Source: Saprospiraceae bacterium
GTDB lineage: Bacteria; Bacteroidota; Bacteroidia; Chitinophagales; Saprospiraceae
Direction: 5' to 3'
Assembly (NCBI GenBank): GCA_021299835.1
Contig: JAJTER010000024.1
Coordinates: forward strand, 1-64,000
DNA: 64,000 bases
In this document: positions 1 through 64,000 of the stretch, piece after piece
Numbering within the stretch: position 1 is the first letter of the stretch
Layout of the letters: the number at the start of each line of letters is the position of its first letter
Notes under the pieces: model-generated
The model's input: the letters and a program-made list of their open reading frames with translations, nothing else
The model's database searches: none
Told to the model about the DNA's origin: nothing
Position numbers and translations under genes: made by a program

Positions 1-1259
1 ACACCTTCATCCATCAACTGATCCAATCCTTTTGCTAATTGTTTGGTTTTCAATGGATCTACATTATTTACGTATCTGAACATTTCAGGAGAGAACCTGG
101 GAATTCCTTTAAAATGCAGCACTTCTCCTTCTGTTAAGGTATCACCTATTTTAAAATTTCCAGAATCGTAGAGTCCAATTACATCGCCGGGAAAAGCCTC
201 TTCCACTATGGTCTTTTTAGCTGCCATAAAAGACGTTGGATTAGAAAATTTCAGTTTTCTATTTTGTCTTACATGCAAATAATTAGTATTTCGGTGAAAA
301 ACGCCTGAACAAATTCTAAGAAAAGCAATTCTATCGCGATGATTTGGATCCATATTCGCGTGTATTTTAAATACAAATCCAGAAAAGCCCGCTTCATTTG
401 GTTCAATAATTCTTTCTTCTGCTTGTCTTGGCAGCGGTTGGGGAGCGATCTGAACAAAACAATCCAACAATTCTCTTACACCAAAATTATTAATAGCGCT
501 ACCAAAAAATACCGGAGAAATCATCCCCAGAAGATAATCTTCCCTTTCGAATTCGGGATAGACTTCAGCAATTAATTTCACCTCCTCCTTCAGTGTTTTA
601 GCATCTTGACTACCCACAATTTTCTCCAGGAGGGGATCATTCACGGAGGCAATTTCAATGGTATCCTCCTCATCTTGCTTACCGTGAGGTTTAAATAACT
701 TTAGATTTTTCTCAAAAATACTAAAAACGCCTTTAAAATGCTGCCCCATACCGATGGGCCAGCTCAGGGGAGTAACTTGAATATCAAGTTTACTCTCTAT
801 TTCATCCAGAAGATCAAACGCGTCTTTCCCTTCCCTATCTAATTTATTTACAAAAACTATGATAGGCGTATTTCTCATACGGCAAACCTTCACTAATTTT
901 TCAGTTTGACTTTCAACGCCTTTTGCTGCATCGATAACTACAATAACACTATCTACGGCAGTGAGGGTTCTATAGGTATCTTCGGCAAAATCCTCATGAC
1001 CGGGAGTATCTAAAATATTTACTTTAAGATCTTTATAATCAAAAGCCATGACCGAGGTGGCCACAGAAATACCCCTTTGTTTTTCAATTTCCATGAAATC
1101 AGAAGTGGCTGATTTTTTTATTTTATTAGACTTAACGGCGCCGGCTACTTGAATTGCGCCTCCGAAAAGGAGCAGCTTTTCAGTAAGGGTCGTTTTTCCC
1201 GCATCGGGGTGACTAACAATCCCAAAGGTTTTCCGCTTATTAATCTCCAGTTCGTTCAT
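1..1259 (-). CDS. prfC: Peptide chain release factor 3, C-terminus cut by window edge
   Basis: Own translation from ATG at 1259: [43 protein letters not shown]...[23 protein letters not shown]...[25 protein letters not shown]1 and DTPGHEDF motifs of RF3. Not in ORF track because it runs off the window. Confidence 0.95.
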
Positions 1260-1373
1260 GAAAATAAATTTTCTTAAGTAAAATTGACTGCGAAATTAAA
1301 GATTTAAATTATCCTTTTAGTAAAAATTTTAGTCGTATTTTGCAGTTTTAAATTCTTTAAATCCTAAAATAAA

Positions 1374-2045
1374 ATGCAGGTAAACATACATAATGGATTA
1401 TACCTAAGGGATCCGAAAGAAACCACTTTAGGTCAAAGTATATTGAAACATTCCATTATTCTTATTGACGAACTAGGTTTTGAACATTTTACGTTTAAAA
1501 AATTAGCCGCTAAAATAAATTCAACCGAAGCATCTATTTATAGATATTTTGAAAACAAACATCTGCTCCTGGTTTATTTATCTAATTGGTATTGGGAGTA
1601 TATGTATGTTAACATTCAAAATAAATTAGAAAATATTAATACTCCAACCGAGAAACTAAAAATTGCAATAGCTGGCATTTTGGATAGTATGATAAAAAAC
1701 GATGAAATTACCTATATTGATGAAGATATTCTACATAGTATCATGGTAAGTCAAGCGGACAAGGTATATAGAATTAAGGAAGTTACCGAGGAAAATAAAA
1801 ATGGATTTTTTCTGGCTTACAAAAAAGTAGTCCGTTTTATTTCTGACATTATGCTTGAGGTTGATCCCGATTTCCCTTACGCCAGAATTTGTGCCAGTAC
1901 ATTGACAGAGATGCCAAATCAACAACTATATTATGCAAAGAACCTACCTTCATTAACAAGCCTTGCTGATCAAAAAGATAACCAGGCAGAACTACAGAAG
2001 ATCATGGAAAACTTGGCATTTGCATGGATAAAAGCCTACAAATAA
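1374..2045 (+). CDS. TetR/AcrR family transcriptional regulator
   Basis: N-terminal HTH: ILKHSIILIDELGFEHFTFKKLAAKINSTEASIYRYFENKHLLLVYLSNWYW. Confidence 0.85.
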   Translation: MQVNIHNGLYLRDPKETTLGQSILKHSIILIDELGFEHFTFKKLAAKINSTEASIYRYFENKHLLLVYLSNWYWEYMYVNIQNKLENINTPTEKLKIAIAGILDSMIKNDEITYIDEDILHSIMVSQADKVYRIKEVTEENKNGFFLAYKKVVRFISDIMLEVDPDFPYARICASTLTEMPNQQLYYAKNLPSLTSLADQKDNQAELQKIMENLAFAWIKAYK

Positions 2046-2051
2046 ATTAAT

Positions 2052-2630
2052 CTAAGGTTTAACAGGCATTACCCCTGCTGCTTCTCCTACGCAACGGATG
2101 ATTTGCTGAAACTTTTTTTGCTGTTCCGAAAACAAGGAAACAGTTCTTTTTATGCCACTTTTATATTGTAACCTGATTTTCTCTGTTTTGAAATGAGCCA
2201 AAGCGTAGTACAAATCGATGGGGAGGACACAAACCGCCTCATACCTTCTCATATTTGTTTTTTTATCCAGCGTTCCCCTATCCTCAACTGTATTTAACTT
2301 AACAATACTCCCATTTTCCAATAAAAGCATTACATTTTCTCCTGCTTCGAGCACCTGATATTCCCATTCCATTAATGCCAAAGTAAGAAAAAACGACTCT
2401 ATTGAATCATTTTCGGCATAAGTAACTAATAATTTAGCTTCTTCCACCATTTTATTTCCCTCTTCCACTTCAAAATTAGAAGTGACCAACCCGCCAATAT
2501 TTAAAGGTTTATCGTAAACTACCCTTGTGCTATCAAATGCATCGGTTTCTATTTTAACCGACGTACATTGTCCGGACAATTTAAAACAAGGCAATAAAAA
2601 CATCGTAAAAATTAAAAATCTATTCAGCAC
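2052..2630 (-). CDS. Hypothetical secreted protein
   Basis: Signal peptide MLNRFLIFTMFLLPCFKLSGQ; no recognised domain. Confidence 0.6.
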   Translation of the reverse strand: MLNRFLIFTMFLLPCFKLSGQCTSVKIETDAFDSTRVVYDKPLNIGGLVTSNFEVEEGNKMVEEAKLLVTYAENDSIESFFLTLALMEWEYQVLEAGENVMLLLENGSIVKLNTVEDRGTLDKKTNMRRYEAVCVLPIDLYYALAHFKTEKIRLQYKSGIKRTVSLFSEQQKKFQQIIRCVGEAAGVMPVKP

Positions 2631-2662
2631 CTTATTGAGAATTTTTGCAAATATACAACGTC

Positions 2663-5600
2663 TTATTTAATTACCGTTACGTTTCCACGTTTTGCAAAAT
2701 TTCCACCGTCCAGGCAACGAACGGTAAGATAATAGCCAAAAACATCGGGGCCCAGATCTTTCCCCTTGTATGTGCCATCCCAACCTTCTAACTGATTATT
2801 AGTGGTAAACAGCTCCTGTCCATATCTATTATATACCACAAACCGAAGGGAGGTTATCCAACGTCCTCTTACGAGCAATTCATCGTTATTACCGTCATTA
2901 TTTGGTGTGAATGCATTGGGAACAAAAATATTTGGCTCCTCACATTGAACATCATCGACGTTAATTCTTATGGTTCCTGTAACAGAGCACCCCTGTTTAC
3001 TGGCAATTACCTTGTAAATAGTTGTATCGTTAGGCATGGCAATAACTACACTATCTGTTAAGCTATTCAAAGTATTAAATGGAGACCATATATACTGACA
3101 ACCTTCACATCCACTGACCTTTATGATAGCCTTATCTCCCTTGTTTTTTATTAATGTTTCAACATCTGCTGTAAGTTTTACTGCAGGATTAATCAGGGTT
3201 AATTTTGTTCTTAGCGTAGATTCACACCCATACTTATTCATTAGCAAAACAGATACGGTGGTATCTTTTGTGATCTTAGCCAAAGCAATGGGACCTTCTA
3301 AAGGGTCAGATTTAATTACCCCATTTGGCGCCCATAAATAATTTAAAAACTGAGAAGTATCCCTATCTGTCACTTGAATTTTTATAGTATCTGAGGGTAA
3401 GCAAACAGAATAATTATCTGGCATAGAAGCTGCTACAGGAAATACAAATAATTTTATAGTATCCAGATACACACATTTATCTATATTTTCTCCTCTAACG
3501 TACAACGTATTTAAACCCCGTTCAAGGGTATAGTTTATTTTATCTCCTGTTGATAAAATGGTATTAAAAGTTGGTGATTTCGACCAGGTAGGTTGCACCG
3601 AAATATTAGTATTTACTTTAATTTCAATACTTCCCAAAGTACATAAAGTACTATCTTTGCCCGTTGAAAAAGTTACGGGAATACCATTATTAGAAAGAGA
3701 AATCTGCGTATTGAGTTCTTTTCTACATCCATATTGATTAAGGAGGGAAACGCTCACTCTACCCGAGTCTCGCATTAAAAATTTACCTTCAGCGCTATTG
3801 AGCGGATTTAAAAACAAACCTCCTTTAGGAAACCAGTTATAACTTAGAATTTGCAGGGAATCGAGGTTCTTCACATTAACTATGACTGTATCAGGTTGTT
3901 TACAAAGAACGAGAGAAGACGGCATGGTCGCCATAATAGAAGCTAACCTGATTTGAATAGAATCTGTCAAAACACAACCTATCGTATCCGTTGCTTTTAT
4001 AAAAAATGAATTTAATCCTTGATTTAAAACAGTAGAAACTAATTTTCCTGTTCCAATGATTGTTTTAAAATTTGCTTCCTTTGACCAACTGTAGAAAATA
4101 CCATTTGTTAAACCATTGACCGACAAAGTATACTTATCTATATCACAAAGCGTCGTATCATTTCCCAGGCTAATCTGGTTAATTATCCCTTTTTTTACAG
4201 AGACTTCCTTAACTATTTTACAATTATTGAATGGATTGGTTACTGTTACTTTATAATTTCTGCTTACGGAAGATGAAAATATTGGATTTCCAATAGAGTT
4301 ACTGTTTAAACCGAAACCTGGAGACCACAGATATGTAAATGAAGGATTAAATCCTGGATTTAAAACGATAGGAGCCTGGGTACAAGCAGTAATTAAGGTG
4401 TCTAAAGCAGGATCGAAAGTCTGCGCATTTAGATTAAAATCCCTATTGATGGAACACCCCACTGTATTGGTAATTTTTAGTTGTAGGTTCGATGATTTGT
4501 CGGTCAAAATAACTATGGCTGGAGAGCCTTGCCCTTCTTTTATAACATTTACCGGCGTCCAGAGATATCTATTTTCATAAAGATAAGAAAGGGTTTTTAT
4601 TTCTAATTTAAACTCATTATTCGCACATATTTTAATAGAATCAGGAGGAAAAGGAGCTAATAAACTAATTTTTCCAGGTATCAATTTTACTGAATCAATC
4701 TTTTCACAGCCCAAAACATTTAACATCTTAACGTAAGCAAAATGCGCGGTTGAAGGATACAAAAAGGTTGGAGAAACTGTGGTATCATTTAAAATTCCCT
4801 TCTCACTGGAAGTCCATTTTAAACGCAAAATATCTTGACCGTTTGAAGAGAATGGAGTTATTTTTTTAGCTAACGAATCACAAAAAACCAAAGAATCAAG
4901 ATAATTAAGGTTAAATGGGATATGTTTTAAAGTATCAAGAGATAGCATCAAGGTATCTTTACAACCCAAATTGTTTATGCCGACTAATTTGGATGGTCTG
5001 GTTGCTGACCAGGAGAAAGAAATGGGGGTACCAGAAGCAATGACCTTATTCTCATTATTCAGCCATAAAATTTCATTTACGGGCAGAGTTGAATTTACCT
5101 TTAGAACCAAAGAATCGAAGCATTGATCGACATCATTTATAGATAAATTAAAATCACTACCTGAAGATGGACTGGTTGTAAACACCCTGGTCAAGCTATC
5201 GACACAATTAGAGGCGGACATCTTTAGAGAAATACTTCCTGTGGACCCCAGTGGAATATCAAAAACGGGAGATTTCAGCGTGCTGGTCAGTAAGCTATTT
5301 CCAAAGGATACTGTCCATAAATACTGTGGGGTAGTTACATCATTAGTAACAGAAAGATTACTTAAAGAAAAGCGAGAAAAATTTTCACAAAGAAAATCCA
5401 GTTTATTGACAGAAAAATCAACCTCAGTACCAATCACCTGAAAACGACGAGTCTTAATACTTTCACAAAACTGACCTTTATCTGTAATTAAGGTAAGAAC
5501 ATAAAAACCAATTTCGTTAAACTTCAATTTTATGGCTAAATCCCTGCTAATCAGTTCTCTATCTTCCCCTTCCCCTAAATACCACTCAAAAGTGCTAGCT

Positions 5601-6601
5601 TCAGGATTTTCCTGAAAAACGGTAACTTCCGAATTTCTACAAATTTTGTCGGGCACACTAAAGGCTGCATTGGAACCAGTACAATTCACGACATTATACT
5701 GAAAATCTCTTCTTGTTTCTGAAAGTAACGCTTTGGTTACTTTGTCATATTCTTCGATACAAACCCCAACGACAAACTGACCCAATGTTTGAGGTATTCC
5801 TGACATAATTCCTGTTTTTGAGTCAATAACAAGAGGGAAATTTCCGCCCAACATATTTGCCAAACTGTAGGTAGGATTAACCCAAACTACCGTGTCATAA
5901 GGAGGACCATCAGGTGGAACAGGCTTTGGAATAGCAAAAGTAGCCCCTTGAAAAGGGGTGCAAAATTTGTAAACTAAGGAATCGAAATTTTCATCCGTAG
6001 CTTTTGAATTCACCAGTAAGGGTCTGTTATTACATACATAAACAGGTGGCCATGAATTGATAACTGGACTGGAATTACAGTCTATCATGGCTGCTTCTGT
6101 CAGCAAAATATCAAAAGTTGCACCTGTCTCCAGCGGATTTATGATATTGACAATGGTTTGATTTCTGCAACAACGCTGATAAACAAATCGGTATCCGCCT
6201 AACCTTGGCAAAAGATTTATGGTATCCTTATAGGTTGTTGTATGAACGCAAACTGGTGTGGAAATGGTGAGACAAGGATCGGAACCTTCACTAAGCGTAT
6301 CATTACCAATAGGACTTAAGGTAAAGGTAGAGATCAGAATTCCCTCTCTGTTATAAACACCGATGGTAGCTGGATCATCAAAATAAGCACCTTCAGCAGC
6401 ATTGAAACAATCCCTGAAAACGCGTAAGGTAATCTCGAAATTATTATTTCCAAGACACCTGTAACCTATTTCACCTCCAACAATATGGGTAGCAAATAGA
6501 GTTTTTGAGAAAATAAAAAAGGAAAAACACAAAATAATAAGACGATAGATTGACTTATCATTTGTATAAGAGTAAAACCAACTTTTGTTTATGCTCCCCA
6601 T
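2663..6601 (-). CDS. Giant Ig/PKD-like adhesin with gliding-motility-associated (T9SS type B) C-terminal domain
   Basis: 1312 aa; C-terminus NIFVPNAFTPNNDGNNDELLVRGRWITSLRFVVYNRYGQELFTT...GWDGTYKGKDLGPDVFGYYLTVRCLDG...KRGNVTVIK. Confidence 0.9.
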   Translation of the reverse strand: MGSINKSWFYSYTNDKSIYRLIILCFSFFIFSKTLFATHIVGGEIGYRCLGNNNFEITLRVFRDCFNAAEGAYFDDPATIGVYNREGILISTFTLSPIGNDTLSEGSDPCLTISTPVCVHTTTYKDTINLLPRLGGYRFVYQRCCRNQTIVNIINPLETGATFDILLTEAAMIDCNSSPVINSWPPVYVCNNRPLLVNSKATDENFDSLVYKFCTPFQGATFAIPKPVPPDGPPYDTVVWVNPTYSLANMLGGNFPLVIDSKTGIMSGIPQTLGQFVVGVCIEEYDKVTKALLSETRRDFQYNVVNCTGSNAAFSVPDKICRNSEVTVFQENPEASTFEWYLGEGEDRELISRDLAIKLKFNEIGFYVLTLITDKGQFCESIKTRRFQVIGTEVDFSVNKLDFLCENFSRFSLSNLSVTNDVTTPQYLWTVSFGNSLLTSTLKSPVFDIPLGSTGSISLKMSASNCVDSLTRVFTTSPSSGSDFNLSINDVDQCFDSLVLKVNSTLPVNEILWLNNENKVIASGTPISFSWSATRPSKLVGINNLGCKDTLMLSLDTLKHIPFNLNYLDSLVFCDSLAKKITPFSSNGQDILRLKWTSSEKGILNDTTVSPTFLYPSTAHFAYVKMLNVLGCEKIDSVKLIPGKISLLAPFPPDSIKICANNEFKLEIKTLSYLYENRYLWTPVNVIKEGQGSPAIVILTDKSSNLQLKITNTVGCSINRDFNLNAQTFDPALDTLITACTQAPIVLNPGFNPSFTYLWSPGFGLNSNSIGNPIFSSSVSRNYKVTVTNPFNNCKIVKEVSVKKGIINQISLGNDTTLCDIDKYTLSVNGLTNGIFYSWSKEANFKTIIGTGKLVSTVLNQGLNSFFIKATDTIGCVLTDSIQIRLASIMATMPSSLVLCKQPDTVIVNVKNLDSLQILSYNWFPKGGLFLNPLNSAEGKFLMRDSGRVSVSLLNQYGCRKELNTQISLSNNGIPVTFSTGKDSTLCTLGSIEIKVNTNISVQPTWSKSPTFNTILSTGDKINYTLERGLNTLYVRGENIDKCVYLDTIKLFVFPVAASMPDNYSVCLPSDTIKIQVTDRDTSQFLNYLWAPNGVIKSDPLEGPIALAKITKDTTVSVLLMNKYGCESTLRTKLTLINPAVKLTADVETLIKNKGDKAIIKVSGCEGCQYIWSPFNTLNSLTDSVVIAMPNDTTIYKVIASKQGCSVTGTIRINVDDVQCEEPNIFVPNAFTPNNDGNNDELLVRGRWITSLRFVVYNRYGQELFTTNNQLEGWDGTYKGKDLGPDVFGYYLTVRCLDGGNFAKRGNVTVIK

Positions 6602-6726
6602 GTTGTAGTTTTCCTTTACCCGATTAAGATCTAAAAGACCTTAATAACTTATCATCAAAATAATAACAAATATACGAATTTTATCTAATATAAAAAACGA
6701 TGAAAATGTAATGTGTCCGAAAAATG

Positions 6727-6754
6727 AAAAATGGCAACCGAAGTTGCCATTTTC
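6727..6754. terminator. Intrinsic terminator hairpin between the two adhesin genes
   Basis: aaaatggcaac-cga-agttgccatttt inverted repeat. Confidence 0.65.
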
Positions 6755-6785
6755 CATTGATTATCAATAAATGAAATAAAAAAAA

Positions 6786-9700
6786 TCATTTAATCAAACT
6801 TGTATTTCCTCTTTTAGTAAAAATTTTATTGTCCAGACAAGTTACCTGAAGGAAGTAGTTATAAACATCGGGTGCCACCTCATTTCCTTTGAAAACGCCG
6901 TTCCATCCATTATTTAAATCTGTGGTTGTAAACATCTCTTGTCCCCATCTATTATAGACAACAAATTGAAGTTTTGAAATCCATCTGCCCCTTACTTTTA
7001 GGACATCATTATTGCCATCATTATTGGGAGTAAAAGCATTGGGGACAAAAATATTTGGTTCGCCGCAATTCACATTATCTACGTTGATACGAATTGTTTT
7101 CTCCTCTTTACAACCCTTTTTTGAAACGACCACCTTATAAATTGTGGTATCCTGTGGTGTAGCTCTTACAGAGGCGGAATTTGTTGCATTTAAACCAGTA
7201 CCAGGGGTCCAGGCATAAGCACAATCAGTACAACCAGTCACCGAAATATTAGCTATCTCATTATTTCCTTTGATCAAAGTTTCCTTATCTGTAGCGATAT
7301 TCACTTTCAAATCTATCAATTCCAACTGGGTTTCCAGGGTTTTCTTACAACCATATTTATTTTCAAAATTGACATTCACCAGGGTGGTTGCATTTATTTT
7401 GTAAATGGCATTAGGCCCCTCATTTGGTTTGGTGGTCAGTGAATTTACAGGAAACCAGCTATAATTTTTCAAGCCCTGATTTGGATCATTATCTTTAATG
7501 GTCACCGTAGTCAAATCGACTGGTTTACAAACCACATAATTATCTGGCAAAGTAGCCTCTACTGGAAACGCGCTAATTACCACGGTATCTCTCCAGAAGC
7601 AGCCTTTAGCGTCCGACGCTTTAAGATAAAAAGTATTTTCAGCTCTACTCAAAGTATCTCTTTTTAAGGAAGCCTGATTACCCAGATTATTGGAGAAATC
7701 TGGTGACCTTGACCATTGGAAAGAAAGGGGAATGGAAGAAGTTGCCGTCAAAGTATAAGGTCCATAATTACACAGCGATGTATCTCTCCCTGCAGAAATT
7801 GTTGCTTCAGGACTTACCTGTGCAGTAACTTTCCATACCAGATTACAATTGGTTTTGGGGTCTGTAATCTTTACCGTATATATTTGATTGGTATTCAAAG
7901 TAAAGATAGGATTAGCCACATTAACATTATCCAGACCCGTTGAAGGAGACCATAAATAGGTCACCAATGAACTTTCAGGAAGATTAACCCTTTTAGGAAT
8001 ACCCGGGCAAAAATCCAGTGTGGTATCCAATTCCACCACGGGAAGCATAGGACTCACCTCTACACGCACGGTTATTGTGGTATCACAACCAGAGGCAGGA
8101 TTCTGAATTTTAACCGTGTAAGACATTGATTCTTTCAACATTACCGTAGGATTACCTTTGGTAGTTTCACTCAGGCCTTTGGCTGGACTCCAGGAATAAA
8201 TCAATGTATTATTAAACTTTGGGTTAATTTGTTTTCCAACGTTATAGCAAACGGTTGACAGGCTGTCGATGCCGGGATCTGCACCAAAAGGTTTGACAAT
8301 GGCACTAAATGAGATAGTGGTATCACATTTAGTTTCTGGGTTAGTAATTTTGACGGAATAGATTTGGCTACTATTCAGCGTTATAACAGGATTACCAATA
8401 TTTGGATTACTTAATCCGTTTTTTGGCAACCAACTATAAGAAAGATCTTTATTAAAATTTTCATTGGTTACCGTTGCCACATCCCTACATAATTGAACAC
8501 CCGTATTTATATTTGATTGAATGGATGAATGAATATCTACCGGGAAAATCAAAGTAGATTTACAACCAAGGGCATTGGAGAGATTGAGGGTAATAAGGCT
8601 TGGCGAATCCATTTTAAAGGTAGCTAAAGAAGAACCTTGACCTGAAACCAGATTTCCATTGGTTTGCCAATCGTAGGTTAACGATCTGTTCACCTGTTTA
8701 TTTTGAATATTTACTTCAAAATTTGACCCTCTGCAAACCACGGATTTTTGACCTGCTAAAGGCGTAGAAATAACATCTATTGCAACAGCATCAATAACGG
8801 CAGAAAAAGTACTTTGGCAAGCCGTTCCTTTTTCGTAATATAAGGTAATTCTATTTTTACCCACTGAGGTGAAAGTCAAATTAACCGAATCACCCTTCGC
8901 TATTAGCTTTTCAGCACCAGGTTCTCCTATGTACCATTCTACGGATTTTGCCCCTTTAGTACCTTGTTTTAAGGTGAGATTTGAACTTACACACACCGCT
9001 TCCGGAGCTTCAAAAGTAGCTTGAGGAACCTCGCAATTCACCACATTATATTGAAAATCGCGACGAACAACAGACAATAAATTTTTAGTAGATCTGTCAT
9101 ATTCCTCAAAACAAACAGCCACTACAAATTGGCCTAATACGGGAGGTACACCCTTCATAATACCTGTGTTAACGTCAATGGTTAAGGGATTATTCCCACC
9201 AAGAACATTCGATAAAGAATAGGTTGGGCCTAACCAGATAATAGGTTGAAATGGCGGAGCAGTTGGAGGTATAGGTTGAGGTCTTTGAAGTGTTCCACCT
9301 ACTAACGGCGCACAAAGTTTATAAGCAATAGAATCGTTATTTACATCGGTAGCAGCGGAATTTACATTGAGTTCCTGATTGGCACAAACATAAACGGGAG
9401 GCCATGAATTAACTACAGGACTTGAATTACATTTTTGCATAGCTGCCTCGGTAAGCAAAATATCATAAGTTGCACCAGCCTCGGTAGGATTAACAATATT
9501 AGAAATGGTCGTATTACGACAGCAACGTTGATAAACAAAATGGTACCCCCCTACCCGTGGATTTAAAGTAATTACAGATCTGTAAACAGTGGTATGTACA
9601 CAAACACTATTTATAAAAGAGGTATAGCAAGAGTCCAGATCCTTTCTTAAAGTGTCATTACCAATAGGTCTAAGTGAAATGTTACTTAGCCTTAAACCAT

Positions 9701-9956
9701 TTGAAGCGTAAACCCCTATTATACCCGGATCATCAAAAAAAGCTGTTGGATCGGCATTAAAACAATCTCTAAATACCCTTAATGTTATTTCATACTGGTT
9801 ACCGCCTAAACATCTGTAGCCAATTTCACCTCCTACAATATGGGTGGCATTGGCAGTGTAAGGAAGCATAAAGAATATGGCAGGTATAAGAAACGTTAAT
9901 TTTAAACGCAAATTCGTTATAAAATCATGTTTTTTATTTATATTAAGTTGATTCAT
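6786..9956 (-). CDS. Giant Ig/PKD-like adhesin with gliding-motility-associated (T9SS type B) C-terminal domain, paralog of 2663..6601
   Basis: 1056 aa; same N-terminus (ATHIVGGEIGYRCLGGNQYEITLRVFRDCFNA) and same C-terminal T9SS type B domain. Confidence 0.9.
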   Translation of the reverse strand: MNQLNINKKHDFITNLRLKLTFLIPAIFFMLPYTANATHIVGGEIGYRCLGGNQYEITLRVFRDCFNADPTAFFDDPGIIGVYASNGLRLSNISLRPIGNDTLRKDLDSCYTSFINSVCVHTTVYRSVITLNPRVGGYHFVYQRCCRNTTISNIVNPTEAGATYDILLTEAAMQKCNSSPVVNSWPPVYVCANQELNVNSAATDVNNDSIAYKLCAPLVGGTLQRPQPIPPTAPPFQPIIWLGPTYSLSNVLGGNNPLTIDVNTGIMKGVPPVLGQFVVAVCFEEYDRSTKNLLSVVRRDFQYNVVNCEVPQATFEAPEAVCVSSNLTLKQGTKGAKSVEWYIGEPGAEKLIAKGDSVNLTFTSVGKNRITLYYEKGTACQSTFSAVIDAVAIDVISTPLAGQKSVVCRGSNFEVNIQNKQVNRSLTYDWQTNGNLVSGQGSSLATFKMDSPSLITLNLSNALGCKSTLIFPVDIHSSIQSNINTGVQLCRDVATVTNENFNKDLSYSWLPKNGLSNPNIGNPVITLNSSQIYSVKITNPETKCDTTISFSAIVKPFGADPGIDSLSTVCYNVGKQINPKFNNTLIYSWSPAKGLSETTKGNPTVMLKESMSYTVKIQNPASGCDTTITVRVEVSPMLPVVELDTTLDFCPGIPKRVNLPESSLVTYLWSPSTGLDNVNVANPIFTLNTNQIYTVKITDPKTNCNLVWKVTAQVSPEATISAGRDTSLCNYGPYTLTATSSIPLSFQWSRSPDFSNNLGNQASLKRDTLSRAENTFYLKASDAKGCFWRDTVVISAFPVEATLPDNYVVCKPVDLTTVTIKDNDPNQGLKNYSWFPVNSLTTKPNEGPNAIYKINATTLVNVNFENKYGCKKTLETQLELIDLKVNIATDKETLIKGNNEIANISVTGCTDCAYAWTPGTGLNATNSASVRATPQDTTIYKVVVSKKGCKEEKTIRINVDNVNCGEPNIFVPNAFTPNNDGNNDVLKVRGRWISKLQFVVYNRWGQEMFTTTDLNNGWNGVFKGNEVAPDVYNYFLQVTCLDNKIFTKRGNTSLIK

Positions 9957-9964
9957 AGCTCTAT

Positions 9965-12352
9965 TTAATTAAGAATTTTTACTAAAATTTCAACTCTTCG
10001 CTCAACAGAAGCTACCAGGCTGAAAACAGAATTCCTCTTATCCATTGGATTATCCGACACCTGCTTTTTCGATTTATTCTCCCCGTAAGCAGAAGTAATA
10101 AACTTCAATTGTCCATTTTTAACAGACTCTGCTAATTTGCCCTGATTACTTTGCAGCAGATAATTTTGTATGGTTTTAATACGTCGATCGCTCAATAATT
10201 TATTAGAGCTAACACTACCCAATGGAGAGGCAAATCCACTTAAGGTAATTTCCAGTTTCTTACCCTCCCCTAACTTAGCGGCTATGGCTTTTGACAAATA
10301 TTCAAGACTTACCGTACCCATTTTCACTTCCCTGTTAAAGAACAAATCATACTGTTCGTTTAAAACAAATTTCTCAGCTTCGGGAAGTACCTTAGTAAAA
10401 TTAGAAATAAAAGATTCCTTCTGATTGAAATAAGTATTTGAAAGTTCGACATAATTCTCCGTACCCTTTATCTTCATTTCCTTCGCCTTTGGTATGTCAT
10501 TATCAAAATATAAGGCAACAGGCGTAGATAAAGGTGGCTTAAGATAGACTTCAATGGTTATTTTTTTTCCTAAACCTTTTACATCACTTAAGGTGAAACT
10601 TATGTCCTTTTCAACTGATTCATAATTTTCTTTGCTTGCAATCAACTTATATTTATGATTCTGAATGACTGAGAAGGTAAAAGAATTGCCCTTCTCATTG
10701 GTTTGTATATTGTCCACTGAATTCTTTGTATCTATCCATTTTAAAAGATTAACCGTTGTACCGTTAAGTGCTTCTTTTGTTCGGTCATCAAAGGTTAAAA
10801 CCTGGAGTTCTATAACGGTAGGATTTAAATAAAGCTCGATAACAACCGTATCCCCTTCAAAAGGAAAACCTGCTATATTTAGTTCTCCCTGATAAGGATC
10901 AAAACCGTCACTTTGGATTCCTACGGCATAATTATCAGAAGAATTCCACGAAAAATATGGCCAGTTGCCATAAGAAACATCTACTTTTTCTACTGTTCCA
11001 GAAGGTAGGTATTGTGTAGAAAGATTAGCGTCTCGTATTAAAGAAGAATCATTTGCATTACGTGCTAAAATTCTCACTTTTCTCATAGGCATATCCCAGG
11101 TAACCCGAACAGTTAACCAACCATTGATTCCTTTTTCACTGAGGGAGAAAAACAAATCATCTGAGGAGGCATTCATCTGTATGCCCATATTCATTGGGTT
11201 GGACCAGTCATTTAAAGTTGGTGAAGAAGCATAAACATCATAACCTCCAAAAGTAAATCTTCCCTGCGTGCTAAAATAAAGCCGTTGGGTTGGCGTATGA
11301 AAGAACGGCGTAACGTCTTCTTCCGACGTATTCAGTGTTGACAAATTTTCCGGAGCATCCACCTCCCCATTTTCTAACACTGCGGCGCGATATAAATCAT
11401 CTTTACCCTTACCACCGGGTCTGTTGGAAGAAAAATATAACCATAATTTTCCATTTATATCTTTTCCCACCGCAGGATGTTGCGTAGAAAATCCACTGGC
11501 ATTAGCGGCTATTTTCAAAGGTTCCCCTACGCCACCATCCTCATTAAATTTTCTAAAATAAATATCGCATCGAACCTCCATTAAATTTACTTTGTCACAC
11601 AAACAATAGTATAAACCAGTATTTTCAGGAAGGAAAGTAACACCAGAAATTAATTTATTAGGTACAGCCAATTGAGGTAACCAATTGGTATCACCCTGAC
11701 TATTCATTAATCTTAGATTGGACACAAAAGCAATACTGTCCTTCTTAGAGGTTACTCTTTCTTTTTCAGAAAATTTGGCATAGATAAGATCATTTTTATA
11801 AGCAACGGCGCCAAATTCCGCTTCCAAACAATCATTAGAGGTTGAAATCTTTTTGGTTTGTTCGGGAACATTTGAATAGTTTGCATATTCCTTCAAAATT
11901 CGGCTGCAACTACTTTCCATCATTAAAGCTTTATTCTTTAAAGGATCTCCCTCTTTAGCTTTTCGGAAATAGGACTGAAGGTTCTTTTGTGCCCCTTTAT
12001 AGTCTGCTAACCTCATGTTAATCCAAGCTGAATAAAAATTATTTTCAGCGGTAACAACCGAATCTGGAAAACGAAGAACCTTGTCGTATATGGATCTGGC
12101 TGTTTGCAGACCCTGCATATTTCGCGCAGATTCGGCCATTTTTACCCATATATCCACCCTGGTAGAATCATAAGTTGTTGCTGCCTGATAAAAATTAAAA
12201 GCTGTTCGATAGTCCTTTTCTACATAGAAGGACTGATCCCCTGCTTTCAACCAGTTTTCTAATTTTTGTCCAAAGGAATTAAATTGAAAAGTGACTATCA
12301 TTAAAAGACTGAATAGCAGCTTATAAAGGGTATAAGTATTAAAATTTCGCAT
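9965..12352 (-). CDS. TPR / PD40-like / OmpA-like C-terminal protein (T9SS-associated type)
   Basis: N-terminal TPR-like region, WLYFSSNRPGGKGKDDLYRA (PD40-like), C-terminal OmpA-like LLSDRRIKTIQNYLLQSNQG...RRVEILVKI. Confidence 0.8.
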   Translation of the reverse strand: MRNFNTYTLYKLLFSLLMIVTFQFNSFGQKLENWLKAGDQSFYVEKDYRTAFNFYQAATTYDSTRVDIWVKMAESARNMQGLQTARSIYDKVLRFPDSVVTAENNFYSAWINMRLADYKGAQKNLQSYFRKAKEGDPLKNKALMMESSCSRILKEYANYSNVPEQTKKISTSNDCLEAEFGAVAYKNDLIYAKFSEKERVTSKKDSIAFVSNLRLMNSQGDTNWLPQLAVPNKLISGVTFLPENTGLYYCLCDKVNLMEVRCDIYFRKFNEDGGVGEPLKIAANASGFSTQHPAVGKDINGKLWLYFSSNRPGGKGKDDLYRAAVLENGEVDAPENLSTLNTSEEDVTPFFHTPTQRLYFSTQGRFTFGGYDVYASSPTLNDWSNPMNMGIQMNASSDDLFFSLSEKGINGWLTVRVTWDMPMRKVRILARNANDSSLIRDANLSTQYLPSGTVEKVDVSYGNWPYFSWNSSDNYAVGIQSDGFDPYQGELNIAGFPFEGDTVVIELYLNPTVIELQVLTFDDRTKEALNGTTVNLLKWIDTKNSVDNIQTNEKGNSFTFSVIQNHKYKLIASKENYESVEKDISFTLSDVKGLGKKITIEVYLKPPLSTPVALYFDNDIPKAKEMKIKGTENYVELSNTYFNQKESFISNFTKVLPEAEKFVLNEQYDLFFNREVKMGTVSLEYLSKAIAAKLGEGKKLEITLSGFASPLGSVSSNKLLSDRRIKTIQNYLLQSNQGKLAESVKNGQLKFITSAYGENKSKKQVSDNPMDKRNSVFSLVASVERRVEILVKILN

Positions 12353-12407
12353 TATTGGTAATTTTTTACATCTGTATTAAACAGATTAGGAAAATAAATT
12401 CTTTACA

Positions 12408-13481
12408 TTAAATCAATGGACAAACCCTTACCGTTTTAAAACGAGGTATTTTCTTGATTACATAATGCACAAAAATTTCAGGATCTGCCTGACCTGTAGG
12501 CAGAACGCCTGTCTTTGATAAATTAATATCATAGCTAAATCCAGCTCTGACATTACGATAAAGCATCTCAATAGACGGTGCAATCCTATTACCTATTTCC
12601 CGTTGTTGATAGTTAACATTTAAGTCAATAGCAAAGGTATTTCCAGGATTCTTATCTAAATAAACGCGAAATCCGGCACTCGCCATCCACTCATTATAAA
12701 CTGCCTGTGCTACATAAATGAGATTTGTGGTAAGATCAATATTATTTGAAACCTGTAAAACACCCATTACATAAGGATTTAATCGCATGGGGATTTTTGA
12801 CACAGCGTTAGGAAAGAAACTGGTATTTGGCGAAAACAAATGATGAACGCCCACGCCAATATCTACTTTGCTCCTTTTATTCAAAAGATCAACTAATTGT
12901 CCTTTTTGATCTGCCTGGATTCTAATATTTGCCCCCATTCCGGCATCAAAAAATATTTTCGATAAATCCCAAAGTCCTTCTCCATTTGGAGCAGAAGCAT
13001 TTACACCATTGATTGATGGGTCATATTGACGGTCAAATAACAATGCACCTGGGTCAAAACCTCTTTGATTTCCGCTAAGGTTAAGTCCAATGGTACCAAA
13101 AACCTTCGGGCTGAATTTTTTTGTATATCCTCCACCTACAAATATTCCTGTTTGTTGTAAACGTGAATCTCCGGCCAAATCATAAGTTAACCCCCCATTT
13201 AAAGACCAGAATTTATCATCCTCCAAATAAGAAGGTAACTTAGTATCAAAGGAAAGTGTAACCGTTTTGTAATCAACGGGAATTTCTCTCCATTGATTTC
13301 TGGCATGAAACATCAATCTGGTATCACCATTGAACACGCCTGATAAACCAGGTGAAACTTGCAATGGGTTTCTAAAAAACTGAGTGAAATGAATATCCTG
13401 AGCAATTACCTTTGCAGATAAAAACATCAAAACCCAAAACAAGGAAAATAATTTTGAATTCTTTTTGTAAATTTTCATCAT
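12408..13481 (-). CDS. PorP/SprF family type IX secretion system membrane protein
   Basis: QDIHFTQFFRNPLQVSPGLSGVFNGDTRLMFHARNQWREIPVDYKTVTLSFDTKL typical PorP/SprF start. Confidence 0.92.
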   Translation of the reverse strand: MMKIYKKNSKLFSLFWVLMFLSAKVIAQDIHFTQFFRNPLQVSPGLSGVFNGDTRLMFHARNQWREIPVDYKTVTLSFDTKLPSYLEDDKFWSLNGGLTYDLAGDSRLQQTGIFVGGGYTKKFSPKVFGTIGLNLSGNQRGFDPGALLFDRQYDPSINGVNASAPNGEGLWDLSKIFFDAGMGANIRIQADQKGQLVDLLNKRSKVDIGVGVHHLFSPNTSFFPNAVSKIPMRLNPYVMGVLQVSNNIDLTTNLIYVAQAVYNEWMASAGFRVYLDKNPGNTFAIDLNVNYQQREIGNRIAPSIEMLYRNVRAGFSYDINLSKTGVLPTGQADPEIFVHYVIKKIPRFKTVRVCPLI

Positions 13482-13640
13482 GAAGTAAGTATTAGTATGT
13501 TATAGCAAATAAAGCAGGGGTAAATTACAAATTTTAAATCTAATTTAAAAATAAAACAAACAACTCTGAACATATATAAATAAATAACTATATTTAACGT
13601 TAACATAATACCGTTATTAAATTTTTGTAGCCAAGGAAAT

Positions 13641-14678
13641 ATGAAACATATATTTATTAACCTATTCTTTATCAGCGCATTATTATTCGTTATGCAGGGA
13701 AATGCGAAGACTATATTTGTAAAAACGGATGGGAAAGGGAATGGGGAAAGCTGGGAAAATGCCTTATCAAACCTTCAACTTGCCATTGGTATTGCAACGG
13801 AATCAGACCAAATTTGGGTAAAAACAGGTGTTTATTATCCAACACGGACTAATAACAGGCAAATTCCATTTTTTATTGATAAACCAGTACAAATTTTTGG
13901 AGGTTTTTCAGGCAGTGAAAAGACATTGAAAGAAAGGGATTTTGAACAATTTCAAACCATAATCTCTGGTGAAATAGGCGACAAAACTTCACTGCTAGAC
14001 AACTCACACAATATTATTTTAATTGATATTGAAAAAGGTGAAATTGTTTTAGATGGTATTACAATACAGCGTGGAACGGCAAATGTTTCATCCAATGCTT
14101 CTGATAGAAAAGCATCGGGAGCGGGAATATTTTATACGAGCAGTGGTAATAAAAGTAGTCTCTGGGTGTCTAATTGTTTGTTTATTGACAATCAAGCGCT
14201 TTACGGTGGGGCTATATCTACCTTTATACTTGAGGGTGGGGACGCAAATATTCACATAGAAAACTGTGTTTTTCAAAATAATACTGCCGAAATTGAAGGT
14301 GGAGCTATTTACCATAATGCATCAAAAGGTAGTAGGGATGTATTGGAAATTCAACACACCACCTTTACTCAAAATATCGCGACCTTTGGTGGAGCTATTT
14401 ACCACAAAGCAGATAAAGGATCAATCTCCTCGCCACGTGTAAGTTTTTCAGATTTTGCTGCTAATATTGCCTACGTTAGAGGTTCCTGCATTTATAATCA
14501 ATTAGACGATGAAGAAACAGGAAGTCCGTTATTTATAGATTGTAGCTTTTTCGAAAACAAGGAAACGGTTGGTAATGCCATGGGAGATTCCAATAATATT
14601 CAAAAAAGCCAGAATAACGCTGACCGCATGATCATCAGACCGACGTTACGTGCCAATTCAAAAAGGAAGATTCCCTAA
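13641..14678 (+). CDS. Secreted right-handed beta-helix repeat protein
   Basis: Signal peptide; KTIFVKTDGKGNGESWENALSNLQLAIGIATESDQIWVKTGVYYPT; repeated NCxFxNNxAxxxGGAIY units. Confidence 0.8.
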   Translation: MKHIFINLFFISALLFVMQGNAKTIFVKTDGKGNGESWENALSNLQLAIGIATESDQIWVKTGVYYPTRTNNRQIPFFIDKPVQIFGGFSGSEKTLKERDFEQFQTIISGEIGDKTSLLDNSHNIILIDIEKGEIVLDGITIQRGTANVSSNASDRKASGAGIFYTSSGNKSSLWVSNCLFIDNQALYGGAISTFILEGGDANIHIENCVFQNNTAEIEGGAIYHNASKGSRDVLEIQHTTFTQNIATFGGAIYHKADKGSISSPRVSFSDFAANIAYVRGSCIYNQLDDEETGSPLFIDCSFFENKETVGNAMGDSNNIQKSQNNADRMIIRPTLRANSKRKIP

Positions 14679-15614
14679 ATCGACATTCCCGCCAGTAAGT
14701 ATAACGCCTACCTGTTTTCCTTTAAAGGTTTCCTTATTGGCTAACATAGCGGCCAATGGTACGGCGCAGGAAGGTTCAATGATAATTTTCATTCTCTCCC
14801 ATATTATTCTCATGGCCTGAACAATTTCATCTTCCTCAGCGGTAAAAATATCGGTAACATGTCTTTTAATAATATCCAGCGTTAGCGGTCCCAGCGTTGT
14901 CCTAAGACCATCTGCAATGGTATCAGTCCTCTCATTTTGTTCAATATGACCACTTCTGAGTGACCTGAGGGCATCATCAACCTTTTTGGGTTCAGCCCCT
15001 AATATCATTATCTCAGGATTAACATAATGTGCGGCCAAAGAGGTTCCACTTAACAAACCGCCACCGCCAACGGGAGCTACCACAATATCTAACTGCGGAT
15101 AATCTTCCAATAACTCTAAGGTAGCGGTTGCCTGCCCGGCAATTACATCATAATTATCATAAGGGTGAATAAAATGAGCCCCCGTTTTTCTAACTACTTC
15201 CGCCAAAGTACTTTCCCTCGCCATTTGATTTGGTTCACAGAAAATGATTTCTGCACCATAAGCGCGCGTTCCCTCCACTTTTATTTTAGGTGCATTATTA
15301 GGCATAACGATATAGGCGGGAATACCTAAAAATTGAGCAGCTTTAGCTACCGCTTGAGCATGATTTCCAGATGAATGCGTAGCTATTCCCAGCTTTTTAA
15401 CCTCCCCTTGTAATCGCAAAGATGCGCTCGCTGCACCTCTCATTTTAAATGCACCTATTTTCTGAAAATTTTCACATTTAAAGTAAATAGAACCGCCAAC
15501 CAAACTATTTATAAATTGATTAGTTAATACCGGGGTCTTATGAATCATTGATTTAATCGCGTCCTGGGTCAGCCTTAAATCAGGTAAGGTGGGAACACTT
15601 GAAAGTGATTTCAT
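14658..15614 (-). CDS. PLP-dependent threonine/serine dehydratase (or serine racemase-like)
   Basis: IYFKCENFQKIGAFKMRGAASA PLP-lysine motif; SSGNHAQAVAKAA; VVAPVGGGGLLSG. Confidence 0.9.
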   Translation of the reverse strand: MKSLSSVPTLPDLRLTQDAIKSMIHKTPVLTNQFINSLVGGSIYFKCENFQKIGAFKMRGAASASLRLQGEVKKLGIATHSSGNHAQAVAKAAQFLGIPAYIVMPNNAPKIKVEGTRAYGAEIIFCEPNQMARESTLAEVVRKTGAHFIHPYDNYDVIAGQATATLELLEDYPQLDIVVAPVGGGGLLSGTSLAAHYVNPEIMILGAEPKKVDDALRSLRSGHIEQNERTDTIADGLRTTLGPLTLDIIKRHVTDIFTAEEDEIVQAMRIIWERMKIIIEPSCAVPLAAMLANKETFKGKQVGVILTGGNVDLGNLPF

Positions 15615-15623
15615 TTCTTATTT

Positions 15624-16958
15624 TTAAAAGTTATCTCTCAGAAAGGTTAAAACCTTATTCATCTCATTTTTCACCACGCCACTACCTTCCACAAAATGAT
15701 TATTCATAAAACTGAATATCAATGTTTTACCCTTTTTTGTTACCACATATCCACTGAGGCAATGGTTATTAGACAGTGATCCAGTTTTAGCAAAAACAAA
15801 AGGCTTTCCCTGACCTTTGTAAGAACCTGATATGGTACCCGAAACACCCCCAGCTGGTAGCAGGCTAAAAAGTCTTTCTTGTGGCATCATCGCATGTAAT
15901 TTTTTTAAAATAAAAACCATGTCCATAGGCGAAAAAAGATTGTACCTTGAAAGACCTGAGCCGTCAGCCCAAACTGGTTTTTGTGGCCAATCAGAAATTA
16001 AAGAATCTCTTGCATACCTAATAAATTTTTCTGGATCGAGATAACCAAACTGTTTATCTGAACATAAAATCAACAATTGTTCTCCTATAAAATTATCACT
16101 TTCCTGCAGAAAAAAACGATAAAGTGAATCTGGAATGGAGACTTTATAATCTATAAAGGATAGGTTATCCTCAGCATTAAGTTTTAATTGAGATACAGGT
16201 TGCTGAATATCCTGTCTAAAAACGCCTAACACCGTTTCTATATCGGTACGAAATGGAACAAACAAATTAAAACTGGTATCAAAAGCTACTTTATTGGCAT
16301 AAAATTTATTTTCAAATTCATCTCTGTATATTTTGGGTTTTTTTCCCTTATCTGATTCATCGAAAGTTAAATGATCCAACCAAAAACCGGGTGTGGTCAA
16401 CCACTTCCCCAGGCTATCTTTTTTAAATTGCACATAATTACCATGTATTGGAATGGGGCTTCTTTCCACCTGGTAATAATAAGGATAATCTGCCCACGAC
16501 CATCCTGAACCAAAACGATTCCCTTTCCAGTTATCAAAAGAAAGCTTTATTGGCAAATTTGATTTTTTCCAAGGCTCCGGTTGTTCCACTGACAAAAAAG
16601 ACGGGTGCCTCCACATTGGATTACCAGTCCCCTGAATTACGAGCTGTCCATCTTTTTCAGCTACCCGCCAAACATTCAAACTATCACCTAATACCTTTAA
16701 TGCAGCATAAAAGGTAACTAATTTAACATTAGAAGCGGGTGTAAAATGTTTGTCTGCCTCTCTTTTTAATAGAATTTCCCCTGATGCTGCATCTTCAATC
16801 ATTAATCCACTGAAATGCTGATTAAATACAATAGAGTTATCAACCAGATGAACTAATTCCTTTACCTGCTTTTTATGTGCTTTTTGACCTGAAACGGAAC
16901 TAAAACATAAAAAAGAAATAAATACAATCCCTAAAAAAGAAATATAGCTTTTTGTCAT
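15624..16958 (-). CDS. dacB: D-alanyl-D-alanine carboxypeptidase/endopeptidase (PBP4 family)
   Basis: Signal peptide; FTPASNVKLVTFYAAL (SxxK), SDN, KTGSLSNNHCLSGYV (KTG). Confidence 0.85.
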   Translation of the reverse strand: MTKSYISFLGIVFISFLCFSSVSGQKAHKKQVKELVHLVDNSIVFNQHFSGLMIEDAASGEILLKREADKHFTPASNVKLVTFYAALKVLGDSLNVWRVAEKDGQLVIQGTGNPMWRHPSFLSVEQPEPWKKSNLPIKLSFDNWKGNRFGSGWSWADYPYYYQVERSPIPIHGNYVQFKKDSLGKWLTTPGFWLDHLTFDESDKGKKPKIYRDEFENKFYANKVAFDTSFNLFVPFRTDIETVLGVFRQDIQQPVSQLKLNAEDNLSFIDYKVSIPDSLYRFFLQESDNFIGEQLLILCSDKQFGYLDPEKFIRYARDSLISDWPQKPVWADGSGLSRYNLFSPMDMVFILKKLHAMMPQERLFSLLPAGGVSGTISGSYKGQGKPFVFAKTGSLSNNHCLSGYVVTKKGKTLIFSFMNNHFVEGSGVVKNEMNKVLTFLRDNF

Positions 16959-17053
16959 TATGATTTATTTTTTCTAAAAAAATTGATTTGAAAGGGTTAC
17001 AAATCTTTACTAATTCGTACTTTTCAGCTAAGTTAAAAAAAATACCCTTGAAA

Positions 17054-18895
17054 ATGTCATTCCTCAAATACACCACCTTCATTTTTCTGTCATTGATCGT
17101 TTCAAACGCTGTGTTTGGTCAGATAAATAACAACGATTCTTATCAGGTCGCCCTACAACAAATAAGATTGACCTCTAATGCAAAATCAATTATTCCATTT
17201 AAAAAACTGGAGGAATTATCTATTACACACCTGGTATTTGGCACGCCTCAGGTTCAAACCAATGTTTTTAGTAATCAATTAGATAAATATGCCTCTGTTA
17301 GTCATTATCAACTTCCACTTCAAGATGATCTTAAAAATCTTGACATCTGGTTAAAAGCGAGAAAATCGGCTGGTGATAAAGCCTTTATTATCGAAATCTG
17401 GACTAATGAAGATTTTAAATCAGATAAATTAATACAAATAAAAACATTATTTGAGGGTATGTCTGTAATTCTTGTAAACTTCGATACAAAATATTTTAAC
17501 CGTAAGGATGATTCTACAAATGCTATAAAATTTGACATTCAAACCCTTTCCGGTTACTGGCATCAATCTTTAGCGGCACAACTTATATTTGGAGGCGTAT
17601 CCATTGAGGACGGTAAGGAAGCGAAGGGCGTCCGACTTGGATATTCACCCATAGCCAGCGTTGGCATGAAAGCAAATATTCTCCATGATAGCATAAAATA
17701 TATCATTGAACAAGGGATTGCAGCCAGGGCATTTCCTGGTGCTCAGGTGCTCGTGGCAAGAAAGGGTAAAATTGTATATCATGAGGCTTTTGGCAAACAC
17801 ACTTATGAAGGAGAACAAAAACTATCTCCAGATGATATTTACGATATGGCCTCTGTTACTAAAGTTAGCAGTGGCCTTGCTGCGTTAATGAAGTGGTATG
17901 GCGAAGATAAATTAAACTTAGATGCCCCATTAAGCACCTATTTACCTGAAGCAAAAGGAACGAACAAAGCAGATCTAAAGATGAGGGATATACTTACTCA
18001 TCAAGCCAGATTAAGGGCATGGATTCCCTTTTGGAAAGGCACTTTGGTGGGAAATAGTAGAAATCCATGGCAAAAAAACTGGAACAATAATCGAAATAAT
18101 GATTACAGATTCAAGGCAAAAACATTTAGATTACAAGCAACAAAAAATTATTCTATTGAAGTTCCGGGTGGCTTATGGTTACATAAAAATTATCCAGATA
18201 AAATGGCCTCGTATATTTTCAAGTCCCCCCTAAATGCTAAACCTGGTTATGTTTATTCCGATTTCTTTTTTATACTCATGCCCAGATTGGTCAAGGCGCA
18301 GACGGGACAAGAATTTGAAAGCTATATTAAAACCCAATTTTACAAACCATTGGGTGCTAATACCTTAACTTGGAACCCATTGCGATTTTTCGATACCACT
18401 CGAATAGTACCTACTGAAAGAGACACTTTTTTTAGAATGACCCTTTTGCAGGGAAATGTGCACGACGAAGGTGCCGGCATGTTAAATGGTATTTCGGGTC
18501 ATGCAGGTTTATTTGGCTCCGCCAATGACTTAGCTAAATTAATGCAGTTATACCTTAATAAAGGTATTTATGGTGGGGAAAGACTTATCGCAGAAAAGGC
18601 TTTTGATGAGTTTACCCGCTGTCAATTCTGTCCTGATAATTATCGGGGTGTAGGTTTTGACAAACCATTGGTTCAATATATTCCTGGTAAAAGTTCCATA
18701 GCAAAAGATGCTTCTCCTGAAAGCTACGGTCACAGCGGATATACAGGTACCTTTGTTTGGATAGATCCTAAGGAAGAGCTCATTTACATTTTCTTATCCA
18801 ATCGAGTGTATCCTACCAGAGAAAGCAGGGCTATTTACGATTTGAATATCAGACCGCGCATCCAACAATCTATTTATGACGCATTGAAAAATTAA
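17054..18895 (+). CDS. Serine hydrolase (class C beta-lactamase-like) preceded by a GH3 C-terminal-like domain
   Basis: Track ORF starts at TTG 16988; ATG at 17054 gives signal peptide MSFLKYTTFIFLSLIVSNAVFG. MASVTKVSSGLAALM (SxxK), KPGYVYSD (YxD-like), GHSGYTG; upstream LTSNAKSIIPFKKLEEL...SLAAQLIFGG...RLGY resembles GH3-beta-lactamase fusions. Confidence 0.8.
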   Translation: MSFLKYTTFIFLSLIVSNAVFGQINNNDSYQVALQQIRLTSNAKSIIPFKKLEELSITHLVFGTPQVQTNVFSNQLDKYASVSHYQLPLQDDLKNLDIWLKARKSAGDKAFIIEIWTNEDFKSDKLIQIKTLFEGMSVILVNFDTKYFNRKDDSTNAIKFDIQTLSGYWHQSLAAQLIFGGVSIEDGKEAKGVRLGYSPIASVGMKANILHDSIKYIIEQGIAARAFPGAQVLVARKGKIVYHEAFGKHTYEGEQKLSPDDIYDMASVTKVSSGLAALMKWYGEDKLNLDAPLSTYLPEAKGTNKADLKMRDILTHQARLRAWIPFWKGTLVGNSRNPWQKNWNNNRNNDYRFKAKTFRLQATKNYSIEVPGGLWLHKNYPDKMASYIFKSPLNAKPGYVYSDFFFILMPRLVKAQTGQEFESYIKTQFYKPLGANTLTWNPLRFFDTTRIVPTERDTFFRMTLLQGNVHDEGAGMLNGISGHAGLFGSANDLAKLMQLYLNKGIYGGERLIAEKAFDEFTRCQFCPDNYRGVGFDKPLVQYIPGKSSIAKDASPESYGHSGYTGTFVWIDPKEELIYIFLSNRVYPTRESRAIYDLNIRPRIQQSIYDALKN

Positions 18896-18897
18896 GA

Positions 18898-20292
18898 TCA
18901 ATTTTTGATGGGCTGAAAAAGATTTATTCTTACCCCCGATTGAAAAGATACGGTCGAAATGCGGTCATTATATGGGCCTATACCTTTACTTACATGTCCC
19001 ACAAAAGATTGATAACTCGATTGTGCAAAAATACTCGTCCTTGGTGAAATCATCTTTTCAGCGCCAACACCCATATCCATAGATAAATAAACATTATCAA
19101 TAAGCGTTCCTCCCTGCATTAATCCCTCTTCAAGATTTTGATAAACACTGTTGGTTTTACCCGTTAAAGCAACGGAGGAAGGAAAAAATCCAGGATGGAC
19201 AATGAAGTAATTTGCAGAAAGAGTAACTTGAGCCGTAGCACCCATTGTGGCATAAATACGCCAATTTTCTTTATGAACAATATTGAAGCGGGTAAATACA
19301 GGAATTTGTAAAAGATTTAGCTGAATTTTCTTTAATTGCTCCGTAGTATAACCATCTCTTAGACTACCTTGTATAAAGGTAACCGCCGGCGCATTATACT
19401 CTTTATGGGCATAAATAAATCCAAAGCCAGTCTCTAAGCGTTTAGCGCCCTCACTTAGCAAGAAACCAAAATGAAAACCTGATGAATTTCTGATGGTTTC
19501 AGGTACTTTATATCTTGGGTAGGCCGGGGTAAAAACATTATCACCGTCTAATCCTGTTAATAAAGTTAAATGCCATTTTCCAAAATCAAGTATATTGTTA
19601 ACATATATTTTTCTAGTTCCAATGGGAATATGTCTTGATGCTAAGGTAGGAATTTGACTTACTTCCTTGAAAGATTTTGAGTAAACGGGCACAGGTTCCA
19701 ATGTAAGAACTTTAGTAGCAGAGGAGCCCGGGATAGGTTCAATTTCTAACAGAACTTTTTTGGGTTGTAGTTTATATACCTCTTCATCAGATTGATTATC
19801 TGATAACTTAGATAATATTCTAACTGGCTGAACATTCTGGCTTTTGTTTTGAATGTTGTTTTCTTCTAAGTCAATTTCAGTTGAGGCAGTAGCATTTTTA
19901 TCACCCGATACATTATTATTATTTTCAACATTGACCAGTTGGGATGTAGGTACCTGATGAATGACACCTACCTGCAAACAAGTAAAGAATAACAAAACAG
20001 ACATGGCAACCTCCATAGCTTTAAACCATATAATCTTATTTTCATTACTTTTGATATGAGAATAATAGGAATGAAAATGAGCCCAGGCGTGACCTTCATT
20101 TGTAGGAAAAATGAATTGATTTAATTTTTGATGAATGTTTTGATCAAACTTTTTATCCAAATCGATTTGATCATCCAATAAGGCATCATTCCATTTTTCA
20201 GAAAAATTTTTCCATGCATCTTTAGGAACCTGAGTTTCCAGAGATTCCAGTTTATCCTTCAAAAATTGGTCCATTTTTTCCTCTTCCATCAT
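18898..20292 (-). CDS. TM-anchored protein with N-terminal cytosolic (anti-sigma-like) segment and C-terminal beta-barrel-like domain
   Basis: One hydrophobic segment (AMEVAMSVLLFFTCLQVGVI) after ~90 polar residues; C-terminal barrel-like strands ending in aromatic/alternating pattern; start overlaps sigma gene stop. Confidence 0.6.
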   Translation of the reverse strand: MMEEEKMDQFLKDKLESLETQVPKDAWKNFSEKWNDALLDDQIDLDKKFDQNIHQKLNQFIFPTNEGHAWAHFHSYYSHIKSNENKIIWFKAMEVAMSVLLFFTCLQVGVIHQVPTSQLVNVENNNNVSGDKNATASTEIDLEENNIQNKSQNVQPVRILSKLSDNQSDEEVYKLQPKKVLLEIEPIPGSSATKVLTLEPVPVYSKSFKEVSQIPTLASRHIPIGTRKIYVNNILDFGKWHLTLLTGLDGDNVFTPAYPRYKVPETIRNSSGFHFGFLLSEGAKRLETGFGFIYAHKEYNAPAVTFIQGSLRDGYTTEQLKKIQLNLLQIPVFTRFNIVHKENWRIYATMGATAQVTLSANYFIVHPGFFPSSVALTGKTNSVYQNLEEGLMQGGTLIDNVYLSMDMGVGAEKMISPRTSIFAQSSYQSFVGHVSKGIGPYNDRISTVSFQSGVRINLFQPIKN

Positions 20293-20843
20293 TACCTCTG
20301 CTTCAATAAAATGTTTTGTAATTTGAGTCTTGCCTTCACTAAATTTGATCTTGACGTACTTTCATTAACATCCAGTAACTGACTAATTTCTTTATGCGAA
20401 TAACCTTCAATAACGTATAAATTAAAAACGGCGCGATAGGCCGGTGTAAGCATTTGGACGGCTTCTAAAATTTCCAGTTCTGAAAAACGGCTTACTGCAT
20501 CTGCATCAAAGCTAACCACCTGATTAGCCTCGTCCATATCAGAAGTCCTCCTTCGCATATTTGACCTATAATAATCTATGGCCGTATTTACCATAATCCG
20601 TCTGATCCAGGAAACTAAAGAGGTACCAGGCTGAAAGGAGTGAATATTCCTTAATATTTTAATAAACCCCTCGTGCATAATGTCGAGAGCATCATTTTCG
20701 TTATTAGCGTATCTCATACAAACGCCCATCATGCGCGCATAATATTCTTCATAGAGCGCTTGTTGCGCCCACTTCTCTCTGCGCATGCAAGCTAAAATCA
20801 CATTTTGTTCAGCATCCCAACTACCAGGAATTACTAATTCCAT
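20292..20843 (-). CDS. ECF RNA polymerase sigma factor
   Basis: ENDALDIMHEGFIKILRNIHSFQPGTSLVSWIRRIMVNTAIDYYRSNMRR; LTPAYRAVFNLYVIEGYSHKEISQLLDVNESTSRSNLVKARLKLQ. Confidence 0.93.
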   Translation of the reverse strand: MELVIPGSWDAEQNVILACMRREKWAQQALYEEYYARMMGVCMRYANNENDALDIMHEGFIKILRNIHSFQPGTSLVSWIRRIMVNTAIDYYRSNMRRRTSDMDEANQVVSFDADAVSRFSELEILEAVQMLTPAYRAVFNLYVIEGYSHKEISQLLDVNESTSRSNLVKARLKLQNILLKQR

Positions 20844-20906
20844 AAAATAAGATTGAAAAATTGAAACTAGATACTCAATGTACTATTTTATTTAAAAAAA
20901 TACTAC

Positions 20907-21287
20907 TTATTGGGCTTGATTTTTTAGCAGTATTTCATTTTCGGCATCAAGTCGTTTAAAAAAATGAATAATTTGTTCAATTAAATATCTTTCCTGTGCT
21001 TCCGGACCTTCCACAGGACTTTTTGTAACTCTATCATAATGTGGCCATCCATCTGCATCTCTTCCTTTAAACACATAAATTCCTTGTTGACTTAATAACT
21101 CACAAATAGCAATATGCATTAAATCTTGCTTTTCCTCCTTGGTGTATGTTTTTTGCCATCGACCTAGAATTTGAATACCCACCAACAGCAAAACGGCATT
21201 AAGATCGGGAAGTTCTGGCTTATTAAAAGCATCTTTTATTTGATTTCTAATGCGTAGCCACTCAAAATTTATTTCCCATTCTTCCAT
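20907..21287 (-). CDS. Hypothetical protein, possibly co-transcribed with metH
   Basis: 126-aa ORF abutting metH (starts 2 nt from its stop); no recognised domain. Confidence 0.55.
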   Translation of the reverse strand: MEEWEINFEWLRIRNQIKDAFNKPELPDLNAVLLLVGIQILGRWQKTYTKEEKQDLMHIAICELLSQQGIYVFKGRDADGWPHYDRVTKSPVEGPEAQERYLIEQIIHFFKRLDAENEILLKNQAQ

Positions 21288-21288
21288 A

Positions 21289-24200
21289 TTAGTTGTTATA
21301 ATTTAGATTTGGAGAAAGCCATCTTTCAATAACCTCCAAAGACATATTTTTTCTTTCTGCATAATTTTCCACCTGATCTTTAGAAATCTGACCAACGCCA
21401 AAATAGGTAGAGGCAGGATTTGAAAAATACCAACCGCTTACTGAGGCAGCGGGATACATAGCAAAACTTTCGGTCAAAATAATACCTGTTCTTTTTTCTA
21501 CTTCAAGGAGTTCCCACAACTTATCTTTTTCAGTATGATCCGGGCAAGCAGGATAACCAGGAGCGGGTCTTATACCCTGAAAATTTTCTTTTAATAAATC
21601 GACGGTAGAATGATTTTCATCTTTAGCATACGCCCAGGTATCCATTCTTACCCATTCGTGTAATTTTTCAGCCAGAGCTTCTGCTAATCTATCGGCCAGC
21701 GCTTTAAGTAAAATAGATTGATAATCATCTAAATTCTCCAGAAAATAGGTATCCATTTTCTCAATATTAAAGCCTGCGGAAACAGCAAAAGATCCAATAA
21801 AATCGGGTTTACCTACTGGAGCAATGAAGTCGGACAGCGATCTATTGGGTTGTCCGGGTGCTTTTTTAAGTTGTTGCCTCAAGCACTGCAAGCGCATTTT
21901 TTCAGTGGTTCTCTCTTCATCTGCATAGATAATAATATCATCTTCAGTTCCTTGATTTGCGGGAAAAATACCCCAAACGGCTCTGGCCTCGAGCCATTTT
22001 TCATCAACTATTTTTTTGAGCATAGCATTTGCTTCGACAAAAAGTTTCGTTGCCTCCTCCCCTACGACAGCATCTGTGAGAATATCGGGATATTTACCCG
22101 CCAGTTCCCAAGAGCTAAAGAAGGGTGTCCAATCGATATAAGGAACTAATTCTTCCAAAGGAAAAGGAATTTTTTCCTGTATTCCAATCTTGTCCGGCAC
22201 AGGAGGGGTGTAAGTGGCCCAATCCATGGTCCATTTATTTTTCCTGGCATCTGCAATAGGTAGAAATTGTTTTACCTGTTCTCTCCCTACTCTTTGCTCC
22301 CTAATTCTATTATTTTCAGCTCTGACATCTAAAATGAAATTACTGCTAACATCTCCTTGTTCGCTAAGTAAATTACTCACTACGCCCACAGCACGAGACG
22401 CGTCTAATACATGAACAACAGAGCCCTTATATTTAGGTTCTATTTTTACCGCAGTATGGGTTCGACTGGTTGTTGCGCCACCAATCAACAAGGGAATAGT
22501 AAATCCAAGACGCTGCATTTCACTGGCAAGATGAACCATTTCATCTAAAGAAGGGGTAATGAGACCTGACAATCCAATAACATCAACTTTTTCCTCTTTT
22601 GCTCTTTGCAGTATTTTATCAGCGGGCACCATAACTCCGAGATCTACAATATCATAATCGTTACAACCGAGGACAACGCCAACTATATTTTTACCAATAT
22701 CATGCACATCTCCCTTAACCGTCGCGAGCAAAATTTTACCCTTTGCCCTACTATTTTCATTTTTATTTGCTTCAATATATGGCGTAAGCCAGGCAACAGC
22801 CTTTTTCATTACCCGGGCACTTTTAACTACTTGCGGAAGAAACATTTTACCTTCACCAAATAAGTCACCGACATAATTCATGCCATCCATCAAAGGGCCT
22901 TCAATAACAGACAAAGGTTCAGCTACTTGCGTTCGTGCCTCTTCAACATCCTCGTCAATATAGTCTGTAATTCCCTTTACTAAGGCATATTTAAGTCTTT
23001 CATTTACGGATTGATTTCTCCAGGAGAGATCTTTCTGAATCGACTTTCCTGCATCACCTCTAAGGGATACGGCCAGGTCAGTTAATCGTTCTGTGGCATC
23101 GGCTCTTCTGTTAAAAAGAACATCTTCCACCTTTTCAAGTAAATCGGGTTCAATATTGGAATAAATATCCATCATCCCGGCATTTACAATCCCCATATCC
23201 ATACCTGCACGAACGGCGTGATAGAGAAATGCGGTATGCATTGCCTCCCTGACCACTTCATTTCCTCTGAAGGAGAAAGAAATATTACTTACTCCGCCAC
23301 TCACTTTAGCACCTGGGCAAAGTTTTTTTATCTGTCGGGTAGCTTCAATAAAATGTATCGCATAATCATTATGTTCCTCAATACCCGTAGCTACGGCAAA
23401 AATATTTGGATCAAAGATGATATCTTCGGGAATGAATCCTACCTTTTGGATAAGCAAATCGTAGGCCCTTTTGCAAATGCTTACCTTTCGTTCCACTGTA
23501 TCGGCCTGACCCACTTCATCGAAAGCCATAACTACAGCTGCCGCGCCATAACGACGAACCAATTTAGCTTGTTTTAAAAATGCTTCTTCTCCTTCTTTTA
23601 ATGAGATTGAGTTTACGATACATTTACCCTGAACACATTTTAAACCGGCCTCAATGACAGAAAACTTTGAAGAATCAATCATTATGGGAAGCTTTGCGAT
23701 ATCGGGTTCGGACATAACAAGATTTAAAAATTCCACCATAGCTTGTTCCGAATCGAGCAAACCTTCATCCATATTTATATCAATAATCTGGGCACCCCCT
23801 TCCACTTGTTGTTGAGCGACTTTAAGAGCTTCCGTGTAATTTTTCTCCCGAATTAATCTTGCAAATTGTTTGGAACCAGTAACATTTGTCCTTTCACCTA
23901 CGTTTACGAAATTTGTTTCGGGGCGAATAACCAGAGGTTCCAGACCACTAAGGGTAGTAAAATGGTATTTACAAAACCAGAAGAAGCAAATTCTTTTATA
24001 TACTGTTGCATTTCAGAAGCCCCCTGATCATATTCCCCAAACTCGTTTGGCAAACCTGCGTTAGGATAGGCGGAGATATAACAGTCTGCAATATCAGATA
24101 ATTCCTGAAGATAGGGTCTCATTTCCGTCGCTCCCAACGCACAATTTAACCCAACACTCAAAATTGGAATATGGTTAATGGAGGCCCAGAAAGCGCCAAC

Positions 24201-24872
24201 GGTTTGCCCTGAGAGGGTTCTTCCGCTCGCATCGGTGATGGTACCGGATATCATAACAGGAAGACGATCGCCTACCTCCTCAAATAATTCTTCAATGGCA
24301 AAGAGGGCAGCTTTTGCATTAAGGGTATCAAAGATGGTTTCCACGATGAGTGCATCACAACCACCGTCCATTAATCCTTTTGCCTGTTCGTAATATGCCT
24401 CTTTAAGTTCGTCAAAAGACACCCCCCTGAAACCAGGGTTATTTACATCCGGAGAAAGCGAAGCTGTTTTATTAGTTGGACCAATAGCCCCGGCAACAAA
24501 ACGAGGCTTTTCAGGAGTTTTTAGATTAAATTCATCTGCGGCCTTTCTGGCTATTTTTGCAGCTTCAAGATTCATTTCGTAAGCCAGGCTTTCCAAATGA
24601 TAATCGGCCTGGGCTATTTTTGTAGCTCCGAAGGTATTTGTTTCCAATATATCGGCACCGGCCTCGAGATAGGCAAGATGAATAGCTTCAATTATATGGG
24701 GCTGGGTAAAAACAAGGATTTCATTATTACCTTGAATATCATAAGCATGATTTGCAAATCGGGTACCCCGATAATCCTTTTCCGTTAGTTTATACTGCTG
24801 TATCATTGTGCCCATGGCACCATCAATAACTAGAATACGGTCTTTAAGTAAAGCTTCAAGCCTAATATTCAT
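21289..24872 (-). pseudogene. metH: Cobalamin-dependent methionine synthase interrupted by an internal deletion/frameshift (ORFs 23904..24872 and 21289..23805)
   Basis: 5' fragment: homocysteine domain ([12 protein letters not shown]...[14 protein letters not shown]); 3' fragment: pterin-binding, B12-binding ([29 protein letters not shown]) and activation domains. Frame changes near 23955-23972. Confidence 0.9.
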
Positions 24873-24970
24873 TTTCTATTTTAATTTGATGAAAAATTCA
24901 ATACCCAAAGGTATAAGAAAAGTATGTAAACTTATAATTTGTCAAAGGGTCCACAATTTTTTAAAATAAA

Positions 24971-24998
24971 AAAAGCCTCCAATGAGGAAGCTTTTTTT
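24971..24998. terminator. Intrinsic terminator downstream of the Hyi-like gene
   Basis: aaaagcctccaatgaggaagcttttttt. Confidence 0.65.
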
Positions 24999-25022
24999 AA
25001 AATATTTTACTAGTTTTTAAAA

Positions 25023-25778
25023 TTAAACGGTACAAATTTCCTTTGCTCTTCGCAAACTCTCCAGGGGTTTACCTGAAGTAGGTATAAATTCTTGTCCTAA
25101 AAAGCCATCATAACCCGTTCCCTTTATGGTTTTAATGATATGAGGATAGTAAAGTTCCTGGCTTTCATCGATTTCATTTCTGCCTGGTAGACCCGCTGTA
25201 TGATAATGGCCAATCACCTCATGATATTTCAGGATATTATTACTAATATTTCCCTCCATCACCTGAGCGTGATAAATATCATACAATAATTTAAAGTTCG
25301 GCGAGCCCAATTTTTGTACTAAAGCTGCACCCCAGGCGGTATGATCGCATTGATAATCGGCATGATCGATATAACTATTCAACAGTTCAATAACTATCTT
25401 GACACCGTATTTTTCAGCTTCCTTAGTCACCATTTCCAGACCTCTTGCACAATTTTCAAGTCCTTGTTCGTCCGAAATACCATTTCTATTTCCAGAAAAA
25501 CAAATAACGGAAGGAATACCATTTTCACTTGCCTGCCTGATAAACCTCGCATAATTCTCTTGAAGGAAGGCATGATTTTTAGGATCATTAAATCCTTTAG
25601 AAATATTACAAAAGCTATCCATACCAACGGCACAAGTAAGACCTGCATCTTTGACGACCTTCCAATCGGCAGGACCTAAAATTTCTACCGATTCAAAACC
25701 CAAAGCTTTGACTTCTTTACAAAACTCGGGTAAGGTATAAAAGGCGCGAAAACACCAGTAACAAACAGAATGTTTCAT
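25023..25778 (-). CDS. Hydroxypyruvate isomerase / sugar phosphate isomerase-epimerase-like TIM barrel protein
   Basis: KHSVCYWCFRAFYTLPEFCKEVKALGFESVEIL...IELLNSY..HADYQCDHTAWGAALVQKLGSPNFKLLYDIYHAQVMEGN. Confidence 0.85.
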   Translation of the reverse strand: MKHSVCYWCFRAFYTLPEFCKEVKALGFESVEILGPADWKVVKDAGLTCAVGMDSFCNISKGFNDPKNHAFLQENYARFIRQASENGIPSVICFSGNRNGISDEQGLENCARGLEMVTKEAEKYGVKIVIELLNSYIDHADYQCDHTAWGAALVQKLGSPNFKLLYDIYHAQVMEGNISNNILKYHEVIGHYHTAGLPGRNEIDESQELYYPHIIKTIKGTGYDGFLGQEFIPTSGKPLESLRRAKEICTV

Positions 25779-25834
25779 AAGACGGAACGATTAAAATGAC
25801 TAAAAACAATAACAAAAAGATTTAATAAAAATAA

Positions 25835-26458
25835 TCAGACGGGCGCATAAGCCATACCTTTTGTATCTGCTAAGGGAGTACAACCTTTAAAAACACCTGG
25901 AATAGGGTCATACACCAGTACTTCGGTACAAAGTTGTTCATTAGCGAAATAACCTTTATATATGGTATCCTTCAGCATCATAAAAAACTGATGAGAAGGT
26001 AAAGGTTTAGCACCGACAGGAAGCAATTTAACGGCTTCTCTAATTTCAGTATTCAGCGCGTTTAAATAATCAGTACGTTCTGATTCCACAAGAGCGACGA
26101 AAGATTTACCCATTTTTTCCTTCACCTTGACATCAAAATTATCAAGACCATTTAAAAAGAGTTGTTTTGTGTCTGGAGCAGCCCAATCTGAAAGAAGTAA
26201 ATCTACAAATCTATCGACACCCAATTCTGAAGCAGAGGGCGTTTTTGTTTTAGGCAGCATAGTATCAGCAATCAAAGTAACCCAGGCAAACTGTTCTGCA
26301 GTTAGCGCGGAGGGAACCCAATTATCTTTTTCTTTACCCTCTGATGGGGCGTTTTCATTATTAGGTTTACAAGACGATACCAATCCAGCTAAGGATCCGG
26401 TGGCGGCTGTAAATCCAATAACCATCCCTGTATATTTTAAAAGATCACGACGTTGCAT
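25835..26458 (-). CDS. Gluconate 2-dehydrogenase subunit 3 family protein
   Basis: Tat/lipoprotein-like leader; LTAEQFAWVTLIADTMLPKTKTPSASELGVDRFVDLLLSDW; FFMMLKDTIYKGYF. Confidence 0.85.
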   Translation of the reverse strand: MQRRDLLKYTGMVIGFTAATGSLAGLVSSCKPNNENAPSEGKEKDNWVPSALTAEQFAWVTLIADTMLPKTKTPSASELGVDRFVDLLLSDWAAPDTKQLFLNGLDNFDVKVKEKMGKSFVALVESERTDYLNALNTEIREAVKLLPVGAKPLPSHQFFMMLKDTIYKGYFANEQLCTEVLVYDPIPGVFKGCTPLADTKGMAYAPV

Positions 26459-26476
26459 AGTGGCTATTATAAAGGT

Positions 26477-28204
26477 TTACAGATTGTTATTTTTCATTTG
26501 TTTAACGGCATAATCAACCGCTCTGGCTGTTAAAGCCATATAGGTTAACGATGGATTAACGCAAGCGGCAGAGGTCATACAAGCGCCATCGGTCACGAAA
26601 ACATTAGACACCTGATGCATTTGATTCCATTTATTGAGAATAGATGTTTTTGGGTCATTTCCCATTCTGGCCGTTCCCATTTCATGAATACCCAAACCGA
26701 GAGAATAACCATCGTCGTAGGTGGTAATATCTTTTAATCCGGCAGCTTCCAGCATTTCCGCTGCAGCATTCATCATATCGAGACGCATAATTTTTTCATT
26801 CGTCTTAATGCCTGCGTCAAATTTGAGGACTGGAAGGCCCCATTTATCTAAGCGGCTGTAATCGAGTTCGACTTTATTCTCATGATAAGGCAGTGTTTCT
26901 CCAAAGCCGAGTAAATTCATAGACCATGGTCCTGGCTCAGAGAGTTGATCTTTAGATTGAGCACCCATTAGGAAGGCTTCTTCTGCTACTAAAGCGCCGA
27001 AACTTTGCCTTCCGCCACCGCCCTGATAACCATAACCCCTTATAAAGTCCCTTCTTTTGGTTGCATTGTCAATATTTCTGAACCTTGGTACATATATTCC
27101 ATTAGGTCGTCTGCCTTTAAAATATTTATCGCCAAATAGTTCAGATTTAGCTCTGGCACCTGCTCTAAAATGGTGATCCATGATATTATGTCCAAGCTCA
27201 CCGCTTAGATTTCCCAAACCATTTGGATGAGAATCGTACCTTGAATTCAATAGAATATGGGTAGTTCCTAACGCAGAAGCACAACAGAAAATCACTTTAG
27301 CAAAAAACTCATGTACTTCCATGGTTTCCGCATCGATAATACGCACCCCTACTGCCTTTTGTGTTTTTTCATCCAAAATGATATTTTGAACAATAGAATG
27401 GGGTCTGAGTGTCATATTTCCAGTAGCTTCGGCAGCGGGCAAAGCGGCAGCATTGGAACTATAGTAAGCACCATAAGGACACCCTCTAATGCAGCGATTT
27501 CTGGACAAACACTGACCTCTTGTTCCATGATACTCAGGATTTGGCTGCGTAAGATGAGCCGTTCTGCCTATCGTTATGCGACGTTCAGGATATTTAGCTT
27601 CTGATTTTTCCTTTACAAATTCTTCTATACAATTAAACTCCATGGGCGGCAAAAACTCACCGTCAGGAAGCTGATGCAAGCCTTCTTTTTGACCACTTAC
27701 CCCAATATATCGCTCAACATAATCATACCAGGGAGCGATATCAGCATATCTGATTGGCCAATCTACTGCAATACCGTCTTTTGCATTAGCCTCAAAGTCA
27801 AGGTCACTCCATCGGTAACTTTGTCTTCCCCACATGATGGAACGTCCGCCCACATGGTATCCCCTCATCCAATCGAAGCGTTGAACTTCAGTATAAGGTT
27901 GTTCAGAATCTTTAACAAAAAAGTGTTTCGTAGATTCTTTTATGGTATACCCTGTTCTAGATTGGTTGAAATAATGTTCTTTCACTTCAGCTTCAGGCAC
28001 ATTATCCCCATTAGGTAATTCCCAGGGATCGAGAGAGGCTGTTGGATAATCTACCACATGTTTGACATCTCTACCCCTTTCGAGGACGAGCGTTTTAAGT
28101 CCTTTTTCACAGAGTTCTTTGGCGGCAAAACCTCCACTAATCCCTGATCCGATGACAATGGCATCATAAGTGACTTCTTTTTTACCTTCAGTGTTTACGT
28201 ACAT
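26477..28204 (-). CDS. GMC family FAD-dependent oxidoreductase (with Cys motif)
   Basis: DAIVIGSGISGGFAAKELCEKGLKTLVLERG; C-terminal HEMGTARMGNDPKTSILN; CLSRNRCIRGCPYG. Confidence 0.93.
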   Translation of the reverse strand: MYVNTEGKKEVTYDAIVIGSGISGGFAAKELCEKGLKTLVLERGRDVKHVVDYPTASLDPWELPNGDNVPEAEVKEHYFNQSRTGYTIKESTKHFFVKDSEQPYTEVQRFDWMRGYHVGGRSIMWGRQSYRWSDLDFEANAKDGIAVDWPIRYADIAPWYDYVERYIGVSGQKEGLHQLPDGEFLPPMEFNCIEEFVKEKSEAKYPERRITIGRTAHLTQPNPEYHGTRGQCLSRNRCIRGCPYGAYYSSNAAALPAAEATGNMTLRPHSIVQNIILDEKTQKAVGVRIIDAETMEVHEFFAKVIFCCASALGTTHILLNSRYDSHPNGLGNLSGELGHNIMDHHFRAGARAKSELFGDKYFKGRRPNGIYVPRFRNIDNATKRRDFIRGYGYQGGGGRQSFGALVAEEAFLMGAQSKDQLSEPGPWSMNLLGFGETLPYHENKVELDYSRLDKWGLPVLKFDAGIKTNEKIMRLDMMNAAAEMLEAAGLKDITTYDDGYSLGLGIHEMGTARMGNDPKTSILNKWNQMHQVSNVFVTDGACMTSAACVNPSLTYMALTARAVDYAVKQMKNNNL

Positions 28205-28382
28205 TGTTGCTTTATGAAAATTTATTGAGTGATAAACCTAAATTTAGGGTATTTTAATTATAAAAAAAACCTAATCCTAAAATTTTATTAATTATCATAA
28301 AATTTTGGGTAAATATCCTTCAATAGTTCTAAATTTGGGCGAAATTTAAAAAACCAAAGCATAGACTAAATAACCAACGATT

Positions 28383-30588
28383 ATGCCATTTGATATTAAT
28401 ATGATTGAAGCCTGGTATGCTGCATTACCACAACGCATTGCTGACGCAAGAAAAGTACTTGGAAGACCACTAAATCTTACCGAAAAAATACTTTATGCCC
28501 ATCTTCATAATGCTTCACCTTTAAAAGGTTATCAAAAAGGTAAAGATTATGTATTTTTTGCTCCTGACCGCGTGGCCATGCAAGATGCCACCGCACAAAT
28601 GGCTCTCCTACAATTTATGACTTGTGGAATGCCCAATACTGCGGTTCCGACCACTGTTCATTGTGATCATTTGATTCAGGCCGAGGTTGGTTCTGCTGAA
28701 GATTTAAGCACGGCGCTACGCGAAAATGATGAGGTTTACCAATTTTTAGCGGACGTTTCTATTAAATATGGTATAGGTTTCTGGAAACCAGGCGCGGGTA
28801 TTATTCACCAGATTGTTCTTGAAAACTATGCTTTTCCAGGTGGAATGATGATTGGTACTGACTCTCATACGCCAAATGCAGGTGGATTAGGTATGGTGGC
28901 CATCGGAGTTGGTGGAGCTGACGCTGTGGACGTTATGGTGGGCATGCCCTGGGAATTAAAAATGCCAAAAGTTATTGGTGTTAAACTAACAGGTAAACTA
29001 AACGGCTGGACCTCTCCAAAAGATGTTATTTTAAAGGTAGCGGGCATTCTTACCGTTAAAGGTGGAACAGGTGCTATTGTTGAATATTTTGGACCCGGTG
29101 CGGAATCTCTTTCTTGTACAGGAAAAGGTACCATTTGTAATATGGGAGCTGAAATTGGCGCTACTACGTCAACTTTCGGTTATGATGACTCAATGAGCAG
29201 ATATCTTAAGGCTACCGGAAGAACCGATATTGCCGCTTTAGCTGATAAGGTTGCCGAACATTTAACCGGTGACGAAGCTTGTTACGCAAATCCTGCGGAC
29301 TATTTCGACCAGGTTATAGAGATTGATTTAAATACGCTGGAACCACATATTAACGGTCCTTATACGCCCGATTTGGCCTGGCCAATTTCTCAGTTTGCTC
29401 AAGCAGTAAGAGATAATGGTTATCCAGCAAAATTAGAAGTTGGCTTAATCGGCTCTTGTACCAATTCTTCTTACGAAGATTTAGACAGAGCTGCCTCCGT
29501 GGCAAGACAGGCAGGTGAAAAAAATATTAAAGCGAAAGCAGAATTTACCATAACGCCTGGTTCTGAACTTATCAGATACACGGTAAATCGCGATGGTCAG
29601 CTGGCCGATTTTGAAAAAATTGGTGGTGTGGTTATGGCTAATGCTTGTGGACCATGTATCGGACAATGGGCAAGACACACAGACGATCCAACGAGAGCCA
29701 ATTCTATCATTACCTCATTTAATCGTAATTTTTCTAAACGAAATGATGGTAATCCTCAAACAAGAGCCTTCGTTGCTTCTCCTGAAATTGTTACCGCACT
29801 AACCATAGCCGGTGATTTGACTTTCAATCCGTTAACAGATACTTTGTTGAATGAAGATGGTGTGGCTGTTAAATTAGATCCACCAAGTGGCGATGAATTA
29901 CCAACAAATGGTTTCGCCGTTGAAGATGCTGGTTATGTCGCTCCCGCTGCTAACGGCAATGAGGTAACTATTTCTGTAAGCCCTGCATCAGAAAGATTAC
30001 AACTTTTATCTCCTTTCACCCCTATTCAGGCCGAACACCTGAAGGGTATGCGTATCCTGATTAAAGCAAAGGGAAAATGTACCACAGATCATATTTCTAT
30101 GGCAGGACCCTGGTTAACTTATCGCGGACATTTACAGAATATTGCTAAAAATACGTTCATTAGTGCCATTAACGCCTTTAATGGTGAAACAAATAAGGTG
30201 ATAAACTTTATTAAAAATGAGTGAGGAAAATTATGGTGAGGGTTCTTCCAGGGAACATGCAGCCATGCAGCCAAGATTTCTTGGCGTGAGGGCCGTGATT
30301 GTTAAATCATTCGCCAGGATTCATGAAACCAATTTGAAAAAACAAGGTATGCTCGGCTTAACTTTCGCAGATGCCGCCGATTATGAAAAAATCCGTCAGG
30401 ATGATTTAATTAATATCGAGGGTTTCGATACCATGACGCCTGGAACTCCGCTGACTTTAGTACTTCATCATTCCGACGGCAGCAGAGATTCTTTCAATGT
30501 AAATCATACTTACAATCAACAACAAATCGAATGGGTGCAAGCAGGTTCGGCCTTAAATAAAATAAGGACGACCTTACTTTCTGCCTAA
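28383..30588 (+). pseudogene. acnA: Aconitate hydratase interrupted by an internal deletion/frameshift (ORFs 28383..30224 and 30217..30588)
   Basis: 5' fragment: [48 protein letters not shown]; 3' fragment: [42 protein letters not shown]. Frame changes near 30219-30226. Confidence 0.9.
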
Positions 30589-30611
30589 ATAGATTGTTAA
30601 ATAAATGTATG

Positions 30612-30650
30612 GGGAAATCATCCGTTTTTCGAGTGATTTCCCTCTTTTTT
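30612..30650 (+). terminator. Intrinsic terminator after aconitase
   Basis: gggaaatca...tgatttccc followed by tctttttttt. Confidence 0.75.
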
Positions 30651-30653
30651 TTG

Positions 30654-31016
30654 TCAGGGAATCACCTCTATAGCATAAGAAACCTTCGGGGGTGCATCAT
30701 AAAGAAAACATTGAATACAATCATTTTGCGTTAGGGAAATGATTTTAAATTGAAATGTCTTACCCATTTCCAGATTCACTTTACAAATATTTTCCACCTT
30801 AAAAACATTATCATACTTCTGCACACTTGCTGACATTTCGTCCATCCAACCGTCCTCACCGTATTTTTCTGCATTTTTAATCTGTACAACCGTTGAGGCA
30901 CAAGTTACCCTAATAACTTCCCCTTTTAAAATAGATTCGTCCAGCAAATCGTTTTTTTCACAGCCAAAGAAGAGCTGAGGAACGATAAATAAAAAAAATA
31001 ATAATCCCTTTTTCAT
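30654..31016 (-). CDS. Hypothetical lipoprotein
   Basis: MKKGLLFFLFIVPQLFFGCEKN lipobox. Confidence 0.65.
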   Translation of the reverse strand: MKKGLLFFLFIVPQLFFGCEKNDLLDESILKGEVIRVTCASTVVQIKNAEKYGEDGWMDEMSASVQKYDNVFKVENICKVNLEMGKTFQFKIISLTQNDCIQCFLYDAPPKVSYAIEVIP

Positions 31017-31111
31017 CTTAAATCTTTTGTTAAAAACGAAAAAACTGTAAATAAAATTGTAAATAGCAATGCAATAGAATAGGTCAACTTACTATAAAAA
31101 TTTTATAAAAT

Positions 31112-34100
31112 ATGGCATTTACTATAATTTCTGCAGGTGCTGGAAGTGGAAAAACATACAGGCTTACTCAGGAAATGGTTAAAAAGTTAAATGAGGGCTA
31201 TCCAGCCGCTGGCATCATTGCTACCACTTTTACTCAAAAAGCTGCGTCCGAGTTACAAAGTAGAGTAAGAATAGCTTTACTAAAGATAGGATTGAGACAA
31301 GAAGCTGAAGCGTTAACCAATGCATTGATTGGAACCGTTCATAGTCTGGGAATCAAATTATTACAACGCTTTGCCTTTGAAGCAGGCGTATCTCCCATTG
31401 TAAATATTATCACCGAAGGAGAACCGCAATATTATTTCAATCTGGCTATGACCTCTATTTTGACCCCGGAAAAGGTAGAAAAAATGGAGGAGTTGAGCAG
31501 AAGACTTACCATTATTAAAGATGAAAATAATGGTACGGACTGGCGAAATATCGTAAAAAATTTAACCGATATTGCGAGGTCTAATAATTTTTCAGCAGCC
31601 GTGTTAAGGGAATCAGCAAAAGAGTCCATTACTACTCAACTGAATCTCCTCGAACCACCTGAGATGGACGCCGAAGCGTTTGATAGCCTTCTCTTAGACC
31701 AAATAAAAGATACCTTAAATAAAGTTAGCGAAACCGGTGATGTAACCAAGGTTACTTCAACCAGTCTTGACAAGATTAAAAAAGTAAAGCAACTTCTTGA
31801 AAACAACATCTATCCACCATGGGAAGATTGGGCCAGGCTATCTAAATTAGATGCCGGAGTAAAAAGTAAGGAAGCAATAAAAGAAATGACCGAATTTGCA
31901 GCAAGTCATATTCGACATCCACGATTCCATGCTGATATTTCTGCATTTATACATGAGATATTTGAGCTCGCTATCGAAGCTATGCAAGAGTATAGTCATT
32001 TCAAAACGCAAAGAGGTCTCATTGATTACACAGATATGGAAGTTAAAGTGGACGAATTACTCGACAATCCTACCGTTTGTGACATATTGAGATCGGAAAT
32101 CAGTATTTTAATGGTCGATGAGTTTCAAGATACCAGCCCCATTCAATTATCTATTTTTCTTAAACTTTCTCAAATAGCTAAACATACTATTTGGGTGGGA
32201 GATCCAAAACAAAGTATCTACGGATTTCGAGGGGCGGAACCCTCTCTGATGAAAGCCATTATTGATAAAAACGGAGGGGTAAAACCGGAAGATGTTCAAG
32301 GTAATTCTTACCGGTCCAGGCAAGATCTGGTGCATTGTGTTAATGCCCTTTTCGTTCGTGGATTTAGCGATATGCCCTCCTCCCAAGTGGAACTTCAACC
32401 CATTCGTACCAGGGAAAGTGAATCTGATTTGTTTGGTCCGGCACTAAATATTTGGGAATTAAATAAAAATGAAGATGGAAAGAAACAAAAATTTAATAAA
32501 GATAATGTATCCAACGCTTTAGCTCATTCCTTGCAATCTTTGTTACAAAAGGGCATCTATATAAAAGATGATCAAAGTGGCGAAATGAGAAGAGCTCAAG
32601 CGGGTGATGTTGCTATTCTTTGTAAAACAAACAACCTTTGTTTAGGCGTGGCAGCCTCCCTAAAAATGGCCGGGCTAAATGCCTCTGTTTCACAACCAGG
32701 CATTTTTGACACCGTCGAAGGTATTCTTATTCTCGCCTGTCTGAAATATGTTCAAAGTAAAGATGAAATCGCCCTCACAGAAATTTTATTGTACGGCGAA
32801 AAAATGAGTCTTGAGGCACTTTTACAAGCTAAGGCCGACAGGCAACGCCAAAAAGCAAACGACAGTGATCTGAAATTACCTGAATGGGGCATGGATTACC
32901 CTCTCACGAGGAAACTGATAGCGTTGAGAAAAAATAGAAAATATCTTTCCGTTTTTGAAATATTAGACGAGATTATATCCTCTCTTGATATAAAAAGATT
33001 GATTGTTGAATGGGGAAATCCTGATCAGCGTTTAGATAATATTGACCAAATCAGATCCATAGCCCTTAAATATGAGGAAAGTTGCAAGAGTCTTCATATT
33101 GCTACCTCATTGAGCGGATTTATTTTCTGGTGCCAAAGAAAAATGGAAACCAATACAGATCTTCAGGGGGCAGGGGAAGGCCCCGATTCCGTTAGAGTGC
33201 TCACCTACCATAGAAGCAAAGGACTTGAATGGCCTATTGTAATTCTTCTGGATCTAGATAAAGAAGTTAACACCAAAATCAATAATCTGACCATTGTTCC
33301 CAAAAATAATACGATAGATTTATCAAATATTCTGGGAAACCGATGGGTGCGTTTATGGATAAATCCCTACGGTAAAAACAATAAAAAAACAGTACTCTGG
33401 GATAATATTGAAAAATCTCCAGAATGGGATTACCAGAATAAACAAGATCTTGCCGAAGAAATTAGAATATTTTATGTAGGATTTACCCGAGCAAGAGATT
33501 ATCTGATTTTGCCCCATGCCGATAAAGATCTATCCGTTATCAATAGAATCTGGAATAAAGACCTGGAAGAATTGAATCTCCTCGATCTTAATAGTGAAAC
33601 GATTTCAATACCCTGGAAAAATGAAAATCTAACCTTTAACAGATTCCCTATGCGTTTTATAGACCAGACGCCCGAGGTGGTTAGAGAATATGCTTCCTTT
33701 CTTTATACAGAAGCAGCGAAAGGAGAGGTTGACCATATTACTAAACTTATTCAATATGAAGATTTATCAGGAATAAAGGAGATAACAACTACTTTTAATA
33801 TTATTGAAAAGGTATCTATTTGGGAAGATTTAAACACAGAAAATTGGTCGCAGGAAGAAAAAGAGCATTTTAAAATGGCTATGGCAGCCTTTATAAATGC
33901 ATGGCATCCCGAGGAAGAAAGCTATAGAATAAAAATTTTGTCAGAAGATTTATTAAAAGAATTTTCACTGACTAACCTTTTACCAGCTACTTTTTTTATA
34001 GAGGTAAGTGATCGCTTAACTTCTTTAGTAGAACCTCTTTTCTTCGATTTTATAGATAAAAATCACCTAATTACATCCTATATTGCACAAAGGGAATATA

Positions 34101-34357
34101 ATTTTGACATTCCTATGGTCATAGAATCAGAACAAGAGAATATTTTTTTCACCCTGATTAATAATTTAGACAGTAAATCAGTTGAAGAGCTTTTGGAAGA
34201 CCACAAAAATAAGCTTGCCTTTGAAAATGAATTAATTAAGCGAAACAAAGGTTCAGAGAATATTCAAAATTGGGTGCTGTTAGTCTCAAAAGGAATCCTT
34301 GTAAAAATAGATTGGACTCTAAAAGATTCTTTAGAGGAAATTATAAATAACTTGTAA
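31112..34357 (+). CDS. UvrD/AddA-like ATP-dependent helicase
   Basis: ISAGAGSGKTYRLTQEM (Walker A), ILMVDEFQDTSPIQL, VGDPKQSIYGFRGAEP, VLTYHRSKGLEWPIVILL, IFYVGFTRARDYLIL. Confidence 0.93.
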   Translation: MAFTIISAGAGSGKTYRLTQEMVKKLNEGYPAAGIIATTFTQKAASELQSRVRIALLKIGLRQEAEALTNALIGTVHSLGIKLLQRFAFEAGVSPIVNIITEGEPQYYFNLAMTSILTPEKVEKMEELSRRLTIIKDENNGTDWRNIVKNLTDIARSNNFSAAVLRESAKESITTQLNLLEPPEMDAEAFDSLLLDQIKDTLNKVSETGDVTKVTSTSLDKIKKVKQLLENNIYPPWEDWARLSKLDAGVKSKEAIKEMTEFAASHIRHPRFHADISAFIHEIFELAIEAMQEYSHFKTQRGLIDYTDMEVKVDELLDNPTVCDILRSEISILMVDEFQDTSPIQLSIFLKLSQIAKHTIWVGDPKQSIYGFRGAEPSLMKAIIDKNGGVKPEDVQGNSYRSRQDLVHCVNALFVRGFSDMPSSQVELQPIRTRESESDLFGPALNIWELNKNEDGKKQKFNKDNVSNALAHSLQSLLQKGIYIKDDQSGEMRRAQAGDVAILCKTNNLCLGVAASLKMAGLNASVSQPGIFDTVEGILILACLKYVQSKDEIALTEILLYGEKMSLEALLQAKADRQRQKANDSDLKLPEWGMDYPLTRKLIALRKNRKYLSVFEILDEIISSLDIKRLIVEWGNPDQRLDNIDQIRSIALKYEESCKSLHIATSLSGFIFWCQRKMETNTDLQGAGEGPDSVRVLTYHRSKGLEWPIVILLDLDKEVNTKINNLTIVPKNNTIDLSNILGNRWVRLWINPYGKNNKKTVLWDNIEKSPEWDYQNKQDLAEEIRIFYVGFTRARDYLILPHADKDLSVINRIWNKDLEELNLLDLNSETISIPWKNENLTFNRFPMRFIDQTPEVVREYASFLYTEAAKGEVDHITKLIQYEDLSGIKEITTTFNIIEKVSIWEDLNTENWSQEEKEHFKMAMAAFINAWHPEEESYRIKILSEDLLKEFSLTNLLPATFFIEVSDRLTSLVEPLFFDFIDKNHLITSYIAQREYNFDIPMVIESEQENIFFTLINNLDSKSVEELLEDHKNKLAFENELIKRNKGSENIQNWVLLVSKGILVKIDWTLKDSLEEIINNL

Positions 34358-34359
34358 TC

Positions 34360-34875
34360 ATGAAAAAAAATATTAGCCTCCTTTTATGCCTCTCTTTCTT
34401 TTTGTCAGTCATGAACGGGCAAATCCCTTTTCTCCAGGACCATATCAATAAATGGACAAATGGATTAAAATATACAGAGGATGTTATGAAAATGCTGCCA
34501 GATTCACTCTGGAATTATAAACCAATAAAAGAAGAAATGTCCTTTCGGGAACAAGTTTTACATATTACTCAAAATATGTATTGGTTAAGCAGTACTTACC
34601 TGAATGGTGAAAGTTTAGGATTAAAAATAAAAGATGAAGGCCAATCTATTCAGGACATTAAGTCCCAATACCTGGAAATAGGAAAATATACCTTAAAAGT
34701 GCTTAAGAATTTAGAGGAAAATGAACTTTCTGAAAGAGTAAATTTTTTTGCAGGAAATCTCACCCGCTGGCAGATATTTGAATTGATGCACGATCATCAT
34801 ACGCATCATAGAGGACAAATTATCGTTTATCTAAGGCTTAACGGATTAAAACCACCTAAGTACGTCGGATGGTAG
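34360..34875 (+). CDS. DinB family protein, secreted
   Basis: Signal peptide; MSFREQVLHITQNMYWL; LMHDHHTHHRGQIIVYLRLNGLKPP. Confidence 0.85.
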   Translation: MKKNISLLLCLSFFLSVMNGQIPFLQDHINKWTNGLKYTEDVMKMLPDSLWNYKPIKEEMSFREQVLHITQNMYWLSSTYLNGESLGLKIKDEGQSIQDIKSQYLEIGKYTLKVLKNLEENELSERVNFFAGNLTRWQIFELMHDHHTHHRGQIIVYLRLNGLKPPKYVGW

Positions 34876-34986
34876 TATTGCTATCCCGAATTTTATAGTG
34901 CTTTTGTCGATAAAAAATACCAAATCTTCTAATTATCATAGGGAGGTATTAAAACCACTATATCTTTGAAAAAAAATAAATCCAAA

Positions 34987-35703
34987 ATGATGAAAACAAC
35001 ATTTTTTTCTATCCTAACCATGGTTTGCATTCTATTTACCAATGTGACTGGAAGTGCTCAAACTGCTGATGAAATTATTAATAAGTATCTCCAGGCATTA
35101 GGTGGTCAGGAAAAATTAAAAACCATTCAAACGGTTGTTATGGAAGGAAGTCTTTCCGTTCAAGGCTTTGAATTACCCATTAAGTTATCCTCCGTGCACA
35201 ACAAAGGAGTACGTCAAGACTTCAGTTTAAACGGCATGAATGGATATTCCATTATAACTCCTACCGCAGGCTGGAATTTTAATCCATTCCAGGGGCAGAC
35301 AAAACCTGAACCTATTACAGCGGATGACATTAATGAAGGCATTAACCAATTGGATATTCAAAGTCCCTTTGTTGATTATGCAGCGAAAGGACATGCCATT
35401 GAATTGTTGGAAAAAGAAGATATTGAAGGTACAGAATGCCATAAAATCAGATTTACCTATAAAAATGGGAAAGAGGAATTCTGCTTTTTTGATCCATCCA
35501 CCTTTTATATGGTCAGACAAAAAAGTAAAACCAAGGCAAACGGTCAGGAAATAGAATTGATAAGTGACCTGTCAGGCTATTCTCCCAATGACCAGGGATA
35601 TGTATTTCCGATGACTATTGGCAGTGCTATGGGTACCATTACCATGAAATCTGTCAAAGTAAACACAACGGTTGCTGAAACATTATTCACTATAGATAAA
35701 TAA
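34987..35703 (+). CDS. Outer-membrane lipoprotein-sorting (LolA-like) family protein
   Basis: TADEIINKYLQALGGQEKLKTIQTVVMEGSLSVQGFELPI; track start is TTG 34966, ATG at 34987 preferred. Confidence 0.65.
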   Translation: MMKTTFFSILTMVCILFTNVTGSAQTADEIINKYLQALGGQEKLKTIQTVVMEGSLSVQGFELPIKLSSVHNKGVRQDFSLNGMNGYSIITPTAGWNFNPFQGQTKPEPITADDINEGINQLDIQSPFVDYAAKGHAIELLEKEDIEGTECHKIRFTYKNGKEEFCFFDPSTFYMVRQKSKTKANGQEIELISDLSGYSPNDQGYVFPMTIGSAMGTITMKSVKVNTTVAETLFTIDK

Positions 35704-38700
35704 TGATGAATTTCAAGAAATTTATTGGCTTATACCTCCTGATAGGAGGTTTAAGTTTCCCTTCTTTTGCCCAAAATACAACGATTAATGCCAGTACTTT
35801 TGGCGTATTGGAAGCCAGGCAATTAGGTCCGGGAACCATGAGTGGCAGAATTTCCGCCATTGAAGGCGTTGTGTCTGATCCAAAAATCCTTTATGTTGGT
35901 ACAGCCGGTGGAGGTATCTGGAAATCCATAAATGCAGGCGCCTCTTTCAAACCTATTTTTGATAAATACTGTCAGAGCATTGGTGCCTTAGCGATTGACC
36001 CCACCAATGCAAAAATTATTTATGCGGGAACAGGTGAGAGTAACATGCGAAACTCTGTGTCCATTGGTGATGGTCTTTACAAAACGACCGATAGTGGGGA
36101 AAACTGGAAGAAAATAGGTCTTGACAGTACTGAACATATTTCAAAAATTGCCATTGATCCCAAAAATCCTTCTACTTTATATGTAGCCGTGCCAGGTGCC
36201 CTGTGGTCTGATAGCCCTCACCGGGGATTATATAAATCTGAGGATGGAGGAAAAACATGGTCTAAAATTTTATATATCAGTGAAAAAACGGGTGTTGCAG
36301 ACCTGCTGCTCGATCCCCGTGACGCCTCTGTCATTTATGCAACTACCTGGGAATTCAGAAGAACTGCCTTTAGTTTTTCGAGTGGTGGCAATGGAAGTGG
36401 TCTGTATAAAAGTACAGATGCCGGGAAAACCTGGAAAGAAATTACCAAAGGTCTTCCTCAAAAACCATTTGGAAGAATCGCCATGGCTTTAGCTCCTTCT
36501 GCGCCTGAAAATTTACTGGCTATTGTAGAAAGTGAAAATACCGGCCTATATATTAGTAGTGATAATGGCGAAAGCTGGAAACCTCAGAGTGCTTCCTTAA
36601 ATGTTGTGAGCAGGCCTTTTTATTTCAGCACACTGGTGGTTGACCCCAAAGACGCGAAAAGGGTTTACCGTCCAGCTTACAGTTTTAGTTATAGCAGTGA
36701 TGGTGGCTATTCATTTACCGATGCCAGTAGCGAAGGCGGTTGGGTACATAGTGATCATCACGCGCTTTGGATTAACCCCAATAATACCGCTCAAATGTAT
36801 CTTGGAACCGACGGTGGGGTTTATTTGAGTCAGGACAGAGGAGTTACCTGGATTTTTTTAAGCAACCTTCCCGTAGGTCAATTTTATCATGTCGCCGTTG
36901 ATAATGAAACTCCCTATCGAATTTATGGCGGATTACAAGATAATGGTAGTTGGGTCGCTCCTTCTGCTGTGCCAGGTGGTATAAGTAATGGCGATTGGAA
37001 AAGTATATTTGGAGGAGATGGATTCTGGACTGTACCCGATCCTTTACATCCCGATTATGCTTATGCGGAAGCGCAAGGAGGTACTATGGCCAGAGTCCAT
37101 TTAAAAACCTTTAAAACGCTTGACATAAAACCTCAGGCAGGCAAGGGCGATGGTAAGTTGCGATGGAATTGGAATACGCCCATCGTTACTGGTGCTGCAA
37201 ATAAGGGTAATCTTTATACTGGTGCTCAATATTTGTTCAAAAGTACAGACCAGGGCAGAAATTGGGAAAGAATTTCTCCCGATTTGACTACAAATGATCC
37301 AAAAAAGCAGGAACAAGAAAAAAGTGGTGGCATTAGTGCCGATGTGACCAGTGCTGAAAACCACACGACTATCTTCGCTATAGCAGAAAGTCCATTAGAC
37401 GAAAAAATCATTTGGGTCGGTACCGATGATGGTAATTTACAGGTGACCACCGATGGAGGTAAAACCTGGACAAATACCAGTGCCAACGTGGCAAAAACAG
37501 GTATACCTGCCCAGGCTTGGGTCAGCAGTGTGGAACCGGGCAGATTTGATAAAAACACAATTTATGCCACTTTTGACCACCATACTTATGGAGATCATAA
37601 AACCTATGTAGCAAAATCAACCGACTTGGGCAAAACTTGGATTTCTTTAAAAAGTAATGAATTTACAGGTTTTGCTCATAAGATAAAAGAAGATCTGGTG
37701 CGTCCCGATTTACTTTTCCTTGGCACAGAAATGGGATTTTTCATCAGTTTTGATGGGGGAAAACAATGGAACAGGATGAAAAATAATCTTCCCTGGTATG
37801 CCTTAGTCCGGGATATTGCCATTCATCCTAAAACAAACGACCTCATTCTTGGTACGCACGGCAGAGGAATTATTGTTATAGATGATATAAGTCCTATGAG
37901 ATCTTTGACGGAGAAAGAAGCGATGCAAGCCGCCATTTTTCTGCCTACCCCTCCCCTTGCCATTTCAGATGGTGAATTTTCAGCAGGAAGCTTTCCCGCA
38001 ACGGGCGGATGGGTAGCACCTAATGCTCCAGGAATAAAACCTATAATTTATTATCTTAAAGATAGACCGAGTACGGGTGAATTTTCCATTGATATTTTGG
38101 ATGAACAAGGGAAGCTGGTACAAAAACTAAGTAATCCTTCCAAAAGAAAAGGATTAAACAAGGTGTTTTGGAATTTGCGAATGGAACCCCCCAAAACGGC
38201 CAAAGGAAGTAAGGTAGATTTTGCCACTTTTACTGCACCCGCTGTTTTACCAGGCAATTATACGGTTAGGATGACCAAAGGTACTGAGGTAATTACGCAA
38301 AATATTCAGCTGGTTCACGATGAATCCAATCCCTCCTTCAGTTTGGAAGATAGAAAAGCAAGGCATGCCTTGAGTATGCAATTATACGAAATGCATAAGA
38401 ATTTAGCCTCTTTGGTAGATGAGTTGATTGCTGAGGAGGAACTCTTAACTAAATTAAGTGCGGAAGTTAAAAAACCTGCTTACAAGGAAACCCTTTCTCA
38501 GTCGGCCAAATCACTTTATACATTGAGAGAAACATTGGTACCTGTCGAAATGAAAAGTATGTTTGCCGACATCAGAAGGCTTCGGGAGGATATCAGTGAA
38601 GTTTATGTCGCCGTTTGTAGCAATGACTCGAAACCGAGTAATTTACAGGAAACGAGGGCAAAAGACCTGAATGAAGAAATTAAGAAGGCAAATGAAACCC

Positions 38701-38759
38701 TTACCTCGTTGAAAAACAAATATGTACCCGTTTTGAATAAGATAGGGCCAAAACCATAA
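35703..38759 (+). CDS. Secreted VPS10/sortilin-like BNR-repeat beta-propeller protein
   Basis: Repeated SxDxGKTW motifs (TTDSGENWKKIG, SEDGGKTWSKI, STDAGKTWKEI, TTDGGKTWTNT); signal peptide. Confidence 0.88.
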   Translation: MMNFKKFIGLYLLIGGLSFPSFAQNTTINASTFGVLEARQLGPGTMSGRISAIEGVVSDPKILYVGTAGGGIWKSINAGASFKPIFDKYCQSIGALAIDPTNAKIIYAGTGESNMRNSVSIGDGLYKTTDSGENWKKIGLDSTEHISKIAIDPKNPSTLYVAVPGALWSDSPHRGLYKSEDGGKTWSKILYISEKTGVADLLLDPRDASVIYATTWEFRRTAFSFSSGGNGSGLYKSTDAGKTWKEITKGLPQKPFGRIAMALAPSAPENLLAIVESENTGLYISSDNGESWKPQSASLNVVSRPFYFSTLVVDPKDAKRVYRPAYSFSYSSDGGYSFTDASSEGGWVHSDHHALWINPNNTAQMYLGTDGGVYLSQDRGVTWIFLSNLPVGQFYHVAVDNETPYRIYGGLQDNGSWVAPSAVPGGISNGDWKSIFGGDGFWTVPDPLHPDYAYAEAQGGTMARVHLKTFKTLDIKPQAGKGDGKLRWNWNTPIVTGAANKGNLYTGAQYLFKSTDQGRNWERISPDLTTNDPKKQEQEKSGGISADVTSAENHTTIFAIAESPLDEKIIWVGTDDGNLQVTTDGGKTWTNTSANVAKTGIPAQAWVSSVEPGRFDKNTIYATFDHHTYGDHKTYVAKSTDLGKTWISLKSNEFTGFAHKIKEDLVRPDLLFLGTEMGFFISFDGGKQWNRMKNNLPWYALVRDIAIHPKTNDLILGTHGRGIIVIDDISPMRSLTEKEAMQAAIFLPTPPLAISDGEFSAGSFPATGGWVAPNAPGIKPIIYYLKDRPSTGEFSIDILDEQGKLVQKLSNPSKRKGLNKVFWNLRMEPPKTAKGSKVDFATFTAPAVLPGNYTVRMTKGTEVITQNIQLVHDESNPSFSLEDRKARHALSMQLYEMHKNLASLVDELIAEEELLTKLSAEVKKPAYKETLSQSAKSLYTLRETLVPVEMKSMFADIRRLREDISEVYVAVCSNDSKPSNLQETRAKDLNEEIKKANETLTSLKNKYVPVLNKIGPKP

Positions 38760-38783
38760 TAGTTAAAATAAATAATTTTGATC

Positions 38784-38834
38784 GGACAATCCTCTTTTCC
38801 TTTGATGCAAGGAAAGGAGGATTGTCCTTTTTTT
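38784..38834 (+). terminator. Strong intrinsic terminator
   Basis: ggacaatcctcttttcc...ggaaaggaggattgtcc followed by ttttttt. Confidence 0.85.
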
Positions 38835-38886
38835 GTCCTTTCCTTTTTATATATTTGTATATCAAATTTTAACAAAACAATTGTAA

Positions 38887-40677
38887 ATGGAAAAGATTTT
38901 TTGGGTATGCTTATTTTGGATACCAATGACCTTGAATGCTCAGGAATATATCCCTCTTGAAGATTTATCTTTCTTTAAATCTACTGGGAAAACAAATTGG
39001 AAATTAGCTAAGGATGCTTCCGCTGATCTTTCAAAAAAAGATATATTTACGCTTACACCTGGTACGGGTGTATTGGTGAATCTACCTTCTGAAGGTAATA
39101 TGTCAAATCTTCATTCAGCAAAAGAATATGGAGACGTTGACATAAGCTTTGATTTTATGATGTCCGCTCATTCTAATTCCGGCTTTTATTTGCAGGGTAG
39201 ATATGAGGTTCAATTATTGGATTCATGGGGTGTTTTAAATCCAACGACGGCCGATTGTGGTGGTATATATCAGAGATTCAAGCAAGGTCCTCCCCTTGTA
39301 ACCTACGAAGGTTATGCTCCCAGGGTAAACGCTTGTCTGGCTCCCGGCTTATGGCAACACATAGATATTTCTTTTCAAGCGCCAAGGTTTGATGGTAATG
39401 GAAAAAAAATATCCGATGCAAAAATGATTCAAATTAAGCTTAACGGTGCCGTCATTCATGAAAACGTAAACCTTAGCGGTCCCACAGGAGGTTCAATTTC
39501 TGAAAAGGAAACTGAAAAAGGACCTTTTGTCATACAAGGAGATCACGGTTCTGTGGCTTTCAGACATTTCAGTGTGAAAGACCTGAGCGACAAACCCGCC
39601 TATTTAGATCCTGTTAATTATCAGGTTTATTTTGGAGAATTCAAAGGTCGCGAAGAATTATCAGCTAAGAAACCTGAAGTAACAGCAACTACAGATAAGC
39701 TTACCTGGGATCTTACTTCAAATACTTCTCAATTCGCAAATAGCATAAAAACAATGCTAAATATTCCTACCGCCGGAGAACATAGAATTGAATTTGAAAT
39801 TAAAGGAAAGTATTTTATTCAGATAAATGGCAAGGAGGTTTATGCAGAACCTAAAGAGGAAGATAATAATCGAAGAACTCTTATCCTTAACTTGCCGGCA
39901 GGAAAGGTTCCGTTTGAAATTATTCAAATTAAAACAGATAAAAGGGTTAATAATACTTTGGGATTTTGGATAAGCGGTCCAAATTTCAGGAATACCCCCC
40001 TTCATGGCACAGGCTCTTATCTATCTGCATCGACTAGTGAAGAAATTTCCCTTGATGCAAGTACTCCCAGAGTATTTCGTTCTTTCATGGATGTAATGAA
40101 AAATGGTAAAAGGATAAAAAGAGTGGTCCATGCCGTAAATGTGGGAAGTCCTGACAAATTGCATTACACCTTTGACCTGGATAATGCCAATATCGTTCAG
40201 ATATGGAAAGGAAACTTTTTAAATACAACCCCAATGTGGGATGATCGTGGTGATGGTTCGTCCAGACCTTTAGGTGCTGTTTTAACGCTTTCTCCCAATG
40301 CTTTTTTTACCAGTAAATCGACTGTTTTTAGTCAGGATAATTTAGGTGAAAATCTATTGATAAAAGGCTATGAACTTGATAATGAAGATATTCCAACCTT
40401 TAATTATTTGCTTGACGGTGCTGATATTCTTGACAAAACCATTTTGGTTAATAAAAAGCATTTCCAAAGAACGCTGACAATAAAAAATCCTAATCCCAAT
40501 CAGATTTGTCGACTTGCCGTGGGTAGTGACATAATAAAAACCGGGGAAAACAGATATCTTATAGATGGGAGTGCCTATTATATCGAAGTCTCGGGAGCAA
40601 CGATTGAAACGGGAGATAATCAAAAAGCATTGGTTATTCCAGCTTCAGACAAAGTTCAATATTCAATTATTTGGTAA
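38887..40677 (+). CDS. DUF1080 / 3-keto-disaccharide hydrolase domain protein with additional C-terminal domains
   Basis: YGDVDISFDFMMSAHSNSGFYLQGRYEVQLLDSWG...CGGIYQRF...GLWQHIDISFQAPRFDGNGKKISDAKMIQIKLNGAVIHENVNLSGPTGG. Confidence 0.85.
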   Translation: MEKIFWVCLFWIPMTLNAQEYIPLEDLSFFKSTGKTNWKLAKDASADLSKKDIFTLTPGTGVLVNLPSEGNMSNLHSAKEYGDVDISFDFMMSAHSNSGFYLQGRYEVQLLDSWGVLNPTTADCGGIYQRFKQGPPLVTYEGYAPRVNACLAPGLWQHIDISFQAPRFDGNGKKISDAKMIQIKLNGAVIHENVNLSGPTGGSISEKETEKGPFVIQGDHGSVAFRHFSVKDLSDKPAYLDPVNYQVYFGEFKGREELSAKKPEVTATTDKLTWDLTSNTSQFANSIKTMLNIPTAGEHRIEFEIKGKYFIQINGKEVYAEPKEEDNNRRTLILNLPAGKVPFEIIQIKTDKRVNNTLGFWISGPNFRNTPLHGTGSYLSASTSEEISLDASTPRVFRSFMDVMKNGKRIKRVVHAVNVGSPDKLHYTFDLDNANIVQIWKGNFLNTTPMWDDRGDGSSRPLGAVLTLSPNAFFTSKSTVFSQDNLGENLLIKGYELDNEDIPTFNYLLDGADILDKTILVNKKHFQRTLTIKNPNPNQICRLAVGSDIIKTGENRYLIDGSAYYIEVSGATIETGDNQKALVIPASDKVQYSIIW

Positions 40678-40695
40678 ATCATCAATGACCATAAA

Positions 40696-42633
40696 ATGAA
40701 AAGCAATCTTTTAATTCTACTTTTTTTATATTCATTTTCTGTTTTTGCTCAAGATCCAACAGAAAACGATTACTACAGAATAGCAAAAATATCTATTCCT
40801 GAGGGAATTATTCTGGAGGCAGGCGGCATGGCAACCATGTCAAATGGTAATGTTGTCGTATCCTCCAGGCGGGGTGATGTTTACATTGTCGAGAATCCAT
40901 ATTCCACAAAGCCCTATTTCCGGAAATTTGCTACTGGCTTACATGAAATATTAGGCTTAGCCATTAAGGACGACGTTATTTATTGTGCTCAGCGAGGTGA
41001 ATTAACACGCCTGGTTGACAAAAATAGAGATGGAAAAGCAGACAAATACGAAACTGTTTATTCCTGGCCCATCTCTGGTCATTACCATGAATATTCTTAC
41101 GGACCCAAAATAGGACCCGATGGTTCCTTTTATGTGACGGCGAATGTTGCCTTTGGCAGTTCTGACTGGTGGGCGGGAAAATCACTTGTTCCATGGAGAG
41201 GTTGGACGATGAAAATTAGTGCTGACGGTAAAATGGAGCCTTTTGCTGCCGGCATGCGCTCTCCCTGTGGTATTGGAATGATTAACGGCGATTTTTTTTA
41301 TGGTGATAATCAAGGGGATTGGCAAGGTTCTGGTTTCATATCTCATGTGGAAAAAGGGGACTTTTTAGGGCATCCAGCTTCTCTTGCTTGGGCTGATAAA
41401 CCTAATTCACCTGTAAAAATGAGAAAAGAAGAAATTTTTGCTATGGTAGATCCACGTGATAATCCGAGAGTTAAGCCAGAATATGTTGAAAAGGAAGCGC
41501 TACCTCAAACTACTATTTTTGATATGAGTAAAGCGATACCTGGAAAAGGCATAAAACCACCCGCAGTTTGGCTTCCTCATGGAGTTTTAGGCGTTTCTAC
41601 CTCTGAAATCATTGCCGATGAAACCCAGGGTGGATTCGGTCCATTTTCAGGTCAACTTTTTGTTGGTGATCAGGGAATGTCAAAAATCGCCAGGGTTTTT
41701 CTTGAAAAAGTAAATGGCCAATATCAAGGTGCTGCCTTCGATTTTCGCTCAGGATTCAGATCAGGTGTATTGAGAATGTCCTGGGGAAATGACCATAGCT
41801 TATTTGTTGGTGGAACAAATAGAGGTTGGGGATCTATTGGAAATGAGGCATTTGGCTTGGAAAGACTCATTTTTACAGGAAAAATGCCATTTGAAATGAA
41901 ATCAGTAAAAGCTATGCCTGATGGATTTGAGATTGAGTTTACCCTTCCTGTGAATAAAAAATTAGCCGCTGATGTTAATAATTATGACGTCAGTAGCTTT
42001 ACCTATAAATATCATCCTGTATATGGCAGCCCTATGGTTAACATAGGTGAAAATCCTGTAAGAGGTGCTATCGTTTCAGAAGATGGCCTGAAGGTGAGAA
42101 TTGTTGTGGATGCACTTAGAGCAGGTTATATTCATGCGGTAGTGCCTGAAGGCGTTCTCTCTCAAAATGAAAACTTACCGTTATTACATAAGACAGCATA
42201 CTATACCCTAAACGCTATTCCTTCCGGGAGTAAAGCTAATGTCACGCTGGTAACACCAAAATCAAAAGCAGAAAGAGAAAGAATTGACGCAGGGAAACAG
42301 GTAAATTCTCCCGATAATCAAATGAAAGAGGCAGCTCCTAAAGGAACACCAAAACCAAGTACTTCTTCTAGTACAGTTATTTCTGATAAAGAGGCAATGG
42401 CCTTGTTAACAAAGCATACCTGTGTTGCATGTCATAAGGATAAAGAACGTGCGGTTGGTCCTTCTTTTGCCGATATTGCTAAACGTAAATATACAGTAGC
42501 TCAAATGGAGGCTTTAATTGTGGCACCAAAGCCAGAAAATTGGCCTGATTATGCCACGCCTATGGCGCCAATGGGACATGTTCCACGCACCGATATCCGT
42601 AAACTTGCCGCCTGGATTAATACCAGAAAATAA
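40696..42633 (+). CDS. Soluble-dehydrogenase-like beta-propeller with C-terminal cytochrome c domain
   Basis: Signal peptide; GNVVVSSRRGDVYIVENP...KIGPDGSFYVTANVAFG; C-terminal HTCVACHKDKERAVGPSFADIAKR (CxxCH heme motif) with distal Met-containing MAPMGHV. Confidence 0.85.
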   Translation: MKSNLLILLFLYSFSVFAQDPTENDYYRIAKISIPEGIILEAGGMATMSNGNVVVSSRRGDVYIVENPYSTKPYFRKFATGLHEILGLAIKDDVIYCAQRGELTRLVDKNRDGKADKYETVYSWPISGHYHEYSYGPKIGPDGSFYVTANVAFGSSDWWAGKSLVPWRGWTMKISADGKMEPFAAGMRSPCGIGMINGDFFYGDNQGDWQGSGFISHVEKGDFLGHPASLAWADKPNSPVKMRKEEIFAMVDPRDNPRVKPEYVEKEALPQTTIFDMSKAIPGKGIKPPAVWLPHGVLGVSTSEIIADETQGGFGPFSGQLFVGDQGMSKIARVFLEKVNGQYQGAAFDFRSGFRSGVLRMSWGNDHSLFVGGTNRGWGSIGNEAFGLERLIFTGKMPFEMKSVKAMPDGFEIEFTLPVNKKLAADVNNYDVSSFTYKYHPVYGSPMVNIGENPVRGAIVSEDGLKVRIVVDALRAGYIHAVVPEGVLSQNENLPLLHKTAYYTLNAIPSGSKANVTLVTPKSKAERERIDAGKQVNSPDNQMKEAAPKGTPKPSTSSSTVISDKEAMALLTKHTCVACHKDKERAVGPSFADIAKRKYTVAQMEALIVAPKPENWPDYATPMAPMGHVPRTDIRKLAAWINTRK

Positions 42634-42641
42634 AAAATTAA

Positions 42642-42676
42642 AACGAGGCTGTCTAAAAAGATAGCCTCGTTTTTTA
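42642..42676 (+). terminator. Intrinsic terminator
   Basis: aacgaggctgtct-aaaaa-gatagcctcgtttttt. Confidence 0.85.
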
Positions 42677-42773
42677 TGCAACTTTATACTTTGAGCTAAC
42701 AGGGACGCTTTTGACGCGGTGTTTGCAGGGTTCTGCACAGTGTTTCGCAGGGGCGAGCGGGTAATTGCGAGTA

Positions 42774-42795
42774 GAGACGCGATGCTTCGCGTCTT
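42774..42795. repeat. REP-like GC-rich hairpin in intergenic region
   Basis: agacgcga-tgct-tcgcgtct perfect 8-bp stem inside a GC-enriched segment. Confidence 0.55.
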
Positions 42796-42955
42796 CCCCC
42801 CGATAGGTCTTATTTTTATATCAATCCCTAACACGCGATGCTGAATCAGGATCCTCTGCATTCTAAGGATTACCGTTTTTTCGTAGAAATCAGTATCAGG
42901 GCTATTTTTAAAGAATTGTTAAATCTGTAAACTTTTTTTAGGACGGGTCATTATT

Positions 42956-43184
42956 CTAATACAAATTTACAATGTCCATGCCCCCCCTGGGGTCACACGT
43001 CTATAGCCCATCATGCCCCCGGCGGCACAAATTTTCACAAAATCCCCATCATGCCCCTGGCGGCACAAATCTCCACAAATATTTTAGAGCATTAAAAATA
43101 GTCCTAATACAAATTCACCCTGCCCATGACCCCTCCAGGGTCACACGTCTATACCTCATCATGCCCTAGGCGGCACAAATCTCC
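42956..43184. repeat. Intergenic array of two interleaved short repeat types
   Basis: Three copies of catcatgccc(ccg|ctg|tag)gcggcacaaat (approx. 43009-43032, 43048-43070, 43157-43180) and two copies of ctaatacaaatt..(g/c)..ccatg.ccc..gggtcacacgtctata (42956-43004, 43103-43153). Confidence 0.85.
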
Positions 43185-43193
43185 TTATTTTTT

Positions 43194-44327
43194 TTATAAA
43201 ATCACTGGTTTTTCTGCATAGACCGTTACACTGAAAATACCTGTGTTTCCATTTTTAAAATCCTCCAGTGCTGCGTTATCAAGATATTTACTCAAAATAT
43301 CATCAGGAATAATAATGGGTTTTTCCTTTTGTACGGAAATATTTAAGAAGCCATTGGTTGAAATGAGCGCTAGGTAATCCTCTTTTTGAATAGCCCCCGC
43401 AACGCAACCTGCATACATTTCAGCATCCTTTTGTAAATTTTCCGGCAATTCCCCAATGAGCACCACATCAGAAATACTGAAATGTCCGCCGGGCTTCAAT
43501 ACCCGGTAAATTTCTTTGATGACCCCTTCTTTGTTTGGTACCAAATTGAGGACACAATTGCTAACCACCACATCGGCAACATTTGATTCAACAGGCATCT
43601 CCTCGATATCACCTTGCAAAAAATGCACATTAGTAAATCCAAGCTTTTTTGCATTAATTCTCGCCTTTTCTATCATGGCTGTCGTGAAGTCAATACCAAT
43701 AACATTCCCTGTTTCACCAACTTCTTCCCTAGCAATAAAACAATCATTTCCTGCACCACTTCCTAAATCAATCACCGTATTTCCTTTTTGAATTTTTGCA
43801 TATTGTGTTGGTAATCCACAGCCCAAACCCAAATCAGCGTCAGGATTATATCCTAATAGATCAGTGTAATCATCGGTCATAATATTATACACTTCCGTAG
43901 AGCAGCCTCCTGCGCCACAACAAGAAGATTGATTAACCTCTTTTTCTTGCAAAGCAATTTCACTGTATTTTTGCTTCACAATCTCCTTGAGTTGAACATC
44001 CGTTTTCATTTTCCCTAAATTAAAATGTTTGAAAAAATCATTCCATAATACTTGTACCTGCTCCCATTTTTGGTCGTCGATACAGTAACAAACTTTAGTG
44101 CCTTCAATGTCACCTTTTATTAATCCAACCGATTTTAATTCTTTTAAATGTTGAGAAACTGTACTCTGAGCAAGGGGCAATTCATCTACAATATCCCCGC
44201 AAATACAAGTATTTCTTGCTTTCAGTAAGTTAAGGATGGCTATTCTCGCCGGATGAGCTAATGCTTTGGCGTATTTAGCAATCTCAATTTCTGTTTGAAT
44301 AAAATCAGTCGGTTTGGCAGCAATCAT
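43194..44327 (-). CDS. arsM: Fusion of ArsR-family regulator and arsenite methyltransferase (ArsM)
   Basis: N-terminus [56 protein letters not shown]-terminal [65 protein letters not shown]. Confidence 0.92.
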
Positions 44328-44434
44328 AAGGCATTTGTATTAATCGTAAAATTACGATTAATATTTGAAAATGTCAATACAATGAAAAAAATCTTTCAAA
44401 AAGGATGACGCCTAAAAGAGGTAGGAATTCAAAC

Positions 44435-46339
44435 TCAGGATTCTGCCAATACAATTAAAAAGTCCCCTTGTTCAAACTGTATAGATTTTGATTTTAGTGG
44501 ATTCAACACTATACCAAATCTACCATTATCATATTCTTTTTGACTTAGCTTTCTATAACCAATAGCGGTATGTCCCATTTTTGAAGCACTTTCTATCACC
44601 TGGTAAAAATCCGTGGGTTGATGGACATCTAAATACTCCTCCACCGGATTCAGGTAAATCTCTGCCCCTTCATCATTAAATAAAGAATCATATACTTTTT
44701 CCAGATCTTTATTTTCAGCAATTTGCGTCATTAAAAGACTCAGAAGATTATCACTAACGATAAAATCATCTGCTTTGGCCACCTCTGCCAATTCTCTGTT
44801 TTGAACATCCAGCATTTCCGATACCACTGAAAAATCCTTACCTGATTTTTCAGAAATATCGCGAAGATGAACAAGACAAATTAGGGTAATAGCATCGGAG
44901 ATTTGAATACTCCCCTTATCCATATAACTTAAAACAATAATATGATTAAATGATTCAATTCGTAACTCGTCCAAAGTATTTCTATCATTGATATTACCAT
45001 GTTGAAAGTAGAGGGTAATATTTTGAAGCTCCTCAGACAGCAAGGTAAGGGAATCTTTGACATCCTCAATTTCACCCAAAATACTCACGGAAGAACCTTT
45101 GACAACATAATGATCTAATTCTTCAATAATTTTCTTTCCTTTACGATTCCAACCTAAAATCAAGGTAGTTTCCAGTTCTTTCTCTCTTTTAGCAGCCGGT
45201 ATGAAGTTTACAGGTAATATTTCTTTAGGAATGAGCAATCTGTTAATTTTACTATCATCCTCAGCGATTAAAATGATTTGATCATCCTTTTCAACCAAAT
45301 AATTCATATCTGGATTGAGTAATACCTCCTTATTTGCTGTAAAGATTCCCATTACACAAGAGTCTTCGAAAGAATATAAACATTGTTTAAAAGTCATTCC
45401 TGGAATTCCATGATCTGAATAAAAATAAATTTCATCTCCTTCAAATTGCAATAAATCTGAATAAATAATACTTAGTCCTGACTGTCGACAGGTTTGAGCA
45501 GTTAATCTGGAAATTAGATCTGAAGAAAAGACATACGAAACCTCTTTTCCACCTACTAAATTGGCTACTTGCCTATTTTCATTATCTTTAATTTCTGCAA
45601 CAATATGATAGGGCTCTTTTTTCCTGTTCTTATTTCCAGTAATACTTAAAACAGATTTAATAACTTGATTATCAGGATTTTCTTCATTTTCAGGACTTAG
45701 AAGGATAATAGATTTTGCTTCATTATAATTTACCATTAACAAGTCGCGTAAATCCAATGGATTACCGCTGCGAACAATAATTTTAGATGTTTTAGTGTCT
45801 GAAATTTTAGATCGAATATCATCTTCCATTTCCACTTTATCTTTATCAGCAAGTACAACAATGACTGCTTTTTTATTACTTTCATTTGCGAGACACAACT
45901 CAGAAATAACGGAATAAATCATAGAGCTATACCCTAAAATCAAGGTATGATTGGTTTCAATAACTTTTGATTTACCCTTTCTTAGATTGGAAATACTTTC
46001 ATCAATTCCACTTGATATAGAGCCAATCAAGGAAGAGAAAATAAATAAACCTGCGATAGTTATGAGTAGCATAAAGAGTCGGAAAGCCCAACCTTCGTCA
46101 CCAGTCACCGTTCCGGCGTCCAGCACTCTCATTAAGCTTTGCCACATACCTTCAGTCAAATCAAAAGGTTCATTTTCTATTGGATTTGCACTTAATCCAA
46201 ATATAAAAAGAAGGATACCTGCTAAGATTACTAATAGAAACGTGACCAGAGCCAACCAGGAAATAATGGCGATTGGACCATTTGAGAGGGTATTATCAAA
46301 ATTATACCTTAATTTTTCTTTAAAGCTTGCCTTTGTCAT
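44435..46339 (-). CDS. CASTOR/POLLUX-like ion channel protein with TrkA-N/RCK-type domains
   Basis: TM region LALVTFLLVILAGILLFIFG; ALTHOUGH not pore-canonical, EGMWQSLMRVLDAGTVTGDEGWAFRLFMLLITIAGLFIFSSLIGSISSGIDESISNLRKGKSKVIETNHTLILGYSSMIYSVISEL is typical of the family. Confidence 0.85.
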   Translation of the reverse strand: MTKASFKEKLRYNFDNTLSNGPIAIISWLALVTFLLVILAGILLFIFGLSANPIENEPFDLTEGMWQSLMRVLDAGTVTGDEGWAFRLFMLLITIAGLFIFSSLIGSISSGIDESISNLRKGKSKVIETNHTLILGYSSMIYSVISELCLANESNKKAVIVVLADKDKVEMEDDIRSKISDTKTSKIIVRSGNPLDLRDLLMVNYNEAKSIILLSPENEENPDNQVIKSVLSITGNKNRKKEPYHIVAEIKDNENRQVANLVGGKEVSYVFSSDLISRLTAQTCRQSGLSIIYSDLLQFEGDEIYFYSDHGIPGMTFKQCLYSFEDSCVMGIFTANKEVLLNPDMNYLVEKDDQIILIAEDDSKINRLLIPKEILPVNFIPAAKREKELETTLILGWNRKGKKIIEELDHYVVKGSSVSILGEIEDVKDSLTLLSEELQNITLYFQHGNINDRNTLDELRIESFNHIIVLSYMDKGSIQISDAITLICLVHLRDISEKSGKDFSVVSEMLDVQNRELAEVAKADDFIVSDNLLSLLMTQIAENKDLEKVYDSLFNDEGAEIYLNPVEEYLDVHQPTDFYQVIESASKMGHTAIGYRKLSQKEYDNGRFGIVLNPLKSKSIQFEQGDFLIVLAES

Positions 46340-46426
46340 AATTATCTAAAGTTTAACTAAATGTAGTAAAATTATTAATTCTCACAATTTAAATCAGGTT
46401 AATTTGTAGAATTATTATTTTTAGAA

Positions 46427-48487
46427 ATGAAAAAAACAACCAACCTTCAACGTCTTACCTTTTTAGGTCTTCTTTTTATAGTTAAACCTTTATTTTCACA
46501 AAATAATGCAACTTCAAGTGTACCGGATAGTTTAATATCTCTTGACCTTAATGAGGTCATTTTTACGGGTAAAAAATTGAAATCCAATGTTTTTAATACG
46601 GCGGAATCCATATCCATCCTTCATTCAAAAGCACTTTCCTTAAATTCCCAGCGAAATACACCTGAGTTATTAAATGAAGCACCAGGAGTATTTCTTCAAA
46701 AGACAAATCATGGTGGAGGTTCTGCGTTTCTAAGAGGTTTAACTGGCAATCAAGTATTATATTTAATTGATGGCATTAGGATAAATAATGCCATTACCCG
46801 TTATGGCCCCAATCAATATTTGAACACCATTGATCGGTTTAGCTTAGAAAGAATTGAGATTGTTCGTGGTTCTGGTTCTGTACTTTTTGGCTCTGACGCA
46901 ATAGGTGGTGTAATAAATATGTTGAGTATAAATCCAGATGTAAATCAACAAAAGGCGTTATCTGGTAAAATTTCTACCAGAATAGGCTCTAACCATCTGG
47001 AAGAAAGTTTAAATGGAAGAATAAGTTATAAAAATAAGGAAAGTTGGTTGACCTCGGGCATCACAACCCGTTCCTTTGGTGATTTGATTGGCGGAAAAAA
47101 CACCAAGTTACAGCATCCCAGTGGCTATGACGAATTTTGCTATGACGTAAAAACTAATATACAAATTAACAAAAGGCATACGATTCAAGGTCTTTTACAG
47201 TACGTCCACCAAAAAGATGTGCCGGTTTATCATAAATATATATTGGAAAATTTTGCCCTTAATAAAATGGATCCTCAAAAAAGGAGTCTGGCGTATGTCG
47301 GTTATACTTACACTCCTGAAAAAGGATTTATCCAAAACATAAAATTCACTCCCAATATCCAGCAAGTCGCAGAGAGCAGATGGAGTAAAAAAAATAACAG
47401 CAACCTGACTACGATTGAAAATGATACAGTAGAAATATTTGGTGTATTGACTGAATTGAATACCTTAAAAAATATAGGGGATTGGAAATGGTCGGGAAGT
47501 CATGGATTTGACCTTTATCATGACAAAGTAAACAGTAATAGGATTCAAATGTATGATAATAATACGCCTATATTTAAAAGGGGACTTTATCCTGATGATG
47601 CTACGCAAATCAGTTATGCTTTTTTTACCAACCAACATATCGAAAAAAATAAATTTCAGGTAACCCTGGGAAATCGTATCCAGTTCCTTTCCTTACAAAT
47701 TCCCATTGACAATGGGCAGATTATAAATATTCAACCCAAGGCATGGGTAGGAAATTTTTATGTAGCACAATCCATATTACCGAAATTAAAATTGATTTAC
47801 GGGTTAAATACCGGATTTAGAGCACCAAATATAGATGATTTAGGTAGCCTGGGCATTGTAGATTTCAGATATGAGATACCCAACTATGAATTAAGACCTG
47901 AAAAATCGGCACAAATACAAATAGGTTACAAATGGAATGGACCTAAATTTAACTGGGAAACCTATACTTATTATAATCGCCTGAAGGACATTGTCGTACG
48001 AAACAAGAAAGGAAATGAAACAATAGATGGTTACCCAGTTTACATCAAGGAAAATGCAGAAAACGGTTATATTATGGGTTTGGAGACAAATTTTCAATAT
48101 ATCCTGGGCAGATCCTTACAATTGACAGGTAGCCTTACCTATACCTATGGACAAAATACAAGTAAGAAAGAACCTATTAGAAGAATCCCTCCACTTTTTG
48201 GTTATGTCAATATTCAATATCAAAAGGAGAAATATTGGGCTAAATTATTTTTTCAACTGGCTGGTAAACAGCAAAGGCTTGCCGCCGGCGATATTTCTGA
48301 CAATAGGATTGGCCGCTTGGGAACGCCCGGCTGGAGCGTAATCAATATATCCAATGGATTCAATTTCAAAAAAATAGATATAAATCTTACGCTCCAGAAT
48401 GTATTGGACAAGGATTATAAATTCCATGGATCTGGAATTAATGGCGTTGGCAGATCCTTAATTCTTGAATTTAGCTGGTCCATTTGA
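46427..48487 (+). CDS. TonB-dependent outer membrane receptor
   Basis: Plug: NTPELLNEAPGVFLQKTNHGGGSAFLRGLTGNQVLYLIDGIRINNAI...RIEIVRGSGSVLFGSDAIGGVINM; C-terminal barrel ending LILEFSWSI. Confidence 0.93.
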   Translation: MKKTTNLQRLTFLGLLFIVKPLFSQNNATSSVPDSLISLDLNEVIFTGKKLKSNVFNTAESISILHSKALSLNSQRNTPELLNEAPGVFLQKTNHGGGSAFLRGLTGNQVLYLIDGIRINNAITRYGPNQYLNTIDRFSLERIEIVRGSGSVLFGSDAIGGVINMLSINPDVNQQKALSGKISTRIGSNHLEESLNGRISYKNKESWLTSGITTRSFGDLIGGKNTKLQHPSGYDEFCYDVKTNIQINKRHTIQGLLQYVHQKDVPVYHKYILENFALNKMDPQKRSLAYVGYTYTPEKGFIQNIKFTPNIQQVAESRWSKKNNSNLTTIENDTVEIFGVLTELNTLKNIGDWKWSGSHGFDLYHDKVNSNRIQMYDNNTPIFKRGLYPDDATQISYAFFTNQHIEKNKFQVTLGNRIQFLSLQIPIDNGQIINIQPKAWVGNFYVAQSILPKLKLIYGLNTGFRAPNIDDLGSLGIVDFRYEIPNYELRPEKSAQIQIGYKWNGPKFNWETYTYYNRLKDIVVRNKKGNETIDGYPVYIKENAENGYIMGLETNFQYILGRSLQLTGSLTYTYGQNTSKKEPIRRIPPLFGYVNIQYQKEKYWAKLFFQLAGKQQRLAAGDISDNRIGRLGTPGWSVINISNGFNFKKIDINLTLQNVLDKDYKFHGSGINGVGRSLILEFSWSI

Positions 48488-51280
48488 CGATTTCTTACCT
48501 GATTTTTCCTCACGTTCCTTAGCCTGTCGTTTCATTTCTTTCATGTCATCCATTTCAGGACTTTCTTTTAGTGCCTTCCAGTCAAATTTCTCATCAAAAG
48601 GATCCAATGCTTTTTGCGGGTCAAAAATCCTGGCATCTACGGGTAAGGCAATATAGGGAGAAAAATCAGGCTTATCGGTAAACATATCAGATAAATCGGA
48701 GGCAGAAGCATCGTATTGATTCAGATAAGGAATGCCCAGTATATTCCAGAATGTCTTGAAAATACTACCGAAGCTGCTATGAGTATGGCTGATATGATTG
48801 CGTTTTGTATAAGGAGATATAGCCATTAGCACGCTTCTATGGGCATCAACGTGATCTACCCCACCCTGCGCATCATCTTCTGTTATCAAAATGAGCATAT
48901 TTTTCCAATAAGGTGTTTTTGATAAAAACTCAACGATTCTGCCTACTGCCAGGTCATTATCGGCCATATAACTCTCCTTAAATGGGTAACCAGCCTCGGG
49001 TCTTTCTCCGGAACCATGATCATTTGGCAAAATAACAGTAAGCATACTGGGTAAACTATCTTTTCCGGGACCCCATTTCTCATTGAATTCCTTTTCAAAA
49101 ACAGTCATTCTGAACTGGTCAGGAATGGCCATATTGTAAGTAGCAAATTCGTAACTGGTTCTATCTAATAAAGGGGTTGGCATCGGATAATTTGCTTTAT
49201 GGCGAATGCCGCCATATTTGTAAGTGTCTTTATAATCAGCAGGTTCGAACATAACACCAAAACCAAAATTAAAGTACGATTTATCATGTCTGTACAAATG
49301 ATCCCACATGGAACCTGCTTCGTTATAATCTTCAGGGAAAATGGCTCCAGCAGCTCCGTTTATTCCTAAATTCCCGGGAGCTTCTGAATTTTCCTTATGC
49401 TCTCTGTTATTTCCATAATTAGCCGGCGTCGTAGCCTCTACCCATTCATTGGGATAAGTATTTGCCAACCAACGATGGCCGTCCGCTGAAACATCGGAAT
49501 CGACATAAAAATTATCACTTATCGCAAAGCGTTCAGCCAATTTTATATGGTTTGGCATAACATTTACATTTTCAATGACATTAGATTTATTTTTATTAGA
49601 CACAGTACGGTTTAATCCAAAAGGTGCCAACGTAGAGTCCCCCAGCCCATTCTTCATTTGGCCGAAAATATCGTCATACGTTCTATTTTCTTTTGAAATG
49701 AAAACAATGTGTTTGATTGGGGAATCTTTTTGCCCTGGAAAAAGTGGAATAGGATTATTCTTTCTGGCATTATATATTGGGCTATTAGCGGGAATAATTT
49801 TAAAATTATTCTCAATCACCTGTTTCGTTAAGGCAGGTAATTGATCATCCGTTGGAACATCAGTAACCTGAACGGCACCATGCATTAAATTGCCAATATA
49901 ACTTCCCGACACACCCATTTTAAAGGTAGAACCGCCATTGGGACCACTTCCAAAGCCCTTTGCATTGGAAATGATTAATTTTTTACCATCGGGTGAAACC
50001 TTTAATTTAGCTGGAAACCAAGCCGTAGGAATATGTCCCAAAACCTTTAATGTACTTACATCTATCACAGCCACAGCGTTAATGCCAGATTCTGCCACAT
50101 AAATTCTTTTTTCGTCAGGTGAAACCGCTAATCCAAAAGGAATAATACCTCTTAATGTAGCTAGCTTTTCTTCGGGCGCAAGCTTAATATGGGTTACAAT
50201 TTGCTGGTTTTCAGCGTTCAGCACGGTAATATTATCATTATTTCCATTACTAATAAATACATATTTCCCTGCAACGACCATAGAATTGGGACTTGAGCCA
50301 CCCACGGCAGGAATGCCTTCAACCAGGTCACCAATTAAATGTCCTGTTTTTATTTTAGCTGTTACCCGAGGCTGCAAATTATTTTCAACATTCACCGCCC
50401 AAACAGAAAAAGACTCCTCAGCATTAATGGGTCCCAATCCGGGTACTAATATAGAATCATTCTGATAACCACGCTCAGCCTCAGGCGTATTATAGGCAAA
50501 TACAGGTTTTTTAACGGAAGTCTTTTTCCACTCACCCTCTTCTTTTTTCCAGATATAGTCATATTGATACATTCCCACATTAGCCACATAGACTGTTTTC
50601 TCGTCTTTTGATAAAGCGATGCCAAAAGGATAGCGACCCACGGGACAAGAAGAAATCAGTTTTTTCTCAATAACATCTACAATTAGTATTCTGAATCCTA
50701 TTTGATCCACTGCAAAAAGATATCGTCCATCCTTACTTAACACCATGTCACCAATGTATCCATGTAAATAATTAAACTTATTATTTTTAAAACTGCAGTC
50801 AATATCTCCTTTCGATTTACCCGTATTTGCATCAAAAGAATAAATTTTATTAGCTTGTCCACCTGCAGCGTAAACGGTTTGATTATCGGGAGAAATAGCA
50901 ATACCCATGAAAACAGATTCCAAAACCCCTTTATCACTTTTTACGGTGGGTGGAATCTGAGTTATTTGAGGATTATCTGTTAGAATATTTTTTAAAATAC
51001 TTATGGATATTGGGCTCGTTCCAGAATTAGCTGTAATAGCGATAGAGCCATCCATACTGAGGGTTAAGCCATAAGGATGCGGAGCGACTTGATGCACTTT
51101 TCCGGAAGGTGTGATGACCCTGCCGTTAGGAATAATGGTTTTACCGTTTTTATCAATCTTTACATAACCATCACCAGCGGGTGCAGAAATGATAAATGGT
51201 ACCGATTGGGCATGTGTTAAAATGGAAATACCCACTAAAAGAACAAGAAAAAATAGTTGTCGCATGTTGTTTTTCTTCAA
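48458..51280 (-). CDS. YncE-like beta-propeller / alkaline phosphatase-superfamily phosphoesterase fusion
   Basis: N-terminal repeats VSPDEKRIYVAESGINAVAVIDVSTLKVLGHIPTAWFP; C-terminal IKHIVFISKENRTYDDIFG...LILITEDDAQGGVDHVDAHRS. Confidence 0.9.
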   Translation of the reverse strand: MKKNNMRQLFFLVLLVGISILTHAQSVPFIISAPAGDGYVKIDKNGKTIIPNGRVITPSGKVHQVAPHPYGLTLSMDGSIAITANSGTSPISISILKNILTDNPQITQIPPTVKSDKGVLESVFMGIAISPDNQTVYAAGGQANKIYSFDANTGKSKGDIDCSFKNNKFNYLHGYIGDMVLSKDGRYLFAVDQIGFRILIVDVIEKKLISSCPVGRYPFGIALSKDEKTVYVANVGMYQYDYIWKKEEGEWKKTSVKKPVFAYNTPEAERGYQNDSILVPGLGPINAEESFSVWAVNVENNLQPRVTAKIKTGHLIGDLVEGIPAVGGSSPNSMVVAGKYVFISNGNNDNITVLNAENQQIVTHIKLAPEEKLATLRGIIPFGLAVSPDEKRIYVAESGINAVAVIDVSTLKVLGHIPTAWFPAKLKVSPDGKKLIISNAKGFGSGPNGGSTFKMGVSGSYIGNLMHGAVQVTDVPTDDQLPALTKQVIENNFKIIPANSPIYNARKNNPIPLFPGQKDSPIKHIVFISKENRTYDDIFGQMKNGLGDSTLAPFGLNRTVSNKNKSNVIENVNVMPNHIKLAERFAISDNFYVDSDVSADGHRWLANTYPNEWVEATTPANYGNNREHKENSEAPGNLGINGAAGAIFPEDYNEAGSMWDHLYRHDKSYFNFGFGVMFEPADYKDTYKYGGIRHKANYPMPTPLLDRTSYEFATYNMAIPDQFRMTVFEKEFNEKWGPGKDSLPSMLTVILPNDHGSGERPEAGYPFKESYMADNDLAVGRIVEFLSKTPYWKNMLILITEDDAQGGVDHVDAHRSVLMAISPYTKRNHISHTHSSFGSIFKTFWNILGIPYLNQYDASASDLSDMFTDKPDFSPYIALPVDARIFDPQKALDPFDEKFDWKALKESPEMDDMKEMKRQAKEREEKSGKKSSNGPAKFKN

Positions 51281-51349
51281 ATCTACTTAAAATTTTACCA
51301 TCTTTATACGGATTTTTAGTCCTATTTATAAAGCAAATGATTAATTAAC

Positions 51350-52018
51350 ATGACCTTTACATTAAACCGACCTAAAATTAAAATTTGCTGTATCAGCAGT
51401 TTGGAAGAAGCTTTTCTTGCCATAAAACATGGTACTGATGCACTTGGACTTGTTGGAAATATGCCCAGTGGACCTGGTATAATATCGGATGAACTCATTT
51501 CACAAATAACTAAGCATATACCTCCTCCTATAGCGACTTTCTTGCTCACAAGTGAAAGGAAAGCATCAGATATTATAGCTCATCATCAAAAGGTACATAC
51601 AAATACCATACAAATAGTCGATTCCTTATTAGAAATGGACTATGCCAAGATTAGAGAAGCTATTCCAACTGTAAAAATAGTACAGGTTATTCATGTTCTA
51701 AATGAAAAACAAATAGAGGAAGCGCTGGAGGTTGAGCCATGGGTGGATGCTATTCTCCTGGATAGCGGAAATCCTAATCTGAAGGTTAAAATTTTAGGCG
51801 GAACGGGAAATTCACATGACTGGAAGTTAAGTAGAAAAATCAGGGAGGCGGTGAAAAAACCAGTTTTTTTAGCCGGTGGCATAAATGCTCAAAATGTGCA
51901 ACAAGCTATAGAGGAAGTCAATCCTTACGGCATAGATTTATGCAGTAGCGTAAGAACAAACGGACAGTTAGATGCCTCAAAGCTGGATATTTTTTTTAAG
52001 GCTATTCATATTTCTTAA
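51350..52018 (+). CDS. TrpF-like phosphoribosylanthranilate isomerase family protein
   Basis: KIKICCISSLEEAFLAIKHGTDALGLVG; DAILLDSGN; LGGTGNSHDWKLSRKIREAVKKPVFLAGGINAQNVQQAIEEVNPYGIDLCSSVRTNG. Confidence 0.75.
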   Translation: MTFTLNRPKIKICCISSLEEAFLAIKHGTDALGLVGNMPSGPGIISDELISQITKHIPPPIATFLLTSERKASDIIAHHQKVHTNTIQIVDSLLEMDYAKIREAIPTVKIVQVIHVLNEKQIEEALEVEPWVDAILLDSGNPNLKVKILGGTGNSHDWKLSRKIREAVKKPVFLAGGINAQNVQQAIEEVNPYGIDLCSSVRTNGQLDASKLDIFFKAIHIS

Positions 52019-52060
52019 ACATTTAAATGTTGAGAATGTTAGGCTTAAAAAAAAATAAAC

Positions 52061-52504
52061 ATGGACAGAAGAACTTTTATTCAAGAATTAAGAGTACCCG
52101 TTTTAGCCACTTGTGCCATTTGCTTAGGGTCATGTGCTAAAGACGATATTACTACGCCAGGTGGAGGTAATACGGGGGGTAACAATACAGGTGGAAACAC
52201 CACGAATAGTTTTAAAGTCGATTTAACTAAAGAACTTCAAGCCGTTGGTTCTTTTATTTTTAACGATAAAATTATTGTAGTTCGTCTAGCCGCTGGAAGC
52301 GTCCCATCTTCTTTTGTTGCCTTGCAAAGAGCATGCACTCATCAGGGAACCGACGTCAATTGGAACGCATCTAAAAATGAATTCGTTTGTCCGAATCATG
52401 GCGCTCGTTTTAATACTTCAGGACAAAATATTGGAGGTCAATCTACCAGCGCTTTACCTGTGTACGCCATCAGTATTTCAGGAACCACGCTATCTGTTGG
52501 ATAA
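52061..52504 (+). CDS. Rieske [2Fe-2S] domain protein
   Basis: CTHQGTDVNWNASKNEFVCPNHGARFNTSG (CxH...CxxH) after signal/lipoprotein-like leader and Gly/Thr/Asn linker. Confidence 0.88.
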   Translation: MDRRTFIQELRVPVLATCAICLGSCAKDDITTPGGGNTGGNNTGGNTTNSFKVDLTKELQAVGSFIFNDKIIVVRLAAGSVPSSFVALQRACTHQGTDVNWNASKNEFVCPNHGARFNTSGQNIGGQSTSALPVYAISISGTTLSVG

Positions 52505-53407
52505 TTACTCCTCTTTGTTTTTTTCCAGAAATTTTAAGAATGGCTTTGAACCAAGGACGTTTACTTCCCCTCTCAGGCCTTTAACAAATCGAGCTGGGGG
52601 TGCAAAACTTTGAACTTTAACCTTAAAATGAAATCTACCCGTGCCATACATTTCATTAACGAATGGCTTGCACATTGGGAATTCGTCTTTAAGAATTAAA
52701 TAAGCTCTCATTGACATGTCCAGCTCGATGGTTTTATCGAGACTAGTACCTTGAAATCCAAAGATATCAGGTTTATTATACTTGTGTTGTTCTTCAAATT
52801 TGAAGGTTGCTTTAGTTATTTGTACCTCTGAAATACGCTCAACTTTAAAATATTTATTTTCACCCGATGAAACCTCGTAGGCAACAATAGCCTCATAATT
52901 AGGTGTAAATGCTATGGGTTCTACTAATCGATCTGATACTATCTGGCTATTTGCAGAATAATAATTTTTAAGAATTACCTGATTTTTCTGAGTGATAGCC
53001 TCGTAAAGGTTAAATATAATTTGAGAAAGATGCGCTTTAAAAATATTTTCTGCACCTACATTTGCTACCGTCAGTCCTTGTATTTTCTGTAATACACTTT
53101 GTGATAAATTATGTTGATTTCCTACACTTTGAACCAGTTTAACCAAGTAATCTATCTCTTGATCGGAAAGATTCAATGACTTTTTATCCACATCAGCAGG
53201 TAAAAAGTACCTGTTTTCATCGTCCTTTAATACTTTGATACCTAGCTCCGCTAAAAGATCCAGGTATCTATACACCGAGCGTTCAGAAATATCCAATAAA
53301 CTTACCAAGGTTTTCATACCTTTCGATGGCCTGGCTTTTAAAAAGTTAATCAACTCAAAAACCCTGAAAATTCTATTTTGATTGAACATAAATGAATATT
53401 TTTTCAA
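52505..53407 (-). CDS. HTH_11 / WYL-domain transcriptional regulator
   Basis: KGMKTLVSLLDISERSVYRYLDLLAELGIKVLKDDENRYFL; PNYEAIVAYEVSSGENKYFKVERISEVQIT. Confidence 0.85.
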   Translation of the reverse strand: MKKYSFMFNQNRIFRVFELINFLKARPSKGMKTLVSLLDISERSVYRYLDLLAELGIKVLKDDENRYFLPADVDKKSLNLSDQEIDYLVKLVQSVGNQHNLSQSVLQKIQGLTVANVGAENIFKAHLSQIIFNLYEAITQKNQVILKNYYSANSQIVSDRLVEPIAFTPNYEAIVAYEVSSGENKYFKVERISEVQITKATFKFEEQHKYNKPDIFGFQGTSLDKTIELDMSMRAYLILKDEFPMCKPFVNEMYGTGRFHFKVKVQSFAPPARFVKGLRGEVNVLGSKPFLKFLEKNKEE

Positions 53408-53499
53408 ATAAAGTCATTTTTTTTTGCTTTTGAAAACTTACTGACCTTAATTGGCAAAATAAAGTATTTATTTTGTAATAATTTTAGTTTTCAGCCAAG

Positions 53500-53535
53500 C
53501 CACCTTAGCTATTCAGCCAGTTAGGGTGGTTTTTT
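53500..53535 (+). terminator. Orphan plus-strand terminator-like hairpin
   Basis: ccaccttagct-attcagcc-agttagggtgg (11 bp allowing G-U) then tttttt; no plus-strand gene upstream. Confidence 0.5.
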
Positions 53536-54304
53536 ATTGAATATATTTTTTCCGGTACCATATAAAAGGTAAAAAGAAAAAATTCAAACCGATAATAGAA
53601 GGTAATATCCATTCTAATTTATTTATGGCCAGTAGGAATGACATAATCAATAATTGAAATCCTAATCCATACATTGATAAAAAAGTCATAAACAAAGAAG
53701 GAAATGAAGTAGCTTTTGAGGCTTTGGGGTCTAAATAGTAAATAATTTTATCAAAAAGACCATAGCTTAACTTATACCATTGGAATAAAAAATTAACCTT
53801 TCGCTGACTTTCGCCCGGATAAGCATCTGGTGCATTTATTTCAAATATTTGACTTGTATGATCACTCCCGGCTGACTTATTTCGCAAGATTACGTAGTAA
53901 TAATTATAAAGAGTACCCTGGGTTTGCAAACTAAAAAAGGCAATGAGCATGATGAAAATGGAGACATCAGATTTCCAATAGAAGACCATTAAAAACATAA
54001 AATTTAACATAAGATCAAAAATGCTATCCAGATACCTGCCCACATAAGAAGGTTTATTTCTCATTCTTGCTAACTCTCCATCGGCTGCATCGATGACTGA
54101 TTTTAGAATGATAAAGAAGGCAGCCAGATAAAAATGGTCTGTGAGGATAAAATAAATAGCCAGCAATCCGCTAAGACCAAATAGAAAGGTCAGATGAACA
54201 GGCGTTATGCTTGTATTGAGAGAGGCTCTGGAAATAAATTTTGCAAAAAATCTGCCATAATCAGATAAATCCAAAAATTTATCTTTGTCAATAAGTTTAG
54301 GCAT
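53534..54304 (-). CDS. CDP-alcohol phosphatidyltransferase family protein
   Basis: SVIDAADGELARMRNKPSYVGRYLDSIFDLMLNF matches DGx2ARx8Gx3Dx3D. Confidence 0.92.
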   Translation of the reverse strand: MPKLIDKDKFLDLSDYGRFFAKFISRASLNTSITPVHLTFLFGLSGLLAIYFILTDHFYLAAFFIILKSVIDAADGELARMRNKPSYVGRYLDSIFDLMLNFMFLMVFYWKSDVSIFIMLIAFFSLQTQGTLYNYYYVILRNKSAGSDHTSQIFEINAPDAYPGESQRKVNFLFQWYKLSYGLFDKIIYYLDPKASKATSFPSLFMTFLSMYGLGFQLLIMSFLLAINKLEWILPSIIGLNFFFLPFIWYRKKYIQ

Positions 54305-54329
54305 TATAATACTTAAAAGATGATTTTAA

Positions 54330-55289
54330 TTAATTCCTTTTTAGGAAATTCGGGATAAAGCGCGGTACTTTTTCCTGATATTCTTTATATTTCGGATATT
54401 TAGATGCTGAAATTTCCTCTGAAAAATTGGCACTTCCCCTGAATAAAAGAATTAAAAGAATAGCGCCACCTATAGACCAATTAAACCATTGACCCGTAGC
54501 CTGGACGCTGAACAGATACAAAATAACCCATATAGCTTGTTCTGCGGCATAATTAGGATGTCTGACAAAAGCCCATAAACCTTTAGATACAAATCCGTCT
54601 TCATATATCCCCAGGTCCTTATCGCTGTACATTCTATTATATTTTTCTGTTTGAAAATCGTATTGCTGCTGATCGGCAATATATTCAATGAATATGGCTG
54701 CCAAAAAAAGGAAAGCAAGAAGGTAATCAATCATTCCCACTGCAGCCACATTTTCTGCATACACGGCAATTACGGGTAGCGTAATAAGAAAAATGAGGGT
54801 ATTCTGGTAGAAGCAAATGAATCCCAAATTAAAAAGAGTCCAAATGAAAGGATTTTTAAGACCTGGTTTTTTTCGTAATATCGCCCAGCGATAATCCTCT
54901 TCACCTTCCCAAAATTTCCATGAATATGCTCCCCTTCTGGCAAAATTATAAGTAAGTCTCACTCCCCAGAGTGTAACTAAAATAGCCATAATTAACATCC
55001 TGTCATTCCACTGACCCAGATAAGCCATATACCAAACATAAACAACGGGTACAATACTCCATAGTTTGTCCACCTGCGAATAATTTTCTGTCAACTGCCC
55101 TACGGTAAAAGTGAATAAAATAACAGCTACTGCGATATAATAGGAATTTTCAATCATATTCCATTGAATATCATTGGGTGGCGTACCAAAATAGAACGCA
55201 CAGACTGGTAAAATAAAAAGGGTAATGAGCAGAAAAAATACCGTCTTTTTCATGATTTTTTGGAGTTTGTTTACTATTCGAGGTAACAA
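54330..55289 (-). CDS. DUF1295 / steroid 5-alpha-reductase-like integral membrane protein
   Basis: WGVRLTYNFARRGAYSWKFWEGEEDYRWAILR; GLWAFVRHPNYAAEQAIWVILYLFSV. Confidence 0.88.
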   Translation of the reverse strand: MLPRIVNKLQKIMKKTVFFLLITLFILPVCAFYFGTPPNDIQWNMIENSYYIAVAVILFTFTVGQLTENYSQVDKLWSIVPVVYVWYMAYLGQWNDRMLIMAILVTLWGVRLTYNFARRGAYSWKFWEGEEDYRWAILRKKPGLKNPFIWTLFNLGFICFYQNTLIFLITLPVIAVYAENVAAVGMIDYLLAFLFLAAIFIEYIADQQQYDFQTEKYNRMYSDKDLGIYEDGFVSKGLWAFVRHPNYAAEQAIWVILYLFSVQATGQWFNWSIGGAILLILLFRGSANFSEEISASKYPKYKEYQEKVPRFIPNFLKRN

Positions 55290-55437
55290 AAGTCGGTAAA
55301 ACTAACTAAAATGCTCCTCATTATAAGTAGTTCTCTAAATAAAATTAAAATATACCTTAGCTTTGGTATTATTCAAAAACTCATTTACTTTTTAACACAT
55401 TAATTTTTATTATCTTCCATAATTTAAATGGCAAAAA

Positions 55438-56958
55438 ATGAAATATCTAATTTTCCTTTTCCTTTGTTTTTCTTTGGTTGTACAAAGTCAAACAACCGAG
55501 TTTTTTTCTCCCAATTCCTTTGTTGATAAGGACAGGATAGAAAAAATAAAAAGCACGTTTTCCCTGGTCGAAAAAATGTACAGCGACCATTCAGTAAAAA
55601 ATCATTTTCCAGGTTATTCCTTCGGCATAGTGGTGGACGGACAACTCATTTTTAAGGGTAGTGGTGGGTTTTCCAACCTGGAAAATAAAACGCCTGCCTC
55701 TTCTTCCACCCTATTCAGAATTGCCTCCATGTCTAAAAGTTTCACCACTGCGGCTATTTTAAAACTGCGGGATGAAGGAAAATTGAGCTTAGATGATCCT
55801 ATTGAAAAATACCTGCCAGGTATTAAAAATCAAAAATTAACAGTGGACGGGCCTCCCATCAGCATAAGACATTGTATGAATCATTTAGCTGGTTTTCCAG
55901 AGGATAATCCATGGGGAGACAGACAGTTAGCAGATTCTGAGGAAGACCTGATACAACTTATAGGTAAAACCTTGTCCTTTTCCAATACGCCAGGTGTTTC
56001 TTATGAATATAGTAATCTGGGATTCACCATACTCGGTTATATTATTCATAAAGTTTCTGGTTTACCCTATAATGAATACATTCAAAAAAATATTCTTAGG
56101 CCTATTGGCATGCAGAATACAACCTACGAGTATTCAGAAGTGAAACCAGAATTATTAGCGCAGGGCTACCGTTTCATAGATGGAGAATGGAAAATTGAAC
56201 CCTTATTAGCCGATGGAATTTATGGTGCGATGGGAGGAATGATTACCTCCATAGATGAGTTTAGCCAATACGTTTCCCTTCATCAACAGGCCTGGCCAGA
56301 ACGAAATGATGCGGACAAAATGCCTATTAAAAGGGGAACCCTTAGAGAAATGCATGTTCCTCAAGCCTTTATAGGTCTAAATCCTGGATACACTTTGCCA
56401 AATGGTAAAAAAATGGCTACCACGTCTAGTTATACTTTTGGGCTGAATTGGATGAAAGACCAATGGGGAAAGACGAGTTTGGGACATAGTGGAGGCTTAC
56501 CAGGTTTTGGTAGTAATTGGCGTTTTATGCCGGAATATGGTATTGGCGTCATTTATTTTGCCAATGTCACTTATGCCCCAACCTCCGGACTTAATGTCGC
56601 TATACTTGACACCATCATTCAATTAGCCCAATTAAAACCGAGGAGCGTTTCTATCTCACCTATATTGGCGAAAAGACAAAAAGAAATGATAGACCTTTTA
56701 CCATCCTGGGAAAATTTGACCGATATTTTTGCTGACAATTTCTTTGCTGATTATATTTTGAAGGATCTAAAGACAGAATCAAACACTTTATTTTCAGCTG
56801 CAGGTAAAATCATTTCGGTTTCGCCTATTTTTCCTGAAAATCAATTAAGGGGCTATTGTATTTTGAAGGGAGAGAAAAAATCATTAAAATTGAGCTTTAC
56901 GTTAACTCCTGAAGTCCCTGCCCGTATTCAGGAATACCATTTGACAGAAATAAAATAA
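55438..56958 (+). CDS. Serine hydrolase (beta-lactamase family), secreted
   Basis: FRIASMSKSFTTAAIL (SxxK), YEYSNLGFTILG (YxN), GHSGGLPGF. Confidence 0.92.
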   Translation: MKYLIFLFLCFSLVVQSQTTEFFSPNSFVDKDRIEKIKSTFSLVEKMYSDHSVKNHFPGYSFGIVVDGQLIFKGSGGFSNLENKTPASSSTLFRIASMSKSFTTAAILKLRDEGKLSLDDPIEKYLPGIKNQKLTVDGPPISIRHCMNHLAGFPEDNPWGDRQLADSEEDLIQLIGKTLSFSNTPGVSYEYSNLGFTILGYIIHKVSGLPYNEYIQKNILRPIGMQNTTYEYSEVKPELLAQGYRFIDGEWKIEPLLADGIYGAMGGMITSIDEFSQYVSLHQQAWPERNDADKMPIKRGTLREMHVPQAFIGLNPGYTLPNGKKMATTSSYTFGLNWMKDQWGKTSLGHSGGLPGFGSNWRFMPEYGIGVIYFANVTYAPTSGLNVAILDTIIQLAQLKPRSVSISPILAKRQKEMIDLLPSWENLTDIFADNFFADYILKDLKTESNTLFSAAGKIISVSPIFPENQLRGYCILKGEKKSLKLSFTLTPEVPARIQEYHLTEIK

Positions 56959-56960
56959 AA

Positions 56961-56997
56961 AAAAAGACCGGAATCTCACCTGAGGGAGATTCCGGTT
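56961..56997 (-). terminator. Minus-strand intrinsic terminator
   Basis: accggaatctc-acctgagg-gagattccggt, preceded on plus strand by a long A-run (T-run on minus). Confidence 0.75.
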
Positions 56998-57116
56998 ACC
57001 TATTACTCTCGATTTAACTTTTATACTATATCTTAATTAAAGATTATATGGTTCTATTGTGTAAACAAAGATAAACGGGAGTAGTCTCTAATCATATACT
57101 CATAAATGAGTATTTT

Positions 57117-57896
57117 TTATACCCAACCATTCTTTATTGACCTATTTACCAATTCCAACGTATTTTTTACGTCACATTTAGACAGCATATTCCTTCTATG
57201 TGTGCTGACCGTTTCCCTTGAAATAAATAACTCTTTGGCAATTTCTTCACTCGTTTTACCTTGAATCAGCTTATTCAATATTTCTTTTTCTCTCGGTGAA
57301 AACCGCTCTTTTGGTTTTAAAAAGGAAAATTTTCCTTCAACCTGAACATTTTCATAAGTGGGTTCTCCATCCAAACCAATAAAAGAAAGAACAGGAAGGC
57401 CTTCTTTTTTCAAATCTGTAATATCTGAATGAATACCCATTGTCTTTACAATGGCTCCTTTATCATCCGTTTCAATGGTTACCATTTGTTGTAACACTCT
57501 GACATAATGTCGCTCCTTATGTTTTAACCGATAATCATACCTTACCTTATACTTAAATATTTTTTCCACAGGTAATTCATTAAAAAATTCCCTTACTTTC
57601 GACTCATTAGCTATGACCACGGGTAGATCGATTGGATGAACCAATGAAAGCATTTTTTCCATGGACATTTCATCCGGTTCATACCCCAGAACGTCAATAG
57701 TACCTTTACTGAAATTATTTAGATTAACGTCTTTAATATCTGAAAGAAAAAAATAAGATTTACCTATCATAAAGAGAGCTAACCTATTTTCCTGAAGGAT
57801 ATCAATGAAAGCTACATTTTGTTTTGTTGAATCACCATAACTTTGATCATTCCAAATTTTATCTACTAGAGTTTTAACTGGTTGATTTCTGTTCAT
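57117..57896 (-). CDS. LuxR-type response regulator with PAS-like sensor domain
   Basis: C-terminal FSPREKEILNKLIQGKTSEEIAKELFISRETVSTHRRNMLSKCDVKNTLELV; PAS-like DVLGYEPDEMSMEKMLSLVHPIDLPVV. Track start 58001; MNRNQPVKTL at 57896 preferred. Confidence 0.88.
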   Translation of the reverse strand: MNRNQPVKTLVDKIWNDQSYGDSTKQNVAFIDILQENRLALFMIGKSYFFLSDIKDVNLNNFSKGTIDVLGYEPDEMSMEKMLSLVHPIDLPVVIANESKVREFFNELPVEKIFKYKVRYDYRLKHKERHYVRVLQQMVTIETDDKGAIVKTMGIHSDITDLKKEGLPVLSFIGLDGEPTYENVQVEGKFSFLKPKERFSPREKEILNKLIQGKTSEEIAKELFISRETVSTHRRNMLSKCDVKNTLELVNRSIKNGWV

Positions 57897-57958
57897 CTGG
57901 AGTAATACTTTTAACGAAGCAAACATAAAAAAAATAGCAGAATTAACCTGATTATTGG

Positions 57959-57990
57959 CGTGAAATGCAGGATTTTGTCGTGAAATGCAG
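57959..57990. promoter_or_regulatory. Direct repeat, candidate operator of the LuxR-type gene
   Basis: cgtgaaatgcag at 57959-57970 and 57979-57990, 20 bp apart, upstream of the preferred start. Confidence 0.4.
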
Positions 57991-58087
57991 AAATTAGACA
58001 AATCAAGGTGTTTAATAATTCAAAGTAAATACCTATCATATTTTTGAGTAGATAATTTTTTTTCTACTTTTAATAAAATTTAACCCA

Positions 58088-59053
58088 TTGTTTATTAATT
58101 ATATCATTCTTGCTCATCATTTTCCAACTCAATTAAAAAAATTAGTGGACAGGTTAAATGATGAAAACGTATATTTTTATATTCATATAGACGTAACATC
58201 GAACATTCAGTCATTCAAAGAATTAATATCCCATTCAAATGTAATATTTCTTGAAAAAAGAGAAAATGCAATGTGGGGTAATTTTACCATTGTTCAAGCA
58301 ACTTTGAATGGTATGAATGAGGTGATTAAATATGGAAGAGGTGGCTTTACCATACTTCTCAGTGGACAAGACTATCCATTAGTAAGTAATCAGTATATCG
58401 AAAGTTTTCTTTCAACCCACCAAACTTATAATTTCATCGATATAAAGCCCATACAAGAAGCATGGCCAGGAGAATATACCTATAAGTTGCATAAATACTA
58501 CCTAAACTTAACCCCCAAGAGAGCTAACGGCCTTTTTATTTCTTATTTCCTGGATATCCCCTTTATTTCTTTTTTAAAAACTTCTTTTCGATTAATGAAA
58601 AACGGAATAAAGCAAAGAGAGATGAGATTATTTTTATTAATTTTCAAGAGTTTCAAAAAAAGAAACTCCCCCACTCCAGACCATTATGGAGGCTCACAAT
58701 GGTGGGCGTTAAATAATGGAACTTTAAAAATGATATTGAAGTACGTGGAAGAAAATCCACTATTCCTAAACTTCCATAGATATACCTATATACCTGATGA
58801 AATATTTTTTCATACCATCATAAAAATTTTGGCGAATAAATATCCTGAAATAAAAATTCTTCCTTCATTAACTTATGTCAATTGGAAGAAACTGGATTAT
58901 GACTTTCCGGCTGTTTTTGGGACAAACGATTTAGAAGAATTAACTAAAGCTAAAAAAAACGGAAAATTATTTGCCAGGAAATTTGAAGCTCATATTGATG
59001 AGGGAATATTAGATTTATTAGACAAAGCGGCTTACCTTTCGGCTGAACAATAA
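58088..59053 (+). CDS. GT14-type beta-1,6-N-acetylglucosaminyltransferase (core-2/I-branching family)
   Basis: INYIILAHHFPTQLKKLVDRLNDENVYFYIHID; SGQDYPLVSNQYIESFL; GGSQWWALNNGTLKMIL; PDEIFFHTII. Starts with TTG. Confidence 0.9.
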   Translation: MFINYIILAHHFPTQLKKLVDRLNDENVYFYIHIDVTSNIQSFKELISHSNVIFLEKRENAMWGNFTIVQATLNGMNEVIKYGRGGFTILLSGQDYPLVSNQYIESFLSTHQTYNFIDIKPIQEAWPGEYTYKLHKYYLNLTPKRANGLFISYFLDIPFISFLKTSFRLMKNGIKQREMRLFLLIFKSFKKRNSPTPDHYGGSQWWALNNGTLKMILKYVEENPLFLNFHRYTYIPDEIFFHTIIKILANKYPEIKILPSLTYVNWKKLDYDFPAVFGTNDLEELTKAKKNGKLFARKFEAHIDEGILDLLDKAAYLSAEQ

Positions 59054-59062
59054 TGGGTAAGA

Positions 59063-59974
59063 ATGGGACAAGTCAATTTGGCATTCATCACTACACTAAC
59101 ATTTATCTTCACCGGCTTTTTATTAAAAGCAGGAGGGATTATCAAAGAGCAGGAAGGAAAAGTTTTATCCCGCCTGCTTATGCACACCACTTTTCCATCT
59201 TTAATGATTGTCTCCACCATTCGCATTGACTTGAATTTTCGGTTATTTTTAATCCCCCTCTTTGCTATAGGTATTTCAGCGATCATGCTTACCATTGCAT
59301 TTTTCCTTTTTAAAAAGGAAAAAAATTCCATTCGGGGAGTTTTAACTATGGGCTCAGGAGGCTGGAATGTTGGCCTGTTTGGATTCCCCCTTATCGAATC
59401 TATCTGGGGTGCTAAAGCCCTTTTGTTTGCCATTATGTATGACATTGGAAATACCTTTTTAGCTTTTGGCGTTTTATATCCCATCGGAAGTCATTTTTCC
59501 GAGGTTCCATCCAGGGGAAAACTTATTATGTTAAAAAAAGTCCTTCTTTTACCTCCTGTGTTGGGAATGATTATGGGATTGACACTTAATGTAACCAATA
59601 TACCTTTACCCAATATTTTAGAAGACGTATTAACAACGCTGGCTAAAGCAAATAAACCCTTAGTATTACTTTTGCTGGGAATTTATTTAAGTTTTAACCT
59701 GGATAAAAAACAATTTAATGGTATTCTAAAGGTATTATTCATTCGATATGGGATAGGTCTTTTGACTATTTTAGCTATTTATTTTTTATTACCTAAGTCA
59801 TTAATGAGCAGTGTTTTGATCGCATTGGTGATTTTACCGGTAGGCATGAGCGTCTTATTGTTTTCAGACGAGCTTGGTTTCGATGCAAAAATAGCTGGAA
59901 CAATGGCAAATCTCTCTTTATTATTAAGCTTTGGCTTACTTTGGCTTGTGATTACCATGTTTCAACTTTACTAG
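59063..59974 (+). CDS. AEC (auxin efflux carrier) family transporter
   Basis: Ten-TM-like hydrophobicity; LTMGSGGWNVGLFGFPLIESIWG. Confidence 0.88.
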   Translation: MGQVNLAFITTLTFIFTGFLLKAGGIIKEQEGKVLSRLLMHTTFPSLMIVSTIRIDLNFRLFLIPLFAIGISAIMLTIAFFLFKKEKNSIRGVLTMGSGGWNVGLFGFPLIESIWGAKALLFAIMYDIGNTFLAFGVLYPIGSHFSEVPSRGKLIMLKKVLLLPPVLGMIMGLTLNVTNIPLPNILEDVLTTLAKANKPLVLLLLGIYLSFNLDKKQFNGILKVLFIRYGIGLLTILAIYFLLPKSLMSSVLIALVILPVGMSVLLFSDELGFDAKIAGTMANLSLLLSFGLLWLVITMFQLY

Positions 59975-59986
59975 ATATTAGTAAAA

Positions 59987-60661
59987 TTAATATCCAGGTA
60001 ATGGCGTACCATTTTCATCCGTCGTCAGGATATCAGAAAAATAGTCGAAAAATGGTAACATTTGACTAAAAGTATAGACGGCTTCCTCCATAAATTGCTT
60101 AGACAAAACCTCCTCATCGGAAAATTTCCTGATTAAGAGATACTGTTTAAATTTTAACCACTCTATATTTTCGTGATCTTTTGAATATGACTGAGGCGCT
60201 GTTTTCAGTTTCTCTCCCTGTAGTTCGCCAAATAATTTTTTAAAATCAGGTGCTTGCGTTATTTTATTTATCGTAGAAGAATCAACAGCTAACTCTTGCC
60301 TGATTCTTTTTACATCGGCTGGTTCCGGATCCCAGAAACCACCTCCAATAAATGATTCACCCGGCTGGATATGCAAATAATAACCCCCTCTTTTCCATTT
60401 AGTAGCTCTGGTAATACCCACACTAAAATGAGTTTTATAGGGTAATTTATCTTTGGAGAAACGCACATCCCGATAAATTCTAAACACACTTTTTCCTTCC
60501 AATAGATCGAAGGACTCCATTTTCAAGTATAATTCATCAGAAAATAATTTAAAATGAGCAAGTTCCTTTTGGAAAACAGGCTTGTTCAAGGTAAACCATT
60601 CACGATGATTATTTTGAGCTAAGGTTGAAAGAAAATCCAGAATAGATTGGGTAAGTTGCAT
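59987..60661 (-). CDS. DUF2461 (TIGR02453-like) family protein
   Basis: LDFLSTLAQNNHREWFTLNKPVFQKE; FRIYRDVRFSKDKLPYKTHFSVGI; YYLHIQPGESFIGGGFWDPEP. ATG at 60661 preferred over track start 60760. Confidence 0.9.
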   Translation of the reverse strand: MQLTQSILDFLSTLAQNNHREWFTLNKPVFQKELAHFKLFSDELYLKMESFDLLEGKSVFRIYRDVRFSKDKLPYKTHFSVGITRATKWKRGGYYLHIQPGESFIGGGFWDPEPADVKRIRQELAVDSSTINKITQAPDFKKLFGELQGEKLKTAPQSYSKDHENIEWLKFKQYLLIRKFSDEEVLSKQFMEEAVYTFSQMLPFFDYFSDILTTDENGTPLPGY

Positions 60662-60734
60662 TTTTTGTAATTTAAAATAATTTAGCGTGTCAATAGCGAT
60701 CAAAATTAACAGATTAAAGCAAAAGATGTTAATA

Positions 60735-60763
60735 AAAAATGGGATGCGAAATAATCGCATCCC
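60735..60763 (-). terminator. Minus-strand terminator upstream of DUF2461 gene
   Basis: gggatgcga-aataa-tcgcatccc with A-run on its plus-strand 5' side. Confidence 0.7.
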
Positions 60764-61060
60764 ATTAAAATAGGTGTAAATTTTAAAAGTGTCTGGGAGT
60801 AATTAATGAACAAATCTAATCTATTATCAAAGATATTAAAACTACATGATGATGTAGCATGATAAAAGTCACACATTTCATTAACATCACGAGAAAAAAA
60901 AAGCATTCACCTCAAAAGAAAGATGTAGGTTGCTATTACTCTCGATGTAAGAATGTTAATTTAGACAAAATCAAAACACGCTCCTTAAAAGAATTTTTAA
61001 CTAATAAAAAAAGGCTGCCAAAAATTTAGCAGCCTTTCTAACTTGGAGTAATTATTAATC
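60764..61060 (-). ncRNA. Candidate tandem small RNAs
   Basis: ORF-poor interval bounded by minus-strand terminator hairpins, containing a 14-mer shared with another terminator locus. Confidence 0.3.
61006..61036 (-). terminator. Minus-strand terminator
   Basis: aaggctgc-caaaaattta-gcagcctt preceded by plus-strand A-run. Confidence 0.7.
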
Positions 61061-61238
61061 AATGAGGAATTAAAATCCACTATTTAATAAACAAATGTAA
61101 ACCTAAATATCTGATAATTAACCTACATAAAAATGTAGGGGCTAAAAAAACCTAATAAATCAACAAGAAACCGTATAAAAACCGTAGAAAATCCGTAGTA
61201 AAAATATAAAGTACAGTACTAATTACAAGTAAAAAAAT

Positions 61239-62951
61239 TCAAATTTCCTTGTTTTTTAGCTTTTTGAAAGCGTAATCAGCTGCTCTTGCGGTCAAAGCCA
61301 TATAGGTTAGAGAGGGATTTACACAGGAAGCAGAAGTCATTGCAGCACCATCAGTAACAAAAACATTATTGCAGGCATGCATTTGATTAAATTTATTAAT
61401 CACCGAAGTTTTAGGATCATTTCCCATTCTTGCTGTCCCCATTTCATGAATACCGAGACCGATATGCACTTCTTTTCTATTATAACCTGTCACCTGTTTA
61501 AAACCTGCTGCATCAAGCATTTCCATTGCATTTTCCATGATATCTTTTCTCATAGCAAGATCATTATCATTAAAGGAGGCATCAAAAACGATCAAAGGAA
61601 TACCCCATTTATCTTTTTTAACCGGATCCAAAAACATTCTATTGTTAGGGTCGGGCAGAATTTCCCCAAAGCCACCAAAACCAAAGGTCCATTCTCCTGG
61701 CTGGGTAAGTTCATCTTTGAAATCGGCACCGAATCCTTGCATACCATTCCCCCTATTCCATCCTTTTCTACTGGCACCACCTTGATAACCATAACCCCTC
61801 ATGAAATTTTTTGCCTTATCAGACCCTAAATTCCTAAAACGGGGAATATACAAAGCATTAGGTCTTGAGCCAACAACATAATCGTCTAAAAATCCATCAA
61901 TTGTAGCATTTGCACCCACACCTAACTGGTGATCCATAATATTTCTTCCCACCTGATCGCTATCATTTCCTAATCCAGTTGGAAATCTATTAGATATCGA
62001 ATTCAACAAAACAGCTGCAGTATTCATCGCCCCAGCGTTGAGAAAAATAATTTTGGCAAAATATTCTGTAACCTCTGAGGTGACCGAGTTTATGATACGA
62101 ACTCCGCTGGCCTTTTGGCTACGGTCATCAAAAATAATTTCTTTAACAATACTATTATGGATGATTGTCATGTTTCCCGTTTTAGCGGCGGCTGGTAGCG
62201 CACCAGCCAGGGAGCTGTAGTAGCCACCAAAAGGACAACCACGGGCACATTTATTCCTATATTGACAAGATGATCTTCCTAATGACAAGTGTTGAGGTTC
62301 AGGTTTGGTTAAATTAGCAATACGGCCGATGGTTACTTTTCGCCCTAATTTCTCCATCATCTTTTCCTTGAAAAATCTTTCAGGTGCATTCATAGGCATA
62401 GGTGGCAAAAAATGACTATCGGGAAGTACGTCCCAATTTTCCTTTTGCCCACTGATACCAACAAATTTTTCAACATAAGTGTACCAAGGTGCCAGATCAG
62501 CATATCTTATGGGCCAATCTATTCCGACCCCTTCCTTTGCATTTGCTTCAAAATCATTTTCATTCCATCGGTAAGATTGTCTACCCCAGTGCATAGATTT
62601 TCCACCTGTGTGATAGGCACGAATCCAATCGAAGGGACGTTTTTCAAGATAGGGATTTTCCTTATCATTGGTCAAGAAATTCTCCAGGTCATCTTTGGCC
62701 ATATTATTAAACCTGTTGTTTGCCCATCGCTCCTCTGCAGACCTTAAAGTTAACTTATCTCTATGGGGTAATTCCCAGGGAGCTTTTATTGCTGTATCAT
62801 AGTCTTCGACATGTTTTACTTCCCTGCCCCTTTCTATAACCAATACTTTAAGACCCTTCTCTGTCAACTCTTTAGCTGCAATACCTCCAGTCATACCTGA
62901 ACCGATAACTATGGCATCGAACTTATTGGATTTATTTTTTAAAATTTCCAT
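61239..62951 (-). CDS. GMC family FAD-dependent oxidoreductase, paralog of 26477..28204
   Basis: DAIVIGSGMTGGIAAKELTEKGLKVLVIERG; CQYRNKCARGCPFG; HEMGTARMGNDPKTSVIN. Confidence 0.93.
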   Translation of the reverse strand: MEILKNKSNKFDAIVIGSGMTGGIAAKELTEKGLKVLVIERGREVKHVEDYDTAIKAPWELPHRDKLTLRSAEERWANNRFNNMAKDDLENFLTNDKENPYLEKRPFDWIRAYHTGGKSMHWGRQSYRWNENDFEANAKEGVGIDWPIRYADLAPWYTYVEKFVGISGQKENWDVLPDSHFLPPMPMNAPERFFKEKMMEKLGRKVTIGRIANLTKPEPQHLSLGRSSCQYRNKCARGCPFGGYYSSLAGALPAAAKTGNMTIIHNSIVKEIIFDDRSQKASGVRIINSVTSEVTEYFAKIIFLNAGAMNTAAVLLNSISNRFPTGLGNDSDQVGRNIMDHQLGVGANATIDGFLDDYVVGSRPNALYIPRFRNLGSDKAKNFMRGYGYQGGASRKGWNRGNGMQGFGADFKDELTQPGEWTFGFGGFGEILPDPNNRMFLDPVKKDKWGIPLIVFDASFNDNDLAMRKDIMENAMEMLDAAGFKQVTGYNRKEVHIGLGIHEMGTARMGNDPKTSVINKFNQMHACNNVFVTDGAAMTSASCVNPSLTYMALTARAADYAFKKLKNKEI

Positions 62952-62966
62952 ACCAATTAAAATTTA

Positions 62967-63361
62967 TTAATAAGCAATCATTTTCATACCCTTTTCCCAC
63001 TTTACATTTTCTAATTTTCCAGGAACAGGTTGATAATCATAGCAAGCTTTAATACCTACTTCAGAACCAAAATAACCCAACAAGGTTAATTCCTTTAACA
63101 TACGCCAAAAATCAATATCATTTGGTGTGCTCCTAGCGGCCATTGATTCACTTTCCATCGTTTTAAGGATTTCTTTTTGGGAATGATTAATTCGGTTAAC
63201 CCATCCAATAAATGAAATTGTTCAGCGGTCAAAAAAAGATTAGGTTGATATTTTAAAGATAGGTTCAAGTCTGAAAATCTACTCATAGCAGATAAAGTAG
63301 GGCTCGATATAGCAAGACCTAATATGGAACTTACGTATTGTATAGCTTTTCTTCTTTTCAT
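62967..63361 (-). pseudogene. Gluconate 2-dehydrogenase subunit 3 family protein interrupted by deletion/frameshift
   Basis: 5' part MKRRKAIQYVSSILGLAIS...FLTAEQFHLLDGLTELIIPK; 3' part in another frame ...DFWRMLKELTLLGYFGSEVGIKACYDYQPVPGKLENVKWEKGMKMIAY. Confidence 0.85.
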
Positions 63362-63473
63362 TGTTTGGTTACTTTTATCTAAATTTAATAAAAAGATTTG
63401 AATTTTAAAAATTGTATGTTTCGAAAGGCAACCAATTTTCAAAGATTCCCGTTAGTGATTAAAAAATAAAGAG

Positions 63474-64000
63474 ATGAAAAAATATTTGATTTATTTGGGA
63501 ATAATTTGTGGCATTTCGCTTAATGTTGGCGCACAAACTGATTCTCTGGACTTATTACTTCAATTAGGAAGTGAGGAACCCGTTAAATTGATTCCAAAAC
63601 GCATGATTTTCACCCAACGTATGTTGTGGGGAGAAAAAGGATTAATGCGAACGCTAAAGATAGCTCCATTAACGGATCATGGACGTGAAACGGAGTTAAA
63701 AATACGTCGTGGCATGTTAGTTACCCACCAGGTATTAGGTTTTGCTACCCTGGCTGGAATGGTTGCTCAAGGCATTGTAGGTGCGAAATTATATAGCGGC
63801 GATTATAAAATTAAAGACCTTCATGAAGGCTTGGGTACGGCTGTAAATATAACGTATTTCACCACCGCCGGACTCAGTTTATTTACCCCACCGCCACTTA
63901 TTTCAAGGCAAGTAAAAGGATTAAACGGTATAAAGATGCATAAAACATTGGCTGTTGTTCATTTATCGGCTATGATTGCCACTAATTTATTGGCTGACAG
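63474..64000 (+). CDS. Predicted secreted/membrane protein with conserved His (cytochrome b561-like), truncated by window edge
   Basis: Own translation: MKKYLIYLGIICGISLNVGAQTDSLDLLLQLG...GMLVTHQVLGFATLAGMVAQGIVG...LHEGLGTAVNITYFTTAGLSLFTPP...MHKTLAVVHLSAMIATNLLAD. Confidence 0.6.
   Translation, partial: MKKYLIYLGIICGISLNVGAQTDSLDLLLQLGSEEPVKLIPKRMIFTQRMLWGEKGLMRTLKIAPLTDHGRETELKIRRGMLVTHQVLGFATLAGMVAQGIVGAKLYSGDYKIKDLHEGLGTAVNITYFTTAGLSLFTPPPLISRQVKGLNGIKMHKTLAVVHLSAMIATNLLAD

Follow-up and report, generated by a model that had tools for sequence, protein, structure and literature searches.

A stretch of 64,000 nucleotides from a Saprospiraceae bacterium (referred to here as the window) carries at 42956-43184 an interleaved array of two short repeat types, A and B, and raises the question of what kind of element these repeats form and what maintains them. 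On the evidence set out below, the array is likely to be one site of a REP-like non-autonomous hairpin family belonging to the genome's Y1 transposase of subclass 1.2.

Composition and setting of the array

A preliminary description of the sequence had listed three A and two B copies, and pattern matching in the window confirmed both their number and their coordinates (Table 1). The A unit follows the pattern CATCATGCCC-NNN-GCGGCACAAAT, which is matched exactly three times and never in 100 shuffles, and no further A copy was found in the 64-kb window when up to 3 mismatches were allowed. The second half of B (GGGGTCACACGTCTATA) is confined to the array site within the window. The order A-B-B then A-B given at first has to be corrected: on the plus strand the units run B-A-A then B-A, and the earlier order fails also because it would need three B copies. 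The two 77-nt B+A units are 84% identical to each other. All units at the site face the same direction, with no inverted pair there.

Table 1. Coordinates of the array units and of neighbouring features in the window.
Feature	Position	Strand	Remarks
Terminator-like hairpin GAGGCTGTCTAAAAAGATAGCCTCGTTTTTT	42637-42673		End of upstream gene; read from sequence
Further dispersed repeat	42771-42874		Contains GTAG-preceded hairpin AGACGCGATGCTTCGCGTCT; outside the A/B system
Neighbouring dispersed repeat	42887-42955		Copies elsewhere in the genome 95-98% identical
B element 1	42956-43005	-	Tag CTATAGACGTG then hairpin; stem decayed (CCCCAGGGGGGGC)
A element 1	43009-43032	-	ATTTGTGCCGCCGGGGGCATGATG
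A element 2	43047-43070	-	ATTTGTGCCGCCAGGGGCATGATG
Extra B-A module, approximate extent	43078-43186		Own species; missing at the orthologous site of G148, G048 and G153
B element 2	43104-43153	-	Tag TATAGACGTG then hairpin TGACCC-TGGAG-GGGTCA
A element 3	43157-43180	-	ATTTGTGCCGCCTAGGGCATGATG
Fused ArsR-type HTH and methyltransferase gene (arsR-arsM)	43194-44327	-	3' end towards the array

The array had been said to contain no ORF; one mechanical ORF of 65 amino acids (42972-43169) does span it, but we found no support for that ORF. We agree that the layout is not CRISPR-like, given the irregular spacing, the two repeat types and the palindromic units. As regards the neighbours, the downstream ArsR-ArsM assignment stands, with an ArsR-type regulator and an ArsM-like methyltransferase joined in a single protein, while for the proposed upstream dehydrogenase-cytochrome gene there were only DUF7133 and cytochrome matches, all sub-threshold. 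Because the arsR-arsM fusion gene is on the minus strand, the array is flanked by two convergent 3' ends. The intergenic DNA at 42637-42955 also holds three or more further families of dispersed repeats, which are present in many copies across the genus.

Hairpin anatomy, dispersal and turnover of the units

Small internal inverted parts had been noted in both repeat types, which is correct for B and less cleanly so for A. Read on the minus strand, B consists of the tag CTATAGACRTG followed by TGACCCC-NNN-GGGGTCA, a 7-bp stem with a 3-nt loop. Tag positions A9, T12 and G13 are invariant among 28 B copies of the genome. No GT[AG]G tetranucleotide was found at the 5' foot of B, where the tag CTATAGACRTG (CTAYARAC) stands instead. 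In the stem 91% of cells are paired, the first pair is T-A (15) or C-G (8), and the second shows one G-C / C-G exchange; since none of 500 shuffles and no slid version matched the paired share or the covariation score, we regard the pairing of B as conserved. The A unit (ATTTGTGCCGCCAGGGGCATRATGG on the minus strand) has a weaker hairpin around TGCC-GCCAGG-GGCA, and its best fold, TGCC/GGCA with outer pairs, is 71% paired, which lends it modest support. The first B copy of the window looks unconstrained, because its stem is partly lost here yet intact at the orthologous place in three relatives (G148, G048 and G153).

Copies elsewhere in the genome and in relatives, by which the preliminary description was to stand or fall, were found in abundance. 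A DNA search of the genome, a MAG, returned 39 matches; they were spread over many contigs, and the weakest were at chance level. With a covariance model, B copies numbered at least 42 in the own genome and at least 22, 50, 38, 43, 29 and 58 in six relatives, a range of at least 22 to 58 across the seven genus genomes; these are lower bounds from the best 150 candidates scored per genome. A copies identified by pattern number 10 to 27 in each of the seven genomes, with 0 for a reversed control pattern. Since most of these genomes are drafts with arrays often at contig ends, the copy counts are low estimates. The many intergenic copies of these short palindromic repeats are a trait shared with REP systems. 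A and B co-occur at numerous sites, both in this genome and across the genus, and the earlier idea of a composite dispersed unit that was partly duplicated therefore largely holds.

The spacing of B copies, assessed like the hairpin scan from the best-scoring copies, is strongly constrained. Among the best 150 B copies, all 25 pairs no more than 45 nt apart are inverted with their tags outward, at 35-41 nt, which gives the two inverted hairpins at a fixed short distance that define a REPIN. Wider facing pairs in the same set lie mostly at about 97, 134, 171, 209 and 245 nt; the steps of about 37 nt equal the length of the tandem A unit, and A units are seen between facing B copies. Judged by the anatomy described in PMC6006769 and PMC2817692, inverted pairs with stepped spacing would correspond to the grammar of REPINs and BIMEs. 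The repeats had initially been thought to match no known type of feature; their anatomy is that of REP/REPIN/BIME elements, and the same units adjoin a Y1 transposase gene. Separately, hairpins of the form GGGCGAATTNAATTCGCCC at L036:1778-2271 and L038:1715-1733, GTAG-preceded in L036, resemble canonical GTAG REPs, but the genome yielded no class-2 RAYT gene.

Modules are gained and lost between relatives. At the window site G148, G048 and G153 have B-A-A, to which the own species adds a further B-A of about 108 bp, and G151 and G152 have another gene and no array. The partial duplication suggested earlier is thus borne out as an extra module, but a divergence of 16% between the two B+A units means that it did not arise simply by recent tandem copying of the adjacent one. 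At C203 an additional A stands between the two B copies of the own genome relative to G150, and G153 has lost a B.

The Y1 transposase gene and its relatives

The sole Y1 (HUH) transposase gene (PF01797) of the genome lies on contig C78, not on the contig of the array, and no second PF01797 gene was found in the genome. Directly 3' of its stop codon the units run A-A-B-B'-A-A, and in the own genus only the 3' side carries the array. The gene occupies the same place in 6 of 7 genus genomes and is 92-98% identical where intact; two copies are disrupted, by a frameshift in G148 and by an in-frame stop in G150, where the B pair beside the gene is gone. In G152, which has at least 29 B copies, the gene was not detected although the genome is 88% complete, which speaks against a link between gene and repeats. 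We thus find a stable single-copy transposase gene flanked by its own repeats, and not the multi-copy mobile gene with a hairpin near each end expected of IS200/IS605, since there is one copy at the same place across the genus.

The protein shows the motifs DHIH, WQ and YIQSQKEHH, and residues D63, H64, H66, W104, Q105, Y124, Q128, H131 and H132 are invariant in 13 of 13 sequences. An HUH motif, Y-x-x-x-Q-x-x-H-H, WQ and a length of about 150 amino acids are the features of TnpA-Y1 subclass 1.2 in the motif table of PMC6006769, and by these motifs the enzyme is a member of that subclass. It passed the NCBI IS200 model (63.8 bits, cut-off 55) and is not of the RAYT sequence type (NCBIfam REP_Tyr_transpos, 27.4 bits, cut-off 80). 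The predicted structure (pLDDT 84) matches the ISDra2 and IS608 TnpA proteins and, more weakly, the REP-bound RAYT 4er8. Subclass 1.2 has been described as low-copy, from Cyanobacteria and Bacteroidetes, and with 'no' under REP (PMC6006769); the automatic REP search in that study demanded a GT[AG]G foot. Our search of open papers turned up no description of repeats belonging to subclass 1.2.

We compared 80 named loci encoding relatives of the transposase, nearly all from Bacteroidota (Flavobacterium, Chryseobacterium, Lacihabitans, Parvibacillus, Draconibacterium, Chitinophagaceae, Bacteroidales, Ignavibacteria and others), with more distant parts of the contigs that carry them. Hairpin density was 2.24/kb within 200 bp of the gene and 0.21/kb more than 3 kb off, and local repeats of at least 40 bp were present at 84% of loci as against 7% of control windows. 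The strict tag CTAYARAC followed by a hairpin occurred 67 times in the 149 kb lying up to 1 kb from the gene and 0 times in 785 kb further off; the control mixes intergenic and coding DNA, and the contrast is inflated because far DNA is mostly coding, but hardly enough to account for 67 against 0. The strict tag with hairpin was present in 26 of 80 loci, and a relaxed tag had densities of 0.73/kb near the gene and 0.034/kb far from it, leaving about two fifths (relaxed) to two thirds (strict) of loci without a tag, a further point against the link. While the tag is shared among loci, with variants such as CTATARACAT and CTACAAACAG, the stems differ (GACCCC, GACCTC, GATGCC, GCCTC, GCTCC). The T/C variant of the tag requires 6 changes on the protein tree against 13.3 when shuffled, with none of 500 shuffles as low, a clustering that common descent alone could explain. 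A general A-type motif (TGYCGC with a hairpin) was only 5-fold enriched and present in just 15 of 80 loci. Across 150 genomes of the family, the gene was present in 9 of the 10 with the own-type B pattern and in 64 of the 140 others (p~0.007, although kin are not independent). In Ca. Parvibacillus calidus 20 of 21 tagged copies lie beside the transposase gene, with little dispersal. At the locus of that organism (L123) the tagged hairpins, about 20 in number, are arranged in tandem with a period of roughly 237 nt.

Proposed mechanism, alternatives and relation to known systems

We consider the system to be best read as a GTAG-free analogue of RAYT-REP. TnpA-REP and IS608 enzymes bind folded single-stranded hairpins on one strand, and a 5' tetranucleotide acts in the choice of cleavage site (PMC8266576). 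Acting in an analogous way to RAYT/REP and IS608, the present transposase would bind the B hairpin folded in single-stranded DNA, as on the lagging strand, with the CTAYARAC tag, a few nucleotides before the GC-rich hairpin, as a guide, and would cut and rejoin next to the hairpin, so that modules are copied, moved or rearranged between intergenic sites. B would then be the substrate and inverted B pairs the mobile unit, and A may be a second hairpin that serves as a spacer amplified in place in steps of about 37 nt. Binding, cleavage and the guide role of the tag are here ascribed to the enzyme by that analogy, and it is probably the transposase rather than recombination that moves the modules.

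Recombination between repeats could nevertheless produce part of the pattern, and the strongest alternative, which we think unlikely, is that the arrays are ordinary slippage or recombination repeats in or beside which the transposase gene merely inserts, mobilizing nothing. Some genomes have local tandem arrays with little dispersal, so that tandem amplification without transposition is possible, and the extra B-A module of the window is bordered by A copies, which could have undergone unequal recombination. In G153 (L198, G153:C49) a second gene of subclass 1.2 is bracketed by two direct copies of a different hairpin repeat, and the corresponding sites of G000 and G152 (L199, L200) have a single repeat copy and no gene, which fits insertion into a repeat, although loss by recombination would also explain it. 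A 29-nt part of these repeats is dispersed in all seven genomes and is not exclusive to that gene, so that they are no proof of specificity between enzyme and repeat. Slippage or recombination would not lead one to expect a phylum-wide tag with changing stems, nor close pairs that are exclusively inverted with tags outward; the main transposase gene keeps a fixed position within the genus instead of hopping among repeats, and dozens of dispersed sites require some movement.

It is very improbable that the array regulates arsR-arsM, as a cis-acting RNA or otherwise, or that it terminates transcription of the two convergent genes: hairpins do lie between convergent 3' ends, here and at several other arrays, but the array is downstream and not upstream of arsR-arsM, which speaks against a regulatory RNA for that gene, no Rfam family came near cut-off in an Rfam scan, dozens of unrelated sites carry the same units, the array is missing at this place in G151 and G152, no T-run directly follows B, and a separate terminator-like hairpin is present. 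Equally remote is that these are hairpins of another, absent element (an integron attC, a CRISPR, or the GTAG/CGTC REPs of a class-2 RAYT), since the GTAG-preceded hairpins nearby and elsewhere and the CGTC within the tag variant ACGTCTATA are outweighed by the lack of a GTAG foot on B, the commoner variant ACATGTCTATA in which CGTC is not conserved (which argues against a CGTC-tagged REP), a layout that fits neither CRISPR, with no spacer regularity, nor attC, and the failure to find a second PF01797 gene.

Beyond this genus, we lean towards an unrecognized REP-like system across much of Bacteroidota, in which subclass-1.2 transposases would maintain modular CTAYARAC-tagged hairpins with changing stems and would have arisen from the IS200 side of the family as a parallel to GTAG REPs. 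A subclass reported to lack partner repeats has tagged hairpins beside many of its genes. If this reading is true, it would add an independent second case, with a different tag, of Y1 transposases becoming domesticated, repeat-maintaining enzymes, here in a class-1 branch that has tagged repeats of its own. Such a branch would also supply naturally matched enzymes and repeats from many genera, with which the tag's role as guide could be tested in vitro, and its elements may be behind some of the small repetitive hairpins, and some of the contig breaks, seen in Bacteroidota.

One of the closest known counterparts is the REP and RAYT/TnpA-REP system (REPtrons of class 2 TnpA-Y1, with REPINs and BIMEs), which shares the short tagged hairpins dispersed between genes, the inverted pairs, the mosaic arrays and an array beside a single-copy, stable Y1 HUH gene. 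It differs in its GT[AG]G tag, as against CTAYARAC a few nucleotides before the stem, and in its YIxxNP motif, as against the YIxxQxxHH of what is by motif a class 1 enzyme; the second hairpin type in 37-nt steps and the phylum Bacteroidota also set the present system apart. Subclass 1.2 as described in PMC6006769 agrees in its motifs (DH[IV]H, WQ, Y-x-x-x-Q-x-x-H-H), low copy number and occurrence in Bacteroidota, but is given there as without REPs, whereas most loci here have flanking repeat arrays, many with tagged hairpins. With IS200/IS605 elements (IS608, ISDra2) the transposase shares its fold and family, and recognition of hairpins would be expected; in contrast to them, there is a single gene copy at a fixed position, and the hairpins are arrayed and dispersed rather than one subterminal hairpin per end of a mobile gene. 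Subclass 2.6 (RAYT group 5, with atypical structures, in Bacteroidetes) resembles the present system in its phylum and in the non-GTAG hairpins beside its gene, but has the motifs NH[LIV]H and YIH[QN]NP and a longer protein.
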